From assembly GCA_036003045.1 (NCBI GenBank), contig DASYSS010000033.1, positions 62,001 through 126,000 on the forward strand: a stretch of 64,000 bases of DNA, written 5' to 3'. The translations under genes were made by a program, and so were the position numbers. Source of the stretch: Gemmatimonadaceae bacterium (GTDB lineage: Bacteria; Gemmatimonadota; Gemmatimonadetes; Gemmatimonadales; Gemmatimonadaceae). Numbering within the stretch: position 1 is the stretch's first letter; each line of letters begins with the position of its first letter. This document shows positions 1 through 64,000 of this stretch, piece after piece. Below the pieces are notes generated by a model. The model saw only the letters and a program-made list of their open reading frames with translations, did not search any database and had not been told where the DNA came from.

Positions 1-1
1 T

Positions 2-142
2 CCCCGCGATCTCACCACCAGAATTCCCCACGGCACCGGGCAGACGTATCTGCGTACCGTAATCGTCGCCGTCGATCATACATCGTATCACGTCGGGCAG
101 ATCATTGCGGTCAGGCGGCTGTTGGGGGCGTGGCCGCATTGA
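2..142 (+). CDS. DinB family protein, C-terminal fragment (5' end outside window)
   Basis: An open frame enters from the left edge and ends at a TGA. The last 46 residues include DHTSYHVGQI followed by RRLLGAW. This His-x-x-x-His plus GQI plus RR-LG-W ending is typical of DinB/YfiT-like four-helix metal-binding proteins, which include damage-inducible proteins and bacillithiol-type transferases. The substrate cannot be inferred. The start lies outside the window. A second DinB-family gene lies on the minus strand at 11669-12202. Confidence 0.7.
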   Translation, partial: PRDLTTRIPHGTGQTYLRTVIVAVDHTSYHVGQIIAVRRLLGAWPH

Positions 143-144
143 CC

Positions 145-246
145 GCTGGGCCGGTGGGCCGGTGGGCCGGTAAAGCCTAGGTCACAAGGCGTGATATTCG
201 TCGTGTCGTTCCCGTCCACCTGTCAACCCGTCCACCTGTCTACCTC
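145..246. repeat. octamer (CCGGTGGG / AGGTGGAC-like) repeat clusters
   Basis: Two short degenerate tandem clusters sit between the DinB end and the lipoprotein gene. About three copies of CCGGTGGG run from 147 to 172. On the opposite strand, AGGTGGAC-type octamers run from about 214 to 246, overlapping the stop codon of the lipoprotein gene. The same 8-bp family recurs at 21468-21507, 22811-22838 and 27733-27787. Confidence 0.6.
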
Positions 247-1205
247 CCAGCCGGCACCGGACAGTTCGCGATCACCAGCGGCGACGCTCCGCCCTCGCTG
301 GTGAAAATGAAACGGCCGTCGTCGTCGACCCAGCTGATGCCTTCGCCCTGCGCTTCGCCGAGTGCGACGATGTTGCAGATCGACGGAGGAACGGAGTGGT
401 TGACGCGGCCCGTGGCGGAATCAGTCGCGTAGACGAAGACTTGTTCGTATGTGCGCACGGCGAGGTGACGGCCGTTGGGTGACAGCGCCGCGTCGGTGAC
501 CACGCGGAGCGGGGCGGAGCCGGGAACGATCGAGAGGCTGTCGGTGAGCTCGGCGATCGCTTTCGTCGAGCTCCACGCCTGCGCGGACAATCGGTACACG
601 AGCGCGGGGCGGAGATGGCCGTCGCGGGCGCGCAGCGGCGACTTCGCGATGAGGAACATGTCGCCATTCGGCGCGACGTACATCGCTTCGACGTTGTGCG
701 GACCGTCCGCGTAGACGTAGGTCAGCTTGTCGGCGGCGAAAGCTCCATTGAATCCCGCGGACTGCGCGGCGGTCGGCTCGGCCGCGCGGTAGACGGCGCG
801 CGTCGGGTAGACAGATTCGTTGTCGCCCGTGTCGCCGATGTAGAGACAGGTCGACGCGTGCGCCGTGTCGCCGCACGGACCGAGTGACGCAGACTCCCAA
901 TCGATGTTCGACGCGTTGCTCACACGCCAGAGTCCGCGATCGTTGCCCGCGGTATCGAGGGCGAAGACGAGCGGCTCGTTGTCGGAGTCGTTCATCGAGT
1001 AGAACACGCCGGGCTGGCTTCGACTCATCACTGCGACCGAGTTCTCGAGCAACTCGGGGCGGGCGTGAAGCGGGACCGTCGCAATCGCCGTCGGCTGCAC
1101 CCCCATCGAGTCGGTGTCGACGTACGCGTTCCGTTCGGTGCCTCCGTTCGCCGCGCGGTCGCACGCGGAGACGACCGCCGCCACAACGAGGGCGAAGGGT
1201 CGCAT
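240..1205 (-). CDS. secreted lipoprotein, beta-propeller-like
   Basis: The 321-residue protein starts at the ATG giving MRPFALVV. This yields a short hydrophobic segment ending in a lipobox, VSAC, with the lipidated Cys at residue 15; longer in-frame extensions lack a signal. The mature part has repeated short beta-strand blocks with motifs such as YIGDTGDNE, VAPNGDMFLIAK and LSPNGRHLAVRTY, which resemble propeller blades that read out values. It is probably a membrane-anchored periplasmic or surface protein. No catalytic motif is seen and no specific function is assigned. It is divergent from the M20 peptidase gene with only 34 bp between the two starts. Confidence 0.65.
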   Translation of the reverse strand: MRPFALVVAAVVSACDRAANGGTERNAYVDTDSMGVQPTAIATVPLHARPELLENSVAVMSRSQPGVFYSMNDSDNEPLVFALDTAGNDRGLWRVSNASNIDWESASLGPCGDTAHASTCLYIGDTGDNESVYPTRAVYRAAEPTAAQSAGFNGAFAADKLTYVYADGPHNVEAMYVAPNGDMFLIAKSPLRARDGHLRPALVYRLSAQAWSSTKAIAELTDSLSIVPGSAPLRVVTDAALSPNGRHLAVRTYEQVFVYATDSATGRVNHSVPPSICNIVALGEAQGEGISWVDDDGRFIFTSEGGASPLVIANCPVPAGR

Positions 1206-1239
1206 ACGATGAACGAGAGTCTTCGATAAATTGCCCGTC

Positions 1240-2580
1240 ATGCGCCCCTTCACCGTGCGTCTGGCCCTGCTCTGGTCTACCGCGATCGCCGTGTCGCCGT
1301 TGGCTCCCTCCGGCGGTTCGGCCGACGGACAATCGTCGCTCTCGGCGACCGAACGCGCCATTGCCCGCGCCGTCGATGCCCATCGCGACGAATCGCTCGC
1401 GTTGCTCGAGCGAATCGTGAACATAAACAGCGGCACGATGAACTTCGCGGGCGTACGTCAGGTCGGCGACGCGCTTCGGGCGCAGTTCGACGCGCTGGGA
1501 TTCAAAACGCGCTGGGTCGAGGGCGCCGGGTTCAATCGCGCCGGACATCTGGTAGCCGAGCACCCGGGTCCGGGACCCAAGATCCTGCTCATCGGACACC
1601 TCGACACGGTGTTCGAGCCCTCGAGCCCGTTCCAGAAGTTCGAGCGCATCAACGACTCGACGGCCCGCGGTCCCGGCGTGATCGACATGAAGGGCGGCGA
1701 CGTCATACTCCTCTACGCGCTGCGCGCGCTCGCCGACGCGGGGCAGTTGGACAAGGCAAACGTGGCCGTCGTGTTCGACGGCGACGAAGAAGAAGCGGGT
1801 CGTCCGCTCGAGGCGGCGCGTCGCGCGCTCGTCGACGCCTCGACCGGCGCGCGATACGCCCTCGGCTTCGAGGACGGCGCAGCGGATCCGAAGACCGCGG
1901 TCATCTCTCGACGCAGCGCCGGCTCGTGGAACCTGCACACGACGGGTAACCCCGCTCACTCGTCGCAGATCTTCAAGCCGGAGGTCGGCGCCGGCGCGGT
2001 GTACGAAGCGTCGAGAATTCTTTCCGAGTTTTACACCCGTTTGTCGAAGGAGGCGTATCTCACGTTCAACCCGGGTCTCGCCGCGGGCGGCACGCTCGTG
2101 AAAGTCGATACCACGGGCACCGAGGGGAGCATCGCCGGCAAGCGCAACGTCGTTGCCGAGCACATGGAGGTGACGGGCGACCTTCGCACACTGTCGCCGG
2201 AACAACAGACGAAAGCCGAGCGCACGATGCGCGAGATCGTCGCCAAGCATCTGCCGAAGACGTCGGCCACGATCGACTTCGACGAGGGCTATCCGCCGAT
2301 GGCCCCGACGGCGGGCAACAAGCGGCTTCTCGCGCTTTACGACCAGGCGAGCCGCGACCTCGGGTTCGGGCCCGTAGTTGCGGTCGATCCGTCACGCGCC
2401 GGCGCGGCGGACGTGTCGTTCGTCGCGTCAAAGGTGCCGATGATCATCGACGGCGTCGGGTTGTCGGGCCACGACGACCACACGGAGAAGGAGACGGCAG
2501 ATCTGCGCATGCTCGCTCCGCTCACCAAACGCGCGGCGATCTTGCTCCAACGTTTGAGCGCCGGAAGCGTCCGCCCGTAG
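1240..2580 (+). CDS. M20 family metallopeptidase (carboxypeptidase G2-like), secreted
   Basis: The protein has 446 residues. The ATG at 1240 is preferred over an in-frame TTG nine bases upstream, because it leaves a clean signal peptide of about 30 residues. M20 landmarks are GHLDTV (metal ligand His120), GPGVIDMKGG (bridging Asp149), DGDEEEAG (catalytic/metal acidic cluster at 182-185) and a late SGHDDHTEKE His ligand. The family uses two zinc ions to cleave C-terminal glutamate or related amide bonds. The signal peptide places it in the periplasm or outside. The exact substrate is not determinable. Confidence 0.88.
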   Translation: MRPFTVRLALLWSTAIAVSPLAPSGGSADGQSSLSATERAIARAVDAHRDESLALLERIVNINSGTMNFAGVRQVGDALRAQFDALGFKTRWVEGAGFNRAGHLVAEHPGPGPKILLIGHLDTVFEPSSPFQKFERINDSTARGPGVIDMKGGDVILLYALRALADAGQLDKANVAVVFDGDEEEAGRPLEAARRALVDASTGARYALGFEDGAADPKTAVISRRSAGSWNLHTTGNPAHSSQIFKPEVGAGAVYEASRILSEFYTRLSKEAYLTFNPGLAAGGTLVKVDTTGTEGSIAGKRNVVAEHMEVTGDLRTLSPEQQTKAERTMREIVAKHLPKTSATIDFDEGYPPMAPTAGNKRLLALYDQASRDLGFGPVVAVDPSRAGAADVSFVASKVPMIIDGVGLSGHDDHTEKETADLRMLAPLTKRAAILLQRLSAGSVRP

Positions 2581-2616
2581 TCGTTGTTGTCCGTCCCCGG
2601 CCCCCCGCCCACCGGC

Positions 2617-3306
2617 CTACCCGTTCCCCAACAGCTCCGCAATCTCCGTCGCGGCGGCACCGCGAGCCTTCGCGTCGGCACCGACCTCACTCGCCAGCTC
2701 GGCGACGCGATTCGAGGCGGGCGTTCCGTGCTCGAGCCCGGCGGCGTAGAGCGCGGTCAGCGCGGCGGTCGCGTCGGACATTCGCTTCACGAGCATGTCG
2801 CGCGCTGACGCGAAGCGGGCATCGAGCGTCGAATCCGACGGCGTCGACCGCTTGGTCGACGACGCGGCGTCCAGGCGAGCGAGGTCGATCGCTGTGCCGC
2901 AGCAAGCGGCAACGAGAGCTTCGACGTTGGTGCGCGACGCCGACTCGGCCGCTGGGTCAAATGTCGTCGAGCGCGACGCGAGGATCGGGCGCGCCTGTAC
3001 GATGACGCCGAGCAGGAGGCGTCGAGCGTCACCGTCTGGCAGCGCGGACATCGCGCGGGCGACCACGGGCCTGAGGTCGTCGGGAAAGTCGACGAACTCC
3101 GATTTCGCCGCCGGGGGAGCAATCGCCGCGGCCTCCGCCCGAGCCGCGCGCGTGAGAATGCCCACTACGAGTACGGTCGTCAGGAAGAAGACCTGTGACA
3201 CGGTGACTGAGGCGGCCATCCCGGCAAGCACCACCGCGAGAAACATCAGGGTCGTCGCCTTCGTCCAGGTCGGGCGTGCCGGTCGAGAATTCATGATTAC
3301 CGTCAT
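2617..3306 (-). CDS. membrane-anchored protein of unknown function
   Basis: This 229-residue protein has two closely spaced hydrophobic segments (about residues 18-36 and 39-56), then an Ala-rich, mostly helical soluble region with no recognised motif. A Cys-Cys pair occurs in the middle (VAACCGTA). Its start overlaps the stop of the upstream minus-strand gene as ATGA, so the two are translationally coupled. A second in-frame ATG lies four codons in. No homolog is recognised. Confidence 0.6.
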   Translation of the reverse strand: MTVIMNSRPARPTWTKATTLMFLAVVLAGMAASVTVSQVFFLTTVLVVGILTRAARAEAAAIAPPAAKSEFVDFPDDLRPVVARAMSALPDGDARRLLLGVIVQARPILASRSTTFDPAAESASRTNVEALVAACCGTAIDLARLDAASSTKRSTPSDSTLDARFASARDMLVKRMSDATAALTALYAAGLEHGTPASNRVAELASEVGADAKARGAAATEIAELLGNG

Positions 3307-3914
3307 CCCGGTGGCTCCATCGGACGCTTCATCGGTGCCGCGTTGGGATCATCGAGACGCTTCAGCACCTGGACAGCGTTGTCCGTCCAGCCGTCGTGGT
3401 CGTGGTAGTACTTTAGAAATTCCTGAAGGTTGTGTTTCGACAGGTCGCGCTGGCCGAGCATGTACTCGGCCATCCCCGCGTGATAGAGCGCCATGTAGTG
3501 GTTCGGCCAATAGTCGACCACCATCTCCATGATCGGGCCCGCCGAGCGGTCATCGCCCGCGTCGGCGACCGGGTGACCGACGTCGAACACGATCCCGGCA
3601 GCCTTGTAACGGTCGTTCGCCGGGAGCCTGTCGATGATGCGGCGCGCATCGTCGATGCGGCCGGCGAGCGCGAAGCAGGCCGCGTGGTATCCGGCGCCGG
3701 CGACCGTCGCCGGAGGCGACATGCGCGCGGCGACGGTCTGAACCTCGACCGCGTTGCAGTACGGCTTCACCTGCCGGAACCACTCGACCTCGCTCGTGCT
3801 GGGCGCCGCGTAGACGGAGCTTCCCACGGTCATTCGCGCGACCCGGGCGCGCGCGACCAAAGCCGCGCAGGTGAAAGCGTAGCCCCAGCCGAGCAATCGA
3901 TGTCCAGGACGCAC
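3303..3914 (-). CDS. TPR-like exported or membrane-tethered protein
   Basis: The 203-residue protein has a weakly hydrophobic N-terminus (GYAFTCAALVARA) and then helical repeats resembling tetratricopeptide units: GYHAACFALAGRIDDARRII, followed by a second unit around HYMALYHAGMAEYMLGQ with a LLKYYHDHD-like tail. TPR folds usually mediate protein contacts. It forms a two-gene operon with the downstream gene through a 4-base ATGA overlap. The C-terminal MKRPMEPPG tail is low complexity. No specific role can be assigned. Confidence 0.6.
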   Translation of the reverse strand: MRPGHRLLGWGYAFTCAALVARARVARMTVGSSVYAAPSTSEVEWFRQVKPYCNAVEVQTVAARMSPPATVAGAGYHAACFALAGRIDDARRIIDRLPANDRYKAAGIVFDVGHPVADAGDDRSAGPIMEMVVDYWPNHYMALYHAGMAEYMLGQRDLSKHNLQEFLKYYHDHDGWTDNAVQVLKRLDDPNAAPMKRPMEPPG

Positions 3915-4151
3915 GTGCGTTGTTCCGAGCGGGTTGGCTTAGGTTGACGGATCGGCGGCGGACCGGGCAACGCCATAGTATGTATCGAAACTGGCGGCCG
4001 GCGGTTTCCGGCCGCAGAATCATGGGTTAGACGCAACGAGACAGAACTTTTGCACGTTTGCTTGCATGGGGGGGCTGACTCGCGCACGACGCCCCGGTCC
4101 CCGCACCCCGAACTCCGCTCAGTTCCCTGCACTCCGCACTCCGGAGCCCCT

Positions 4152-6722
4152 ATGTCGCTGACCGCTCGCAGGAACTCGATCATCGCCGTCGCCGCGCTCG
4201 CACTCGCGATGCCGCTCGGCGCGCAGAACCCGATCAAGCCGATGAAAGGAATCGGCTCGAAACTCGGCAAAGGGTTAGGCGCCTTGGCGACGGAGCTCGA
4301 CTCACCCGCCCCCCCCGCCAACGGTGCCGCGGCGAAGAAGTCGCCGGCGAAGGCAGCGGCGACCGCCGCGGCTCCCGCCAAGGCGACGGGCTACACGATC
4401 GATCAGTTTCTGTCGCCGGCGTCGCCGCTCGAGTTGGGCGCGGCGCGCAAGGCCGACCGCATCGCGTACGTCGTGTACGAGCGCGGCATGCGCAACGTCT
4501 ACACGGCCGCGGCGCCGGATTTCAAAGGGGTGCGAATCACAAAGTTCCTCGACGACGACGGCGTCGACGTCAGCTCCGTGCGTCTCTCGGACGACGGAAC
4601 GATGGCGATCTTCGTCCGGGGCTCGGGTCAGAACCGCGTGGGTTGGGTCGCGAACCCGTCGCACGACCCAAGCGGACCAGACCGATCGGTTTGGGCCGCG
4701 AAGACCGACGGCACGGGCGCTTGGCGCTTGGCCTCGATCGAGAACACCGAGACCGCGACGGGCGGCCGCGGCGGCGGTCGCGGCGGCTCGCCGACGCTTT
4801 CGCCCGACGGCAGGTACGTCGTGTTCGCGCGCGACGGCCAGCTGTATCGCGCCAAGACTTCGCGCCCGGTCACGTCGGCGATGGACACAGCAGGCGTTCC
4901 GTTCATCAAGGAATGGGGACGTCAGAGCGATCCGGTGTGGTCGCCCGATGGAGCGAAGCTCGCGTTCGTGAGCACGCGTGAAAACCACGCGTTCATCGCC
5001 GTGTACGATGCGAAAACTCGAAAGGTCGATTTCCTCGCGCCGAGCACGGACATGGACGGCGGGCCGGTGTGGTCGCCGGACAGCAAGCGGATCGCGTTCA
5101 TTCGCCGACCGGGCACGCCGTTCGGCCAGCAGGTGGCGGCGAACACGCCTTTCGGTCAGGCAGCGGTTCCCGCGCCTGGCGGTGGCGGCGGCGGGCGGCG
5201 CGGTGGTCGAGGCGGCGCCGGTAACGCGGGTGGTGAGGCGCCGGCCGGTCCGAGCGGATGTCCGGCTCCGGCTGCGGGCGGCGGTGGACGCGGCGGCGCC
5301 GCGGCGGGATTCGCGGGCGGTCGAGGCGGCGAACCGGATTCGGTAGTGCACATCGACGGCCTATGCCGAGCGGCGTTTCCCGGCGGCTACACGATCTCGT
5401 TCATGATCGCCGACGTCGCGACCGGAAAGGCGAAGGAATTCTGGCACAACCAGCCGAACGACCGGACGTTCAACGGAATCAACTCGTTCCAGTGGGCCGA
5501 CGACCACGTCGTGTTCACGTCGCAGCGCCCGAACGACGAGTGGGATCGCTACTTCTCGGTCAGCATCGACAATCCGCAGCCCGAGCCGGTGCTCCTCACG
5601 ACGACCGACGGCCTGATCAACGACAGCGTCGCCGATCGTACGTTCGTGACCACTGCGTTCTCGAAGGACGGTAAGACCTTCTATTACTGCACGAACGCCA
5701 AGGACATCGAGAAGCGGCACATCTGGGCCGTGCCGACGTCCGGCGGCACGCCGGTGCAGATCTCGACCGACGATGGCGTCGAGGTTTCGCCGACGCCGCT
5801 CGCATCCGGAAAACAAATGGCAGTGCTGTACTTCAACGCCGCGCAGCCGGCGTCAATCGGCATCGTGCCGACGGCGGGCGGCAGCACGAAGATCGTCTTC
5901 CCGACGCTGATGAAGGATTTCCCGCAAGCCGCGCACGTGACGCCCCAGATCGTGCTCACGAAGGCAGCCGACGGCCTCGAGATCCACAACCAGCTCTTCC
6001 TCCCGAAAGACCTCAAGCCGGGTGAAAAGCGGCCGGCGATCGTGTTCGTGCACGGCGGTCCGTCGCGCGAGATGCTCCCCGCGTACCACTACATGCAGTT
6101 CTATCACTGGGCGTACGCGTACAACCAGTGGCTCGCGTCGCAGGGCTACATCGTGATGTCGATCAACTACCGGAGCGGCGTCGGCTACGGACGCTCGTTC
6201 CAGCGCGCGCCGAACACAGAGGGACGCGGTAACTCCGAGTACCAAGATGTCGTCGCCGGCGGCAAGTATTTGCAGAGCCGCCCCGACGTCGATCCGAACC
6301 GCGTCGGCATCTGGGGTCTCTCGTACGGCGGTCTGCTCACCGCGGAGGCGCTCGCCCGCAACTCCGACATGTTCGTGGCTGGCGTCGATCTCGCGGGCGT
6401 GCACATCTATGGTAATGCGCAGGACACGACGAGCCTCGCATTCAGATCGTCCGCCGTGGGCGCCATCAACGGCTGGAAATCACCGGTGTTTCTCGAGCAG
6501 GGTGACGACGACCGCAACGTCGATTTCGCGCAGATGGTCGGTCTCGTTGATTTGTTGCGCGCGCGCGGCGTGTATTACGAGCTCACCGTCATTCCGGACG
6601 ACGTCCACGAGTCGCTGATCCACAGCCGCTGGATCGACATTTTCAGCCGCAGCAGCGACTTCCTGCACCGCTTCGTGTGGGACAAGCAGGCGCCGCCAGT
6701 GATGACGACGAACGGGAAGTGA
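4152..6722 (+). CDS. S9 family prolyl oligopeptidase/dipeptidyl peptidase, secreted
   Basis: The protein has 856 residues. The ATG at 4152 gives the signal peptide SIIAVAALALAMPLGAQ; the frame stays open 34 codons upstream without one. An N-terminal beta-propeller region carries WD40/TolB-like blades (LSPDGRYVVFARDGQLY, VWSPDGAKLAFVS, VWSPDSKRIAFI). The C-terminal alpha/beta-hydrolase domain has the triad Ser724 (GLSYGG), Asp787 (GDDDRNV) and His819 (DDVHES). A Gly/Arg-rich low-complexity insert of about 60 residues sits near residues 337-397 inside the propeller. It should cleave short peptides, probably after Pro, outside the cytoplasm. The downstream gene overlaps its stop (GTGA). Confidence 0.9.
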   Translation: MSLTARRNSIIAVAALALAMPLGAQNPIKPMKGIGSKLGKGLGALATELDSPAPPANGAAAKKSPAKAAATAAAPAKATGYTIDQFLSPASPLELGAARKADRIAYVVYERGMRNVYTAAAPDFKGVRITKFLDDDGVDVSSVRLSDDGTMAIFVRGSGQNRVGWVANPSHDPSGPDRSVWAAKTDGTGAWRLASIENTETATGGRGGGRGGSPTLSPDGRYVVFARDGQLYRAKTSRPVTSAMDTAGVPFIKEWGRQSDPVWSPDGAKLAFVSTRENHAFIAVYDAKTRKVDFLAPSTDMDGGPVWSPDSKRIAFIRRPGTPFGQQVAANTPFGQAAVPAPGGGGGGRRGGRGGAGNAGGEAPAGPSGCPAPAAGGGGRGGAAAGFAGGRGGEPDSVVHIDGLCRAAFPGGYTISFMIADVATGKAKEFWHNQPNDRTFNGINSFQWADDHVVFTSQRPNDEWDRYFSVSIDNPQPEPVLLTTTDGLINDSVADRTFVTTAFSKDGKTFYYCTNAKDIEKRHIWAVPTSGGTPVQISTDDGVEVSPTPLASGKQMAVLYFNAAQPASIGIVPTAGGSTKIVFPTLMKDFPQAAHVTPQIVLTKAADGLEIHNQLFLPKDLKPGEKRPAIVFVHGGPSREMLPAYHYMQFYHWAYAYNQWLASQGYIVMSINYRSGVGYGRSFQRAPNTEGRGNSEYQDVVAGGKYLQSRPDVDPNRVGIWGLSYGGLLTAEALARNSDMFVAGVDLAGVHIYGNAQDTTSLAFRSSAVGAINGWKSPVFLEQGDDDRNVDFAQMVGLVDLLRARGVYYELTVIPDDVHESLIHSRWIDIFSRSSDFLHRFVWDKQAPPVMTTNGK

Positions 6723-7240
6723 CCGACGACCGCCAGCGCGGCTGGACGGGAGGAATTCTCCCGTTCGTCGTGCTGGCGGCGAACACGCTCGTCCTCGCGC
6801 TCCAGAAAACGAAAACGCACGCGCTCCTTCCGGCGAGTGAGACCAAGACGCTCTGGCTCGCCGAAGGAGCGACGATCGTGTCCCTGATCATCCTGCGATC
6901 GGGTTGGGGTCGTGATTCCGGTTGGCGCGAAGCACAACGACAACTCGGCACCCTCGCGAACAACTTCTACGAGCCGCGACGGGCTTCCCTGATTCACGGC
7001 TGGGCAATCGGCACCGCCGTTTTTTGCGGGCTCTGGTGGGGCGCGGCGACGTGGAGCGTCGTATTGTTCGGTATGCGTCGCGGCGTGGTGACCAAAGGAC
7101 TGATCGATTTCGAGGTGGCGACGGCCGTCGGGGCGCTCACAGGTGGGATCGTCGGATCGGTGATCGGATTGGCCATCGGTCATCGGTGGGAGACGAGTCA
7201 CCGCCGAGCCCGTGCCGGCCGAATGTCCGCCAATGCCTGA
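6719..7240 (+). CDS. integral membrane protein of unknown function
   Basis: The 173-residue protein starts at a GTG that overlaps the peptidase stop codon (GTGA), which is why this start was chosen over a GTG 14 codons upstream. It has about four hydrophobic segments: LPFVVLAANTLVLAL, EGATIVSLIIL, a Trp-rich AVFCGLWWGAATWSVVLF, and a Gly-rich ATAVGALTGGIVGSVIGLAIG near the C-terminus. The last segment has glycine-zipper spacing. No family is recognised. Coupling suggests co-expression with the S9 peptidase and the next two genes. Confidence 0.6.
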   Translation: MTDDRQRGWTGGILPFVVLAANTLVLALQKTKTHALLPASETKTLWLAEGATIVSLIILRSGWGRDSGWREAQRQLGTLANNFYEPRRASLIHGWAIGTAVFCGLWWGAATWSVVLFGMRRGVVTKGLIDFEVATAVGALTGGIVGSVIGLAIGHRWETSHRRARAGRMSANA

Positions 7241-7730
7241 CCTGTCGATCCGCATCAAGAAGAAAACGGATGGGGCCGCCGCGCTCAGCTGTGTACGCGC
7301 GGACGGATCCACGACATGGCAGCGCCAGGACGGTCAGCTTGGCGGCTTTTTCCCCTTGCACGACTTGACGCACTACGCTGTCGAGACGGTGCTCGGGTTC
7401 AAACGCGCATTCTACGGCCTTCTCGCCGAAGGCTGGGACATCACGCGGTTCGCCGAACCGGGCATGGGCAGGCAGTTGCCGGAAGAGGCGGGGCTGGCTG
7501 AAGTTTTGGTCGGGTTCTTCGACGTCGAGCGCGCGACGGGAACGCGCGCGACGGCCGACGACTTCAATTGGAAGATCGAGACGTACTACGACCAACACGC
7601 GACGCCGACGCCGACGTTCCGCATGACCGACGACCAACTCGCCCGAATCCGCGCGCTGCGCGCTGACCTGTTCTCGCGCTGGCACGCCGTACAGCCCGGC
7701 GACTCACTCGAGTTGACCTTCGAGCGGTGA
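7233..7730 (+). CDS. conserved hypothetical cytoplasmic protein
   Basis: The 165-residue protein starts at the ATG at 7233, overlapping the previous stop by eight bases. It is soluble and compact, with motifs such as ADGSTTWQRQDGQLGGFFPLHDLTHYAVE, FKRAFYGLLAEGWDITRF and a C-terminal DSLELTF strand. The HDLTHYAVE motif looks like a possible metal or phosphate site, but no family is firmly recognised. It is followed by a Nudix gene with a GTGA overlap, so it may act with nucleotide-derivative clearance; that is inference from position only. Confidence 0.6.
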   Translation: MPDLSIRIKKKTDGAAALSCVRADGSTTWQRQDGQLGGFFPLHDLTHYAVETVLGFKRAFYGLLAEGWDITRFAEPGMGRQLPEEAGLAEVLVGFFDVERATGTRATADDFNWKIETYYDQHATPTPTFRMTDDQLARIRALRADLFSRWHAVQPGDSLELTFER

Positions 7731-8212
7731 GCGCCAAACCGGCGGTGAGCTCCGGACTTTTGCTCTTTCGGCGCACGCCGAGAGGGCTCGAGGTGTTTCT
7801 CGCCCACCCCGGCGGACCGTTCTGGGCCGGGCGCGATGGCGGCGCCTGGACGATCCCCAAGGGCGCCGTGGAATCCGGCGAGGACGTTCTCGACGCGGCG
7901 AAGCGCGAGTTCGTCGAGGAGACCGGCATCACTCCGGCCCCGCCCTTCATCCCGCTCGGCTTCGTAAAACAGAAGGCCGGCAAGACGGTGAACGCGTGGG
8001 CCTGGGAAGGCGACGCCGATCCGCGCACGATCACGAGCAACACCACCAAAACCGAGTGGCCGCGCGGTTCGGGCGAGTGGGTGACCTACCCGGAGATCGA
8101 CCGCTGCGCCTGGTTCGACGCCACGACCGCCAGGCAGAAAATCAACTCCGCGCAAGCCGAGTTGATCGATCGGTTGGAATCCGCGCTTTCGGAGAGCAAG
8201 TCGCGCGTTTGA
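7727..8212 (+). CDS. Nudix hydrolase
   Basis: The 161-residue protein starts at GTG, overlapping the previous stop (GTGA). A complete Nudix box is present: GAVESGEDVLDAAKREF followed by VEETGI, matching Gx5Ex7REUxEExGU. The N-terminal SSGLLLFRR and FLAHPGGPFWAGRD segments are typical of the ADP-ribose/diadenosine-type branch with a conserved GG-WTIPKG turn. It should hydrolyse a nucleoside diphosphate linked to another moiety using Mg2+ or Mn2+. It is the last gene of a coupled four-gene run beginning with the S9 peptidase, and the IS element begins 82 bp downstream. Confidence 0.88.
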   Translation: MSAKPAVSSGLLLFRRTPRGLEVFLAHPGGPFWAGRDGGAWTIPKGAVESGEDVLDAAKREFVEETGITPAPPFIPLGFVKQKAGKTVNAWAWEGDADPRTITSNTTKTEWPRGSGEWVTYPEIDRCAWFDATTARQKINSAQAELIDRLESALSESKSRV

Positions 8213-8294
8213 AGTTCTTTCGCTGCGGTGACGGGCACTGGTTGGCGTACTCGCTTGGTTCTGCTCCCGTCAGATCTTGAACAGCTGGTTGAAG

Positions 8295-8315
8295 TTGCCC
8301 CGTTTGAGTGGACAC
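8295..8315. repeat. left terminal inverted repeat of the IS3-family element
   Basis: This 21-bp left end pairs with 9604-9624 at 17 of 21 positions. The outer TTGCCCCG and inner TGGACAC blocks are identical in the two ends. It lies 25 bp upstream of the orfA ATG. Confidence 0.8.
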
Positions 8316-8340
8316 CTCAATCTCATCATGGGAGGTGTTC

Positions 8341-8706
8341 ATGGGACAGGGAGCGCGTCGACGCCATCCGCCGGCGTTCAAGGTGGAAGCCGTGCGGGTG
8401 ATGCACGAGCGGCTCGCGGCTGGGCTCACGCTGCAACGCGTCAGTGACGAACTCGACGTCGGGGCGGATGCGTTGCGGAGTTGGGCGAAGCAGGTCGCGG
8501 GTGCGCCGACCGGCGCGAGTCCGGAAGAGATTTTTCCGGGCGGGGGGACGCGACGCCGGTATCCGGTGGTGGAGACGTTGCCGCCGCCGAGCAGTGAGTC
8601 GCCCGAAGCCGAGCGTCGCCGATTGCGCCGCGAGAATGAGCGGCTGCGGCAAGAGCGCGACTTCCTAAAAAAAGCGGCGGCGTTCTTCGCGAAGGAGTCG
8701 CGGTGA
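8341..8706 (+). CDS. IS3-family transposase OrfA (helix-turn-helix, leucine-zipper)
   Basis: The 121-residue protein begins at the ATG just downstream of GGGAGGTG. A longer in-frame start would run into the terminal repeat. The N-terminal helix-turn-helix contains RRHPPAFKVEAVRVMHE and VSDELDVGADALRSWAKQ. A C-terminal coiled coil, RRLRRENERLRQERDFLKKA, is the usual OrfA dimerisation zipper. A run of seven A at 8667-8673, read as A-AAA-AAA in this frame, is a typical -1 slippery site and would fuse OrfA to OrfB. OrfA alone binds the element ends and modulates transposition. Confidence 0.9.
   Translation: MGQGARRRHPPAFKVEAVRVMHERLAAGLTLQRVSDELDVGADALRSWAKQVAGAPTGASPEEIFPGGGTRRRYPVVETLPPPSSESPEAERRRLRRENERLRQERDFLKKAAAFFAKESR
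8664..8674 (+). promoter_or_regulatory. candidate -1 programmed frameshift site (A7) in IS orfA
   Basis: Seven consecutive A residues (8667-8673) lie near the end of orfA, phased A-AAA-AAA relative to the orfA frame. A -1 slip here continues directly into the orfB frame, and no stop intervenes before the orfB start at 8703. IS3-family elements make the OrfAB transposase this way. The downstream stimulatory structure was not resolved. Confidence 0.6.
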
Positions 8707-9599
8707 AGTCCGCCTGCATCGCGCGCCACCAGGGCGCGTTCGACGTGCGACTCATGTGTCGGGTGCTCGGGGTGTCGTCGGCCGGGTTTTACGCGGCGGC
8801 GCAGCAGCGGCGCGGCGATCGGCCGGTGAGCGCGCGCACCCGGGCCAATCAGCGGTTGCTCCTGGCGATTCGTGGTGTGCACACGGCGAGTCGCCAGCGC
8901 TACGGCGCGCCGAGGGGCCATGCCGAGCTGCGCGCGCAGGGCGTGCGGTGCGGTCACAATCGCGTTGCCGGCTTGATGCGCGCCGCGGGACTGCGGGGGA
9001 TCGCCCCGCGGCGCTTTCGCGTCACCACCCGGTCGGGGCATCGCGAGCCGGTCGCGGCGAATCTGCTGGCGCGGCGCTTTGCGCCCAGCGCGTATGGCGA
9101 GCGCGATCGGGTCTGGGTCGCCGACATCACGTACCTGCCGACGCGCGAAGGCTGGCTCTATCTCGCCGTCGTCTTGGATCTCGCCTCGCGGCGGGTGCTC
9201 GGGTGGTGTGCGGATCGCACGCTCGAGCAGTCGTTCACGCTGCGCGCCCTGAACCAGGCGCTGGTGCTCCGCCGGCCGCCGCCCGGGCTCTTTCATCACT
9301 CTGATCGCGGCGTCCAGTACGCGAGTGCCGCCTATCAAGCGCGGCTCAGCGCGCACGGGATCATCGCGAGCATGAGCCGCGCGGGCGACTGTTGGGACAA
9401 CGCCGTCGTCGAAAGTTTCTTTGCGACCCTGAAACGCGACCTGGTGCGCTCGGCCCGCTGGGCGACCCGTGCCGACGCGTACCGCGCGCTCACGGAATTC
9501 ATCGATCGATGGTACAATCACCAACGTCGGCACTCGGCGCTGGGCTTTCTCAGTCCGGTCGACTACGAACGACAACTCGCTCGCTTACGTATCGCCTAG
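8703..9599 (+). CDS. IS3-family transposase OrfB (DDE integrase core)
   Basis: The 298-residue protein begins at a GTG overlapping the orfA stop (GTGA). The N-terminus (KSACIARHQGAFDVRLMCRV) matches the HTH_21 region of the IS3 subgroup. The catalytic triad is visible: Asp in WVADITYLPT, Asp in HHSDRGVQY and Glu in NAVVESFFATLK, followed by a C-terminal WYNHQRRHSALGFLSP motif. All landmarks are intact, so the element may be functional. It carries out strand cleavage and transfer, normally as the frameshifted OrfAB fusion. Confidence 0.93.
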   Translation: MKSACIARHQGAFDVRLMCRVLGVSSAGFYAAAQQRRGDRPVSARTRANQRLLLAIRGVHTASRQRYGAPRGHAELRAQGVRCGHNRVAGLMRAAGLRGIAPRRFRVTTRSGHREPVAANLLARRFAPSAYGERDRVWVADITYLPTREGWLYLAVVLDLASRRVLGWCADRTLEQSFTLRALNQALVLRRPPPGLFHHSDRGVQYASAAYQARLSAHGIIASMSRAGDCWDNAVVESFFATLKRDLVRSARWATRADAYRALTEFIDRWYNHQRRHSALGFLSPVDYERQLARLRIA

Positions 9600-9603
9600 G
9601 TCC

Positions 9604-9624
9604 GTGTCCACCGAGCCGGGGCAA
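9604..9624. repeat. right terminal inverted repeat of the IS3-family element
   Basis: This 21-bp right end is complementary to 8295-8315 at 17 of 21 positions and starts five bases after the orfB stop codon. Confidence 0.8.
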
Positions 9625-9659
9625 GCCCAAAGCTTGGTGAAAAGAACAGAGCGTTTGTT

Positions 9660-9690
9660 CCGCGAAATCCGCCCGATCCGCGAAATTCGT
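9660..9690. repeat. short direct repeat CCGCGAAAT, 18-bp period
   Basis: CCGCGAAAT occurs at 9660-9668 and again at 9678-9686, giving one imperfect 18-bp tandem duplication in the 132-bp gap between the IS element and the barrel gene. No gene or terminator was seen in this gap. Confidence 0.45.
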
Positions 9691-9756
9691 AGCAGTATCG
9701 TTTGGTACAGCTTCATAGGGCGCCGCGAGCGCCAACTTGATTACGAAGAAGACCGT

Positions 9757-10479
9757 TTATCGGCCGCCGAGAACGAGGCCGAGGCCGAACTCCGTCTGGC
9801 CGCCGTCCACGAACACGTGTTGGAAGGCGAGGTTCAGAGCGACGGAGCTCGTCGGGTTGAAGATCCCGACGCCGCCGCCGAGCATGAATTTGCTCCCGCT
9901 CCCGCTGTCGCCGTTTTCCGGGTTGAAGTCCCCGAAGCCGAAGGCCGGCGTGAGAAACGGGACGACGTGCATTTCGTTGCGCCCCCCGCGTGAGATGAGC
10001 GACAGGGGAAGTCCGACCGATCCGGCGAGCAGGGTCGCGTTCGTCGGTTTCGAGTAGCCGAACTCGCCGTTCAGTCCGACGCGCAGGAGCATCCCGTTTC
10101 GCGAGTCGCTCATCGGGATGTCGCTCAGCCGGGTGTCGCCGCCGATTCCGAGGACGAGCGCCGTCGAGCCTCGCGATGGAGTCGACGCGCCGGCCGTGAG
10201 CGAGACGCTCGAGGCGCCGCCGCCGGAAAGAACGGCCGTCGCGGTGAAATTGTTCAGAGAATTCGTAATCTCGCCTCCCGACACGTTCCCGTACCGGGCG
10301 GAAAACGCGGCGCCGTTCTGGCGTTCGCCGAGGATCGTGCTGGTCGCGATCGGTGGAAGTCCGGCGACCGCGGTGCGCATCAGCGCCACGTACGCGGACG
10401 CGTCCCCAAATGTCTGAGCCGGCGCCTGCGACGCGACGCCGAGAGCCGCGGCGGCAGCCAGCGAGCTGAGCTTTTTCAT
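9757..10479 (-). CDS. outer-membrane beta-barrel-like protein
   Basis: The 240-residue protein starts at the ATG giving MKKLSSLAAAAALG, a Sec signal peptide cleaved near SQAPAQ. A GGGAGGTT Shine-Dalgarno lies just upstream, which favours this start over a GTG 12 codons earlier. The mature part alternates hydrophobic and Gly/Ser-rich stretches typical of transmembrane strands (AALNLAFQHVFVD-like), with the C-terminal strand EFGLGLVLGGR. No family name is assigned. It is probably a small outer-membrane or surface protein. Confidence 0.6.
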   Translation of the reverse strand: MKKLSSLAAAAALGVASQAPAQTFGDASAYVALMRTAVAGLPPIATSTILGERQNGAAFSARYGNVSGGEITNSLNNFTATAVLSGGGASSVSLTAGASTPSRGSTALVLGIGGDTRLSDIPMSDSRNGMLLRVGLNGEFGYSKPTNATLLAGSVGLPLSLISRGGRNEMHVVPFLTPAFGFGDFNPENGDSGSGSKFMLGGGVGIFNPTSSVALNLAFQHVFVDGGQTEFGLGLVLGGR

Positions 10480-10546
10480 GCAACCTCCCGTGAACGTTGC
10501 CGGGTCTGGTTGCAATGGTCGCGCCGCGTCCGCTATGTGAGACGCG

Positions 10547-10918
10547 TCACGCGCTCGACAATCGATGGCGCCAGTAGGTCTCGTCGCGGATCAAGACGTC
10601 GAGCTGAATGGCGCGCTCGCCCGCTTCGACCGTGTAGTCGGCGATGTGAATCGTACTCGTCGAAATCCGTTTGCCGCTCTGGTCCTCGAGCAACAAGTCG
10701 AGCTTGTCGCGCGCGTCGTGATAACGCGACAACATCGCGTCGTCGCGCGGCGAGCCATCATGTGGAACCGCGCGCGCGAACAAGCGAAACACCGGCTGCA
10801 CGAGATCGTAGCCGAGTCCCGGGCGGAACGGTCCCCAGGCGCGGCCGGTGCCCGGCTCGATATGCTCGAGGTCCGAATGCCCGACGATGACGTCTTTCAG
10901 ACGAACGGTATGCTTCAC
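10547..10918 (-). CDS. conserved hypothetical protein
   Basis: The 123-residue soluble protein starts with MKHTVRLKDVIVGHSDLE. It is a small mixed alpha/beta protein with no signal peptide or membrane segment. The motif GPFRPGLGYDLVQPVFRLF is the most distinctive part. Its start overlaps the stop of the upstream TonB-like gene by ATGA, indicating co-translation. No family is recognised. Confidence 0.55.
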   Translation of the reverse strand: MKHTVRLKDVIVGHSDLEHIEPGTGRAWGPFRPGLGYDLVQPVFRLFARAVPHDGSPRDDAMLSRYHDARDKLDLLLEDQSGKRISTSTIHIADYTVEAGERAIQLDVLIRDETYWRHRLSSA

Positions 10919-11628
10919 GGCTTCTTCGGTCCCGGCTTCGTCGCTTCCACGGGTTCGTTGATCTTGAACGTGAACTGCTGCTGGACGACCTGACGCACCT
11001 TCGACGTTCCGATGCGCGCCGGCTGGAAACGCATGTACGGTAACACGTCGCGCACGGCCGTGGTGAACTCGGCATTCGTGGATTGCAGCACGGTGAACGA
11101 CGTCGTGTCCGCGAAGCCGGTCGTGTCGACGATGTACTGCGCGTTCACAAATCCCTGGACGTGCTTCTCGAGCAGCTTGAGCGGGTACGCCGGCGCCGCG
11201 CTGCTCGCCGAGCGAACGACCGCGACGTCGACGTCGAGCACGGAGTAGACGGAGTCCAGGCCCTTGGTCACCGGAGCGGGCGGTGTGGTAACGGAGTCCT
11301 TTCCCGAGTTCGCCACCGTGTCCTTCACGACGGGCGTCGGCTTGGCGTTGCCAAACGTGTGCGCTCCGTCGCCGAGCCCGACGCCGATCGGCGCGAGCTT
11401 GATGAAACGGACCGACTCCTTGGAGCCGGCCTGCGTCGGCACGCGATCCGGCGGCGGACGATAGACCGGAAACGAGTGATTCTCAAACCCTTTGGTCAAC
11501 AGGCCGTCGGGGGGCAGCGTGGCGATCACCCACGCGGCGATCACGACGACGTGGAACACGGTGCTGAACGACGCGCTGGAATAACGCAGCGCCCGCGTGC
11601 CTTCCGAGTACACCCACGAGCGGCTCAT
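10915..11628 (-). CDS. TonB-like energy transducer
   Basis: The 237-residue protein has one N-terminal membrane anchor (about residues 24-42, VFHVVVIAAWVIATLPP). A Pro/Thr/Lys-rich periplasmic linker containing PTPVVKDTVANSGKD follows. The C-terminal domain resembles TonB_C: FVNAQYIVDTTGFADTTSF and YMRFQPARIGTSKVRQVV. TonB proteins pass proton-motive energy from ExbB/ExbD to outer-membrane receptors. The neighbouring genes are not receptors. It is coupled (ATGA) to the small hypothetical gene downstream. Confidence 0.75.
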   Translation of the reverse strand: MSRSWVYSEGTRALRYSSASFSTVFHVVVIAAWVIATLPPDGLLTKGFENHSFPVYRPPPDRVPTQAGSKESVRFIKLAPIGVGLGDGAHTFGNAKPTPVVKDTVANSGKDSVTTPPAPVTKGLDSVYSVLDVDVAVVRSASSAAPAYPLKLLEKHVQGFVNAQYIVDTTGFADTTSFTVLQSTNAEFTTAVRDVLPYMRFQPARIGTSKVRQVVQQQFTFKINEPVEATKPGPKKP

Positions 11629-11668
11629 AGTGCCTCCTGCTCCTCCCCTCCCCCCCCCCGAACTCCGA

Positions 11669-12202
11669 CTACGACAGCGAGTACCGTTCCTTGAACAGGC
11701 CTACGTGGTGTCGTTCGTGGCCCGCGATGATGTACAGCAGCGCGCGCACGCTGATCTCGGCGCCGTTCGCGATTCCGCGGCGCGTGAGCGCCTCAGGATC
11801 GAGACCGCGCGCAAAAGCGAGCGTCGCCGCGCGCACCGCTTGGAACTCGTCGATGAGATCCGCCAGCGAGCGGTCGGCGAAATGGCCGCTCGGCACCCAC
11901 GCGTTTTCGTCGAATCCGGGCAGCGGCTGCACGTCGCGGCGGGCGAACCAGAGCGCGCGAAAAGACATGACGCGCTCGACGTCGATCATATGGCCCACGA
12001 CTTGTTTCACGGTCCATTTGCCCGCCGCGTACGCGAAGTCGGCGCGATTCACCGGCGTTCGCCGCAGCAGAGCGACGGTGTCTCCGATCTCGCTTTCGAG
12101 AAGGGTCACCAGGTCGCCGTCAGGAACGAGCGTGATGTACCTGCCATAATAGGCAATGTGCTCGTCGGGATTTGGTCGGGGAATACTGGTCGCGAGCGGC
12201 AT
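11669..12202 (-). CDS. DinB family protein
   Basis: The 177-residue protein has DinB_2 features: AAGKWTVKQVVGHMIDVERVM with an early metal His, DENAWVPSGHFADRSLADLI, and the C-terminal GHERHHVGLFKERY motif with the remaining metal-binding His residues. The fold is a four-helix bundle, often binding Zn or Ni, found in thiol-dependent S-transferases and detoxification proteins. The substrate is unknown. It stands between the TonB-like gene and the NTT-like transporter on the same strand. Confidence 0.85.
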   Translation of the reverse strand: MPLATSIPRPNPDEHIAYYGRYITLVPDGDLVTLLESEIGDTVALLRRTPVNRADFAYAAGKWTVKQVVGHMIDVERVMSFRALWFARRDVQPLPGFDENAWVPSGHFADRSLADLIDEFQAVRAATLAFARGLDPEALTRRGIANGAEISVRALLYIIAGHERHHVGLFKERYSLS

Positions 12203-12336
12203 TTCGGTTCGTCACTCCGGAAATTCGGTTGGCCACACAAAAACCGAACGACGATGCTGCGAAAACGCGAAACCGGCGAACGTCACGGACACCTAAATCA
12301 AGCTATACACGACGATCGAACGAGGCGGAGACCCAT

Positions 12337-13713
12337 TCAAGTAGTAGCAGGAACAGCGACGGCGGGAGACTCGGCCGGAGTAGCACCCCGCGCCAACTCG
12401 CCTTGCCGCCGCCCCAGCCACAGCCCCAGCCCCAGAAACACGGCCGAGACCGGGATGCCGACGTAGGAGATACCGGAGAGACCCAAACCCAGAGCCGCCA
12501 GGCCGCTGTACGCCCACCCGCCGATCTGATCGCCGCTGCGATACACCACCGTCTCGATCACGTTCTTTGCCTTGTACTTGTCTTCACGTTTTACAACCGT
12601 AAACAACACCTCCATCGCGGGATTCGTCACGGCAAAATTCCCGGCGCGGCGCAGCACCGTGAAGACGGCGACGATCGCGAATATCGGAAACGCGCCGAGC
12701 GCCGCGAAACCGAGGATGCTCACGACAGGCAGAATCGCGAGCGCCACGGCGAGACCGAGCCACCGAATGATCCGACCCGTGAGAAAGATCTGCGTGAGCA
12801 CGGTGAGCGTCTGCACGGCCAGCTCGATTTGAGCGGAAACGGCGGTGCGCGTCGAACGGTCGGCGTACGCGCGTCCCACCAGATCGGCCTGCGCGAAATA
12901 CAAGAAGGTCGAACCGATCGTGAACATCAACATGAAGCCGCACGTTCCGAGCAGGTAGGGCGACTTGGCGACGTGCGTGAAACCAGCCCACACGCTCCCG
13001 CCGATCACCTCCCCCTTCTCCTCCCCCTGCGGTCGCTTGCGCCCGCTGAGCGGCGCCGCGCCGCCATCGCGCATCGGGAAGCGCATCACGGTGAGCACGG
13101 CGAGCTCCAACAGCGCCGCCGACACGAGCAGCAGCGTGATCGCGCCGATGCGTGTCGCCAGCGCGGCGGTCGCCGAGCCGATGATCGAGCCGAGCGTGCC
13201 CCCAACGCCGATGAAGCCGAACATGCGCTTGCCCTGTTCGCTGTTGAACGTGTCGGCCATCAGGCACCAGAAGATCGACGTATTGAACAGCGCGAAGGCC
13301 GCCGTCCACACGAAGAACGCGCGAGCCGTCCACACGTCCACCACCGACCCTTCCTTCACCGCCAAGAACCGCAGCACGACGTAGAACAACAGCATGCTGG
13401 CGACGAAAAACTGATATGAGATCGGAATGAATCGCCGGACCGGAAATCGCACGACGAGCGCCGAGAACATCGGGTTCAGGATCACCGTCACCGTGAGGGT
13501 CGCGGCGAACAGCCACGGCAGTTTGGTGACCCCCGTCGCGGCGGCGACTTCGTCGCGCATCGGACGCAAAACGAAGTAGCTGCACAGCAAGAAGAAGAAG
13601 AACAGCGCCGACGTGAGCATGGCGCGCACCTCGCCTTCGCGCACGTCGACCACTCGCCGTAGCAGCGCGGCCCCGGCCCGATGTTTTTCGTTCGCCGCCG
13701 CGGCGTCGCTCAC
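12337..13713 (-). CDS. NTT/MFS-type transporter (ATP:ADP antiporter-like)
   Basis: The 458-residue protein starts at a GTG overlapping the upstream stop (GTGA); an earlier ATG would overlap by 37 bp. About twelve hydrophobic segments are visible. The first loop has SYFVLRPMRDEVAAATG, the characteristic opening of bacterial nucleotide-transporter-like (AAA/NTT) proteins, and later SIFWCLMADTFNSEQGKRMFGFIGVGGTLG. Free-living bacteria carry such homologs without proven ATP/ADP exchange, so the substrate is open. It is translationally coupled to the Tat-exported epimerase upstream. Confidence 0.75.
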   Translation of the reverse strand: MSDAAAANEKHRAGAALLRRVVDVREGEVRAMLTSALFFFFLLCSYFVLRPMRDEVAAATGVTKLPWLFAATLTVTVILNPMFSALVVRFPVRRFIPISYQFFVASMLLFYVVLRFLAVKEGSVVDVWTARAFFVWTAAFALFNTSIFWCLMADTFNSEQGKRMFGFIGVGGTLGSIIGSATAALATRIGAITLLLVSAALLELAVLTVMRFPMRDGGAAPLSGRKRPQGEEKGEVIGGSVWAGFTHVAKSPYLLGTCGFMLMFTIGSTFLYFAQADLVGRAYADRSTRTAVSAQIELAVQTLTVLTQIFLTGRIIRWLGLAVALAILPVVSILGFAALGAFPIFAIVAVFTVLRRAGNFAVTNPAMEVLFTVVKREDKYKAKNVIETVVYRSGDQIGGWAYSGLAALGLGLSGISYVGIPVSAVFLGLGLWLGRRQGELARGATPAESPAVAVPATT

Positions 13714-14921
13714 TTCGTCGCGCCCCCCGCCTGCTTCGCTTTCCAAGCGGCGATCACTTCCGCCTCACGCTGCGCCGAGATCCCCGCCAGCTTTCCCTGC
13801 GACAACGCGTCGAGCTCCTCGGCCGGACGCGTCTTGTTCCAGTCCAGCGTCTCTTTCGCCGTGACGGCGAGCGGGCGGAAGGTGAGCCCCGCGGCGAGCG
13901 CCTTTTTGATCGTTCGCCGCGAAAACGCGACGTTGCTCGGCCGATCGGGCACCCACACCGGCATGCTCGCCTGCGTCGGACTGCTCACCCACGCGCGAAC
14001 TTTCTGCTCGGTCAAAAAGTCGGCTGGCACCCACACGAACTGTGCGCCGGCCGTCGTCACCGCTTTGATCCCATAGAGCATCTGCGACATCGTGAGCGGC
14101 GTGACCGGGCCCGTGGCGTTGAACACGCCCAGCGTGTTGTTCTCGGCGACTCGAATCGTCCACTCGGCCAAATCGCGCGAGTCGATGATCTGCACCGGGT
14201 CGTTTCCGTCGCCCGGCGCGAGGACTTCACCGCCCTTGTCGATGCGATACGGCCAGTACGTGAATCGATCGGAACGATCCAACGGCCCGACGATGAGGCC
14301 GGGCCGGATGATCGTGTTGATCCCTGGATACTGCTTGTCGACTTCCCGCTCGGAATACGCCTTCAACTGCCCGTAGTAGCGGCCGAAGTTCTGGCGGTCG
14401 AGCGTGTACGGGTCGAGACCCTCCGGAAGCGGGTGCGTCGGGTCGCTTTCGTCGGCCCACGCGTTCTTGTCGCTCGCGTACGCGGATATCGTCGAGATGA
14501 AGATGTAGTGCTTGGTGTTTCCCTTGAGGTATTGCGCCGCGTTGCGCACCCAGGCGGGCGCCGTCGTCGGGTTGTCGATGACCACGTCGAACTTGAGCCC
14601 TTTGAGCGCGCTCACGTCGTCGTTCAGATCGCCGATCAACTGCTCGACTTTTCCCTTGAAGAAGTCGGGGCGCGTCTTGTTTCGATTGAGTAGCGTGACC
14701 TTGTGGCCCCGGGCGAGCGCGTACTCGACTTGCTCGGGACCCGTGAACCCGGTGCCGCCGAGAATCAGGATGTTCAGCGGCGCCACCGCGCGCTCGAAGT
14801 GGCGCTCGTCCGGCAGCGTCTCCGCCGAAAGCGAGGATTTGAGGCCTGGAAGGGACTCCAGCCCAAGAGCGCCCGCGGCGACGGCTGAGGCCTTGAGGAA
14901 GTTGCGGCGATCGGTTGGCAC
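13710..14921 (-). CDS. Tat-exported NAD-dependent epimerase/dehydratase family protein
   Basis: The 403-residue protein starts at the GTG giving MPTDRRNFLKASAVAAGALG, a twin-arginine signal (RRNFLK) followed by a hydrophobic stretch. GGAG lies eight bases upstream of this GTG. The Rossmann-fold nucleotide motif is LILGGTGFTG at the start of the mature domain, and an IFISTISAYA strand and YYGQLKAYSE (Y-x-x-x-K-like) follow. It resembles short-chain extended NAD-dependent epimerases, but Tat export means it probably folds with its cofactor before secretion. The substrate is unknown. It overlaps the transporter gene (GTGA). Confidence 0.78.
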   Translation of the reverse strand: MPTDRRNFLKASAVAAGALGLESLPGLKSSLSAETLPDERHFERAVAPLNILILGGTGFTGPEQVEYALARGHKVTLLNRNKTRPDFFKGKVEQLIGDLNDDVSALKGLKFDVVIDNPTTAPAWVRNAAQYLKGNTKHYIFISTISAYASDKNAWADESDPTHPLPEGLDPYTLDRQNFGRYYGQLKAYSEREVDKQYPGINTIIRPGLIVGPLDRSDRFTYWPYRIDKGGEVLAPGDGNDPVQIIDSRDLAEWTIRVAENNTLGVFNATGPVTPLTMSQMLYGIKAVTTAGAQFVWVPADFLTEQKVRAWVSSPTQASMPVWVPDRPSNVAFSRRTIKKALAAGLTFRPLAVTAKETLDWNKTRPAEELDALSQGKLAGISAQREAEVIAAWKAKQAGGATK

Positions 14922-15103
14922 GGCGGGCTCCAGGTGGTTGGGCGGCCGATTGTGACTGGTCCCAAGTTGGGCGACGGGCGGGTCTTTGGACAGGCCAGCC
15001 CGGGCCCCGCCCGTGTACGGATTCTGTGACACGACCGCCTGGGCCGGCACGCGACCGCGCGGTACTTTGCAACCGACCGGTACCGCATCGTCTCGAGGTC
15101 TTC

Positions 15104-16834
15104 ATGCTCCGAACCAACCAGTTCGCGATTCGCGCGTTCCCCCCAGCCGCGGCACTGCTCGTCGGACTTGGCGCCGGCGCATTGGCGCAGCAGGCTGAGA
15201 CGCCGCCAGTCACCTCCCGCGGCGGAATGGTCATCACGACATCGGCGCCGGCCTCGGACGCCGGAGCGGCGATCCTGAAGAAGGGCGGCAACGCGGTCGA
15301 TGCCGCCATCGCGACCGCGTTCGCGCTGGCGGTGACGCACCCGAGCGCGGGGAACATCGGTGGCGGCGGGTTCATGGTGATCCGGCTGGCCGACGGCTCG
15401 TCGGCGACGGTGGACTATCGCGAGCGCGCGCCGATGCGCTCGACGCAGACGATGTACCTGGATTCGACCGGCAAAATCGTGCGCCAGCGCACGGCCACCG
15501 GTTATCTCGCGCCCGGCGTTCCCGGCACGGTGCGCGGTCTCGCGCTGGCGCACTCGACGTACGGCAAGCTCGCGTGGAAGGACGACGTCATGCCGGCCGT
15601 GGAGCTCGCGGAAAAGGGATTCGTCCTTTCACCGGCCCTGGCGCGCTCGCTCAACCGCGAGGTGGCCGAGCACATGAAGCCGTACCCCGCCTCGGTCGCG
15701 GCGTACGGCAAGCCTGGCGGCGGCGAGTGGGTCGCCGGCGACACGATCCGCCTGCGCGATCTTGGCCGAACGCTCCGCGCCATCGCGACGAAGGGACCGA
15801 ACGCGTTCTATACCGGATGGATCGCCGATAGCATCGCCGCGTCCATGTCGCGCAACGGCGGCTTGATCTCCAAGCGCGATCTCGCGGCGTACCAGGCGAA
15901 ATCACGCGCACCGCTGCACGGTACGTATCGCGGGTACGACCTGATCACGATGCCGCCTCCGACCAGCGGTGGCGTGACGATGCTCGAGATGCTCAACATT
16001 CTCGAGCGGTTCGACCTCGCAAAGCTTGGCGGCATGTCGCCGGCGGCGCTGCACGTGGAGATCGAAGCGATGCGGCGGGGGTATCTCGACCGCGCGCGCT
16101 ACCTCGGCGATCCGGATTTCGTGAAGATGCCGATCGCGCGGCTCACGTCGAAGGCATACGCGAAGTCGCTCGCCGCATCGATCGACCTGGCGCATGCGTC
16201 GAGCAGCGTGGAGCTCGGACACGACATCGTCACGCAAGTCGCCTCTGCCGAGGACGACGAGACGACGCAGTTCTCGATCGTCGACAAGTCGGGCAACGCG
16301 GTGTCGAACACGTTCACGCTCGAGGGCGGATTCGGGTCGCACGTCGTCGTGGATGGAGCGGGATTCATCCTCAACAACGAGATGGGCGACTTCAACAAGA
16401 AACCCGGCGAGACGAATCTCACGGGCGACATCGGCACGCCCGCCAACGTCATCGCGCCGGGCAAGCGCATGCTCAGTTCGATGAGCCCCACGATCGTGAC
16501 CAAGAACGGGAAGCTGTTCATGGTCACCGGATCGCCGGGCGGGCGCACGATCATCAACACGGTGATGGAGATCGTCCTCGGGGTCATCGACTTCGGGCTC
16601 GACGCCAGGCAGGCCGTGGACAACCCGCGGTTTCACCACCAATGGCTGCCGGACACGGTTGCGTTCGAAAAGGACGCGATCCCCGAGTCGGTAGCCGCCC
16701 AGCTCCGGGCGATGGGCCACGCGGTCAAGTTCGGCAACACCCAGGGGGACGGGCATACCATAGTGGTGCGCGAAGGGGTGGCGAGCGGCGCCAACGACCA
16801 CCGCAGCCCCGACTCGAAGGTGAGCGTGCCCTGA
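15104..16834 (+). CDS. gamma-glutamyltransferase, secreted
   Basis: The 576-residue protein starts at the ATG after CGAGGT, giving a signal peptide ending near ALAQQ. Family signatures are ASDAGAAILKKGGNAVDAAIATAFALAV, HPSAGNIGGGGFMVI and the autoprocessing site DDETTQFSIVDKSGN, where Thr387 should become the N-terminal nucleophile of the small subunit. The C-terminal GSPGGRTIINTV is also typical. It would hydrolyse or transfer gamma-glutamyl groups from glutathione and similar peptides in the periplasm. It is divergent from the epimerase gene. A second, distinct paralog is at 29972-31672. Confidence 0.93.
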   Translation: MLRTNQFAIRAFPPAAALLVGLGAGALAQQAETPPVTSRGGMVITTSAPASDAGAAILKKGGNAVDAAIATAFALAVTHPSAGNIGGGGFMVIRLADGSSATVDYRERAPMRSTQTMYLDSTGKIVRQRTATGYLAPGVPGTVRGLALAHSTYGKLAWKDDVMPAVELAEKGFVLSPALARSLNREVAEHMKPYPASVAAYGKPGGGEWVAGDTIRLRDLGRTLRAIATKGPNAFYTGWIADSIAASMSRNGGLISKRDLAAYQAKSRAPLHGTYRGYDLITMPPPTSGGVTMLEMLNILERFDLAKLGGMSPAALHVEIEAMRRGYLDRARYLGDPDFVKMPIARLTSKAYAKSLAASIDLAHASSSVELGHDIVTQVASAEDDETTQFSIVDKSGNAVSNTFTLEGGFGSHVVVDGAGFILNNEMGDFNKKPGETNLTGDIGTPANVIAPGKRMLSSMSPTIVTKNGKLFMVTGSPGGRTIINTVMEIVLGVIDFGLDARQAVDNPRFHHQWLPDTVAFEKDAIPESVAAQLRAMGHAVKFGNTQGDGHTIVVREGVASGANDHRSPDSKVSVP

Positions 16835-16837
16835 TGT

Positions 16838-17287
16838 ATGTTTTTCGGCAGGATGGGCTCAAACCGGGGCAACATGGCGCGACAGCCGCGAAAAGGGGCG
16901 GGAGCAGGGGGGAGCGGAGGCCGAGGACCGCGGAAGAATCGAAAGGTCCGGACCTCCGACTACTTCACGCAGCCCGGTAAACGCGGCGCGGTAGTCGTTC
17001 TCCGCAAGCCGATCGGAAATCGCGCCACGGCAAAGGTTTGCGGCGTGATGCCGAGTCGGGTGCACGCCAAGATGCTGATCAACGCCCTCGAGCGCGCCGA
17101 GTCCGTCGTGAAAGATCTGTTCATGGAAGCGACTGACGACGGCATCGAGGCGCTCGAAGCGGTCCTCGCGGCCTGCTGCCGGGAAGTGATGGAGAAAGGC
17201 CCGAAGGTGCCGGCGTCGGGAGACGGATCGGCTGGCGGCTCCGCCTATCCGGCGAACGTCGAGGACGCGAGCTCCGAAGCGAACTGA
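16838..17287 (+). CDS. hypothetical basic/helical protein
   Basis: The frame starts four bases after the gamma-glutamyltransferase stop and gives 149 residues. The N-terminus is Gly/Arg/Lys-rich (RKGAGAGGSGGRGPRKNRKV), followed by a helical region with CGVMPSRVHAKMLINALERAE and ACCREVMEKGPK. ATGs at 16853 and 16874 are alternative starts. No family is recognised. A nucleic-acid-binding role for the basic tail is only speculation. Confidence 0.5.
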   Translation: MFFGRMGSNRGNMARQPRKGAGAGGSGGRGPRKNRKVRTSDYFTQPGKRGAVVVLRKPIGNRATAKVCGVMPSRVHAKMLINALERAESVVKDLFMEATDDGIEALEAVLAACCREVMEKGPKVPASGDGSAGGSAYPANVEDASSEAN

Positions 17288-17306
17288 ACCGCTCGCGATT
17301 CGCTCG

Positions 17307-18323
17307 CTACTTCTTGCGGGGCGCGTACCCCGCGAAGTGCCCCGTGTGGTGCCACGTCGAAGTCTGTGAGTAATCGTCTTCGGGCGGCGGCTCGGTCTCG
17401 CTCAGCCTGCGCACGTCGATGCTGATGACACCGTCCGCGTCGACGTCGTTGTAGATGTTGACGAACTTCTCGCCCACGACGATCTCTTCAGGCTTGTAGG
17501 ACGAGCGGGCGTGGACGGTCTGCGAGAACGTTTCGTCGATGCCGGCGAGGAGGATGAGGAACTCGGCGTCCTTTGCCACGAAGTCGGCGTGCGTGTAGCC
17601 GCGCATCGGGCTTTTTTCGTCGATCGGGTGGACGACCGTCCAGCTGAGCGGAAAGAAGGTGACGCGCGAGCGCTCGAGTTTGAGCTCGTCGTACTTACGC
17701 ACCGAGCCCTCGATACGGCTGAACAGGACCTTCGCCTCGATCTCGACGATCTGGTTGCTGCGGGCGTTGGTGACGCGGAACATGAACGCCGTGATCCCGC
17801 GGTACGGCGCGACGACCGACCTGTTGCTGAACACGATCGCCGCGGTCGGGCGCGAGAATCGCGCGAAGAGGATTCCCGTGCCGAGCGCGAAGACGAGGAG
17901 CCCGGTGAGGGACTCGAAGGTCATGACGAGGTGCGGGGCCACGCCGTTCGGAACGATGTTGCCGTAGCCGATCGTCGACAGCGTTTCGACGCTGAAGAAG
18001 AACGCCCGCCCGAACGACCCGCCGGTCTGGCTCGACGGAATTCCCTCGAGCGCCCCGGCGCCGCACGCGAGATACAAGAACGCGAACAGGCTGTTGGCCG
18101 CGAAGAATCCCACGCCGACGAGCGCGAGGAACTTGGGCCAGCTGATCGTGAGCAGAAAATGGTACGGCGCCAACCGGGTCATGAACGGCAGACCGCGACG
18201 GCGCGGGTTGAACGAGCCGTCGCGGTTGAGCAGCCGCTTTTCGTTGGCGCCGCCGACGATCGAGCCTAACCCAAGGTCCTTGGGTTCTTCGACGTCGGGT
18301 TGCTGCGGGGGCGCGATCGTCAC
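17307..18323 (-). CDS. inward-rectifier-type (Kir/KirBac) potassium channel
   Basis: The 338-residue protein starts at a GTG overlapping the stop of the S9 peptidase (GTGA); the frame is open far upstream but only as antisense shadow. Two membrane helices (FLALVGVGFFAANSLFAFLYL and HLVMTFESLTGLLVFALGTGI) flank a pore loop with the selectivity filter TIGYG. The C-terminal cytoplasmic immunoglobulin-like domain shows RVTNARSNQIVEIEAKVL and FFPLSWTVVHPIDEKSP, typical of Kir channels. It would conduct K+, gated from the cytoplasmic side. The coupling to a secreted peptidase is unexplained. Confidence 0.92.
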   Translation of the reverse strand: MTIAPPQQPDVEEPKDLGLGSIVGGANEKRLLNRDGSFNPRRRGLPFMTRLAPYHFLLTISWPKFLALVGVGFFAANSLFAFLYLACGAGALEGIPSSQTGGSFGRAFFFSVETLSTIGYGNIVPNGVAPHLVMTFESLTGLLVFALGTGILFARFSRPTAAIVFSNRSVVAPYRGITAFMFRVTNARSNQIVEIEAKVLFSRIEGSVRKYDELKLERSRVTFFPLSWTVVHPIDEKSPMRGYTHADFVAKDAEFLILLAGIDETFSQTVHARSSYKPEEIVVGEKFVNIYNDVDADGVISIDVRRLSETEPPPEDDYSQTSTWHHTGHFAGYAPRKK

Positions 18324-21300
18324 GGAACGATCGGCCCCGCTTGCTGCGCCTTTAGAGATTGCCAATACTCGTCCATCTTGATGCGCGGAATTCCCTTGGT
18401 CATCCAGTCGGGAGCCGGGACGCCTTTGAGGTAGTGGTCGAACCAATCCTTCTGACGCATCGCGTAGTCCTTCTGGTTGATCGGACGCGCCAGGCCGTGG
18501 TTCTCCCCGACGTACTCGAGCAGGATCACGTCCTTCTTGAGCTGGGCGAGCGTGTTGTAGTACGTGATGCCTTGGTTGAAGTCGACCGCGCCGTCCTTGT
18601 CGTCGGCGAGGATGATGAGCGGCGTCTTCACCTTCTCGGCGTGGAAGACCGGCGAGTTGCGGATGTAGGCCTCGGTGTTCTCGGCGACGTTTCCCTTGAA
18701 CCGGCCCTGGCTGTCCTCGAAGATCGACGCGTCGGAGTTGCCGGTGTTCCAATACACCGACGCGTACATGCTCACCATGTTCGTGAGCGGTGCGCCGGCG
18801 ATCGCCGCCTTGAAGATGTTGGTCTGCGTGACGAGGAACGCCGTCTGGTAGCCTCCCCACGAGTGGCCCCAGAGACCGACGTTCGACGAGTCGATCATTC
18901 CGGTCGCGATCGCGGCCTTCACCGCCGGGATCACGCACCACACGGCCGACATACCGGGGTCGTTGACGCGATAGACGATGTCCGGATCGAGCACCGCGTA
19001 GCCGCGGCTCGTGTAGATGCTGCGGTTCGGCGTGCTCGTCTCACTCGGCGTCACGTACGTGTTCGCGAGGTTCGACCGCTTCTCGTAGATGGTGACGAGG
19101 AGCGGATATTTTTTGCCCGGCTCGTAGTTCGCGGGCAGGTAGAGCGCGCCCTGGAGCTTGTCGCCCTTGGCGCTCGTGTAGTTGATCAGCTTCACGCCGC
19201 TCGTCCAGGCGAAATCCTTCTGCTGCGGATCGGCGTCGGTGAGCTGGCGGCCTCCCTTGAAATCCGCGTTCGCGACGAAGTAGTTCGGGAAGTCGCGCGA
19301 CGTCTGCTTCGTGTACAGGAAAACGTCGCCTTCACGCGCCTTCTGAAAGTCGAAGGTCGCGTCGTCCCAGACGAGCGACTTCGCGCCGGGCGTTCCCGGA
19401 TCGACGCGTGAGAGACCGGCCTTCTTGGTCCATTCGCCGTAGGCGCCGACGTACAACGGCTGCGAGAGATCTAGCCCCAAGCTCGCGCCACCGCCGCCGC
19501 GCCCACCGCGGCCGCCGCGACCGCCACCCGTCGTCACGCCCCGCTCGAACGCGTAGACACGGTTGTAGCGGATCTGATCGCGCTTCCCGTTGACGGTGAG
19601 ATTCACCGCCGAGCCGGTGCCGTTCGTCGGCACCTTCCACACGTCCCAGCCGTCGGAGAGCAGTACCGACGCGCCGTCTCTCGTCCAGCCGAAGGGCGCG
19701 CGCGGAGGAGGAACCAGATAGTTGTGGTCGTCGTCGGTGTTCGAGAAGTTGACGCCAGTTCCCTTCGTGACGTTCCGCTTGGCGCCGGTCGCGAGGTCGA
19801 GCACCCAGTAGTTGCCGTCGTCGCCCCAGTACAGCTCTTCCTTCCCGTTCGGCGACGCGATGCGGATCGACGGGCGGTGCTTTTTGAGCACGAGGTCCCG
19901 CTTGCCGGTCCGCAGGTCGACCGTGAAATCGTCCTCGTAGGTGCGGCCGGTATAGGACGCGTTGTTCTCGTATTCGCGCGTGTCGGTGCCAATCGCGAAA
20001 TGGTCGTGCGGCGCGACGTTGACGTTGCGCAGCGCCTCGTCGGCGAGTTGCACGAACCTGTTGTCGGCCAAGCGATACTCGGACAGGAAGGTGAACGCGC
20101 GGTCTTGCGCTTCCTGCACGATCTGCTGCGACTGGAGCCTCGGATCCTTCACGTTCCAGAGAATGAGCGACGGGTTCTCCTCGGTCGCTTCGTTGACGCG
20201 CGGCTGGTTGATCGTGCCGCCCATGCCGGGAGCGCCTGCCTGAATCACCGAGCCACCTCGGCCCGCGAGCAGCGCGGCGGGCTTCTTGGCCGCGTGAACG
20301 CCGAAGAACACCGCCGAGAGATCTTCGGCCAGTCGCGGCGCCCGATCCACCGAGACCGCCATGTCCTTCGGGAACTCGGCGTGCTGCGACGCGTCGAAGA
20401 CCGTCTTCGTGGGAGTCTGCGCCGCGATGTTGCTGAACGCGACGACCGAGTAGACGGTGTCGCGCGCCGTCGAATCGATGCGGCCTCGAAGCACGGCGAG
20501 CGCGTCGAGACTGTCGGACCACACGAGGTGGCGATACAGCGCGCGGTCGGAGTCGATCGGACGAACGACGTCGCTCTTCATGTTGCGCAACTGAACGCCG
20601 TTGCCGATCGCGTCGCGCGCGTCGATGGTGTATGCGAGCCAGTCGCCGCTGTCGTCGAATCCGAATTCGGCGACGTTGCCGACGTTCACCGCTTCGCCGT
20701 TCGAGAGGTTGTAGAGCAGCAGATCGGTGCCTTCGGCGCGTCCGGCCGCCGCGTTTCCTCCGGCGCCACCGCCTCGGGCCGCGCCACCCGCCGCGTTCCC
20801 CGCGGGAGCGGACGGCGCTTCAGCGGGAGCTTGAATCGCGAGCCAGGTCGGCTTGTCGCCGTTGAACGCGTAGCGCCGCACGCGATCGAATTCTTTTTTC
20901 TCGCCGGTCGCGAGATTGACCAGCGCCAGTTTGTTCTGCGGCGCGGGCGTCTGCGCGGCGCCGTCGGTCGTCTGCGCGCCGCCACCGCGGCCGCCGCGAC
21001 CCGCACCTCCCCGCCCTCCGCGGCCACCGGCCGCCGCTGGGTAAACCATGAACGCCACCCAGCGCGAATCCGCGCTGATCGCGAGCGGACCGCCGCCGGC
21101 ATCCGGCGCGGCGCCGCCTCGCCCGCCGCCACCGCCGCGACCACCGTCGGAGCTGCCGATCGGGAACGTGTATTCCTTGTTGTCCGTTCCCGTCGATCGA
21201 ATGATCACGTTCGCGTCGCCCTCGTTCGGCGCCAGCACGTACGCGAACCATTTGCCGTCGGGAGACAACACCGGCGAGCGAATGGTCTTCCACGCCTTGA

Positions 21301-21418
21301 GGTCCGCCGGCTGCATCTGCTTGGCCGAGCCGCTTGCCGGCGCCGGTTGCTGCGCGGCGAGAACCGCCACGGGACCGAGTGAAAGAACGAGGAGCGAACG
21401 AAGGATGCCGACGCGCAT
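18320..21418 (-). CDS. large S9 family peptidase (dipeptidyl peptidase-like), secreted
   Basis: The 1032-residue protein has the signal peptide LLVLSLGPVAVLAAQ. An N-terminal propeller region (VLSPDGKWFAYVLAP) carries two Gly/Arg-rich low-complexity inserts near residues 90-150 and 210-225, and a third around 640. The C-terminal alpha/beta-hydrolase domain has the nucleophile motif GHSWGG (Ser853), ADDKDGAVDF for the acid, and a late ENHGLARP His. The very long propeller and the inserts distinguish it from the 4152-6722 peptidase. It should cleave peptides outside the cytoplasm. The Kir channel gene follows with a GTGA overlap. Confidence 0.88.
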   Translation of the reverse strand: MRVGILRSLLVLSLGPVAVLAAQQPAPASGSAKQMQPADLKAWKTIRSPVLSPDGKWFAYVLAPNEGDANVIIRSTGTDNKEYTFPIGSSDGGRGGGGGRGGAAPDAGGGPLAISADSRWVAFMVYPAAAGGRGGRGGAGRGGRGGGAQTTDGAAQTPAPQNKLALVNLATGEKKEFDRVRRYAFNGDKPTWLAIQAPAEAPSAPAGNAAGGAARGGGAGGNAAAGRAEGTDLLLYNLSNGEAVNVGNVAEFGFDDSGDWLAYTIDARDAIGNGVQLRNMKSDVVRPIDSDRALYRHLVWSDSLDALAVLRGRIDSTARDTVYSVVAFSNIAAQTPTKTVFDASQHAEFPKDMAVSVDRAPRLAEDLSAVFFGVHAAKKPAALLAGRGGSVIQAGAPGMGGTINQPRVNEATEENPSLILWNVKDPRLQSQQIVQEAQDRAFTFLSEYRLADNRFVQLADEALRNVNVAPHDHFAIGTDTREYENNASYTGRTYEDDFTVDLRTGKRDLVLKKHRPSIRIASPNGKEELYWGDDGNYWVLDLATGAKRNVTKGTGVNFSNTDDDHNYLVPPPRAPFGWTRDGASVLLSDGWDVWKVPTNGTGSAVNLTVNGKRDQIRYNRVYAFERGVTTGGGRGGRGGRGGGGASLGLDLSQPLYVGAYGEWTKKAGLSRVDPGTPGAKSLVWDDATFDFQKAREGDVFLYTKQTSRDFPNYFVANADFKGGRQLTDADPQQKDFAWTSGVKLINYTSAKGDKLQGALYLPANYEPGKKYPLLVTIYEKRSNLANTYVTPSETSTPNRSIYTSRGYAVLDPDIVYRVNDPGMSAVWCVIPAVKAAIATGMIDSSNVGLWGHSWGGYQTAFLVTQTNIFKAAIAGAPLTNMVSMYASVYWNTGNSDASIFEDSQGRFKGNVAENTEAYIRNSPVFHAEKVKTPLIILADDKDGAVDFNQGITYYNTLAQLKKDVILLEYVGENHGLARPINQKDYAMRQKDWFDHYLKGVPAPDWMTKGIPRIKMDEYWQSLKAQQAGPIVP

Positions 21419-21467
21419 GGTTGCCTCCGTGGGGAGACGGGGGGGTGGAGAGGAGAAGCTACGTGTC

Positions 21468-21507
21468 GGGTGGACAGGTGGACAGGTGGACCGGTGGACG
21501 GGCGGGC
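21468..21507. repeat. octamer repeat cluster (GGTGGACA/C)
   Basis: About four and a half tandem copies of GGTGGACM lie in the 125-bp gap between the S9 peptidase start and the P1 peptidase stop. The unit matches the clusters at 214-246, 22811-22838 and 27733-27787. No gene was seen in the gap. Confidence 0.7.
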
Positions 21508-21543
21508 AGCGGAGACGGCTGAGCTCTTCGCCGGCGCCGCACC

Positions 21544-22761
21544 CTACTTCAGGCGGCCGTACTTCCTCATCACGTCGAGCATCCGATCCACCGGCATCGC
21601 GTACACTCGGTAGTCGTTCGCGCCGGTGGTCGTCTCAGCGGCCAGAAGTGCGTTGGTAATTGCTGCCTCGGTGGCCTGCGCGGTCGCCTGAAAGAGCGGA
21701 GAAATCCGATCGTTCGTCAGCATCCTGACCGACACCACGCTGTCCGACGACCACGCCTTCGGGTTCGCGGTGGAAAAGGCGACGAAGATGTCGCCCGAAC
21801 CGTTGCCGCCGAATCCTCCCTGTCGGCCCACGCCGAGCGACACGCGCTTGGCGATGCGCTTGAGTTCATGCGGAAGGAGCGGCGCGTCCGTCGCGACGAC
21901 GACGATAATCGATCCCTGCTCCGACCTGTCGTCGACCTTGTCGTCGTGCCCTGGCGCGTCGCAATGCCGACGCCGTACGGTCGGCGGATCGGGTTCGTTG
22001 TTCGCGATGCACGGTTGGAGGTCCGTGATCTCCTCGCCAACGGGCACACCGGCGATCCGCAGATCGCGACGCGCGCCAAAGTTGCATTGGACGAGCACGC
22101 CGACGGTGTATCCCCCCTGATTCGCCGGCAGTTTGCGCGACGCGGTGCCTATGCCACCCTTGAAGCCCAAGCAAGTCATCCCAGTCCCGCCGCCGACAAC
22201 ACCCTCTTTCGGCAACCCGCCGGTCGCGGAATTGAGCGCGGTCATCGCGTGCTCTTCCTTCACGTGAAATCCGTTGATGTCGTTCAGACTTCCGTCGTAG
22301 GTCTCGGCGACGACGGGCAGCCACCACGGCTGCAGCACGTTCATTTGCGAGACCTCCCATTTGATGATCGCGTCGCGTACGACGCCGACGCTGTGCGTGT
22401 TCGTGATGGCGATCGGGCCCTCGAGATAACCGCTCTCCTCCACCCAAGTCGTTCCGGTCATCTCGCCGTTGCCGTTGAGCGTGAACCACGCGGCGAACAC
22501 GGGATCCGGGTTGGCTTTGCCGCGCGGGTGGACGACCGTCACGCCGGTGCGCACAGGGCCTTGTCCCACCACCAACTTGCCGTTGCCAGAGATGATCGTG
22601 GCGTGTCCGACTTCGACACCAGCGACGTCTGTGATCGCGTCGAGCGGCCCCGGCGTGCCGCCGATCGGGAGCTTGAGTTCGCTTTCACGCGGCTTCGTTT
22701 GAGACAACACGAGCGATGGTGAGAGCGCGAATGCGGCAACGACGACCGTGAACGCCCGCAT
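21544..22761 (-). CDS. P1 family aminopeptidase (DmpA/BapA-like), secreted
   Basis: The 405-residue protein has a signal peptide ending near LVLSQ. Family motifs are DAITDVAGVEVGHATI near the N-terminus, GPIAITNTHSVGVVRDAI, VGGGTGMTCLGFKGGIGTASR, and the self-processing site EQGSIIVVVATDAPLLP with the predicted nucleophile Ser284 after Gly. Members are autoproteolytic Ntn-like enzymes that remove D-amino acids or beta-amino acids from peptides. It would act in the periplasm. The neighbouring S9 peptidase is on the same strand, but an octamer repeat separates them. Confidence 0.92.
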   Translation of the reverse strand: MRAFTVVVAAFALSPSLVLSQTKPRESELKLPIGGTPGPLDAITDVAGVEVGHATIISGNGKLVVGQGPVRTGVTVVHPRGKANPDPVFAAWFTLNGNGEMTGTTWVEESGYLEGPIAITNTHSVGVVRDAIIKWEVSQMNVLQPWWLPVVAETYDGSLNDINGFHVKEEHAMTALNSATGGLPKEGVVGGGTGMTCLGFKGGIGTASRKLPANQGGYTVGVLVQCNFGARRDLRIAGVPVGEEITDLQPCIANNEPDPPTVRRRHCDAPGHDDKVDDRSEQGSIIVVVATDAPLLPHELKRIAKRVSLGVGRQGGFGGNGSGDIFVAFSTANPKAWSSDSVVSVRMLTNDRISPLFQATAQATEAAITNALLAAETTTGANDYRVYAMPVDRMLDVMRKYGRLK

Positions 22762-22810
22762 GGCGAATTCTCTGATTCAGGAGTCACGTGAAGGTGCAAA
22801 GGAAATTCGA

Positions 22811-22838
22811 AGGTGGACAGGTGGACCGGTGGATCGGT
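22811..22838. repeat. octamer repeat cluster (GGTGGACA, GGTGGACC, GGTGGATC)
   Basis: Three and a half tandem octamers lie in the 151-bp gap between the divergent P1 peptidase and PadR starts, about 40 bp upstream of the PadR promoter. They match the family at 21468-21507 and 27733-27787. Confidence 0.7.
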
Positions 22839-22877
22839 CAAACCGCGAACGACGTCAGCCCGCTCATCACCTCGCCA

Positions 22878-22912
22878 TTGCCAACTACATCCGCGGCGGA
22901 TATAGTCTCGGC
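22878..22912 (+). promoter_or_regulatory. sigma-70-type promoter for the PadR/ADOP operon, predicted leaderless
   Basis: TTGCCA at 22878-22883 and TATAGT at 22901-22906 are separated by 17 bp, close to the consensus. Only six bases (CTCGGC) lie between the -10 box and the ATG at 22913, so transcription should begin at or beside the A of the start codon. No Shine-Dalgarno fits in that space. This implies leaderless translation of padR. Confidence 0.6.
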
Positions 22913-23272
22913 ATGACCATACGAGAGAACGCCGCGCAGACGCCGCTCACGCCGGCCGTGCTGCACATCCTGCTCGCTCTCGCCGAGGGAGAACGGCACG
23001 GGTACGCGATCGCGCAGGAAATCGAAACGGCGACAGAGGGCGACATTCACATGGGTCCGGGAACGCTGTACGGATCCATTCGACGCATGCTCAGCGCCGG
23101 GCTCATCGATGAGTCGCCGCGGCGTCGGCGTCCCGACGACGACGAGCGGCGTCGCTACTACCGAATGACTCCCCAGGGCCGGCGGTTGCTCGAAGCGGAG
23201 TTGTCGAGGCTGACGCGCGTCGTGCGGGTGGCTCGGGGCAAGCGAATTCTGCGCGACCCGGGGGTCGCGTGA
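22913..23272 (+). CDS. PadR family transcriptional regulator
   Basis: The 119-residue protein has the winged-helix core TPAVLHILLALAEGERHGYAIAQEIE, the PadR turn GPGTLYGSIRRMLSAGLIDE, and a wing with RRRYYRMTPQGRRLLEAELSRL. The ATG at 22913 is favoured by a near-consensus promoter ending six bases upstream. PadR proteins usually repress nearby transporter genes and release DNA when a small molecule binds. It overlaps the ADOP permease gene (GTGA), the arrangement common in Acidobacteria and Gemmatimonadota, so it probably controls that permease. Confidence 0.92.
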   Translation: MTIRENAAQTPLTPAVLHILLALAEGERHGYAIAQEIETATEGDIHMGPGTLYGSIRRMLSAGLIDESPRRRRPDDDERRRYYRMTPQGRRLLEAELSRLTRVVRVARGKRILRDPGVA

Positions 23273-25929
23273 CGCGGCGGTCTCGCGCGGGGCGTCTCTA
23301 TCGCGGCGCTCTCCGGCTCTTGCCGCGCGACTTTGTCGAACGGTTCGGCGACGAGATCGCCGAGTTGGCCGACGATCGCTTGCGCGAGGCGCGCGTTGGC
23401 GGACGGGCTGTCTATGCTCGCGAGGTCCTTCGTCTGTTCGCCGATCTCGGCGCCACGATTCCGCGCGAGTGGCTGGCCGCGCGAACTCCTCTCTCCAATG
23501 AACGGCCCGAGGACAACATGGACATTCTCATTCAGGACCTCCGGTTCGCCGCACGCGGCCTGATGCGGCGTCCGGCGTTCACAGCCGTCGCCGCTGCGAC
23601 GATCGCGCTCGGCATCGGCGCGAACACGGCCATCTTCTCGGTGGTGGACGCGTCGCTGATTCGTCCGCTGCCGTACGACCACCCCGACCGCCTCACGATC
23701 ATCTGGGGTTCACAGGGCACGCAGTCGAATCAGGGCGTCGTGTACGCCGACTATGTCGACTGGCGCCGGCTCAATCGCACGTTCGTCGACCTCGGCGCAT
23801 TCCGCGGCCAAAGCGTGAACCTCACGGGAAGCGACACGCCCGACCGGCTCATCGGCGCCTTCGTGTCGGCGAGCTTCCTCAAGGTCATCAACACCAAGCT
23901 CGAACGCGGCCGGCTTTTCTCCGAGGCTGAGACCGAGCTCGCGACCAAAGCACCGGTCGCGATCGTGTCGCACGAGACTTGGGTCAGTCGATTCGGTTCG
24001 GATCCATCGCTCGTGGGAAAGCCGCTGACGATCAACGGAACCGTCTTTACCGTCATCGGCATCACCGCGCCGAACATGCCGGTGCCGCTGTACTCGACCG
24101 CGCCGGACGTGATGGTCCCGATCGGGTACTATCCCAACGCGCATGGACTCGACCGCGGAACTCGCGGCATCTCGGTCGTCGGCCGGCTGAAGCCTGACGT
24201 GACCGTGGCCGCGGCCGACCGCGATTTGAAAGCGATCGAGAAGCAACTCGCCAACGATTTCCCGATCACGAACACCGGGACGAGCGCCGACGTCGTCTCG
24301 CTCAAGGAATTCGGAGTCGCGCAGAGCAAGGTCCGACTGCTGCTCATGCTCGGCGCCGCGCTGATCGTGTTGCTCATCGCGTGCGCCAACGTCGCGAATC
24401 TGCAGCTGGCGCGCGGCGCGTCGAGGACACGCGAGATGTCGGTTCGCGCGGCGCTTGGCGCCGGCCGGATGCGTATGGCGCGCCAGCTCCTCACGGAAAG
24501 CGTCGTTCTCTCGCTCATGGGGGGCGTGATTGGTCTCGGCGTGGCGTTCGGGCTGACCAAAGTCCTCGTGTCGCTCATCGGTTCGCAGCTGCCGGTCGAC
24601 CCGAAAACCGTTTCCGTGGACGGCGGAGTCGTGGCATTTGCTTTGAGCGTGTCGTTGGCGTGCGGCGTTTTGTTCGGCCTCGTTCCCGCGTGGAAGGCGT
24701 CGCGCACCGACCTCACGGCGATGCTGCGCTCGCGCATCGGCGCGGGGCTCAGCCACGTCTCGACGCGCAACGCGCTCGTCGTCGTGCAGCTCGCGCTCTC
24801 ACTCTCGTTGCTGGCGTCGGCCGGCCTATTGGCGCGTTCGTTGATGGCGCTCCAGCATGTCGATCCCGGTTTCGACGGCGATCGTCTGCTCACGGCGCAG
24901 TTCCGTTTGCCCGCCGCGAAGTACGACACGCCGGAAAAGATCTGGACGATGTTCGACCGGACCGTGCACGAGCTTCGCTCGCTTCCGGGCGTGGAGTCGG
25001 CCGCCCTCGTTCGCGCCTCGCCGCTGAGCGGGAACGGCGAGCAGTACCCGACCGCGATCGAGGGGCGCGGCGAGGTCGCCGCGAGCGACGCGGCGCAGGT
25101 GCAGGTCAACAGCATCACGACCGACTATTTCCGGACGATGCGGATCCCCGTGCTCGCCGGCCGGGACGTCGAGGACGGCGATCGCGCCGGCGCGCTCCCC
25201 GTGGCCGTCGTCAACAAGACATTCGCCGAGAAGATGTGGCCGGGACAATCGCCGATTGGAAAGCGAATCAAGTTCGCCGGCGACGATTGGTGGACGATCG
25301 TGGGCGTGGTCGGCGACGCGCGACACTTCACGCTCGACGAAACGCCGCTTCTTCAAGCGTACGTGCCGCACGCGCAGCGTCCGCAGATCTTCACCAGCAT
25401 CGTCGTGCGGACGAAGGGAGACGATCTCAAGGCCGTCGCCCTAGGCGTGCGGCAAGCGCTGTGGCGCGTCGACAAGGATCAGCCGATCTGGCGCTTCCGC
25501 TCGATGCAGGAAGATCTCGACGCCGTCGTCGCGTCGCCGCGCGTCATGATGTGGCTGGTCGGGATCTTCTCGGTCGTCGCCGTGCTCGTCGCCGCCGTCG
25601 GCATCTACGGCGTTCTGAGCTACACGATGAGCCAGCGCGTTCAGGAGATCGGAATCCGCCTCGCGCTCGGCGCGGACGCGCGACGGGTGACGCGGATGGT
25701 CGTCGCCGAGGGCGCGAAGCTCGTCGGCGTCGCGGTGGCGATCGGACTCGTCGGGGCGTCCGCGGCGACGCGAATGCTCAGAACACAGTTGTTCGGCGTC
25801 CAACCACACGACGCGCTCACGTTCGTCGCGGTGACGGCACTCCTGGCGTCGGTGGCGATCCTCGCGTGCTACGTGCCTGCTCGCCGAGCGAGCAGGGTCG
25901 ATCCGATGGAGGCGCTGCGGTCCGACTGA
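23269..25929 (+). CDS. ABC transporter permease, ADOP/MacB-like
   Basis: The 886-residue protein starts at a GTG overlapping the padR stop. About 85 N-terminal residues form the short helical region found in PadR-linked ADOP permeases (LYRGALRLLPRDFVERFGDEIAEL). Then come a first membrane helix (FTAVAAATIALGIGANTAIFS), a large MacB-type periplasmic domain, an FtsX-type block near residues 355-500 (LIVLLIACANVANLQLARG and MSVRAALGAGR), a second periplasmic domain, and a second FtsX block at the C-terminus (EIGIRLALGADARRV). It works with an ATPase encoded elsewhere, in export or lipoprotein/antimicrobial handling. No ATPase gene is adjacent. Confidence 0.9.
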   Translation: MTRRSRAGRLYRGALRLLPRDFVERFGDEIAELADDRLREARVGGRAVYAREVLRLFADLGATIPREWLAARTPLSNERPEDNMDILIQDLRFAARGLMRRPAFTAVAAATIALGIGANTAIFSVVDASLIRPLPYDHPDRLTIIWGSQGTQSNQGVVYADYVDWRRLNRTFVDLGAFRGQSVNLTGSDTPDRLIGAFVSASFLKVINTKLERGRLFSEAETELATKAPVAIVSHETWVSRFGSDPSLVGKPLTINGTVFTVIGITAPNMPVPLYSTAPDVMVPIGYYPNAHGLDRGTRGISVVGRLKPDVTVAAADRDLKAIEKQLANDFPITNTGTSADVVSLKEFGVAQSKVRLLLMLGAALIVLLIACANVANLQLARGASRTREMSVRAALGAGRMRMARQLLTESVVLSLMGGVIGLGVAFGLTKVLVSLIGSQLPVDPKTVSVDGGVVAFALSVSLACGVLFGLVPAWKASRTDLTAMLRSRIGAGLSHVSTRNALVVVQLALSLSLLASAGLLARSLMALQHVDPGFDGDRLLTAQFRLPAAKYDTPEKIWTMFDRTVHELRSLPGVESAALVRASPLSGNGEQYPTAIEGRGEVAASDAAQVQVNSITTDYFRTMRIPVLAGRDVEDGDRAGALPVAVVNKTFAEKMWPGQSPIGKRIKFAGDDWWTIVGVVGDARHFTLDETPLLQAYVPHAQRPQIFTSIVVRTKGDDLKAVALGVRQALWRVDKDQPIWRFRSMQEDLDAVVASPRVMMWLVGIFSVVAVLVAAVGIYGVLSYTMSQRVQEIGIRLALGADARRVTRMVVAEGAKLVGVAVAIGLVGASAATRMLRTQLFGVQPHDALTFVAVTALLASVAILACYVPARRASRVDPMEALRSD

Positions 25930-26694
25930 TTAGCGCCTGGCAAGTTGCGGGCGCACGGTGAGGATGAGCCCACTGCTCTTCCCGTTGTCGATGGCGGACG
26001 TTCCCAGGAGGACCGTCTGCCCAATGGGCACCGTGACGCCCGTCGTGAGCAGGGTCACGGCCGCCCGCCCGCCCACCGACACCGTCCCGTTCGATTGCGC
26101 GGGAACGGCGGGTCTGACGAGAGACACGTAGAGATTCACGCTCGCGTCGTTCCCTTCGACGCGCACCTCGCGGGCTTCCACCGTCAGCGAGAGCATCTCG
26201 TTGTCGCCGGCGATCGTCTGCGTGACCATGTGGTTCTCACCGGTCGTCGCCAACGCGGTGCCGAGCAGCCGATAGCCGTTGAACTTGAGCACATTGCGCA
26301 GCAGAGAATCGATGCCCGCCACGGCGGGGTCGCGTGTGTTCGTCGGCTCGGCGGCCACGAGTTGGAAGTTGAGGACGACGGAGGCGGGCTCGCGGTCGTA
26401 CTTCTCCAACACGTTCATCATGTCGTTGTAGATCCGCTGTGACTCGCGGATCGTGACGGCGCGAACGTTGGGCACGTCGAACACGCCGCCGCCGGGCGAG
26501 GTCGAATATGGCGACAGCAGCTTCACCGCTTCGGCCGACGTGAGGTGGCGGAGCGCCACCGTCTTCACGATGAAATCATTCTGGCGGACGGCCGATCCCG
26601 GAGCTTTTCGACTGGTATCCGACTGCTGCTGCGCCGACGCTTGTGTGCTCGCCAGCGCCAACAGGGCCACGACTGAGAGTCGAGCGAATCGCAT
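25930..26694 (-). CDS. secretin N-domain-like exported protein
   Basis: The 254-residue protein starts at the ATG that overlaps the upstream stop by one base (TGATG). A Sec signal ends near TQASAQQ. A short N-terminal domain resembles type II/III secretin N0/N1 modules: DFIVKTVALRHLTSAEAVKLL, then RAVTIRESQRIYNDMMNVLEKYDREPAS. The C-terminal part has beta-rich GGRAAVTLLTTGVTVPIGQTVLLGTSA, similar to secretin core strands, but there is no room for a full pore. It is third in a sigma/anti-sigma operon, so its product may be the regulated output or a sensor. Confidence 0.7.
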   Translation of the reverse strand: MRFARLSVVALLALASTQASAQQQSDTSRKAPGSAVRQNDFIVKTVALRHLTSAEAVKLLSPYSTSPGGGVFDVPNVRAVTIRESQRIYNDMMNVLEKYDREPASVVLNFQLVAAEPTNTRDPAVAGIDSLLRNVLKFNGYRLLGTALATTGENHMVTQTIAGDNEMLSLTVEAREVRVEGNDASVNLYVSLVRPAVPAQSNGTVSVGGRAAVTLLTTGVTVPIGQTVLLGTSAIDNGKSSGLILTVRPQLARR

Positions 26695-27101
26695 CAGTTG
26701 CTCCCGGAGGAAATCCAAACGAGGGTGATCTTCGGATCAGCCGTTTTGATCACCGTCGCGTGCTGTCCGACTTGAACGTCGACTGAGACGACGCTAGCCG
26801 GACGGTCGTTGCTCGGAAGCGAAGCCACCGCGCTCGGCTCCGCTCGATGTCTCGTGCGCGTGACCGCCGCGACGAGCACCGCGGCGATCGGTAGAGCGGC
26901 GAGCATCAGCGTTCGGCGCCGGGATCGAGCTCGCACCCGCAGCGACAGTCGATTCAGGTCACCCGTGAGCGCGCGGGCGAGCGTCCGGCAGGCCTCGCAG
27001 TCGCGCAGATGCGCCGCGAGCTCCGACTCGCCTGGATAGCCGGCGCGAAGCTCGCCCGGCTCGGCGACGAGCATCGCTTCACGTGCCTGGATGCAATTCA
27101 T
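26694..27101 (-). CDS. putative anti-sigma factor (zinc-finger, one membrane segment)
   Basis: The 135-residue protein has an N-terminal HLRDCEACRTLA motif (His-x3-Cys-x2-Cys), the zinc-binding anti-sigma signature. A single membrane segment (TLMLAALPIAAVLVAAV) is near residues 64-80, and a short periplasmic domain follows. It follows the ECF sigma gene with an ATGA overlap and should hold that sigma factor inactive until a periplasmic signal arrives. The periplasmic part (VVSVDVQVGQHATVIKTADPKITLVW) resembles an FecR-like or zinc-RDB strand module, but this was not established. Confidence 0.8.
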   Translation of the reverse strand: MNCIQAREAMLVAEPGELRAGYPGESELAAHLRDCEACRTLARALTGDLNRLSLRVRARSRRRTLMLAALPIAAVLVAAVTRTRHRAEPSAVASLPSNDRPASVVSVDVQVGQHATVIKTADPKITLVWISSGSN

Positions 27102-27706
27102 TCGGTGTACTCCTCCAGCAGTCGCTCGTGATGCTCCAACAGCTTGGCGCGGATCGCGCGCCTGGCCTTGAACAGATGTCCGCGTACCGTGACGGCCTCC
27201 ATGCCGAGCTTCGCGGCGATCTCGGTCGGCGTGAGCCCGCGCAGGTCGGCGAGCTCGAAGACCTGGCGCTGCCGGCCGGGAAGCGCGTCGAAGTACTTGA
27301 CGACGAGCGCGGCCAGGCGCGCGGCGTCCGGATCCGTGGCCCCCGCTCGACTCGATTCGTCGAGCGCGAGCGACTGGTGTTCGTTCGCCAGGGCGATGCG
27401 TCGTTCCGTCCTGCGCCGCTCCGATAAAGCCGCGTTCCTCGTCACCGCGAACAGCCAGGTCGTGAAGCGGCTCGCACCATCGAAGCGTTTGACTCGGCGG
27501 TCGAGGCCGATCAACACCTGCTGGGCGACGTCGTCCGCCGTGTCCTCGTCGCCGGTGAAGCGGACGGCCCAGCCGCGCACACGCGACTGTACGCGCGTGA
27601 TGAGCCGCTCGAGGGCCGCGGGTTTCCCCGACCGGACCTCGTCAACGAGCGACGGCAGGTCGCCGTCGTCGCCCGCGATCACCGATGATTGCGTGAACAC
27701 GTCCAT
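27098..27706 (-). CDS. ECF RNA polymerase sigma factor
   Basis: The 202-residue protein has sigma region 2 (LITRVQSRVRGWAVRFTGDEDTADDVAQQVLI and SRFTTWLFAVTRNAALSERR) and region 4 (ALPGRQRQVFELADLRGLTPTEIAAKLGMEAVTVRGHLFKARRAI). It heads a three-gene operon (sigma, anti-sigma, secretin-like), each coupled by ATGA or TGATG overlaps. A 10-bp palindrome, GTGACGTCAC, lies immediately upstream of the ATG. Confidence 0.93.
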   Translation of the reverse strand: MDVFTQSSVIAGDDGDLPSLVDEVRSGKPAALERLITRVQSRVRGWAVRFTGDEDTADDVAQQVLIGLDRRVKRFDGASRFTTWLFAVTRNAALSERRRTERRIALANEHQSLALDESSRAGATDPDAARLAALVVKYFDALPGRQRQVFELADLRGLTPTEIAAKLGMEAVTVRGHLFKARRAIRAKLLEHHERLLEEYTE

Positions 27707-27716
27707 GTGACGTCAC
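27707..27716. promoter_or_regulatory. palindrome GTGACGTCAC next to the sigma start codon
   Basis: A perfect 10-bp palindrome (GTGACGTCAC) abuts the ATG of the ECF sigma gene. It could be an operator or part of the leader. Its position at the translation start also allows a translational role. No other copy was noticed in the window. Confidence 0.3.
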
Positions 27717-27732
27717 GCCTAGGGCGGGCGTT

Positions 27733-27787
27733 TACCGGTGGACCGGTGGACCGGTGGACCGGTGGATCGGTGGATCGGTGGACCGAT
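27733..27787. repeat. octamer repeat cluster (CCGGTGGA)
   Basis: About six tandem octamers (CCGGTGGA with ATCGGTGG variants) lie in the 85-bp gap upstream of the ECF sigma gene and at the 3' side of the MFS transporter gene. This is the longest cluster of this family in the window. Confidence 0.75.
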
Positions 27788-27791
27788 GAGC

Positions 27792-29051
27792 CTATTCCAT
27801 CGTTACTGCTGCCACTTCTCCGAATGCGACGCCGCGTTTTTCCTTGCCGGCCCATGCCGCAATCGCGCCGAGGATGAAGACGGTAGCCGCTGTGAACGCC
27901 ATCGCGGTCGCGTAGGTCATTCGGTCGGCGAAGATCGCCTCGATGTACGCGACCGTCCCGGCCACCGCGACGCCGCACTGGTAGGCGAATCCCGGCAGGA
28001 AACCGCGCACCGAGTCCGGCGCCAGCTCGTTGATGTGCGCCGGGATCACACCCCACGCGCCCTGAACCATGAACTGCATCGTGAACCCGCCGACGACGAG
28101 GAGCGGCACCGTCTTCGAGAACGCCCAGAGCGGAATCACGACGATGGCGAGCACCAGCGCGCTCACGATCGCGCGCCGGCGGCCGACCCGGTCGGAGTAG
28201 TAGCCGAAGAGAATGCCGCCGGTGATCGCGCCGACGTTGGCGATCGCCGAGATCACCGCGATCCGCTGCGGGGTGAAGCTCCAGTCGCGCTTGAGGAACG
28301 TCGGATACATGTCCTGCGTGCCGTGCGAGATGAAGTTCATCATCATCATGAGCACGAACAGATAGAAGAAAAGCGGCAGGTGCGACACGAGGCCGCGTCC
28401 ATACGCGCCCCAGTCCCGATGTCGCGTTCGCTCCCAGACCTCGGACTCCTTCACGAACGACCGCACGTACAGGGCGAGCAACGCCGGGATGCCGCCGATG
28501 AAGAACATCGGCCGCCAGCCCCAGCGCGGGAACACGAAGAAGAAGCAGAGAGCGGCGAGCAGGTTGCCGACCGCGTAGCCCTCTTGCAGCAATCCCGACA
28601 GCACGCCGCGCCGGTGGGCAGGCGCCTTCTCCATCGCGAGCGACGCTCCGACCCCCCACTCGCCGCCCATGCCGATGCCGAAGAGGGCGCGCAGCACGAG
28701 GAACGCCGCGTACGAGTGTACGAGTCCCGTCGCCACTTCGACCACCGAGTAGAACACGAGGTCGATCATCAGCGGAATTTTGCGACCGAAGCGGTCCGCC
28801 ATGAGGCCGAAGATGAACGCGCCGACTGGCCGGAAGGCGAGCGTAATCGTCAACGACAGCGCGATTGCCTTGTCGGGGCGCCCGAAATCCTTGGCGATCG
28901 CCGTCAGCGTGTAGGTGACGAGAAAAAAGTCGAACGCGTCGAGCGTCCAGCCGAGGAAGCTCGCGGCCACGGCGGCGCGGTGGCCGGTGACCTCCGGAGG
29001 CGTGTATGCGGTCGGCTTCGCTACGGCCGCGGACGTTCGCGGAGCGGTCAT
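27792..29051 (-). CDS. MFS transporter (carboxylate/sugar-acid type)
   Basis: The 419-residue protein has about twelve membrane helices. The N-terminal half carries SFLGWTLDAFDFFLVTYTLTAIA with the MFS loop MADRFGRKIPLM, then FGIGMGGEWGVGASLAMEKAP, typical of the sialate/lactate/aromatic-acid symporter branch. A second RXGR-like loop, YYSDRVGRRRAIV, follows the middle. It likely imports an organic acid with protons. Substrate identity cannot be read. A hairpin terminator of the gene upstream on this strand lies between it and 29169. Confidence 0.85.
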   Translation of the reverse strand: MTAPRTSAAVAKPTAYTPPEVTGHRAAVAASFLGWTLDAFDFFLVTYTLTAIAKDFGRPDKAIALSLTITLAFRPVGAFIFGLMADRFGRKIPLMIDLVFYSVVEVATGLVHSYAAFLVLRALFGIGMGGEWGVGASLAMEKAPAHRRGVLSGLLQEGYAVGNLLAALCFFFVFPRWGWRPMFFIGGIPALLALYVRSFVKESEVWERTRHRDWGAYGRGLVSHLPLFFYLFVLMMMMNFISHGTQDMYPTFLKRDWSFTPQRIAVISAIANVGAITGGILFGYYSDRVGRRRAIVSALVLAIVVIPLWAFSKTVPLLVVGGFTMQFMVQGAWGVIPAHINELAPDSVRGFLPGFAYQCGVAVAGTVAYIEAIFADRMTYATAMAFTAATVFILGAIAAWAGKEKRGVAFGEVAAVTME

Positions 29052-29080
29052 GTCGATTGGTCGAGGTTCTGCGATAAAAC

Positions 29081-29140
29081 GCGGCGTAAAAAAACGCCGC
29101 GAGGGCGATGCCCCAAGATGTCGTCTGGGGCACCGCCCTC
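29081..29140 (-). terminator. rho-independent terminator of the 29169-29840 gene
   Basis: On the minus strand a 13-bp stem at 29101-29140 (GAGGGCG and GCCCCA arms with a two-base internal loop) is followed by GCGGCG and a run of seven T. The T run is itself the loop of a second hairpin at 29081-29100, so two stems can compete. It lies 29 bp after the stop of the upstream gene. Confidence 0.75.
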
Positions 29141-29168
29141 GCTAGCGCTTGCGCGCCCGAGAAATGGA

Positions 29169-29840
29169 CTACTTCGCGCCCGGCTTCACCGCGAAGTTGG
29201 CGACGTGCACGCTCAGGTTGTGATTCACCCGCAGTCCGACGTCGCCGCTCTCGTCGGCGCTCATGCCGCTGCGCGGCACCGCGCTCACCTGCGTGTTGTT
29301 GACGAAGAAGCGAACCGAGTCCGGGGCGACCTTGATCGCGAGGTCGTTCGTGTTCGGCGTGTCATCGAACTTGTGGATCGCCGGGCTAGCGGCCCAATCG
29401 ACGAGTTTGTGCACGTTGGTGCCCGAACGGTGGGCGACGTAGAACATTCCGTCCTGGCGCACCTCGAAGTAGAGGTACGTCTCCTTTGCGGGGTCGTTGA
29501 GCTCGCGGCCGCCCGTGAACAACCCGTATGCCTCGGCATGCTGACCCTTCTCCGCTTGGCGGAAGTTCGCCGAGACGGTGAAGTTGTCCTTCTGCGCGTC
29601 GGCCGCACGGTAGTAGATGCCCGCGCCGCCCGACGTCACGTGGAAGCCAGGGCCCATCGCCTCGAACTTGGCGTTCTTCGACGCGTCCTTGTCGTCGAGA
29701 CGCATCGTCCAGCCGGCCGGCAGAGCCGTGGGTGCGACGGCTTTGGTCGGATCCTTTTCCTTGCTCTGTTGCTGCTGCGCCGCGAGCGGCGCGACCGTGG
29801 CCAGCGCCAGCACGCCCGTCATTGCCATCGTGAATCGCAT
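29169..29840 (-). CDS. secreted jelly-roll/LamG-like (3-keto-disaccharide hydrolase-like) protein
   Basis: The 223-residue protein has a signal peptide ending APLAAQ and a strong Shine-Dalgarno (GGGAGGGG) seven bases before the ATG. The mature domain has the pattern of DUF1080-like concanavalin folds: FEAMGPGFHVTSGGAGIYYRAADA, NFTVSANFRQAE, ETYLYFEVRQDGMFYVAHR, NDLAIKVAPDSVRFFVNN and GDVGLRVNHNLSVHVANF. These domains bind or hydrolyse glycans. No catalytic residue is certain, so binding alone is possible. A terminator directly follows. Confidence 0.7.
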   Translation of the reverse strand: MRFTMAMTGVLALATVAPLAAQQQQSKEKDPTKAVAPTALPAGWTMRLDDKDASKNAKFEAMGPGFHVTSGGAGIYYRAADAQKDNFTVSANFRQAEKGQHAEAYGLFTGGRELNDPAKETYLYFEVRQDGMFYVAHRSGTNVHKLVDWAASPAIHKFDDTPNTNDLAIKVAPDSVRFFVNNTQVSAVPRSGMSADESGDVGLRVNHNLSVHVANFAVKPGAK

Positions 29841-29971
29841 TGCCCCCTCCCGTCAGTGATTGTTCGCGTGAGTTGCCGAATATGACGGACCCCGCGGTGC
29901 ATCGCCATGTCACTTGCCACGACGTCTACGAAATCCTTGCATCACTTCAGTCCGCCGCGGGATTCCGGGAT

Positions 29972-31672
29972 CTAGTATCCAGCGGCGTGCCCATCCTTTC
30001 GCGGATCCGAGGCCGCGGCGTAGCCGTGGGAAAGCTTGATGATCGCCTGGCTACCGCCGAACTGTGACGGCTTGGCAATGCTCACTTCGTGTCCCAGTGC
30101 CTTGAGGCCGGCGATCACGCCGTCCGGAATCGCCGGCTCCACGATGACCCGCGCGGCGTCCATATGGCGGAAGCGGCCCTGATCCATCGCCTCCTGCAAG
30201 TCCATGCCGAACACGAGCAGGTTGATCAGGAACTGCGCGTGCCCCTGCGCCTGCATCGCGCCGCCCATCAACCCGAAGCTCATGAACGGCTCGTCGCCCG
30301 TGCCGTCGGGGGCGGAAGTCGGACCGGGCTTCGTTACGAATCCTGGAATGAGGGTATGGAAGGGGCGCTTTCCCGGAGCGACGGTGTTCGGGAGGTTCGG
30401 CTCCATCGTGAACCCGGCGCCGCGATCGTGAAGCGCGAACCCGGTCCCGGGCACGACGATGCCCGAACCGAACTCGTCGAACAAGCTGTTGATGAACGAC
30501 ACCATGTTGCCGTCTTTGTCGGCGACGGTCAGGTACACCGTCTCGCTCGCCGTGCGGGCCGGACCCGGATCGACGTGCGTCTGCGCTTTGTGCTCGTCGA
30601 TATGACTCCGCCGCTCGGCGATGAACGGATCGGAGAGAATCTGGCTCGGCGGGATCGTGAGGTGGTCTGCGTCGCCGTCGTAGCGCACGAGATCGGCGTA
30701 GGCGAGCTTCTTGGCTTCGATCAGGTGATGCAAATAAGGCGTTGTATTCGCGCCCATCGCCTTGAGGTCATAGGAATCGAGTATCCGCAGCATCTCGAGC
30801 ACCGCGATCCCCTGGTTGTTCGGCGGCAGCTCCCAGACCCGGTAGCCTTTGAACGTCGTCGAGATGGGCGTGACCCACGTCGGCTGGTTCTTCTTGAGAT
30901 CCTCGAGCGTGACGAAGCCGCCGAGCTCCTTGATGCGCGCGACGATCTTCTGTCCGAGCTCGCCGCCGTAGATCGCCGCCGGACCTTCCTTGCCTATGAG
31001 CCGGAGTGAGTTCGCCATGTCGGGGTTGCGGAACCATTCGCCGGCTTTCGGCGTGCGGCCGCCGGGCATGAACGTCGCCGTCGCACCGGGATCGCTCTGG
31101 AGCCGCCTCGTGGCACCGGCCCAGTCGCCCGAGATCACGGGCGTCACGACGTATCCATTCTCGGCGTAGCCGATCGCGGGCTGCACGGCCTTCTCGAGCG
31201 TGATCGTTCCGTATTTCTTGAGCAGCGCGTCCCAGCCGCCGACGGCGCCCGGCACGGTGATCGTCTCGACGCCGGTCGTCGGCATTCGCGTGCGTCCGCG
31301 CTTGAGCAACTCCTCACGCGTCATCAACGATCCGGCTCGCCCGCTCGCGTTGAGCGCGACGAGCTTCTTCTCCTTCGCGCTCCATACGATGGCGAACATG
31401 TCGCCGCCGGGACCCGTCATCATCGGCTCGACGACGGCGAGCACCGCGGCCGCCGTGACCGCGGCGTCGATCGCGTTGCCGCCGCGTTCCATCACTTCGA
31501 TGGCCGCGCTCGTGGCGAGCGGCTGGCTCGTCGCGGCGACGCCGTTCGGCGCGTAGACGGTAGATCGTCCGGCCATCGTCACCGGGCGCGGAGTTTGTGC
31601 GTTCGCGGGTTCCAGCAGGACCGCGGACACGAAGAGGACGCAGAGGAGTGCACGTGAAATCGAAGCGAGCAT
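29972..31672 (-). CDS. gamma-glutamyltransferase family hydrolase, secreted
   Basis: The 566-residue protein has a signal peptide ending in EPANAQ. Family signatures are ATSAAIEVMERGGNAIDAAVTAAAVLAVVEP, MTGPGGDMFAIV and the processing site SETVYLTVADKDGNMVSF (predicted nucleophile Thr378), then FGLMGGAMQAQGHAQFLINLL. It belongs to a different branch from the 15104-16834 enzyme: the GGDMFAIV motif and longer linker resemble the YwrD/acylase-like group, which may act on other amides. It acts outside the cytoplasm. The gene is monocistronic as far as can be seen. Confidence 0.9.
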   Translation of the reverse strand: MLASISRALLCVLFVSAVLLEPANAQTPRPVTMAGRSTVYAPNGVAATSQPLATSAAIEVMERGGNAIDAAVTAAAVLAVVEPMMTGPGGDMFAIVWSAKEKKLVALNASGRAGSLMTREELLKRGRTRMPTTGVETITVPGAVGGWDALLKKYGTITLEKAVQPAIGYAENGYVVTPVISGDWAGATRRLQSDPGATATFMPGGRTPKAGEWFRNPDMANSLRLIGKEGPAAIYGGELGQKIVARIKELGGFVTLEDLKKNQPTWVTPISTTFKGYRVWELPPNNQGIAVLEMLRILDSYDLKAMGANTTPYLHHLIEAKKLAYADLVRYDGDADHLTIPPSQILSDPFIAERRSHIDEHKAQTHVDPGPARTASETVYLTVADKDGNMVSFINSLFDEFGSGIVVPGTGFALHDRGAGFTMEPNLPNTVAPGKRPFHTLIPGFVTKPGPTSAPDGTGDEPFMSFGLMGGAMQAQGHAQFLINLLVFGMDLQEAMDQGRFRHMDAARVIVEPAIPDGVIAGLKALGHEVSIAKPSQFGGSQAIIKLSHGYAAASDPRKDGHAAGY

Positions 31673-31786
31673 CGAAATGGGTCTCCGGCTGTCTGACTGG
31701 AGAGTCGGTGTGTCGGCACGGCGCTCAACGATATCGCGCTACGCCGTGCGGAGCGAGGGGACGGTGCGGCCTCGTTCCGCCGTCAA

Positions 31787-32359
31787 TCACGCGTCGAGCG
31801 CCGCGAGATCGCCCGGTGTGTCGACGTCGGGCGGAGCGTCGGCGTCGATGTCCACGACCTCGACGCGGGAGGGATCGCGCTCGATGAGCGATCGCGCCCC
31901 GACGTCGCCGGAAATTGCCGCGACCTCCGGGAAGACGCTGCAGCCGAGCAGCACCGGGTGGCCGCGACTTCCCCGATAACGCGTGGAAACGATCGGGCAA
32001 CCGGTTTCGCGCCAACGCGCGACGACTTTCCGAATGACGGCCGCGTCGATCCCCGGTTGATCACCCAGCGCGACGACGATCGCCTTGGTCTCGTTGGGCG
32101 CCGCTGCGACACCGAGCCTGAGCGACGTCGACAAACCGTCGGCCCATCGCGGGTTCTCGACGAACGTCGCGTCGATGCCGTCGAGCGCGTCGATCACGGC
32201 TCGAGACTCGGAGCCGACGACGACGATCATTTTGTCGACGAGCGTCGCCAGCGACCGGGCCGCGCTCGCGACGATCGGAACGCCGTGCACGCGCGCCGCG
32301 AGCTTCTGCGATCCGAATCGCCTCCCGCCGCCGGCAGCCAGCAGCAGGCCGATGATCAT
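31787..32359 (-). CDS. MobA-like molybdenum cofactor nucleotidyltransferase
   Basis: The 190-residue protein starts at an ATG overlapping the upstream stop (ATGA); 21 codons of upstream open frame lack family sequence. The N-terminus is MIIGLLLAAGGGRRFGSQKL, the NTP-binding motif of MobA/MocA proteins, followed by VVALGDQPGID and YRGSRGHPVLLGCSVF. MocA-type enzymes attach CMP to molybdopterin for xanthine dehydrogenase-type enzymes. Position after xdhC supports a role in loading such an enzyme, although no dehydrogenase gene is in the window. Confidence 0.85.
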   Translation of the reverse strand: MIIGLLLAAGGGRRFGSQKLAARVHGVPIVASAARSLATLVDKMIVVVGSESRAVIDALDGIDATFVENPRWADGLSTSLRLGVAAAPNETKAIVVALGDQPGIDAAVIRKVVARWRETGCPIVSTRYRGSRGHPVLLGCSVFPEVAAISGDVGARSLIERDPSRVEVVDIDADAPPDVDTPGDLAALDA

Positions 32360-32733
32360 TGCGCCGACGGGTGAAGGCTGGCGGCCGCGCGGCGCAGGGT
32401 GTCGAGCGGCAGGGTCGCGCACTTTCGGCGAGGCGCGGGCGGCTCACCCTCGAGCGATGCGAAGAGCCATCGCTCGTCTACACTCGAAACGGCGTCGAGC
32501 CGCATTCCTCGCACGCGCTCGGTGAGCAGCGACGCCGAGGCGACGCAAAGCGCGCACGCGTCGGCGGTGAACCGCGCGTCGGCGATCGTGCCTTGCTCCG
32601 CGCGAAGCTCGACGCGCACGCGATCGCCGCAGAGCGGATTGGCCCCTTCGACCGAGGCGTCCGCGCCGTCGAGCCGACCTCGATTCCGAGGATGCCGAAA
32701 ATGCTCGAGGACGACGGCGCGCACCGCGCTCAC
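32356..32733 (-). CDS. NifU/IscU-like iron-sulfur scaffold protein
   Basis: The 125-residue protein has the U-type scaffold layout: EHFRHPRNRGRLDGAD, then ANPLCGDRVRVEL (Cys35 with the conserved Asp37), DACALCVASASLL (Cys63, with Cys60 extra) and RRKCATLPLDTLRRA (Cys105). IscU uses Cys37, Cys63 and Cys106 in the same spacing. It would assemble Fe-S clusters. It lies between xdhC and the mobA-like gene with ATGA overlaps on both sides, which suggests delivery of clusters to a molybdenum hydroxylase; that role is inferred. Confidence 0.85.
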   Translation of the reverse strand: MSAVRAVVLEHFRHPRNRGRLDGADASVEGANPLCGDRVRVELRAEQGTIADARFTADACALCVASASLLTERVRGMRLDAVSSVDERWLFASLEGEPPAPRRKCATLPLDTLRRAAASLHPSAQ

Positions 32734-33710
32734 GGCCGCTTTCCATTGCGCACCGCCACGACCTCGGCGAGGATCGACAGCGCGACCTCCTCCGGACGTT
32801 TGCCGCCCAGATCGAGACCGATCGGCGTGTGCACGCGCGCCAGCTCGTTTGCCGTGAAGCCTTCGGCGGCGAGCAGGTCTCGCACGGCGGCCCCGCGCTT
32901 TCGACTGCCGAGCAGACCGATGTAGCCGACGGGCGAGCGGAGCACCTGTCGGAGGACGGGCAGCTCGTACTTATAGTCGTGCGCCACGAGCACGACGGCG
33001 GCATTCTTTCCCGGCGCGAGCTCGGCGACGATCTCCGACGGCATGCCGACGCGAATCTCGCCGGCGTCGGGAAATCGCGCGGCGGTCGCGTACCGATCCC
33101 GTCCGTCGACGACGACGGTGCGCATGTCCAACTCGCGCGCGAGCCGCGTGAGCGTCATCGCGATCTGACCCGCGCCGACGATCACCAGCGTGAGCGGAGG
33201 AGCGACGCGGTCGAGAAAAACGCGCGAATCGGTGCCCGCGTCAGGGATCTCCGACGCCGGCAACGTTTGCGTTTCGGCCGGCGCGTCGAGCGGCGTGACG
33301 ATGACCGCGGCCTCGCCGGCCTCGAGAAGCTCCAACGCGCGCCGGTGCGCCGCGACCGTCGGATCCGACTCCGACGACGGAATCACGCGCGTCAGCAGCA
33401 CGTCGAGCGTTCCGCCGCAGGTGAGGCCGATCTCGAACGCTTCGTCGTCGTCGAGCGAGATCGACAGCAGCCGCTGCCCCGCTCCGCCGTCCGTCATCAG
33501 CGCGTCCGCCGCCTCGACGACTTGGGCGTCGACACAGCCGCCGATCGTCACGCCGCCGATGATTCGCCCGCTGCGGCCGACGATCATCTTCGCGCCGATC
33601 TTCTTCCCAGATCCGCCGCCCGACCCGCCGACGAGCGTCGCCAGCGCGACCGCCTGTTCGTCGCGCAGCTCCGGGTCATTCGGATCGATCAGTCCAAACG
33701 CATTGGGCAT
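32730..33710 (-). CDS. XdhC/CoxI family molybdenum-cofactor insertion protein
   Basis: The 326-residue protein has an N-terminal XdhC module with IGGCVDAQVVEAAD and GLTCGGTLDVLLTRV, and a C-terminal Rossmann domain with LVIVGAGQIAMTLTRLARELDMRTVVVDGRD and PIGLDLGGKRPEEVALSILAEVVAVRNG. XdhC holds sulfurated cofactor and hands it to xanthine dehydrogenase. The gene starts the coupled set xdhC, NifU-like, mobA-like. A Gly/Ser-rich loop (GGSGGGSGKK) sits near residue 30. The target enzyme must be encoded outside this window. Confidence 0.9.
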   Translation of the reverse strand: MPNAFGLIDPNDPELRDEQAVALATLVGGSGGGSGKKIGAKMIVGRSGRIIGGVTIGGCVDAQVVEAADALMTDGGAGQRLLSISLDDDEAFEIGLTCGGTLDVLLTRVIPSSESDPTVAAHRRALELLEAGEAAVIVTPLDAPAETQTLPASEIPDAGTDSRVFLDRVAPPLTLVIVGAGQIAMTLTRLARELDMRTVVVDGRDRYATAARFPDAGEIRVGMPSEIVAELAPGKNAAVVLVAHDYKYELPVLRQVLRSPVGYIGLLGSRKRGAAVRDLLAAEGFTANELARVHTPIGLDLGGKRPEEVALSILAEVVAVRNGKRP

Positions 33711-33987
33711 CGTCTCATAGTCTGTGCCCGGACACGCGTGGAGACAACCGGCTATGCCGTGCCCCCTTGGCGTTGCCCCACCAACGGACGCGGCGCTCCA
33801 ACGAGAATCCCCAAAGGGTTTCTCCGTTTGCGTCAGTCAACTCCATTTGTGTCCGTCTTCCAATTGTTGATGCCACTTCGCGCGTCGAGCCCCGAGCGCC
33901 GCGACAAGCCCTAACGATTGCGACGCGGACTCAAACGGATTGAACTGACAAAGCCGGATGGACTGCCTTTTGGAAACGGCGAACGCG

Positions 33988-34764
33988 CTATTCGACGACC
34001 TTCGCACGCCGCAGCGTCTCGAGCCAGACGCTTCTCACCTGACTCGCGCCCTTCGCGTTCGGCTCGATGAGTGAGCGGCGCCAATACCATTGGTCGGAAT
34101 CGGCGGCGCTCACGCCGTGGCCGAGGAATTCGGCGTAGACGTCGGCGAGAAGGGTGCGCGGCGTTCCGTTGCCGAGGCCGCGGACGTGTTTGTTGAAGCG
34201 GTCGAGGATGTCGAGCGGCAACTGACCCGCGTCGTCGTACACTCCCGGGATCCGTCCGCTGCGATCGGATGGGTCGTACACGGTGGCGATGACGAACGTC
34301 CCCGCAGGGAGCTTCGCGCGCAGCATGTCGAGCAGAAAATCGTACGCGTCGGCGATGTCGTTCTCGATGCGGTCGAGGAGCGAGCGGCGCGCGCGGCCGC
34401 CGCCCCCGTAGGCGCTCAAGAGATCATTGCCGCCTACCGTGAGCGTGACGAGCGTGGGTTCGTCCGTCTCCTCGAGCTGCGACATCTGTTCACCGAAGAC
34501 CTCGCCGATCGTCGCCCCGTCAGTGGCGAGATTGCGAAACTCGATCCCCGGAAACCGCGACAACAGATCGTCGCCCGCGAACTCGGGCCATCGGTCGTCG
34601 GCGTTGTGGTGGAGCAGCGAGGCCGCGCCGAGCGGAGCCACGCGACCCGCGTCCGGATCCCGCTCGAGCGCGACGGCGACGTCGGCATCGCCCGCGTCGA
34701 GCGCCGGGTAGAGGTCGATCGACACGGAGTCGCCGAGGGCGATGTACCGCGCGAGCTCGATCAC
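33988..34764 (-). CDS. SGNH/GDSL-family hydrolase
   Basis: The 258-residue protein has block I YIALGDSVS (Ser13 nucleophile), block III VGGNDLLSA, and a later ADSDQWYWRRSLIEPNAKG region that should hold the Asp/His pair of block V. There is no signal peptide, so it is probably cytoplasmic, unlike most secreted lipases of the family. It sits eight bases downstream of the IspH gene on the same strand, likely co-transcribed. The substrate is unknown (ester or acyl group). Confidence 0.8.
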   Translation of the reverse strand: MIELARYIALGDSVSIDLYPALDAGDADVAVALERDPDAGRVAPLGAASLLHHNADDRWPEFAGDDLLSRFPGIEFRNLATDGATIGEVFGEQMSQLEETDEPTLVTLTVGGNDLLSAYGGGGRARRSLLDRIENDIADAYDFLLDMLRAKLPAGTFVIATVYDPSDRSGRIPGVYDDAGQLPLDILDRFNKHVRGLGNGTPRTLLADVYAEFLGHGVSAADSDQWYWRRSLIEPNAKGASQVRSVWLETLRRAKVVE

Positions 34765-34772
34765 CTGAGGAG

Positions 34773-35984
34773 TCAGACCGAGACGTGGAGTCCGCGCGTG
34801 GCCAGGATACGCGCGACGACGTCGCCGATTTTATTGTTCGGGGTGCTGGCTCCTGCGGTAATTCCGACTCGCACCGGGCCTTCGGGAAGCCAGTCCCGTG
34901 CGTCGGCCTCGGCGTGCTTCACCTGCGCGACGCGATAGTGGATCGTCCGCGCGCCCGGGTCGATGCCCGCCGACGATTCGATGTGATACGACGGAACGCG
35001 CTCGGCGCAAAGCGCGGCGAGCGAGATCGTGTTGCTCGAGTTGAAGCCGCCGATCACGACCATCGCGTCGACGCCGGCGTCGAGCAGCTCGCGCACGGCG
35101 TCCTGCCGCTCCTGCGTGGCGCTGCAAATCGTGTCGAAGCTGCGGAAGTCGCTCGAGCGCGCGTCTTCGCCGCGAGCGCGCGCGATCGCGTCGCCGACCT
35201 CGGCGGCGATCGCCAGCGACTCGCGCGCGAGCATCGTCGTCTGGTTGGCGACGCCGATACGGCGCAGGTGGGGCGCGGGATCGAACCCCGGCGACACGGC
35301 GCGCGCGAACGTCTCCATGAGCGAGTCGGCGGACACCCGGCCCTCGATGTAGCCGCAGACGATCTGCGCTTCGTCCATGTTGCGCACGATCAGGTAGTGG
35401 CCGTCGGGGTACTTCCGCACCTGCGACGCCGTCGCGCGGGTCTCTTCGTGATAGTACTTGCCGTGGATGAGCGCGGTGAAGCCGTCCTTCGCGTAGCTCT
35501 CCACGCGTTTCCAGACGTTGAGCACCGAGCCGCAGGTCGTGTCGACGAGGATGCATCCGGCGTCGCGCAACGCGGCGAAATCGTCGATCGTCACGCCGAA
35601 CGCCGGCAGGATCACGACGTCCTCGGGCTTGATCGACGAGAAATCGAAGCCCGTCGTCCCGGGCAACAAGATCTCGATGCCCATCTCACGCAGGCGGTCG
35701 TTGACGTGCGGGTTGTGGATGATCTCGCCGACGAGCACGATGCGACGGTCGGGAAATTTTCGACGCGTCTGGTACGCGTACTCGACGGCGCGCTCGACGC
35801 CGTAGCAGAACCCGAACTCGCGCGCGAGGCGGATCGTGACGTCGCCGACCACGAGCGTGTAGTCGTTCGACTTGAGCAGATCCACGACGCGGCCGTCGTA
35901 GTCGGCCGAGAGATCGTCGCGGACTTCGGCGGCCAGCCCGAATCCTCGCCGGTAGTACGTCGACGGATCGGGCGATGGAGACAT
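34773..35984 (-). CDS. ispH: 4-hydroxy-3-methylbut-2-enyl diphosphate reductase
   Basis: The 403-residue protein starts at the ATG giving MSPSPDPSTYY; the frame is open 22 codons further but only ATG-poor. It is the long form of IspH/LytB. The three cysteines that ligate the [4Fe-4S] cluster are in GFCYGVERA (Cys60), TTCGSVLNVW (Cys151) and TICSATQERQ (Cys287). It also has EIIHNPHVNDRL and GKYYHEETRATAS. It makes IPP and DMAPP in the last MEP step. It leads an operon with the SGNH hydrolase gene. Confidence 0.95.
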   Translation of the reverse strand: MSPSPDPSTYYRRGFGLAAEVRDDLSADYDGRVVDLLKSNDYTLVVGDVTIRLAREFGFCYGVERAVEYAYQTRRKFPDRRIVLVGEIIHNPHVNDRLREMGIEILLPGTTGFDFSSIKPEDVVILPAFGVTIDDFAALRDAGCILVDTTCGSVLNVWKRVESYAKDGFTALIHGKYYHEETRATASQVRKYPDGHYLIVRNMDEAQIVCGYIEGRVSADSLMETFARAVSPGFDPAPHLRRIGVANQTTMLARESLAIAAEVGDAIARARGEDARSSDFRSFDTICSATQERQDAVRELLDAGVDAMVVIGGFNSSNTISLAALCAERVPSYHIESSAGIDPGARTIHYRVAQVKHAEADARDWLPEGPVRVGITAGASTPNNKIGDVVARILATRGLHVSV

Positions 35985-36164
35985 GCTCACAAATCTAGCG
36001 CGAGACACGAATCGATCACGGTTGAAATCGCCGCTTTGCCCCGAATACAAATCGCGACGCGTTCGTCAAGTGGTGGTGATCAGTAACCGCCAAGCCGTGT
36101 ACGCTTTGTTCGTTCTTGCTGCGCGAAACGCGAAGCGATATGCTTGTCGTCCCTCGCCGCGACG

Positions 36165-36827
36165 ATGCTCACGTTCACTTCCACCTCCGACGCCGGAACC
36201 CTGGCCTACGTGCCGCGCCCGATGGGCGAACGGTCGCCGTTCGTCTTTGTCGGTGAGCGGCTCTGGCTCGACTTCGTGAACTCCGAGTTCGGCATTCGAC
36301 GCTTCGACGCGCTCCGCGACTTCGATTCGATGGTGCGCTGGCTCGAGGCGGCCGCGGTGCTCGACGCGGAACGCGCGAGCGGCATTCGCCGCCGCGCGCA
36401 ACAGCAGCCGGCGGGCGCGGCCGCGTCGCTCATCGACGCGCGGCGCGTGCGGTCGGCGCTGCGCGCGCTGGCGGAGCGCGGCCCGCTCAGCGATCGCGTG
36501 CGCTTCGACGGACTCGGGGAGATCAACCGCGTCCTCGGCCGCAGCGCCGGCACGCGGCGCGTCGAACAACGCGCCGACGGCACGTTCATTCGGTCGTTCG
36601 TCCCCGTCGGCGACGCGTTCGCCGGCCTCGTGATCCCGATCGTCGAGTCGGCCGCCGACGCGTTGATTCTCGGCGAGCTGTCGCGCGTGCGCCGCTGCGC
36701 CGACCCGCGCTGCCAGCGCGTGTTCTTCGACAACACGAAGAACGGACGTCGCCGCTGGTGCGACATGTCCACGTGCGGCAACCGCGCGAAGGCCGCGCGC
36801 CATCGGGAGAAGCTCAAGTCCCATTGA
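36165..36827 (+). CDS. CGNR zinc-finger / ABATE-domain protein
   Basis: The 220-residue protein starts at the ATG at 36165; a TTG seven codons upstream is the alternative. The N-terminal helical region has LWLDFVNSEFG and ALRALAERG, matching the stress-response ABATE domain. The C-terminal zinc finger is RRCADPRCQRVFFDNTKNG and RRWCDMSTCGNRAKAARH with four Cys ending in the CGNR signature. Such proteins are thought to bind DNA and act as regulators. The next gene starts at an overlapping TTGA. Confidence 0.88.
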   Translation: MLTFTSTSDAGTLAYVPRPMGERSPFVFVGERLWLDFVNSEFGIRRFDALRDFDSMVRWLEAAAVLDAERASGIRRRAQQQPAGAAASLIDARRVRSALRALAERGPLSDRVRFDGLGEINRVLGRSAGTRRVEQRADGTFIRSFVPVGDAFAGLVIPIVESAADALILGELSRVRRCADPRCQRVFFDNTKNGRRRWCDMSTCGNRAKAARHREKLKSH

Positions 36828-37342
36828 GCCGCGAGGTCGAAGTCGCCCGCACGTATCTCGAGCTGCGGTCGCCCGAGCAACTCCGCCCCGTAGACGCCAC
36901 CGATCCGTCGGTGGCGTTCGTGCATCGGCCGGCGATCGGCGTCGACGAGTACCGCCGGTTGTATCGCGCGGTCGGATATCGTTGGTACTGGCGGGATCGC
37001 AACGCATGGAGCGACGAGCGGCTCGCCGCGCACCTGGCGCGAACGGAGATCTCCGTGTGGGAGTGCCTCGTCGAGGGCGAAAGCGCCGGCTACTTCGAGC
37101 TCGAGCGGCGCGACGACGGTTCGGTTGAGATCGCGTACTTCGGACTGATCGAAGCGTTCGTCGGTAAGGGCGTCGGAAAGGCGATGCTGACCCGGGCGGC
37201 GCGCGAGGCGTGGGCACTCCAGCCCAACCGCGTATGGCTGCACACGTGCACGCTCGACTCGCCCCATGCGCTGCCCAACTACGAGGCCAGAGGGTTCGCG
37301 CGCTTTCGAACCGAGACCTATCTGGCGAACATAGACGACTAA
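36824..37342 (+). CDS. GNAT family N-acetyltransferase
   Basis: The 172-residue protein starts at a TTG overlapping the previous stop (TTGA), with GGGAGAAG upstream. GNAT motifs are WYWRDRNAWSDERLAAHL, GYFELERRDDGSVEIAYFGL (motif A strand) and VGKGVGKAMLTRAAREAW (the acetyl-CoA pyrophosphate loop, here Gly-x-Gly-Lys-Gly-x-Gly). It would acetylate an amine on a protein or small molecule. Its stop overlaps that of the convergent helicase gene by four bases. Confidence 0.87.
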   Translation: MSREVEVARTYLELRSPEQLRPVDATDPSVAFVHRPAIGVDEYRRLYRAVGYRWYWRDRNAWSDERLAAHLARTEISVWECLVEGESAGYFELERRDDGSVEIAYFGLIEAFVGKGVGKAMLTRAAREAWALQPNRVWLHTCTLDSPHALPNYEARGFARFRTETYLANIDD

Positions 37343-39933
37343 CGCCGGCGGCGGCGTTTGCCCCCGCCACGGCGGTGCTGCTCGAACTTCGACGGCGTGC
37401 GCTTCGCGTGTTTCTCACGCCGGCGGTCGTGGCGTTCGCGGCGGCGTTCGTCCTCGGCGCGGTCGATCTCGGCGAGCTCCTGCGCGGTGAACGGGCGCTC
37501 GAGCTCCTCTTGCAGCTCCTCGAGCGTGGACGCGCGGGCGGCGCCGCGGGCGCCGCGCGTCACGATGAAGCGTAGCGGGCGGTCGAGAACGGGCAGCTCG
37601 GACTCGGTGAGGTTGCGCGCGACTTTCTCGGGGATTCGAAGGCGTGCCACACCGAAGGGTTTTCCCTCAGCCGACTCCTCGACGTCGTAGTGAATTTCGA
37701 CCTCGCGGTCGCGAAGCGACGTCGTCGACGGGAGCGCGGCATAGCGCTCGCGCACCGACGGCGGCACGACGGCGTCGGCGTCGATCGCCAGCGGCGTGCG
37801 CCGAAACTCGGTGAACGAATTCACGTTCGCGAGTTGCCGTTCGTACAGCGTCGCCAAATCGGCGAAGCTCAAACGCGGAGTCGCGCCACCCGAGCGTCTG
37901 AATGTCTCTCGTATCGACTCGATCGCGGCCTGGTTCTCCCGCGCGCCGGGATGGCGCGCTTCGCCGCGCGCGAGCGCTTCCGCCAACACTCGTCGCGCCC
38001 GATCTGCCAACGACGCCGGAAATGCGTCGATTGGTTCGATGTCGCGCTCGAGCTCGAACCCGTGATACTCCACGCGCCGGCGCACGGTGAGCGGCGACCG
38101 CTTGTGATCCGCGTCGTAGACGACGTCCGGATCAGCCGTCGTCGCGAATTCCCGCACGACATCGGCCGGCAGCTGCGTTCCCTCGATCGACGCGCGCGGG
38201 TTGCCGAACCGGTCGGCGAAATACCGCAAGTCGCCGGCGATCGCGCCCCAGCTGCCGCAGACACTCGTCTTCGAGACGCGCGCCTCTTCGCCCCACACCG
38301 TCTGCTCGTCGATCACGAGCGAGAACGGCATGATGTCGGCGACGAGTCTGCGAAACGCGCGAACGGTGTCGTCGCCGGCTCGCACCATGCGCGACGGTAA
38401 CGGAACGCCGACCGCGCGATAAACGCTCGCCATACCGAGCGCCGCATCCTCGATGGCTTTCACCAGCGCGCCGCGGCGTTCGGCCCACCGCTCGATGCGC
38501 TGCTCATCGAACACGTGGCGGGGGAGATCATAGACCATCCCCAGGCTTCCCGCATGTTGGTACGCGTCGGCGTACAGGTTGTATGCGGTGAGATGGTCGC
38601 TTCCGGGCACGACGAGCCCCTCGAGATCCCGCTCGTCGCGCGTCATGCGGTGCAGCGACTCGATCGACGCCATCACGGCGAGCTGCGCCAGCAACTCGTC
38701 GCCGCCGTGCACGAGCAGCTCGGCCCACTGCCGCTCGACCGGCATCGCCTCCACCGCACGGCCGTACGTCGTGAGCCGACCGTTCTCGGCAATTCCACGC
38801 GCTTCGAGCAGGGCGATCGCTCGGCGATACGCCGTCTTGTCGAGCGGGACCGGCAGTTCGAGGTCGTCAGCCCGAACGCCGAGCGCCGCGCAGGTGATCG
38901 CGACGCGCTCCGAATCGCCCGCCAACTGAAATTCCGGCTCGGTCGGTTCGAGCGAATCGAACTCGATGTTCCGATCGGAAAGGATGAAAACGCGTCCGCC
39001 CTCGACGCGGCCGTGCACGCGCCCGGCCATCTGCAGGATCTCGTTCGCGCCGAGATGCTCCTGCGTCAGCACGTTGCGACCCTTGTCGATCGCGTTGAAG
39101 AACTTCACGTCGTCGATGATCACGGTGTCGAGGCCGCGCACGTTGAGCGCGCTCTGACCCGCCGCGGTCATCGCGAGGAAAAACGGCTTCCGCTCTCCCC
39201 CTTCGAGAAATGGCCGAATTGTCCGGATCGGCTCGCCGCCGTGATAAAATGCCGTATTGATGCGCGGCGCCGCGTGCCGCACGTGCTCGGCCGCCTCCTC
39301 CACGCCGCGCCGCGTCGGAACGAACAGCGCTACGCCGCGGCGATCTTTGCCGAGCTGCCGGAGGAAACGGTCGTCGAGGAATTCGAGCGCGCGCTTTCGA
39401 ATGACGCGCACCTGCGCGGCGCGCGCCGGATCGAAGTCGTGCACCTGGAGGACGTCGGCCGAATTCAGATAGCGCGCGTAGAAATTCGGATTCACCGTCG
39501 CCGATAGCCAGACGAATCGGCAGCCGACGCGCTTGCCGAGCGCCAAGCAGAGTTCGAGCTCGGCGGACGTCTGGTGGATCTCGTCGACGATGATCGTGTC
39601 GTGCCGGAGGATGTCGCCTTCCTCGAACCAGCGCCGCGCGATTCCTGTCGTGACGATGATGACGTTCCATGTCGGCGTCTCGGGCGTCGCTTCACGCTCA
39701 CGATTCACCACGCCGACCTTCAGGTCCCGCGCAGACAAGATCTCTTCGGCGATCGGGCGGATGGCGAGGGTCTTCCCGGTGCCCGTGCCGGCGACGATGC
39801 CGAAGCCCTTCCCGCCGCGCGCCAACTCGCGCACCCGCTCGCCGTGGTGCTTCTCGAGAAAAGTCTGAACGCGGAGGTGAACCGCGAGCTCGATCGTCTC
39901 ACACGCCGCGCGCGTCGGCGCGATCACGATCAC
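37339..39933 (-). CDS. DEAH-type superfamily 2 RNA helicase-like protein
   Basis: The 864-residue protein has GIVAGTGTGKTLAI (motif I), TIIVDEIHQT (motif II DEIH), FVWLSATVN (motif III) and ILQMAGRVHGRVEGG (motif VI-like). This gives an HrpA/HrpB-type core followed by a long C-terminal region of unknown fold and a very basic tail (DRRREKHAKRTPSKFEQHRRGGGKRRRRR). The GTG start at 39933 is the first canonical start in the frame, but the frame stays open to the TAA at 40036 with plausible protein sequence (KYVPEHDAFVAAEPPTGR). The true start may use a rare codon. It should unwind RNA, perhaps in ribosome maturation. Confidence 0.8.
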   Translation of the reverse strand: MIVIAPTRAACETIELAVHLRVQTFLEKHHGERVRELARGGKGFGIVAGTGTGKTLAIRPIAEEILSARDLKVGVVNREREATPETPTWNVIIVTTGIARRWFEEGDILRHDTIIVDEIHQTSAELELCLALGKRVGCRFVWLSATVNPNFYARYLNSADVLQVHDFDPARAAQVRVIRKRALEFLDDRFLRQLGKDRRGVALFVPTRRGVEEAAEHVRHAAPRINTAFYHGGEPIRTIRPFLEGGERKPFFLAMTAAGQSALNVRGLDTVIIDDVKFFNAIDKGRNVLTQEHLGANEILQMAGRVHGRVEGGRVFILSDRNIEFDSLEPTEPEFQLAGDSERVAITCAALGVRADDLELPVPLDKTAYRRAIALLEARGIAENGRLTTYGRAVEAMPVERQWAELLVHGGDELLAQLAVMASIESLHRMTRDERDLEGLVVPGSDHLTAYNLYADAYQHAGSLGMVYDLPRHVFDEQRIERWAERRGALVKAIEDAALGMASVYRAVGVPLPSRMVRAGDDTVRAFRRLVADIMPFSLVIDEQTVWGEEARVSKTSVCGSWGAIAGDLRYFADRFGNPRASIEGTQLPADVVREFATTADPDVVYDADHKRSPLTVRRRVEYHGFELERDIEPIDAFPASLADRARRVLAEALARGEARHPGARENQAAIESIRETFRRSGGATPRLSFADLATLYERQLANVNSFTEFRRTPLAIDADAVVPPSVRERYAALPSTTSLRDREVEIHYDVEESAEGKPFGVARLRIPEKVARNLTESELPVLDRPLRFIVTRGARGAARASTLEELQEELERPFTAQELAEIDRAEDERRRERHDRRREKHAKRTPSKFEQHRRGGGKRRRRR

Positions 39934-40035
39934 GCGTCCCGTCGGCGGCTCGGCCGCGACGAACGCGTCGTGTTCGGGGACGTACTTGTCGCGGACCGCT
40001 CGGATCGCGCGAGACGGCGACGGCGTGGAGACCGA

Positions 40036-40401
40036 TTACTCCGGTGGGTGCCCCGGAAGGATCGCCGGTGGCTTCACGCCGGTGAAGCCCTTTGCCCCGG
40101 GTGGCAGTCTCGCCTTGTCGCCCTGCTTGCCCTTGGTCGAGTCGGCGTAGTCGTCACCGAACAGGACCTTGCCGTTCGACGGCCGATTCTTGATCGCCGT
40201 GGAACAATCGGTCACGGCCGGCTGCTGCGCGGCGGGCACTCCATCGAGCCAGATCCGGCACATGCCCTTTGGTGGACGCGACTCGACCGGCACCGCGGAT
40301 TCGTTCTTCTTCGCGCTGTCCTTTTGCGGCGTCCGCTGCGCCATGAGAGGCGCGGCGTGCGCCGCGAATCCGACGATGAGTACTGCGAACACCCGCTTCA
40401 T
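40036..40401 (-). CDS. small secreted protein of unknown function
   Basis: The 121-residue protein has a signal peptide (MKRVFAVLIVGFAAHAAPLMAQ). The mature part is Lys/Pro-rich and has two Cys (MCRIWLDGVPAAQQPAVTDCS) that could form a disulfide, and ends GVKPPAILPGHPPE. No family is recognised. Its TAA stop is in the same reading frame as the helicase that follows, so the two frames are separated by this single stop codon. The upstream gap of 542 bp holds repeats. Confidence 0.6.
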   Translation of the reverse strand: MKRVFAVLIVGFAAHAAPLMAQRTPQKDSAKKNESAVPVESRPPKGMCRIWLDGVPAAQQPAVTDCSTAIKNRPSNGKVLFGDDYADSTKGKQGDKARLPPGAKGFTGVKPPAILPGHPPE

Positions 40402-40614
40402 AGGCCTCCATCCGCTGCCCGAAGAGCCGGGCGGCGATAACCGTACTGGGCACGCCTGGTGCCAGCCTCCATCGACGGCTTCGCCAGCGGAACACTAACG
40501 ATTGCAATGACTTGGAGGAAACACTGTATACAGTGGAACCCGGTCGGTGTCACCGGAGCGGGAAACCGGTGTCCGTGGGGAGTGACGAGCGAAAGCGGAA
40601 AGAGGACTGGCGGG
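40402..40614. other. non-coding stretch upstream of the 16-bp repeat island
   Basis: This 213-bp part of a 542-bp gene-free gap has no supported coding region, although several frames stay open because of the nearby repeats. It contains the palindrome CACTGTATACAGTG at 40522-40535. No terminator or promoter is convincing. Confidence 0.4.
40522..40535. promoter_or_regulatory. 14-bp palindrome CACTGTATACAGTG
   Basis: This perfect inverted repeat lies about 121 bp upstream of the 40401 start codon. Length and symmetry suit a dimeric regulator such as a MarR- or GntR-type protein. No second copy was noticed in the window. Confidence 0.35.
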
Positions 40615-40790
40615 CTCCGAGACTGCCACAGTCCGAAACGGCCGTACTCCGAAACGGCCGTACTCCGAAACTGCCGAACACCGAAACTGACGTACTCCGA
40701 GACTGCCCGACTCCGAGACTGCCCGACTGCGACACTGCCCGACTCCGAAACTACCCGACTCCGAAACTACCCGACTCTGAAACTGTGGTC
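40615..40790. repeat. 11 tandem 16-bp repeats, forward array
   Basis: Eleven units of 16 bp follow one another without spacer, consensus CTCCGAAACTGCCCGA. The first unit is 40615-40630; units 6 and 7, and 9 and 10, are identical pairs. The period is strict at 16 bp. Since 16 is not a multiple of three, all reading frames stay open, producing spurious proteins. The inverted array of the same unit follows at 40809-40912. Confidence 0.9.
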
Positions 40791-40808
40791 TCAATGCTCT
40801 TGGCGTCC

Positions 40809-40912
40809 GGCAGTTTCGGTGTTCGGGAGTCTCGGAGTTCGGAAGTCTCGCCCTTTCGGACTTCGGAAGTCTCGGAGTTCGGAAGCCTCGGGGTCCGGAA
40901 GTCTCGGCCTTT
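40809..40912. repeat. inverted array of the same 16-bp unit (six units plus a half)
   Basis: Units of consensus GGAAGTCTCGGAGTTC run from 40809 to 40912, with an 8-bp half unit at 40857-40864. Reverse-complemented and rotated, this is CTCCGAGACTTCCGAA, matching the forward array. An 18-bp centre separates the arrays, so a transcript could fold into a long imperfect hairpin. The pfkA stop is 31 bp beyond the array. Confidence 0.88.
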
Positions 40913-40943
40913 GGCATTTCTCTCCGCTCGTCCGCACCCGATC

Positions 40944-42023
40944 TCAATCTCCAAAACTGATCCCCGTCGCCCGCGCGGTCAGCACTAGATCATGCGCCGG
41001 ATCGACACGCTTGGAGTCGCGCAACGCTTCCTTGATCGGAATCGTCACGATGTGCGGCGATTGCAGCGCGACCATGTGCCCCCACTTCTCCTCGGCCACG
41101 GCCCGCACCGCGGCGCCCCCGAATCGCGTCGCCAATAGACGGTCGTATCCCGTCGGCATGCCGCCGCGCTGAAGATGGCCGAGCACGAGCGAGCGGGTTT
41201 CCTTCCCGGTGCGCGCCTGGATCTCGCGCGCGATCGGTTCGCACAACCCGCCGACCCGTCTCGCTTCTCCGGGCAGCGACTCGCCGAGCGTGGACGTCGT
41301 TCCTCCCTTCGGAAACGCGCCTTCGGCCACAACCACGATCGAGAAATGCCGGCCGCCGCGGTCGCGCGCGTCGATCTTCTCGCAGACTTTTTCGATGTCG
41401 TAGGGGATCTCCGGAATCAGAATGACGTCGGCCGTTCCGGCGACTCCCGAGTGCAGCGCGATGAATCCGGCGTCGCGCCCCATTACCTCCATGACGATCA
41501 CACGATCATGCGATTCCGCAGTGGTATGAAGCTTATCAATGGCCTCCATCGCCGTGTTGACCGCGGTGTCGAATCCGAACGTCGTGATCGTGCCGCTCAC
41601 GTCGTTGTCGATCGTCTTCGGCACGCCGACGATCTTCATCCCTTTGTCGCAGAGCTTCTGCGCGATGGAGAGTGACCCGTCGCCACCGATCGAGATGATC
41701 GCGTCGATGCCGAGGCGCGCGGCGTTTTGAAACAGCTCGTCGGAGCGATCCTCACTGAGGATCGTGCCGTCCGGCTGCATCCGCGGATAGTGAAACGGAT
41801 TGCCGCGGTTCGTCGTGCGGAGGATCGTCCCGCCGAGATGCGCGATGCCGCGCACCGTTTCGCGGGTCATCGGGATCACCTCGTCTTCGCCCATCAACCC
41901 GGCGAATCCCCGCTTGATGCCGAGGACTTCCCAGCCCCGATCGACAGCCGAGAGGACGGCCGCGCGAATGACCGCGTTGAGACCCGGCGCGTCGCCGCCG
42001 CCGGTCGAGATGGCGATTCTCAT
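40944..42023 (-). CDS. pfkA: 6-phosphofructokinase (ATP-type by key residues, group III-like)
   Basis: The 359-residue protein has STGGGDAPGLNAVIRAAV at the N-terminus, SIGGDGSLSIAQ (Gly116 at the position of E. coli Gly104) and GVPKTIDNDVSGT with Lys136 where E. coli has Gly124. Gly plus Lys is the combination of ATP-dependent group III enzymes of actinobacteria, while PPi-dependent enzymes have Asp at the first position. MGRDAGFIALHSGVAG and GHLQRGGMPTGYDR complete the active site. It makes fructose 1,6-bisphosphate. It lies seven bases after the selenoprotein-like gene, probably in one transcript. Confidence 0.93.
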   Translation of the reverse strand: MRIAISTGGGDAPGLNAVIRAAVLSAVDRGWEVLGIKRGFAGLMGEDEVIPMTRETVRGIAHLGGTILRTTNRGNPFHYPRMQPDGTILSEDRSDELFQNAARLGIDAIISIGGDGSLSIAQKLCDKGMKIVGVPKTIDNDVSGTITTFGFDTAVNTAMEAIDKLHTTAESHDRVIVMEVMGRDAGFIALHSGVAGTADVILIPEIPYDIEKVCEKIDARDRGGRHFSIVVVAEGAFPKGGTTSTLGESLPGEARRVGGLCEPIAREIQARTGKETRSLVLGHLQRGGMPTGYDRLLATRFGGAAVRAVAEEKWGHMVALQSPHIVTIPIKEALRDSKRVDPAHDLVLTARATGISFGD

Positions 42024-42030
42024 GCGCGCG

Positions 42031-42270
42031 CTAACCGTTGGCGGCGCGACGGGCCTCCAACAGCCGAACGATTTCGCCGGGCGCGGCGTGGCGCTTCAAT
42101 TTCGATTTCTCGAAAATCGGATGACCCTCGTAAAACACCTCGAACCGCCCACCGCTGGACGGGGTCATCTCGACGTCGGCATCGGGAAATCGCTTGCGAA
42201 CCTCGGCGGCCAGACCGGTCGCCCGCGGCTCGTAGTTTCACATCGTGCAGTATTCGATCCTCACGCGCAC
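42031..42270 (-). CDS. SelW/Rdx-family selenoprotein (in-frame TGA read as selenocysteine)
   Basis: The 79-residue protein is read from GTG at 42270 through an in-frame TGA at 42238-42240 to a TAG at 42031. The start MRVRIEYCTMU gives a Cys8-x-x-Sec11 motif where the SelT/SelW/SelH (Rdx) family has CXXC or CXXU. The rest fits the family: NYEPRATGLAAEV, SSGGRFEVFYEGHPIFEKSK and PGEIVRLLEARR. AAAGGAG lies seven bases before the GTG. A hairpin with a GGUCU loop 21 nt after the TGA resembles a bacterial SECIS. Rdx proteins are small thiol or selenol redox proteins. Alternatives are a TGC-to-TGA mutation or a sequencing error. It precedes pfkA. Confidence 0.8.
42205..42223 (-). promoter_or_regulatory. 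candidate bacterial SECIS hairpin
   Basis: On the minus strand, arms GGCGACC (42217-42223) and GGCCGCC (42205-42211) pair with one A-C mismatch around a 5-nt loop GGUCU (42212-42216). The loop matches that of the E. coli fdhF SECIS bound by SelB and begins 21 nt after the TGA, inside the 16-37 nt window known for bacteria. The stem is within coding sequence, as required. Confidence 0.65.
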
Positions 42271-42277
42271 GTCGCGA

Positions 42278-42284
42278 CTCCTTT
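42278..42284 (-). promoter_or_regulatory. Shine-Dalgarno AAAGGAG for the selenoprotein-like gene
   Basis: AAAGGAG sits seven bases upstream of the GTG at 42270. It supports initiation upstream of the TGA and argues that the frame before the TGA is translated. Confidence 0.7.
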
Positions 42285-42341
42285 GGGTCCGGGTTGCGTC
42301 ACGATTCAAGCTTGAAGCATAGCGCGAGGCGTAGCGCGGAA

Positions 42342-42379
42342 AAAAGTCCGGCGGCCTGAAGGGGGGCCGCCGGACTTTT
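42342..42379. terminator. strong bidirectional rho-independent terminator
   Basis: A 15-bp perfect stem (AAAAGTCCGGCGGCC pairing with its complement) with an 8-nt loop has A and T tracts on both sides, so it can act in both directions. It lies after the small lipoprotein gene on the minus strand and before the selenoprotein-like gene. A second 8-bp hairpin (CTCCCCGC, loop TGAG) at 42391-42410 precedes it. Confidence 0.8.
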
Positions 42380-42450
42380 CCGCCGAGGAGCTCCCCGCTG
42401 AGGCGGGGAGGAGACGACAGTCTCGGCCTCGAGACGAGATGAGAGAATTC

Positions 42451-42729
42451 TTAGCGAGGGACATGCGTGACCTCGACGAGCCTCGAGATGACCGTATCCT
42501 GTTTCGCCACGACCTGGCGAAGTGAATCGACGTCGCTTTGCAGCTGCGAGATGTCGCCTTTCACGGCGCTGATTTCGGAGGCCGCGTCGTTCAGCTCTTG
42601 GATGAGCGCAGCCTGCGAGCGCGGGTTCACGCAGCTCGTCGCCGCCAGCAGGAGCAGGGCGACAGGAACGCGCCATAGGATGGCCGCCGACGACGGAGAC
42701 GAATCTCGAGGCTCGTGCTGGAGACGCAT
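42451..42729 (-). CDS. small coiled-coil lipoprotein
   Basis: The 92-residue protein has a hydrophobic signal (VPVALLLLAATSC) with a lipobox ending at Cys33. The mature part is a heptad-rich helix: ALIQELNDAASEISAVKGDISQLQSDVDSLRQVVAK. It resembles Lpp- or YbgF-N-terminal-type coiled-coil lipoproteins that form trimers in the periplasm. The N-terminal region before the signal is long (about 18 residues), so a later start is possible. A strong terminator follows. Confidence 0.65.
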   Translation of the reverse strand: MRLQHEPRDSSPSSAAILWRVPVALLLLAATSCVNPRSQAALIQELNDAASEISAVKGDISQLQSDVDSLRQVVAKQDTVISRLVEVTHVPR

Positions 42730-42823
42730 GGGATCGATGCGAGACTGAGGGTCGGGAAGGAAACGGGGCAGTGCGCAGCAAATTGGTGACGGTCGCGTCG
42801 GCGGGCGAGGCTGAATTCCCGGG

Positions 42824-43291
42824 ATGTCTCCTCCGCCCTTTGCCCGGCGCTCGCCCCGCAGACCCGCTCACCTCCGCCGAGGATTTTCGCTGCTGGAGGC
42901 CACAGTCGTCCTCACTGTCGTCGCCATCCTGTTCGCCATCGCCGCCCCTCGGTTCGCCGCGATGCGTGACGCGTCCGCCGTGCGAGGGGCCATGGCCGAG
43001 TTGGGCGGTCAGTTCGCCTTGGCTCGCCAGACCGCCATCGCCCGCCGGGTCGCGTCGGCCGTCGTGATCGACGCGGCCGCCGGCGTCGTCGAGATCAGAA
43101 CCGGGGGTGCCCGGGTCTCCCGCCGAGAGCTCCGAGCCGTGTACGGGATCGTTTTGGCGTCGAACAGGGATTCAGCCGTGTACGACGCCCGCGGTTTGGG
43201 TTACGGCGTGACAAATCTCACAGTCACGGTGCGTCGCGGGACGTTGATTGACACGTTGACTATGTCCCGGCTCGGAAGAACCAAGTGGTGA
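42824..43291 (+). CDS. type IV pseudopilin-like protein (GspH/FimT family)
   Basis: The 155-residue protein has a prepilin leader: basic residues, then RRGFSLLEATVVLTVVAILFAIA, with cleavage expected after Gly20 and Glu at position 5 of the mature helix. It is followed by a beta-rich C-terminal region typical of minor pseudopilins. It would be processed by PilD and assembled in a type II secretion or type IV pilus machine. No other pilus gene is nearby. Confidence 0.85.
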   Translation: MSPPPFARRSPRRPAHLRRGFSLLEATVVLTVVAILFAIAAPRFAAMRDASAVRGAMAELGGQFALARQTAIARRVASAVVIDAAAGVVEIRTGGARVSRRELRAVYGIVLASNRDSAVYDARGLGYGVTNLTVTVRRGTLIDTLTMSRLGRTKW

Positions 43292-43364
43292 CGCTCCTTA
43301 GTTTTGTGGCTGGGCAGTTTGCGATGTGACGTTCGCTGGATGGGGGTGGGTTATAGGCAAGGAC

Positions 43365-43904
43365 ATGAGCGACGATGCCGCCGACGTTCAACGCGTGCTG
43401 GCGGGCAACGTTGACGCTTACGCCGCGTTGGTCGACCGATACTACGACCGGTGCGCGCGTTTTGCAGTCCGAATGCTGGGAAACCGCGACGACGCGGAAG
43501 ATGCGCTGCAGGCGACGTTCGTCCGAGCCTACCGCGCGCTGGATCGGTATCAGGAACGCGACCGTTTCAGCGCCTGGTTGTATCGGATTCTGGTGAATCA
43601 ATGTCGTAGTGTTGCTGCACGCAGGGCCCATAGGGAGCGGGTGTTCGTGCGAGAGGAAGCTCTCCTCGCCAATGCACCCGATCGGTCGCAGGGTTGGACT
43701 GGTGAGGACGAGGAATTCGTCCAGCGGGTGTTGAACGAGTTGGACCCGTTGCTCCGAGAGGCGTTTCTCCTGAAGTACATCGAAGAGATGAGCTACGAGG
43801 AGATGTCTGCGCTGACTGGCGTTGGGGTCTCCGCGTTGAAGATGCGAGCGAAGCGCGCATGCGATCGCCTGCGCGAGCGGTGGGAGCGGATCAAGAATGA
43901 CTGA
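43365..43904 (+). CDS. ECF RNA polymerase sigma factor
   Basis: The 179-residue protein starts at the ATG after AAGGAC. Region 2 is DVQRVLAGNVDAYAALVDRYYDRCARFAVRMLGNRDDAEDALQATFVRAYRAL, and region 4 includes LLREAFLLKYIEEMSYEEMSALTGVGVSALKMRAKRACDRLRE. It overlaps the next gene by eight bases. It heads a four-gene operon whose other products are a membrane protein with a glycogen-binding-like domain, a secreted protein and an outer-membrane barrel with the same type of domain. No classical zinc anti-sigma gene follows. Confidence 0.93.
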   Translation: MSDDAADVQRVLAGNVDAYAALVDRYYDRCARFAVRMLGNRDDAEDALQATFVRAYRALDRYQERDRFSAWLYRILVNQCRSVAARRAHRERVFVREEALLANAPDRSQGWTGEDEEFVQRVLNELDPLLREAFLLKYIEEMSYEEMSALTGVGVSALKMRAKRACDRLRERWERIKND

Positions 43905-44502
43905 GCCGGACCTGAGCCCGTACGTGGAATGGATCGCCCGCGAGGCACGCCGCCCCGTCGTCATGGACGCGGGCGCTCGTGATCGCGTCATGGCGGCCGT
44001 CCGCGCCGAGCCTGTTCCACACCGCGGCTTTGTTCGCCAGATCGGTAACGCGTTCCAGCGGTTCGCCGAACCGCGCGCGTTCAGTGTGTCGCCTGCGCGG
44101 AGCACGCTCCTCGCGGCGGGCCTCGTCGGTATCGGTGTCTTTGCCGGCGCGGTGATGACTAACCGGGACGGCCGCCCGACGGCCGGGCAACCTCAGGTTG
44201 CTGCTCCTGTCACCAGGCTCCCGGTTTCAGACACGTTCGTGAAGTTCACGTTCGTGGCGCCGTCGGCCAAGGCGGTCACGCTGGTCGGCGATTTCAACGA
44301 TTGGGACGTGTCACGGACGCCCATGGCGGAGTCGGGCGGCGTTTGGACCGTCGTCGTACCGATGGCCGCAGGGCGGCATCAGTACTCGTACGTGGTGGAC
44401 GGAAAATCGTGGAGCAGCGATCCGAACGCCCCCTCCGCGCCCGATGACGGGTTCGGTCACACGAATTCCGTAAAGATCGTAGGGAGAGGATCCACCTCGT
44501 GA
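43897..44502 (+). CDS. membrane protein with C-terminal CBM48/AMPK glycogen-binding-like domain
   Basis: The 201-residue protein has a cytoplasmic N-terminal region of about 68 residues, one membrane segment (about 70-87, LLAAGLVGIGVFAGAVM) and a C-terminal CBM48-type domain (about 112-197). That domain has KAVTLVGDFNDWDVSR, GGVWTVVVPMAAGRHQYSYVVDGKSW and a DDGFGHTNSVKIV strand. The site after the sigma factor and the single membrane pass match an anti-sigma layout, although the N-terminal region lacks the usual zinc motif. The domain would lie in the periplasm and could sense or bind a glycan. Confidence 0.8.
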   Translation: MTEPDLSPYVEWIAREARRPVVMDAGARDRVMAAVRAEPVPHRGFVRQIGNAFQRFAEPRAFSVSPARSTLLAAGLVGIGVFAGAVMTNRDGRPTAGQPQVAAPVTRLPVSDTFVKFTFVAPSAKAVTLVGDFNDWDVSRTPMAESGGVWTVVVPMAAGRHQYSYVVDGKSWSSDPNAPSAPDDGFGHTNSVKIVGRGSTS

Positions 44503-45206
44503 CCTTCGCTCGCGGTCTGGCTTCACGCATTGCCTTCGGCATGGCCAACGTCGCGGCGCGCCCTGCGCGCTGTGCCGCGGCGGCGCTCGCGCTCGCCGTC
44601 GCGGCCCCAATGGTGTTGCGCGCCCAGGACGCAGAGCCCGACCGCCTGGCCAAGCTGGACGTCGGCAGCCGACTCAGGATCACGATGTTGATCGACTCGG
44701 CGAACACCGAAGGACTCCCCGCCCGGCTCCTCCGGCTCAAGGCGTACGAGGGAATCGCCAAGAAGGCCGACGGGCGGCTGATCGCAGACGCCGTGCGCCG
44801 CGAGCTAATCGCGCTTCGTGTGGCCCGCGCCCAGCTCGGCGACGTGGACGACGACGAATTGGCAGCTGCCGCGGCGGTCATCGAAGCCGGCGCAAAGCCG
44901 GTGCAGCTTGCGGTATTCCGTCCGCGCGTCAAGAACCGCAGCGACCTTCAAGCGTTCACAACCTGGGCAAGCTTGATGTTCCGCGGCGTTCCCACCGAAG
45001 ATGCGTCCTCGGCCATATCCAAGTTGTGGCAGGACGGGGCGGATGACGCGACGTTCGTGAGCTTGTGGAACAACGTGCAGTCCGACATCCTTAGAGGGCT
45101 CAATCCGGGCACGGCGCTACAGAACCGGATTCGAGAAGCCCCCTCCTCCGGTCGGGCACCACCCAGCAAGCCGCCAGAGGGGCAGGAGCGCGAAGGGTCG
45201 GAGTGA
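44499..45206 (+). CDS. secreted protein of unknown function in sigma/CBM48 operon
   Basis: The 235-residue protein starts at a GTG overlapping the previous stop (GTGA). A signal peptide covers residues 26-43 (AALALAVAAPMVLRAQ). The mature part is mostly helical: RITMLIDSANTEGLPARLLRLKAYEGIAKKADG, an ALRVARAQLG-like stretch and an acidic DVDDDELAAAAAVIEAG turn. A low-complexity Pro-rich tail follows. No family is recognised. Coupling with the flanking genes suggests a shared envelope role. Confidence 0.6.
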   Translation: MTFARGLASRIAFGMANVAARPARCAAAALALAVAAPMVLRAQDAEPDRLAKLDVGSRLRITMLIDSANTEGLPARLLRLKAYEGIAKKADGRLIADAVRRELIALRVARAQLGDVDDDELAAAAAVIEAGAKPVQLAVFRPRVKNRSDLQAFTTWASLMFRGVPTEDASSAISKLWQDGADDATFVSLWNNVQSDILRGLNPGTALQNRIREAPSSGRAPPSKPPEGQEREGSE

Positions 45207-45221
45207 ACCGAACGGAGTGAT

Positions 45222-46523
45222 ATGCGCGAACCGAAGGTCGCCATCGTCACGTTGACCACTGCGCTGCTCGTTGCGGCTCCTACGGGACCGCGACTGGCGG
45301 CGCAGATCGTCTCCAAGCTGGAGGCGAGCCAGTATACGGTGAACGACGGCGCTCTTCCGCTCAGTGCGATCCGGTTCGCTCCGAGTTTCGAGTGGATGCG
45401 GCCATACGCGAAGTTGACCGCGCGGGGTTCCGCGCTGCTCGCGGACCAGCAACTCCAGATCGCCGACGGCATCGTCTCCGGTACGTTCACTTCGCCGACC
45501 GTCTACGGCGTCCGCGCCGAGATGCTTGGCAACGCCAGCCGCGCGCTCGACGATCGCTCGCTGGGCACCGACCAGGTCGACGTTCAGACGCGCGTGCACG
45601 TGCTCTTCCACGACTACGGCGGCATGTGGTTCGGCGGCGGCGTGGCTCGTCCGTGGCGCGTCGCGGTCGTTTCCAGCGCCGACGTAGCGGACGCGGGGCT
45701 CTGGACCAAGGTCGGCGACATCACGAACACATTCGGCATCGCCACCTTTACCACGACCTTCACGAATTTTTCGTTCAGCAAGATCGCCGCGGTCCACGAC
45801 ACGGTCAGCGCGGCCGTGTCTTGCTCGTCGGAACCACCGGTCACCAACTCTGTCGGCATGGTAGCCACGTTGCGGGCGCTGAGTACCGCTCCCGCAAGCA
45901 CCGACGCGTGCGACCGGCAGTCGCGCTTCAGCGATCTCGAGGCGTCGGTCCGCTGGGACGTCGGGCCGGTCGAGTTCACCGGCCAGATGGGGCACCGGTT
46001 CGGCGACTCGTACGACGTCACGCCCGACTCGCGTCGCTGGAGCTCGGCGAGCGCCACGATGTGGCTCAGCGACCGCGTGGCGATCATCGCGGGCGGCGGA
46101 CGGCAGCCGGCGCTGCCACTGCGCGGTCTCCCAGCGCGCACCTTCGGCATGGCCGGTCTCGAAATCGCGTATTCGCCGATCTCAAAGACGGCGGTGCCGG
46201 TCTCGCTTCCTCACGCGGTGCTGGTGCGCAGCTTCGAGGCGCACGCCGCGGCAAACGGGATGGAAAAGATCGTCGTTCGGGTCGGCGGCGTCGAAGGCGT
46301 AGAAGTCATGGGCGACTTCAGCGACTGGAGCCCGCTCACCCTCACCCGCCGCGGCCGCGACCTCTGGGAGCTCACGCTGCCGATCTCGTCGGGCGTCCAC
46401 AGCTTCAACGTGCGGGTCGACGGCGGCCCGTGGTCGCCGCCTCCCGGCGTCCCGATCATTCGCGACGGGTTCAACGGCGAAGTCGGTCTCGTCGTCATCA
46501 CGCGCGACAAGGGCAGCCACTAG
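45222..46523 (+). CDS. outer-membrane barrel-like protein with C-terminal glycogen-binding-like domain
   Basis: The 433-residue protein has a signal peptide ending in RLAAQ. The middle is strand-rich and resembles an outer-membrane barrel (VYGVRAEMLGNASRALDD, FGGGVARPWRVAVVSS, ASVRWDVGPVEFTGQMGHRF). The last 80 residues or so (about 348-428) repeat the CBM48-type domain: GVEVMGDFSDWSPLTL and LWELTLPISSGVHSFNVRVDGGPW. The domain would be exposed at the end of the barrel. It is the last gene of the sigma operon, 15 bp after the previous gene. Confidence 0.72.
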   Translation: MREPKVAIVTLTTALLVAAPTGPRLAAQIVSKLEASQYTVNDGALPLSAIRFAPSFEWMRPYAKLTARGSALLADQQLQIADGIVSGTFTSPTVYGVRAEMLGNASRALDDRSLGTDQVDVQTRVHVLFHDYGGMWFGGGVARPWRVAVVSSADVADAGLWTKVGDITNTFGIATFTTTFTNFSFSKIAAVHDTVSAAVSCSSEPPVTNSVGMVATLRALSTAPASTDACDRQSRFSDLEASVRWDVGPVEFTGQMGHRFGDSYDVTPDSRRWSSASATMWLSDRVAIIAGGGRQPALPLRGLPARTFGMAGLEIAYSPISKTAVPVSLPHAVLVRSFEAHAAANGMEKIVVRVGGVEGVEVMGDFSDWSPLTLTRRGRDLWELTLPISSGVHSFNVRVDGGPWSPPPGVPIIRDGFNGEVGLVVITRDKGSH

Positions 46524-46654
46524 GGGAACTGCCTCGGTAACATCCCGATCGCAGTTCGCCAAGAGTTTTCAGTTCGTTGTTCAGTTCAACCCGCTTTGCT
46601 CTGCAGTATCCCGCGGCACTCCGCGAAACCCGCCAAGCTCGCCGGCCGAAAGAA

Positions 46655-47848
46655 TCAGTCCGCGGCCTCGGTCCCGAAATCGAATCCTGGAACTGAAATC
46701 CGTGGGATTGGCTGACCGATCACGCGTTCGATGAGACGCACCATCGCGATCTCGTCGGGAGACATGAACGTGAACGCGTCGCCTTCCTTCGCGGCTCGGC
46801 CGGTGCGCCCGATGCGGTGGACGTAGTCTTCGGCTTGCTGCGGCACGTCGTAGTTGATGACGTGCGAGATGCCGGAGATGTCGAGACCGCGTTGCGCGAT
46901 GTCTGTCGCGACGAGCACACGTACGCGACCGCTCCTGAAATCCTCGAGGGCTCGCGCGCGCTGCGGCTGCGTCTTGTCGGCGTGCAGTGCCGCCGATTCG
47001 ATGCCGTCGCGCTCGAGATGCCGCACGACGCGATCGGCGCCGTGCTTCGTGCGCGTGAAGACCAGCACGGAATCGAGACGATCCTCGCGCAGGAGTCGCG
47101 CGAGCAACGCGCTCTTTCGCTCGCGCGGCACCGGGTACACCGCGTGTGACACCGTGTTCGCGGCCTGCGAGCGGCGTCCTACCTGCACGACGACCGGCTT
47201 ACGCAGGTATTTCCGCGCCAGCGCCTCGACCTCGGGGGGCATTGTCGCGCTGAACAACAACGTTTGCCGGTAGCTCGGAATCTGCGCGACGATTCGGTTG
47301 ATCTGCGGCGCGAATCCCATGTCGAGCATGCGATCCGCTTCGTCGAGCACGAGCACCTCGAGGTCGTCGAACACGACGTTCTGTCGCTCGAGATGGTCGA
47401 TGAGCCGCCCCGGAGTGGCGACGACGATGTCGACGCCGGCGCGTAGCCGTTTTTGTTGCGGCTCGATCGGAACGCCGCCGTAGACCGACGCCGCGCCGAG
47501 CTCCGCGTGCCGGGCGTACTTCCGCACGCTCTCTTCCACCTGGACGCACAGCTCGCGCGTCGGGGTGAGCACCAGGGCCCGCGTTCGGCGCGGGCCATTG
47601 AGCAGACGGTCGACGATGGGGAGGGTGAACGCGGCAGTCTTGCCGGTTCCTGTTTGCGCGAGTCCCATCACGTCGCGCCCTTGGAGGACTAGCGGGATCG
47701 CCTGCGCCTGAATTGGCGTCGGATGCTGATATCCCGCGTCGCGGATCGCGCTCAGCGCTTCCGCCGACAGCCCGAGCTCATCAAACGTGCGAGTCTCTGC
47801 GGCTGCCGCCTGCTCTACTTCAGTTGTGTGTATTGCCATGGGTTCCAT
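46655..47848 (-). CDS. DEAD-box RNA helicase (RhlE-like)
   Basis: The 397-residue protein has all DEAD-box motifs: FDELGLSAEALSAIRDAGYQHPTPIQAQAIPL (Q motif), AQTGTGKTAAF (I), PTRELCVQ (Ia), VLDEADRMLDMGF (II), LFSATMP (III), VLVFTRTKHGADR (IV), VATDIAQRGLDI (V) and HRIGRTGRA (VI). It lacks the long basic C-terminal tail of RhlE and DbpA types. The ATG at 47848 or one three codons later could be used. It likely remodels RNA, for example in ribosome assembly or cold adaptation. The 208-bp upstream gap has no gene. Confidence 0.93.
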   Translation of the reverse strand: MEPMAIHTTEVEQAAAAETRTFDELGLSAEALSAIRDAGYQHPTPIQAQAIPLVLQGRDVMGLAQTGTGKTAAFTLPIVDRLLNGPRRTRALVLTPTRELCVQVEESVRKYARHAELGAASVYGGVPIEPQQKRLRAGVDIVVATPGRLIDHLERQNVVFDDLEVLVLDEADRMLDMGFAPQINRIVAQIPSYRQTLLFSATMPPEVEALARKYLRKPVVVQVGRRSQAANTVSHAVYPVPRERKSALLARLLREDRLDSVLVFTRTKHGADRVVRHLERDGIESAALHADKTQPQRARALEDFRSGRVRVLVATDIAQRGLDISGISHVINYDVPQQAEDYVHRIGRTGRAAKEGDAFTFMSPDEIAMVRLIERVIGQPIPRISVPGFDFGTEAAD

Positions 47849-48080
47849 TGATCGCGCACCGGGGCCGCGCACCCGGGGCCTTCCCGGGATCGGTGCTTTC
47901 TACTGTGCCGGCACGCGCCGGCGCTACATCGCAGAGCTGCCAGCTCCACGAAACGAGGGGCGTTGCGGCCCGCGCACCGAAATGCACGTCGCTCCCCGCC
48001 GCCGCGACTGTACTGGCGCCTCCGTAGAGGCCCTGCCGCAGCACTTCGACCTTCAATATAACTCCTTATCAGACTTGGCG

Positions 48081-48965
48081 CTAGCCAATGCGACGCACCT
48101 GATTCAAGAACGATGCGACGAGCTGATGTGTCTCGCCGGGACATTCCTCGTGCGCCACATGGCCGGCATCCAGTTCGTGCACTGCCGCTCGTGGAATCTG
48201 TGACGCGGCGGCGCCGGCGTCTCGTATCAGACGATCCTTCCGACCGAGTATCACCAGACTCGGCACCGCCAACCGTTCGAGCTGCGATGCGCCCAAGGGC
48301 CGCCAGTCGAATTCTTCGGCCGACGCCCTGGCCGCCAACGTGAAACCGGGGAGCTGTGTCGGGGCCCAGTACTCGTCGACATCTCTTTCCGTGGCGCGCG
48401 ACGGATCACCGTACGCGATGTGCCGGAGGATCCAACCCGCCTCCCAACGAGGCACGAGAAGCCCCTCGACGCGGGCCGCGATCGCGCGCGGCATTAGTCG
48501 TGGAAGCGACAGGAAGGCGACAGGCACGATCCCGACCGGAGAGACGAGTACGAGACCACGAACTCGGTCCGGTCGCGCCAAGGCGTACGCCAGCGCGATC
48601 CCGGCGCCCATCGAGTGAGCCATCAGAACCACGCGAGTCGACGCGACTTCGTCGAGCAATGCGTCGAGATCGGCGACGTACGCGTCGAGCGCGTACGAGT
48701 CTCGTGCCGACGGTTTGTCCGACAGTCCGAAACCGCGCAGGTCGACCGCCAAGCAATGCACGCCGAGCGCGGGAAGCGACTCCAGTTCGTGGCGGAACGA
48801 ATATGCCGACGCAACCCACCCGTGCAGCATGACGACGTCGATGTCGCCCGAGAATCCGCTTTCGAGGATTCGAACGCGCGTTTGCGTGACGAGCGTCACA
48901 AACCGCACGGTGATGTCATCGTGGCCGGCCGGAAACATCTCGGCCGGGGACAGCGGGCGCGTCAC
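48081..48965 (-). CDS. alpha/beta-hydrolase
   Basis: The 294-residue protein starts at a GTG overlapping the upstream stop (GTGA); longer frames are antisense shadow. It has VVMLHGWVASAYSFRHEL, the nucleophile elbow LMAHSMGAG (Ser), VILGRKDRLI (acid) and LDAGHVAHEECP (His). The fold suggests esterase or thioesterase-type hydrolysis in the cytoplasm. It has a canonical triad, unlike the 50932-51750 paralog-like protein. It is co-translated with an upstream gene of unknown function. Confidence 0.85.
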   Translation of the reverse strand: MTRPLSPAEMFPAGHDDITVRFVTLVTQTRVRILESGFSGDIDVVMLHGWVASAYSFRHELESLPALGVHCLAVDLRGFGLSDKPSARDSYALDAYVADLDALLDEVASTRVVLMAHSMGAGIALAYALARPDRVRGLVLVSPVGIVPVAFLSLPRLMPRAIAARVEGLLVPRWEAGWILRHIAYGDPSRATERDVDEYWAPTQLPGFTLAARASAEEFDWRPLGASQLERLAVPSLVILGRKDRLIRDAGAAASQIPRAAVHELDAGHVAHEECPGETHQLVASFLNQVRRIG

Positions 48966-50149
48966 ACGAGCTCGATCGTTCTTCCCGCGAGCCGGCCGAT
49001 GAGGCCGAGTCGGAAGGTCACGTCGGTCCAGCGCTCGTCGCCCGCGAGGTGATCCTCGAGCGGGTAGAGCGGCCAGAGATACGGGTTCGAGCTTCGAACC
49101 GCCGACATGCCCTTGTGCGGATGCCAGACGCCGTGTTCGTCGCGATCGTCGAGGAACCGATCGTACAGCTTGCTCCAGTTGTCGTTGCGCCGGAGATAGC
49201 CGAGGCGCGCCATCAGCTCGAGCCACGTGATGGCGAACGCGACGTCGTCGTCGGCGGCGTTGCGATTCGGGAGCATGTCGCCGAGGACGAGCTGCGGCTG
49301 AGCGATCGCCTTTGTGCCGACCAGCTGCATGCCTTCCTGTCGAGGGAGCGGCTGCGACACATGCTGGTAGATCGCCTCCATCGCGTCGTGGTGCTCGTTG
49401 CGAAAGAGCGGCATGTACGCAAGCATGAACAACAGGTGGATCGACGGCGGCGCCGCCTCGGCGGCGAGCACGTGCTGGTTGCCCATGCGCACGAACGGCT
49501 TCTGCGCGAGCGGCGATCGGATGTACGCAACGACGCGCTCGAGAATGCGGCGCGCGGCGCCGCGAAGCCGGGGATCTCCCTCGTAGCCCGCCTGCGCGAG
49601 CGCGGCCGCGGCGGCTTCGCGCAGAATCGCGCGAGATCGTTTCGCGAGATCTTCGTCGAAGGTTCCCTTGCTACCGAACTCGAACAGGTATTCGGGATCG
49701 TTGTCTTCGGCGAGGAGACGAAAAAGAATTCGGCGCGCGTGCGTGAGCGGCGGCGTGTCCTTGTCCCATCCGTACTCGAGGAGGCGACGCACGGCGGTGA
49801 TGGTCCCGATGCCGTCGAAGTGCTCTCCGCGAGAAGATGGGATCGAGAGCATCGCGTGATTCCACGTTCCATCTGCCTGCTGCATCACAGCCAACGTCAA
49901 CGCCGGCTCGTACGTAAACGGGAGTGATGCGATCTGCTCTGTGATCGCGCCTGCAGGTTTTGCGACTTCCGTCACAGATCGGAACTTGATCGGCGCCGAC
50001 GCGTGCTCGAGCAGCCACGTGATCGGGAACGAAATCGGTGGTGACGGTGGCGCCGCAGCCGAGGTCAGTGGCGTTGCGGAAGACGGCAACAGCGCGGGAG
50101 TAGGACCCGACGAAGGCGAGCTGGAGGGGGGAAGGGGCGGCAGAGTCAC
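48962..50149 (-). CDS. unknown protein with possible prenyltransferase-type helical repeats
   Basis: The 395-residue protein begins with a Pro/Ser-rich stretch of about 40 residues and then has several helical repeats (for example DGTWNHAMLSIPSSRGEHFDGIGTITAVRRLLE, and DEHGVWHPHKGMSAVRSSNPYLWP). The pattern of Gly-x-Trp-x-His motifs resembles alpha/alpha toroid (squalene cyclase/prenyltransferase) repeats, but no active-site motif was seen. It overlaps the downstream hydrolase start (GTGA). No family is recognised. Confidence 0.5.
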   Translation of the reverse strand: MTLPPLPPSSSPSSGPTPALLPSSATPLTSAAAPPSPPISFPITWLLEHASAPIKFRSVTEVAKPAGAITEQIASLPFTYEPALTLAVMQQADGTWNHAMLSIPSSRGEHFDGIGTITAVRRLLEYGWDKDTPPLTHARRILFRLLAEDNDPEYLFEFGSKGTFDEDLAKRSRAILREAAAAALAQAGYEGDPRLRGAARRILERVVAYIRSPLAQKPFVRMGNQHVLAAEAAPPSIHLLFMLAYMPLFRNEHHDAMEAIYQHVSQPLPRQEGMQLVGTKAIAQPQLVLGDMLPNRNAADDDVAFAITWLELMARLGYLRRNDNWSKLYDRFLDDRDEHGVWHPHKGMSAVRSSNPYLWPLYPLEDHLAGDERWTDVTFRLGLIGRLAGRTIELV

Positions 50150-50421
50150 GAAGGTCGCTCAGTCCGAGCCTGCGGTACCCAACCAGCGTCGGCGCTGGGA
50201 ACGAGGATCATCCTGCGTTTGGGGCGGTAAGGATAGCAGTTTTGAGTTTTTGCGCTAGAGGGCGCCAACTAAGACGTTGCGCTCACAATGGTTGTCGATG
50301 CGCGGGATCGTGGCGCACCCGACGCTGATGTCGCATTCCTGTTGCATGAGATGTACACGCGGGATCGCGGTCTGATGCACGCACGGCGAAGGTCTCTCCA
50401 CAATTCTTTGGGGGCAGAAAC

Positions 50422-50796
50422 ATGAAGACGATGACTCGGATGGCGATGATGGTGGCCGTGATGTTCCTGGCCGTGACCAGTGTTGGTCAGGCGCAGGGTG
50501 GTGGCGGTGGTGGCCGCGGTCAAAACCGCATCGACGGCGTTCTGAAGGATTCGCTCAAGGTGTCCGACGCGATTCTCGCCAAGGCCGATTCCATCCAGAA
50601 GAAGTACTCCGCGGACATGGCGCCGCTGATGCAGGCCATGCGCGGCGGTGACCAGGATGCGCGCACGAAGCTCAACGATCTTCGCACCAAGCAGACGGCC
50701 GACATCAAGGCGCTGCTCACGGCTGACCAGGCCGCGCAGTTCGACAAGATCATGGCCGCGATGCCGCAAGGACGTCGCGGCGGCGGCACGCGCTAG
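50422..50796 (+). CDS. Spy/CpxP-like periplasmic protein
   Basis: The 124-residue protein has a signal peptide (MMVAVMFLAVTSVGQAQ), a short Gly-rich stretch and then a helical region with DAILAKADSIQKKYSADMAPLM and DQDARTKLNDLRTKQTADIKALLTADQAAQFDKIMAAMP. The LTADQ pair is like the LTxxQ motif of the Spy/CpxP family, chaperone-type proteins of the envelope stress response. It ends in a Gly/Arg-rich tail. A perfect terminator follows 22 bp downstream. Confidence 0.75.
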   Translation: MKTMTRMAMMVAVMFLAVTSVGQAQGGGGGGRGQNRIDGVLKDSLKVSDAILAKADSIQKKYSADMAPLMQAMRGGDQDARTKLNDLRTKQTADIKALLTADQAAQFDKIMAAMPQGRRGGGTR

Positions 50797-50817
50797 TCGC
50801 GCTGGCCGCACCGATTG

Positions 50818-50852
50818 AAACGCGGGCCGTCCTCCGACGGCCCGCGTTTTTT
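50818..50852 (+). terminator. rho-independent terminator of the Spy-like gene
   Basis: A 14-bp perfect stem (AAACGCGGGCCGTC) with a 4-nt loop CTCC ends in six T. It lies 22 bp after the stop codon. Confidence 0.9.
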
Positions 50853-50931
50853 CACGCCGACATCATCATATCACTGGCATTCGAGAACCGTCTCCCGCAT
50901 CTTCCCCGCCCCTATGCAAGACGGTTGACGC

Positions 50932-51750
50932 GTGCGCGGCGAGTTCATCGATCTGTCGGGCGCGCGTCTCTACTACTACGCCGCCGGCACACGCGGCTCC
51001 GGAAATCCGGTCGTGTTCATCCACGGATTCCCGACGTCGGGACACCTCTGGAGCGAAGTCGTCTCGCTCATGCCGCCCGGACACCGTCTCGTCGTGCTCG
51101 ACCTTCTCGGCTACGGACGCAGCGACCGCCCGTTGTCGCGCGGCGTCGACGCGAGCGCGCACGCCGAGCGCGTCGTCGCGCTGCTCGATGAGCTGCGCAT
51201 CGATCGCGCGTGCGTCGTCGGCCACGGATTCGGCGGCGGCGTCGCGCAGTGCATCGCGGTGCGGCATCCGCAGCGCGTCTCGCACCTCGCCCTGATCGAC
51301 AGCATCGCGTTCGACCGCTGGCCGATCGCGCGCCTGCGCGTTTCGCGCGCGATGCTCCCGCTGGCGACGATCCTTCCGCCGCCATTTCTCGTCTCGCGGC
51401 TCAGACGCGAAGTCGAGCGCGGCTTCGGCGACCGCGCTCGCGCGTCGCGCTCGATCGACATTTACCTGCGGCCGTTCGCCGGGCATGACGGCGCCGCCGC
51501 GGCGGCGGCCCACATAAAAGGACTCTCAACGCCGGACCGCGACGTCCACGCGCGGCTGTCGTCGCTCGACATCCCGGCCGCCGTCGTGTGGGGACGTCGC
51601 GACCGCGTGCTGCCGCTCGACACCGGCAAAACGCTCGCCGGCCGGATTCCCCACGCGACCCTCGACGTGATCGCCGACGCCCAGCACTTCACGCCGGAAG
51701 AGACGCCGCGTCAAGTGGCGGACGCGGTCGCCTCGCTTCTGCGCCGCTAG
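50932..51750 (+). CDS. alpha/beta-hydrolase fold protein lacking the catalytic serine
   Basis: The 272-residue protein starts at GTG. The fold signature is present: PVVFIHGFPTSGHLWSEVV, VVLDLLGYGRSDRP, the elbow VVGHGFGGG, VVWGRRDRVLP and IADAQHFTPEETP (with His). At the elbow, Gly99 occupies the place of the nucleophile (G-H-G-F-G instead of G-H-S-x-G). The acid and His are retained. The protein may be inactive, use a different mechanism or have a binding role. It is convergent with the kinase gene, overlapping by four bases. Confidence 0.8.
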   Translation: MRGEFIDLSGARLYYYAAGTRGSGNPVVFIHGFPTSGHLWSEVVSLMPPGHRLVVLDLLGYGRSDRPLSRGVDASAHAERVVALLDELRIDRACVVGHGFGGGVAQCIAVRHPQRVSHLALIDSIAFDRWPIARLRVSRAMLPLATILPPPFLVSRLRREVERGFGDRARASRSIDIYLRPFAGHDGAAAAAAHIKGLSTPDRDVHARLSSLDIPAAVVWGRRDRVLPLDTGKTLAGRIPHATLDVIADAQHFTPEETPRQVADAVASLLRR

Positions 51751-53762
51751 AGCTTGCGCAGCTCTTCGGCCGCTTCGACCGCGTGCCCGATGTCGCGCGA
51801 CAAGGCGCGCGCTTCCTGGGTCGCGTGCGTGTTGTCTTCGATCTGCGAGCCGAGCCCCGACGAACGAAACTTGAGCAGATCGAACTTCAAGTTCTGTAAC
51901 ATGAGGCTGGCGCTCTCCAGTTGGCTGGCGAGCGATCGCCGACGCTCGAGCAGGTCTGCCAGCGAATTGCGTTGGCGCTGGAGAAGCGATTGGCGCCGCT
52001 CGCGCTCGGGCGTGTCCGGCTCGGACGGGAGCGACGCGAGACGCTGATCCAGCGCGCCGAGCGACGCGCCCGAGACGTCGGCGTCGAGGCGGTGGAGCGT
52101 CGTCGCGACGACGCCGACGCGCTGCGCGAGCGCGTCGACCGTCGGTCCGACATCCGGAATGAGGTCCCTCTCGATCGCCCCGAACGAGCTCGTGATGTCG
52201 CGCATGAGGGCGCGGTCCGCGGCGGCGCGCTTGATCGTGTCGCCGTACGGACCGGCCAATACGTCGGGTGGCGCGAGCTGCGCCGCGAGCTGCTCCGGCG
52301 TCGGCGGCGGAGGCGGCGGCGGCAGTGGCGCCGCGATTCCCTTCTGCACCTCCACGGCGCCACGCTCGGCGCGCAGCCTTGCGCGGATTCCCTTCTTGAA
52401 GGCGTCGATCGGGCCCACGCCGTCCGTCCAGATCGACACGCCGCGCCGCAGCACGTTCAGGAACATCAGGCCGCTCGGAATCAAGAACCAGGGCGGACCG
52501 CCGGTCATCGCCCCGTTGACGACCATCAACACGCCGCTCACACCCGCCCAGTTCATGACGCTGTGGCGGAATGCGTCCACGCGCTCGTCGAGCGGCCGCT
52601 CTTCGAATCGTTGGTGGGCCTGGAGCTGAAGGCCGATGACCCGGACCTCGCGGTCGAACGCGGCCCGCTCCTCCGAACGCAAAAGTCTTCGCTGATCCTT
52701 GTACCAGCGGCGCACTTCCTTCCGGCTCATGCCCGGAGGCGGCAGTGGAAAATGGCGCGCCGGCGACTGCGCCTGCGGCGGCATCGGTGCGGTAGATGGC
52801 GCGGGAACCGCTGCTGACGAAGCGCTTCGCTCTGCGCCGCCAGGGTACGGTGGGATTTGTGACGACGGCGGCGTCCAGGCTTGCCGGCGCCGGTGAGATG
52901 CCTGCGCTCCCGCCAACGCGTCGCGGAACTCGGCGGCGTCGGACCACCGGTCCTCCGGCTTTTTCGCCAGCGCACGGTCGATCGCCACGGCGAGGTACGC
53001 GGGCACGTCGGAACGCCGCTCGCGGATCGGGCGCGGACGCTCCGACACGTGCTTCACGAGCATCGCCGGCGTGTTCACCGCCTGGAACGGTGTGTCGCCG
53101 GTGAGCATGTGGTAGCCGACGACCGCGAGCGAATAGAGATCGCTGCGCCCATCGACGTCGCGCTCGCCGAGCGCCTGTTCCGGCGACATGTACGCCGGCG
53201 TGCCCACTGCGACGCCGGTCGCGGTGATTCGCGTCTCGCCCACTTTGGCGCGCGCGATCCCGAAGTCCGTGACCATCGGCCGGCCGCTCGCGCGGTCGAT
53301 GAGGATGTTGTCGGGCTTGATGTCGCGATGCACGACGCCGCGCGCGTGCGCGTACGCGAGGGCGTCCGCCACCTCCCGCAGCACGCGGACCGTTTGATCC
53401 ACGGGCCAGCAGCCTTCGCGCGCGAGATGCTGTCCGAGGCTTTCGCCCTCGATGTAGGCCATCACGATAAAGGCCAGGCTCCCGGACCCCGAGACTTCGC
53501 CTCCGACCTCGTCCACGCTGTAGATCGGAACGATGTTCGGATGGCTGAGCTGCGCGGCCGTCTGCGCCTCGCGAATGAATCGCGTGCGGACCGAATCGTT
53601 GAACGCGATGTCCGGCGGCAGAACCTTGATCGCTACCGTGCGGTGCAGACGCGAGTCGATCGCGCGGTACACGACGGACATGCCGCCGCGTCCGATCTCG
53701 CGCTCGACTTGGTATTGGGTGCCGACCGCGACTGTGAGTCTGTCGCGCAGATAGTCGTTCAC
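51747..53762 (-). CDS. Ser/Thr protein kinase with two-helix membrane domain and coiled-coil C-terminus
   Basis: The 671-residue protein has an N-terminal kinase domain (about 18-285): GRGGMSVVY glycine loop, VAIKVLPP (Lys), VHRDIKPDN (catalytic Asp), TDFGIAR (DFG) and PAYMSPEQA. A Pro-rich linker follows, then a pair of hydrophobic helices near 410-450 and a C-terminal coiled-coil (RQSLLQRQRNSLADLLERRRSL). The membrane helices resemble 2TM-type modules attached to bacterial kinases. It phosphorylates proteins in the cytoplasm. It is the second member of a tandem with 53778-55754. Confidence 0.92.
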   Translation of the reverse strand: MNDYLRDRLTVAVGTQYQVEREIGRGGMSVVYRAIDSRLHRTVAIKVLPPDIAFNDSVRTRFIREAQTAAQLSHPNIVPIYSVDEVGGEVSGSGSLAFIVMAYIEGESLGQHLAREGCWPVDQTVRVLREVADALAYAHARGVVHRDIKPDNILIDRASGRPMVTDFGIARAKVGETRITATGVAVGTPAYMSPEQALGERDVDGRSDLYSLAVVGYHMLTGDTPFQAVNTPAMLVKHVSERPRPIRERRSDVPAYLAVAIDRALAKKPEDRWSDAAEFRDALAGAQASHRRRQAWTPPSSQIPPYPGGAERSASSAAVPAPSTAPMPPQAQSPARHFPLPPPGMSRKEVRRWYKDQRRLLRSEERAAFDREVRVIGLQLQAHQRFEERPLDERVDAFRHSVMNWAGVSGVLMVVNGAMTGGPPWFLIPSGLMFLNVLRRGVSIWTDGVGPIDAFKKGIRARLRAERGAVEVQKGIAAPLPPPPPPPTPEQLAAQLAPPDVLAGPYGDTIKRAAADRALMRDITSSFGAIERDLIPDVGPTVDALAQRVGVVATTLHRLDADVSGASLGALDQRLASLPSEPDTPERERRQSLLQRQRNSLADLLERRRSLASQLESASLMLQNLKFDLLKFRSSGLGSQIEDNTHATQEARALSRDIGHAVEAAEELRKL

Positions 53763-53777
53763 ATCGACCGCGCCGTG

Positions 53778-55754
53778 TTAGCGCGCCGCCGACGGGCGCG
53801 CCTGTTTCGACCCCGTCGTGCGCATTTCGTCGGCCACGTAGAGAGCCGTGTCGACGCTGTCAGCCAGGTTCAGCGCGTCCATCGCTAGCGACGTGATGTG
53901 CTGCGGCGTTTGCGAGCCCGCGTTGAGTCGGATCAGGTCGAGCTTGATGTTCTGGAGCGCGACGAGACAGGTCTCGAGCTTGGCGGCGATCGATCCGCGT
54001 TTCGCCGACACTTCGGCGATCGCGCGACGCTGCCGCTTCAGGAAGGCGAGCCGGCGCACGCGCTCGTCGCTCCCGGTCTGGTCGAGCGGGTTCGCGGCGT
54101 TCTCGAGGCGCGAGATCTCGGCCTCGAGCGCTTCGGATCCGCCGGCCGCGGCGCTTCGGTCGATGTCGCCGAGCGCGAGGGCAAGATTTCGCACGCGATC
54201 CGCGAGCGCGCTGGCCGAGCGGCCCACGTCGGGAATCCGTTGCCGCTCGGAGGCCGGCATCCGCTCGAGCAGCGCGAGAATCTCGTTGCGGTCGCGCTCC
54301 GCGCGATGAATCCGGTCGCCGAACGCGCCTGCGGCGCGGGCGACGTCGTCCATCGCGAGCGGCGGAAGCGGCGGCGCTCCGGCACCGCCCGGCGCGTAGC
54401 TCACCGCGTTCACCGGACGCGAGATTCGATTGCGGCGCTGCTCGCGCATCGCGCGTCGCTTGTCGCGATCGAACATCGATCGTGCATAGGTGATCGCGTC
54501 CTCGGCGACGTCGATCAAGTCGCGCTCGCGCGGCTGGCGAAACACGTCGCGCCAGTCATAGCCGTCGGACCACAATCGCGAATAGCGAAACGCCATGAAG
54601 ATGGTCCAGATCACCGGGATCCAGAGCACATCCACGCCGGCGGTTACGTCCAGCACGACGAGCACGCCGTTGATGAAGAGATACGGCGCGACTTTCTTGC
54701 GGAACCTGACGACTTCCGGCGCTTCCCAGCGACGGTACTCGTCTGGTGTGGGCAACCGCTCGCCGTACGACGGCTGCTGCGACCCCCCGCCGACCGGATA
54801 TGCCGGCTGCGGCGCCGTGCTCGGCGCGCTCGGGATCGGCGCGGTGTTGGCGACCGCCGTCGAGGTACTGCTCGGGAACGCCGGCATGCGGCCCGTGTCG
54901 AGCGCCACGACCACCGAGCTCGCCGACGGGAAGCGGTTGGCCGGGTCCTTCTCGAGCAACTGCATGATGACGCGCGCGAGATCGGGCGGCACGTCGGACC
55001 GTCGTTGTTCGATCGGGACGGGTCGTTCCGACACGTGCTTGACGAGGATCGCCGGCGTGCTGTTCGCGACGAACGGCGGCTCGCCGCTCAGCATCTGATA
55101 TCCGAGGATCCCCAGCGAGTACAGGTCGCTGCGACCATCGATGGCGCGCTCGCCGGCGGCCTGCTCGGGGCTCATGTACGTGGGCGTGCCGATGGCGATC
55201 CCGGTCGCCGTGAGTCGCGTCTCCCCCTCAGTGACAGCGCGGGCGATGCCGAAGTCCGTGACCATCGGGCGGCCGCTGTCGGCGTCGATCAGGATGTTGT
55301 CAGGCTTGATGTCGCGATGGATCACCCCGCGTTCGTGGGCGTAAGCGAGCGCGTCCGCTACGTCGCGTAGGATGCGTCTCGTCTGATCGATCGACAGCGC
55401 GCCGTGCTCATGGAGCAGCTTCGCGACATTGTCGCCCGTCACGTACGCCATCACGAAGAACACGATGCCGCCGGACTCGTCGACGGCGTAGATGTCCACG
55501 ATGTTCGGATGGTTGAGCTGCGCGGCCATCTCGGCCTCTCGCAGGAACCTGGTCTTGATTTCGCTGCGGAACGCAAGTTCGGGAGGCAATACTTTGATGG
55601 CGACCGTGCGCTTCAAACGGCGATCTTTGGCGCGGTAGACGACTCCCATGCCGCCGCGCCCGATCTCGCAATCCAGCTCGTAATGGACACTGAGCGCGCG
55701 CTCGACGAGCGAGCGCAGCTCTGTATCCGATTGCGGTGAAACGGGCTCGGACAA
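53778..55754 (-). CDS. Ser/Thr protein kinase with two-helix membrane domain and coiled-coil C-terminus
   Basis: The 658-residue protein has the kinase domain at about 27-290: GRGGMGVVY, VAIKVLPPEL, IHRDIKPDNILID, VTDFGIARA and TPTYMSPEQAAG. A linker rich in Ala/Pro/Gly is followed by two hydrophobic helices (LFINGVLVVLDVTAGVDVLWIPVIWTIFM) and a C-terminal coiled coil (RRLAFLKRQRRAIAEVSAKRGSIAAKLE). It is a paralog of the next gene with a 15-bp gap, so the pair likely arose by duplication. Both may share substrates or phosphorylate each other. Confidence 0.92.
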   Translation of the reverse strand: MSEPVSPQSDTELRSLVERALSVHYELDCEIGRGGMGVVYRAKDRRLKRTVAIKVLPPELAFRSEIKTRFLREAEMAAQLNHPNIVDIYAVDESGGIVFFVMAYVTGDNVAKLLHEHGALSIDQTRRILRDVADALAYAHERGVIHRDIKPDNILIDADSGRPMVTDFGIARAVTEGETRLTATGIAIGTPTYMSPEQAAGERAIDGRSDLYSLGILGYQMLSGEPPFVANSTPAILVKHVSERPVPIEQRRSDVPPDLARVIMQLLEKDPANRFPSASSVVVALDTGRMPAFPSSTSTAVANTAPIPSAPSTAPQPAYPVGGGSQQPSYGERLPTPDEYRRWEAPEVVRFRKKVAPYLFINGVLVVLDVTAGVDVLWIPVIWTIFMAFRYSRLWSDGYDWRDVFRQPRERDLIDVAEDAITYARSMFDRDKRRAMREQRRNRISRPVNAVSYAPGGAGAPPLPPLAMDDVARAAGAFGDRIHRAERDRNEILALLERMPASERQRIPDVGRSASALADRVRNLALALGDIDRSAAAGGSEALEAEISRLENAANPLDQTGSDERVRRLAFLKRQRRAIAEVSAKRGSIAAKLETCLVALQNIKLDLIRLNAGSQTPQHITSLAMDALNLADSVDTALYVADEMRTTGSKQARPSAAR

Positions 55755-56026
55755 GCGATTAGCTCGCTTTAGCGGGGCGAAGGGGAAGGGTGGGAGTGAC
55801 GCATTTTAGCATACGGCGAAACTTCCGGAAAGATTAGGAGGGTTTATACGCCGGAGCGGCAGTCGCGGTACCGATTCTTGTCTCGGGTGCGCCAGAACGG
55901 TCGGCTGACGCTGCCACCGTGACGGAGATCCGAAGCGCGCAGCATGCGTAGTGGAATGCGGTGTGCGACGCCGGGCCTAGCCGGTCTGCGTCGTCAGTTG
56001 CACGTTCCCACATCCGACCACCAAAA

Positions 56027-58612
56027 ATGGCAACTCGCCAGACCCTTCCAGTTCTACCGCTCCGGGGCACGGTCATCTTCCCCGGGTTGACGGCTCCGAT
56101 CGCCGCGGGGCGGCCGGGGACCCTGCGCGCCATCGAATCAGCCCTCAAAGGCGAGCGGCTGGTCTTTGCCGTGGCGCAGCGCGACAACACCGACGAGCCG
56201 GCCCCGGACATCCTGTACTCGATGGGCGTCATCGCGCGCATCGGTCAGATCCAGCGCGGGCTCGGCGGCGTCCAACTGCTCCTCCAGGGCGAACAGCGGG
56301 CGACGTCCCTCCAGTTCAGCAATACCGAGGGCTTCCTCAGCGCGGTCGTGATGCCCGTCGAGGAGATGAAGCCGGTCAACGAGAACGACCCGGCCTTCGT
56401 CGCCCTCCACAAGGAGTTGCGCGAACGCGCCGCCGAACTCGGCGAACGGCGCGGGCTCCCGGAGGAAGTCGTCCACCAAGTGCTCGACGCCGTTACTGAC
56501 CCCGGTCGCTTCGCCGACCTCGTGGCCGGCTACATCGAGGTGCCGCCTGCCGAGAAGCAGGGGCTTCTCGAGACGCTCAGCGTCGAGGAGCGGCTCCGCC
56601 GCGTGCTCGTGCAGGTTCAAAAGCAGATCGGAATGCTCGAGGCGCAGGAAGAGATCAAGTCGCAAGTCCAGGAAGAGCTCGGAGAGCGCCAGCGCGAGAT
56701 GTATCTCCGCGAGCAGATGAAGGCGATCCAGAAAGAGCTCGGCGACGGCGACGAGTCGAAAGAGATCTCCGAGCTGCGCGAAAAGCTCGACAAGCTCGAG
56801 CTGCCCAAGGACGCGCGACAGGAAGTCGAGCGTGAGCTCGGACGACTCGAGCGATCCGGCCGCGAGTCGATGGAAGCACAGGTCATTCGCACGTACCTCG
56901 AGTGGGTCGCCGAGCTGCCGTGGAACGAGCGCTCCGACGACAACCTCGATCTGGTGCGCGCGCAGACCGTTCTCGACGAGGATCACTACGGGCTGCCGGA
57001 CGTGAAGGATCGCGTGCTCGAGTTCCTCGCCGTGCGCCAGCTGCGCGCCGCGCAACTCGAGGACGAGCTCAAGCAGACGGGCGAGATGTCGATCGCCAAG
57101 CTCAAGGCGACCAAAGAGGACGCAACGCCTCAACTCACCGGCATGCACAACGGTGAGCGTCAGATCACGGACGCGAAGGAAGCGAAGGCTCGCGCGATGG
57201 CGAAGGGCCCGATCCTGCTCTTCGTCGGACCGCCCGGCGTCGGCAAGACCTCGATCGCCAAATCGATCGCGCGCTCGCTCGGCAAACAGTACGTTCGCGT
57301 GTCACTCGGCGGCGCGCGCGACGAAGCGGACATCCGCGGCCATCGTCGCACGTACGTCGGCGCGATGCCGGGGCGAATCATCCAGGGAATGAAACAGGCG
57401 GGCACCAAGAACCCCGTCTTCCTGCTCGACGAAGTCGATAAGCTCGGCGTGTCCTTCCAGGGCGATCCGGCGAGCGCGCTCCTCGAGGTGCTCGACCCCG
57501 CGCAGAACGACAACTTCACCGACCACTATTTGGGTGTGCCGTTCGACCTGAGCGAAGTGCTCTTCATCGCGACGGCGAACTTCATCCAGAACATTCCGGG
57601 CCCGCTGCTCGACCGCATGGAAGTCGTCGAGTTCGCCGGCTACACGGAAAAGGAAAAGGCGGAGATCGCCAAGAAGTACCTGATTCCTCGTCAGATCGAG
57701 GAGTCGGGGCTCGCGGGTAAGAACGTCGCCCTCTCCGATGACGCGGTAACGGCGATCATCAGCAAGTACACGCGCGAAGCGGGCGTTCGCCAGCTCGAGC
57801 GTCAGGTCGGTGCGGTGACACGCAAGGTCGCGCGCAAGATCGCGGCGGGCGACACGAAGATGATCGAGGACGGAAAGATCGACGCCGAAGAGGTGCGCAC
57901 GCTGCTCGGACGTCCGCGCGTGCATCCGGAGCGCGCCGCCGAGGAGAACGAGATCGGCGTCGCGACGGGGATGTACTACACGCCCGCCGGCGGCGACATC
58001 ATGTTCGTCGAAGCGTCGATCCGGCGCATGTTCGGCGCGGGCCAACGTTCGACCGACGAGGAGCGCACGCAGGTGAGCGGCTGGGGCAACGTGTCGCTCA
58101 TCCTCACCGGCCAGCTCGGCGACGTGATGAAAGAGTCGGCGCGCGCGGCGATGACGTATGCGGCGACGCACGCGTCGAAGCTCCAGATCCCCGAGGACCG
58201 ACTCGGCTCGATCGAGGTGCACATCCACGTGCCCGCCGGCGCCATTCCGAAGGACGGTCCGTCCGCCGGCGTGACGATGGCGACGGCGTTGGTGAGCGCG
58301 ATGTCGGGCCGCGCGGTTCGCAAAGACGTGGCGATGACGGGCGAGATCACGCTCCGCGGACGCGTGCTGCCGATCGGGGGCGTGAAGGAAAAAGTGCTCG
58401 GCGCCCATCGGGCGGGGATCAAGACGATCATCCTCCCGAAGGAGAACGAGGCCGACATGGAGGACATCCCGGAGGACGTTCGCAGCCAGCTCGAGTTCCA
58501 TTGCGTTGCGACGCTCGAGGAGGTGTTTTCCATCGCGCTGGTGCCGGTGGCCGCGCAGTCGGGCGCGAACGCCCCGACGTTGATGGAGACCGACGCGGCG
58601 AAGGTGGCGTAG
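56027..58612 (+). CDS. lon: ATP-dependent protease Lon with insertion before the AAA+ domain
   Basis: The 861-residue protein starts at the ATG giving MATRQTLPVLPLRGTVIFPG. An N-terminal LAN domain and coiled coil are followed by an AAA+ module with FVGPPGVGKTS (401-408, Lys407) and FLLDEVDKLG, then the C-terminal protease with PKDGPSAGVTM (Ser746) and GGVKEKVLG (Lys789), matching E. coli Ser679 and Lys722. Between residue 336 and the AAA+ strand KGPILLFVG at 393 there is an insertion of about 48 residues (for example KATKEDATPQLTGMHN). Lon degrades damaged and regulatory proteins in the cytoplasm. Confidence 0.95.
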   Translation: MATRQTLPVLPLRGTVIFPGLTAPIAAGRPGTLRAIESALKGERLVFAVAQRDNTDEPAPDILYSMGVIARIGQIQRGLGGVQLLLQGEQRATSLQFSNTEGFLSAVVMPVEEMKPVNENDPAFVALHKELRERAAELGERRGLPEEVVHQVLDAVTDPGRFADLVAGYIEVPPAEKQGLLETLSVEERLRRVLVQVQKQIGMLEAQEEIKSQVQEELGERQREMYLREQMKAIQKELGDGDESKEISELREKLDKLELPKDARQEVERELGRLERSGRESMEAQVIRTYLEWVAELPWNERSDDNLDLVRAQTVLDEDHYGLPDVKDRVLEFLAVRQLRAAQLEDELKQTGEMSIAKLKATKEDATPQLTGMHNGERQITDAKEAKARAMAKGPILLFVGPPGVGKTSIAKSIARSLGKQYVRVSLGGARDEADIRGHRRTYVGAMPGRIIQGMKQAGTKNPVFLLDEVDKLGVSFQGDPASALLEVLDPAQNDNFTDHYLGVPFDLSEVLFIATANFIQNIPGPLLDRMEVVEFAGYTEKEKAEIAKKYLIPRQIEESGLAGKNVALSDDAVTAIISKYTREAGVRQLERQVGAVTRKVARKIAAGDTKMIEDGKIDAEEVRTLLGRPRVHPERAAEENEIGVATGMYYTPAGGDIMFVEASIRRMFGAGQRSTDEERTQVSGWGNVSLILTGQLGDVMKESARAAMTYAATHASKLQIPEDRLGSIEVHIHVPAGAIPKDGPSAGVTMATALVSAMSGRAVRKDVAMTGEITLRGRVLPIGGVKEKVLGAHRAGIKTIILPKENEADMEDIPEDVRSQLEFHCVATLEEVFSIALVPVAAQSGANAPTLMETDAAKVA

Positions 58613-58617
58613 CGTCG

Positions 58618-58653
58618 CGGCGGGCGACTGAGCTCGGGCTCAGTCGCCCGCCG
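58618..58653. terminator. hairpin after lon without a U tract
   Basis: A perfect 15-bp stem (CGGCGGGCGACTGAG) with a 6-nt loop CTCGGG lies six bases after the lon stop. There is no T run on either side, so termination may need Rho or the hairpin may protect the transcript end. Confidence 0.5.
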
Positions 58654-58746
58654 AGTGCTCGCGTCGCCCTGCGACGCATTGCACATTGTGAGGCGGCGGA
58701 TTTTCCCATCCGCAAGCGCCGTCTCAACCTCCCGGAGCACGCCAGT

Positions 58747-60417
58747 ATGAGAAGCACACGTCTTTCGCCTCGCCGTGCGCGCGTTGCGCTCGGCGTTCTT
58801 TTCGCCGCCCTTTTGATTCCCGCGTCTTCGGTGCTCGCGCAGCGGGGCGGCGGCGGACGCGGCGGCGGCGGGAACGGCGGCGTTCAGGCTGGTGGCCCCT
58901 CGGCCGGGAACGATTCAGCCACCGGCGGTGCCGCGCGCCGACCTGGTTTGGGAACCACGACCTCCACGCCGCGCGACATCGTGGCGATGACGGAGGCCGC
59001 TCCGACGATGACCCACCACTCGGTCAACGTTCGTGGGCAGGTGATCGCCTACACGGCCACGGCCGGAATGCTGCCGATTCGTAACGAGCAGACGGATGCG
59101 GTCGAAGGCGGGATGTATTACGTCGCCTACACGAAAGACGGCGGCAACCCGTCGACCCGTCCGATCACCTTCGCCTTCAACGGCGGGCCCGGCTCGGCAA
59201 CCGTCTGGCTCCATCTGGGCGCTTTTGGACCGAAGAAGGTGAAGCTCAACGCCGACGGCACCGCTCCGCCGCCGCCCTACACGTTCGAGGACAACCCGAA
59301 CACGCTGCTCGACCAGACGGATCTCGTTTTCATCGACGCCGTCGGCACGGGCTACAGCAGAGCGGCGACGCAGGCGCTCGGCGCGCGTTTCTGGGGCCTC
59401 GACGAGGATTTGAATTCGTTCCGCGAATTCATTCGCCTCTACCTCACGCGCTTCGACCGCATGGCGTCGCCGAAGTTCCTGGCCGGCGAGAGCTACGGCA
59501 CGACGCGCGCGTCCGGACTCTCCGGCCTTCTCGCCGACGATGGCATCGCGCTCAACGGCGTGGTGCTTCTCTCGTCGGTGCTGAACTTCGGATACTCGTC
59601 GCAGGTCCGCGGCAACGACATCGGCTTCATCAACTTCATTCCGACGTACACGGCCACGGCCTGGTATCACAAGAAGCTGCCGGCCGATCTGCAAAAGCAG
59701 TCCATCGAGGAAGTCACCGCGGCCGCCGAGAAGTGGTCGGTGACCGAGTACGCGGGCGCGCTGATGAAGGGGAACAAGCTCACGCCGGCCGAACGCCAGA
59801 CGACGATCGACCAGATGGCGCGCTTCACGGGCTTGCCCAAGGACATCATCGACCAGAACGATCTACGCGTCGCGCTCGGAACCTTCGACTCCGAGTTGAT
59901 GCGCGACCAGCACGAGACGGTGGGCCGTCTCGACGGCCGCTTCACCGGATTCGCCCCCCTGAGCGGCGGACGCGGTGGCGGCGCGGGCGTCGGCGATCCC
60001 AGCGACATCAGCATCCGCAACACGTTCACGCCGGTGCTCACCGACTACACGCGCCGGGAGCTCAACTACCGCAACGAAGACACGTACTACATCCTCGGCG
60101 GCGGCATCGGCCGCTGGAACTACCCGCAGAACTCGTACGCGACCGTCGTTCCGAACCTCGAGCGCGCGTTCGCCAAGAACTCGTACATGAAGCTCTATGT
60201 GGCCGAGGGCTACTACGACGCCGCGACGCCGTATTGGGCGGTCGAGTACACGTTGTCGCACCTCTCGATCGATCCGAAGGTGGCGAAGAACAACATCACC
60301 GTCGGCAAGTTCACGGCGGGGCACATGATGTACATCGACGAGCCGTCGATGAAAAAGCTCCGCACCGACCTCGAGAAGTTTTACAGCAGCGCGGTCAAGG
60401 AGCAGGTCGTCCCGTAA
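58747..60417 (+). CDS. S10 family serine carboxypeptidase, secreted
   Basis: The 556-residue protein has the signal peptide FAALLIPASSVLAQ and a Gly/Arg-rich stretch of about 25 residues after it. Family motifs are RPITFAFNGGPGSATVWLHLGAFGP (oxyanion loop), FIDAVGTGYSRA, AGESYGTTR (Ser249), VAEGYYDAATP (Asp491) and FTAGHMMYID (His526). It removes C-terminal amino acids from peptides at acidic to neutral pH, probably in the periplasm. Its end overlaps the convergent penicillin-binding protein gene by 23 bp. Confidence 0.93.
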   Translation: MRSTRLSPRRARVALGVLFAALLIPASSVLAQRGGGGRGGGGNGGVQAGGPSAGNDSATGGAARRPGLGTTTSTPRDIVAMTEAAPTMTHHSVNVRGQVIAYTATAGMLPIRNEQTDAVEGGMYYVAYTKDGGNPSTRPITFAFNGGPGSATVWLHLGAFGPKKVKLNADGTAPPPPYTFEDNPNTLLDQTDLVFIDAVGTGYSRAATQALGARFWGLDEDLNSFREFIRLYLTRFDRMASPKFLAGESYGTTRASGLSGLLADDGIALNGVVLLSSVLNFGYSSQVRGNDIGFINFIPTYTATAWYHKKLPADLQKQSIEEVTAAAEKWSVTEYAGALMKGNKLTPAERQTTIDQMARFTGLPKDIIDQNDLRVALGTFDSELMRDQHETVGRLDGRFTGFAPLSGGRGGGAGVGDPSDISIRNTFTPVLTDYTRRELNYRNEDTYYILGGGIGRWNYPQNSYATVVPNLERAFAKNSYMKLYVAEGYYDAATPYWAVEYTLSHLSIDPKVAKNNITVGKFTAGHMMYIDEPSMKKLRTDLEKFYSSAVKEQVVP

Positions 60418-62542
60418 GGACCGGCGCGATCACTCGTGCCGGCGGCGTGAAGAGCGGGCCCCACTGCGGAACTTTCCACGGATTGTTCCGCAGTTCCTCG
60501 GGCTCGGTGCCCGGCAAGAAGTACTCGGTGTAGCGCATGTCGTACGGCGTCGCGGCCGTCGCGAGCTTGCCCGTCGTGCGATCGATCTCGGCGTAGACGA
60601 GACCGTCCGGCGGCGCGCCCCAACCGCTCGTCGACCGGCCCGTGTAGTACTTGCCGATCATGTCGCCCCAGATCGGCGCCGCGAGCAGACCGCCGACCGC
60701 GCCCTTGGCGATCGTCTTCGGCTGGTCGAAGCCGAGCCACACGCCGGCGACGACGTCCGGCGTCATCCCGACGAACCACACGTCGCGGTTGTCGTTCGTC
60801 GTGCCCGTCTTACCGGCGACCGGCACGTTGTCCGGCACGGCTTTGCGGGCGGCGGTCCCGCTCCCCCGCTCCGCGGCGTCGCGCATCATGTCACGCACGA
60901 TGAACGCCACGCGTGGATCGAGCACCTGCTGCGGGGTCGATGCGGGACGCGCGTAAACCGCCCGGTTCGCCACGTCGTTGATGCGCGTGATGAAACGCGG
61001 CTGCACGACAGCGCCGTTGTCGGCGAACGCCGTGTACGCCGTGATCATGTCGATCGGGTGCACCGACGACGCGCCGATCGCGCTCGCCGGCACCGGGTCG
61101 ATTTTCGTCGTGATGCCCAGTCGCTGCGCGAGCGCCGACACGGAGTCCATCCCGACGCGCATGCCGAGTTGGATCGCGACCATGTTGCGCGAGTGGACGA
61201 GCCCCTCGCGCATCGTCATCGCGATCGCGGTCGGCACGCCTTCCTTCCACGTCGTCATTCCCCAGAATTTTCCGTCGTTCTCGCCCGGTTTGTACTCCTC
61301 ACCCGTGGGAAGCGGAATGTCCAGCGCCGTGTCCGGAACGATCGTGTTGACGGAGACGCTGTCCTCGATCGCTTTCGAGTAGACGATCGGCTTCATCGTC
61401 GAACCGGGTTGACGCAGCGCGGTGATCGCGCGGTCGAAGGGCGCGCGCTGGTAGTTGCGCCCGCCCACGAGCGCGCGCACGTCGCCGCTGCGGGGATCCA
61501 TCGCGACCGCCATCGCCTGCAAGTAGTCGGTCTGATTGCCCTTCGCGAGCGCCTGTGTGAGGTGCTTGTACCCCTTTTGCGCCTCGATCTTGTTCGTGCC
61601 GTCGACGACGGCGTCGACCGCCGCGCGCTGAAGTGTGGGATCGAGCGTGGTGTAGATCTTGTAACCGCCGTTCCCCACGGGAATCCCGGCGCGCTCGGCC
61701 TGGTGCTTCACTTCGTCGACGAAATAGCCCGCCGCGGCGGACATGCCGCCGTTCGACGCGGTGACCAACGGCTCGAGCTTCGTCTTGTCGGCCAGCGCCT
61801 GCGTGATGTACTGCTGGTCCGCCATCAGCTGCAGGATCAGATTGCGGCGCTCTTTCGAGCGCTGCGGGTGGGCGATCGGATCGTAGTACGGCTGCGACCT
61901 GGGGAGAGCGGCGAGCGTCGCCGCCTCGGCGAGCGTGAGCCGCGACGCGGGATGGCCGAAGTAGTGACGCGATCCCGCCTCGATACCGAACCAGCCGCGG
62001 CCCAGGTTGATCTGATTGAGATATCCCTGGAGGATCGTGTCCTTCGGGTAGTGGCGCTCCATTTCGCGCGCGGCCGACTGCTCACGCAGCTTGCGCGAGA
62101 TGCCCGCGGTGCCGCTCACCTCGCGCCGGTCGATGATGTCCGGGTGCATGTACCCGACCAGCTGCTGCGTGATCGTGCTGCCGCCGCCGCGATTCTCGTT
62201 GAGAATCTTGCCTTTGACCGCGGCCACCACCGAGCGAAGGTCGACCCCGTCGTGCTCGTAGAAGCGCTGATCCTCGACCGCGATGAAGGCCTTGGGCACG
62301 TACCACGGCAGCGTCTTGAGCGGCACGCTGGTGCGCATCTCGCGGCCGATCTCGCCGATGAGCGACGAATCGCGCGCGTAAACGAGCGACGACTGGGGAA
62401 GCGGAATGATCTGCCACGCTTCGCCCGTCTTGGGCGTCGTGTCCTGCGCGCCGATCGGAGCAGTCAGCGCCAGGGCGATCAATGCGTATGTCGTCCGGCG
62501 CACGCGCGACGCGGCCGCCGGGGAAAAACGAGTCAACGTCAT
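60395..62542 (-). CDS. class A penicillin-binding protein (transglycosylase/transpeptidase)
   Basis: The 715-residue protein starts at the ATG preceded by a TACAAT box six bases upstream. Its signal segment ends near APIGAQ. The glycosyltransferase domain has VEDQRFYEHDGVDLRSV, GGSTITQQLV and EAATLAALPRSQPYYDP. The transpeptidase has QPGSTMKPIVY (Ser381 nucleophile), HSRNMVAIQL (SRN) and VAGKTGTTND (KTG). It polymerises and crosslinks peptidoglycan in the periplasm. The cleavable-looking N-terminal segment may act as a membrane anchor instead. It diverges from the NAD synthetase gene with 86 bp between. Confidence 0.93.
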   Translation of the reverse strand: MTLTRFSPAAASRVRRTTYALIALALTAPIGAQDTTPKTGEAWQIIPLPQSSLVYARDSSLIGEIGREMRTSVPLKTLPWYVPKAFIAVEDQRFYEHDGVDLRSVVAAVKGKILNENRGGGSTITQQLVGYMHPDIIDRREVSGTAGISRKLREQSAAREMERHYPKDTILQGYLNQINLGRGWFGIEAGSRHYFGHPASRLTLAEAATLAALPRSQPYYDPIAHPQRSKERRNLILQLMADQQYITQALADKTKLEPLVTASNGGMSAAAGYFVDEVKHQAERAGIPVGNGGYKIYTTLDPTLQRAAVDAVVDGTNKIEAQKGYKHLTQALAKGNQTDYLQAMAVAMDPRSGDVRALVGGRNYQRAPFDRAITALRQPGSTMKPIVYSKAIEDSVSVNTIVPDTALDIPLPTGEEYKPGENDGKFWGMTTWKEGVPTAIAMTMREGLVHSRNMVAIQLGMRVGMDSVSALAQRLGITTKIDPVPASAIGASSVHPIDMITAYTAFADNGAVVQPRFITRINDVANRAVYARPASTPQQVLDPRVAFIVRDMMRDAAERGSGTAARKAVPDNVPVAGKTGTTNDNRDVWFVGMTPDVVAGVWLGFDQPKTIAKGAVGGLLAAPIWGDMIGKYYTGRSTSGWGAPPDGLVYAEIDRTTGKLATAATPYDMRYTEYFLPGTEPEELRNNPWKVPQWGPLFTPPARVIAPVLTGRPAP

Positions 62543-62554
62543 GTAACCATTGTA
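62543..62554 (-). promoter_or_regulatory. candidate leaderless -10 box for the penicillin-binding protein gene
   Basis: TACAAT on the minus strand (plus coordinates 62549-62554) lies six bases before the ATG at 62542. No good -35 box was found 17 bp further upstream. If the -10 is used, the transcript starts at the ATG. Confidence 0.35.
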
Positions 62555-62628
62555 TCTGTGCACTTCTCTATTACCCCGATGAGGCGGAATCTCGCCCACC
62601 TCGTTCTTGGCGCGCTACCTTTCGTTCC

Positions 62629-64000
62629 ATGCCCCCGCTCGTCCACCTCGCCGTGGCGCAAATCAAGCCACGGAAGGGCGATTACCGCGGCAACCTCGAG
62701 CGGCTTAAAGCGGTCTTCGCCCAAATCGATCAACTGAGACCCCGGCCGAACGTGCTCTGTTTGGCCGAGAGCGCGCTGACCGGGTATTTCCTCGAGGGCG
62801 GCGTTCGTGACAGCGCGGTCACCGCGGGCACGCTCGCCGCGGATCTCGACGCCGTCTACCGAAGCGCCGTCACATCGCCCGCACCAATCGACGTAACGCT
62901 GGGCTTCTACGAAGTATGGAACAACAAGCTCTACAACAGTGCGATCTACGTCACACTGGGCGCGGGCGAGCCGAAGATCCGGCACGTTCATCGGAAGGTT
63001 TTTCTCCCCACCTACGGGCTTTTCGATGAAGAGCGGTTCGTCGAGCGTGGTCGGGAAGTCCGGGCGTTCGACACGCCATGGGGTCGCGCCGCGCTCCTCG
63101 TTTGCGAGGACGCGTGGCATAGCCTCACCCCGACGATCGCCGCGCTCGACGGCGCGCAGATCATCTTCGTTTGCGCCGCCGCGCCGGCTCGCGGCACTCA
63201 GCCCAAGGGAGACTCCGTCCCGGGTCCGGTGAGCGTCAGCCGCTGGGACCGATTGATTCGCGACGTCGCCGACGAGCACGGCGTCTTCGTGACGCTGTCG
63301 TGCCTGGTAGGCAGCGAGGGCGGAAAGGTTTTTCCAGGCGGCTCGATGGTAACGGGCCCGTCCGGCGATGTTCGCGCGCGAGCGCCGCTCTGGGACGAAT
63401 CGGTGCTCTCGGTCGGCGTGGACCTCGCGGACTGCACGCGCGCGCGCACCGACATGCCGCTCATCGCGGACCTCGAAACGATGGTACCGCATCTCAAGCG
63501 GAACATCGACGACATTCTCGCCGGTACGCCGGCGACGCTCGAGTACGATCCGGTTGCCGCCCACGCCGACGATTCGGCGCGGCACGAGCCGGGGCCGACG
63601 AACCCACGCGCGACACGCGGGCAGGATCTGCCGGTGATTCGCGTGGGTGCAACCGGCCATGAAGCGCCGGGGCAGCTCGCGATCGACGCCGCGCTCACGG
63701 AGCAGTGGCTCGTTCATTTCATCCGCGACGAGATGGAACGCCGCCAGTTCAAGCGCGCCGTCGTCGGGGTGTCCGGCGGCGTCGACTCGGCGGTGACCGC
63801 GTATCTGGCGGCGCGCGCGCTCGGACCCGAGAACGTGATCGGCGTCCGCATGCCGTACCGCTCGTCGAGTCGCGAGAGCCTCGACCACGCGCAGCTGGTC
63901 ATCGACGCGCTCGGGATCGAGTCGCGCACGATCGACATCACGGCGGCGGTCGACGGCTATCTCTGTCACGAGCCCGAGGCCGATGGTGGTCGTCGAGGGA
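62629..64000 (+). CDS. nadE: glutamine-dependent NAD+ synthetase, 3' end outside window
   Basis: The frame starts at the ATG giving MPPLVHLAVAQIKPRKGDYRGNLERL and runs off the right edge after 457 complete codons. The N-terminal nitrilase-type amidotransferase domain has LCLAESALTGYF (Glu), HRKVFLPTYGLFDEERF (Lys) and LLVCEDAWHSL (Cys). The synthetase domain begins near residue 370 with VVGVSGGVDSAVTAYLAARALG (ATP-binding P-loop). It makes NAD+ from deamido-NAD+ and glutamine in the cytoplasm. Only the start of the second domain is present. Confidence 0.94.
   Translation, partial: MPPLVHLAVAQIKPRKGDYRGNLERLKAVFAQIDQLRPRPNVLCLAESALTGYFLEGGVRDSAVTAGTLAADLDAVYRSAVTSPAPIDVTLGFYEVWNNKLYNSAIYVTLGAGEPKIRHVHRKVFLPTYGLFDEERFVERGREVRAFDTPWGRAALLVCEDAWHSLTPTIAALDGAQIIFVCAAAPARGTQPKGDSVPGPVSVSRWDRLIRDVADEHGVFVTLSCLVGSEGGKVFPGGSMVTGPSGDVRARAPLWDESVLSVGVDLADCTRARTDMPLIADLETMVPHLKRNIDDILAGTPATLEYDPVAAHADDSARHEPGPTNPRATRGQDLPVIRVGATGHEAPGQLAIDAALTEQWLVHFIRDEMERRQFKRAVVGVSGGVDSAVTAYLAARALGPENVIGVRMPYRSSSRESLDHAQLVIDALGIESRTIDITAAVDGYLCHEPEADGGRRG

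Follow-up and report, generated by a model that had tools for sequence, protein, structure and literature searches.

Does the TGA codon that interrupts a short reading frame in Gemmatimonadaceae DNA specify selenocysteine (Sec), or does it end a peptide, mark a decayed gene or stand for another amino acid? The locus lies in a 64,000-nucleotide stretch (hereafter, the window) of a 5.37 Mb Gemmatimonadota assembly, where the original prediction proposed a hidden SelW/Rdx selenoprotein. The gene, selW, occupies 42031..42270 on the minus strand and would encode 79 aa including Sec. Its frame runs from a GTG start (42270-42268), with a Shine-Dalgarno-like AAAGGAG read directly from the sequence 7 nt upstream (42278..42284, minus strand), through the in-frame TGA (42238..42240, minus strand) to a TAG stop at 42031, and each of these elements is present as predicted. 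Translated, the frame reads MRVRIEYCTM-TGA-NYEPRATGLAAEV..., and the TGA takes the second position of the CxxC motif, giving CTMU (C8-T-M-U11), a CxxU motif. When the TGA was translated as an amino acid, the protein scored above the cut-offs of Pfam Rdx (E 6.3e-19), TIGR02174 CXXU_selWTH and NF041051, which bears out the proposed Rdx-family identity; 36/36 aligned SelW sequences matched both TIGR02174 and NF041051, and an existing NCBI model already recognises SelW proteins such as the window's.

A mechanical ORF search reports an overlapping 73-aa ORF (42241-42020) at this locus, and ordinary ORF calling would miss or split selW. One could suppose that this ORF, or a short peptide ending at the TGA, is the true product and that the Rdx likeness is incidental; however, a single frame carries both the Rdx match and the conservation across the TGA, and its predicted fold is confident and resembles SelW structures, leaving that supposition a negligible probability. 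AlphaFold2 modeled SelW with a pLDDT of 95.5 and the element order E-H-E-E-E-H-H, and Foldseek placed the model close to 2fa8, 2obk, 2oka, 3dex, 2ojl and 2p0g (TM about 0.83-0.87) and to mouse SelW 2npb (TM 0.77); searching the PDB with a sequence profile gave a concordant result. The window's SelW is thus predicted to have the thioredoxin-like SelW fold. Mouse SelW (2npb) and the bacterial Rdx structures (2fa8, 2obk, 2p0g and 3dex) have this fold in common with the model (TM about 0.77-0.87) at 25-34% identity, and 2fa8 and 3dex carry Cys at the Sec position.

We found that the TGA is retained in relatives. Among 59 genomes (the window's own and its relatives; many of the compared genomes are fragmented drafts), selW was present in 39 and carried TGA in 39/39; 37 of these loci showed TGA at the CxxU position by sequence reading and 2 more (L045 and L095) under a looser pattern. 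Across the phylum, selW was found in 193 of 395 Gemmatimonadota genomes, about 190 of them with TGA: the codon stands in all the strong matches listed, and when 42 weaker matches were re-searched, 39 had TGA and 3 (in G153, G080 and G213) did not, those in G213 and G080 being weak matches (E 3.5e-9 and 1.4e-12, respectively). The codon to be expected in homologs had been raised along with the original prediction, and it proved to be TGA rather than TGC, with the sole clear TGC form in G153, a genome without Sec machinery above cut-offs. The Sec form outnumbers the Cys form here, which is also the published pattern for SelW-like proteins in bacteria that use Sec (PMC1794560). The SelW alignment has 16 invariant columns, the majority of them 3' of the TGA, and differences after the TGA are commonest at codon position 3. 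A lone in-frame stop within a short gene, in an assembly of draft quality, is also what a pseudogene or a sequencing error would produce, the TGA having arisen by nonsense mutation or by misreading of a TGC; but the same TGA recurs in about 190 separate genomes and the frame 3' of it is under protein-level constraint, and we give this interpretation scarcely any chance. The pseudogene reading was rejected on the conservation of the TGA.

The selenoprotein reading also depends on the genome's capacity to decode Sec. The absence of selA, selB, selC or selD would have spoken against it, and all four were found, so that the Sec-decoding trait is complete in the window's genome. The tRNA-Sec gene (selC; contig C88:52060-52154) scored 70.1 bits (cut-off 47), with a tca (UCA) anticodon assigned by ARAGORN, and it comes directly after selD (C88:51029-51952); selB was matched on contig C94 (360 bits summed over joined pieces) and selA on contig C103 (550 bits). 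Over the 59 genomes, SelW and a strong tRNA-Sec match were both present in 37 and both absent in 15, with SelW alone in 2 and tRNA-Sec alone in 5 (Fisher p 4e-8, a value that ignores shared ancestry). The two SelW-only genomes are G017 and G036; these two, and G178 from the wider genome set, gave no strong tRNA-Sec match in genome searches despite a TGA-bearing SelW, nor was tRNA-Sec found near selB in any of the three. All three have SelB above cut-off, and the absent tRNA-Sec may well reflect a gap in the assembly or a gene that the search overlooked.

The TGC form in G153 (L144; C1:2897494-2897706) comes from a single-contig genome in which searches detected neither tRNA-Sec nor SelB above cut-off. 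This selW keeps pfkA as its neighbor (75% identity), and its hairpin is degraded, with 5/7 positions pairing. Judged on these sequence features, G153 is a putative natural Sec-to-Cys replacement of selW, that is, a natural control, and it is available as a natural comparison of Sec and Cys SelW.

The hairpin in question follows the TGA in the window (42205..42223, minus strand; loop GGUCU at 42212-42216). Counting the T of the TGA as 0, positions 17-23 pair with 29-35 and positions 24-28 form the loop. The predicted onset 14 nt past the TGA and the GGUCU loop 21 nt past it are exact; of the predicted 7-bp stem, the seven positions stand, but the seven base pairs do not, since there are six Watson-Crick pairs and an A.C mismatch (42219/42209). 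The stem is laid out as 2 bp, the A.C mismatch and 4 bp, and the mismatch leaves 2 pairs above. In the bacterial SECIS (bSECIS) model, the apical loop has 3-9 nt with a G in its first two positions and lies 16-37 nt from the UGA, the upper stem has 4-16 bp and the MFE is at most -7.5 kcal/mol (PMC13188914). The window's 25-nt hairpin (MFE -9.3 kcal/mol) agrees with this description in everything except an uninterrupted stem. With an E. coli fdhF-type SECIS it shares the position directly after the UGA, a small apical loop with an early G, and the spacing; it differs from that type in the A.C mismatch of its stem, and relatives differ further in also using AGUUU, AGUCU, AGGCU, AGGUU and GGGCU loops. 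The window's own GGUCU loop presumably resembles that of fdhF.

In single-sequence folding, the window's hairpin was no more stable than shuffles (z 0.30 and 0.15) and not significant alone; support for it is comparative. Stem pairs are formed in 95.8% of cells over 37 SelW sequences, compared with 71.2% (sd 1.9) when synonymous codons were resampled according to usage elsewhere in the gene and 87.8% (sd 0.9) when synonymous codons were shuffled column by column; neither null model reached the observed pairing in 300 trials, a contrast that is inflated by shared ancestry and is to be taken as support, not as a probability. Compensatory changes occur in the outermost pair (G-C, A-U and C-G) and in one inner pair (C-G and G-C), and the position of the window's mismatch is G-C in 26 of the 37 genomes, G-U in 3 and A.C in 8. 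The loop is GGUCU in 15 of the 37 sequences and AGUUU in 12, the rest being close variants. On this comparative evidence, the putative SECIS is conserved beyond coding constraint in the 37 genomes. An Rfam scan of the selW locus gave no match above gathering score, with weak sRNA-like matches on a stem-loop upstream of the gene.

These results also bear on a selenium-free decoding of the selW UGA, whether another amino acid (Cys or Trp) is inserted or termination is leaky. The UGA may to some extent terminate translation or be read through, and the Sec chemistry is deduced from sequence; nevertheless, the presence of selW tracks tRNA-Sec, the clear swap to TGC occurs where SelB and tRNA-Sec were not found, and the SECIS-like hairpin is kept in relatives, making such decoding very improbable. 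We therefore return to the selenoprotein reading, which family match, TGA conservation and Sec machinery all support: selW is almost certainly the gene of a SelW-family Sec protein whose UGA is decoded as Sec. We infer the Sec insertion itself to proceed as follows. The tRNA-Sec(UCA) would be charged via SelA, using selenophosphate from SelD; SelB would carry it to the selW UGA, positioned by the hairpin just 3'; and the UGA would be decoded as Sec, with translation then ending at the TAG (42031). The product would most likely be a small cytosolic thiol/selenol oxidoreductase with a thioredoxin fold, a CxxU active site and a presumed redox activity.

The original prediction also pointed to the neighboring pfkA, and this adjacency turned out to be conserved in the order. 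In the window, pfkA (6-phosphofructokinase; 40944..42023, minus strand; Pfam PFK E 3.5e-104) begins 7 nt past the selW stop. Tandem repeats of period 16, which do not belong to the finding, lie just 3' of pfkA (window 40615-40907). Within the order, 33 of 37 selW loci have pfkA on the 3' side, the distance between the two genes being -10 to 98 nt; because it follows within about 100 nt in these loci, selW and pfkA likely form one co-transcribed operon. Another 30 loci come for the most part from other families of the class, and pfkA adjoins selW in 5 of them; the linkage is therefore not phylum-wide. Upstream, direct reading reveals a GC-rich stem-loop with a T run that resembles an intrinsic terminator (42340..42379, minus strand) and divides selW-pfkA from the upstream gene; because of its position, it suggests that selW may head its own transcription unit. 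A pattern scanner did not include this stem-loop among its terminator calls (flanking A/T runs perhaps extend the stem), and a promoter scan near selW returned no sigma-70-type match. The linkage may point to a functional tie of SelW to glycolysis or sugar metabolism. A bolder proposal, which we hold to be rather unlikely, is that the Sec-dependent SelW of this operon would directly protect or redox-regulate 6-phosphofructokinase, and that glycolytic flux in the order would thus depend on selenium.

Further selenoproteins of the window's genome were sought in two families. A candidate FdhA (L185; C30:53250-55118) has one TGA, in CNRT-U-HAPSVVG at the Sec/Cys position, with a GGUCU-loop hairpin directly after it. 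In two candidate peroxiredoxin-like genes of the AhpC/TSA family, the codon for the peroxidatic residue is an in-frame TGA, in TPG-U-T (L188; C28:90319-90696) and in TKG-U-T (L191; C42:106940-107323). The latter gene also has a hairpin whose loop lies 21 nt after the TGA.

In bacteria, SelW-like selenoproteins form an established family, and Cys homologs of SelW are rare among Sec users (PMC1794560; PMC9312934). The window's SelW shares with the bacterial SelW-like selenoproteins (PF10262 Rdx; TIGR02174; NF041051) the family, the CxxU motif and the predicted thioredoxin-like fold, and differs from known bacterial SelW in its lineage and in a placement before pfkA that is conserved within one order. 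The string 'Gemmatimon' is absent from the main texts of PMC5029168, PMC12013277, PMC13188914, PMC5330540, PMC9312934 and PMC1794560, and none of the papers that literature searches listed has a title on Gemmatimonadota selenoproteins; at the scope of these main texts and titles, the absence of an earlier report is provisional. The mechanism is familiar, its use in Gemmatimonadota appears little documented, and it is the lineage and the pfkA linkage that are worth following. One Gemmatimonadota genome shows a complete Sec pathway together with at least four candidate selenoprotein genes, and the tight linkage of selW to pfkA offers a testable handle on the function of bacterial SelW.
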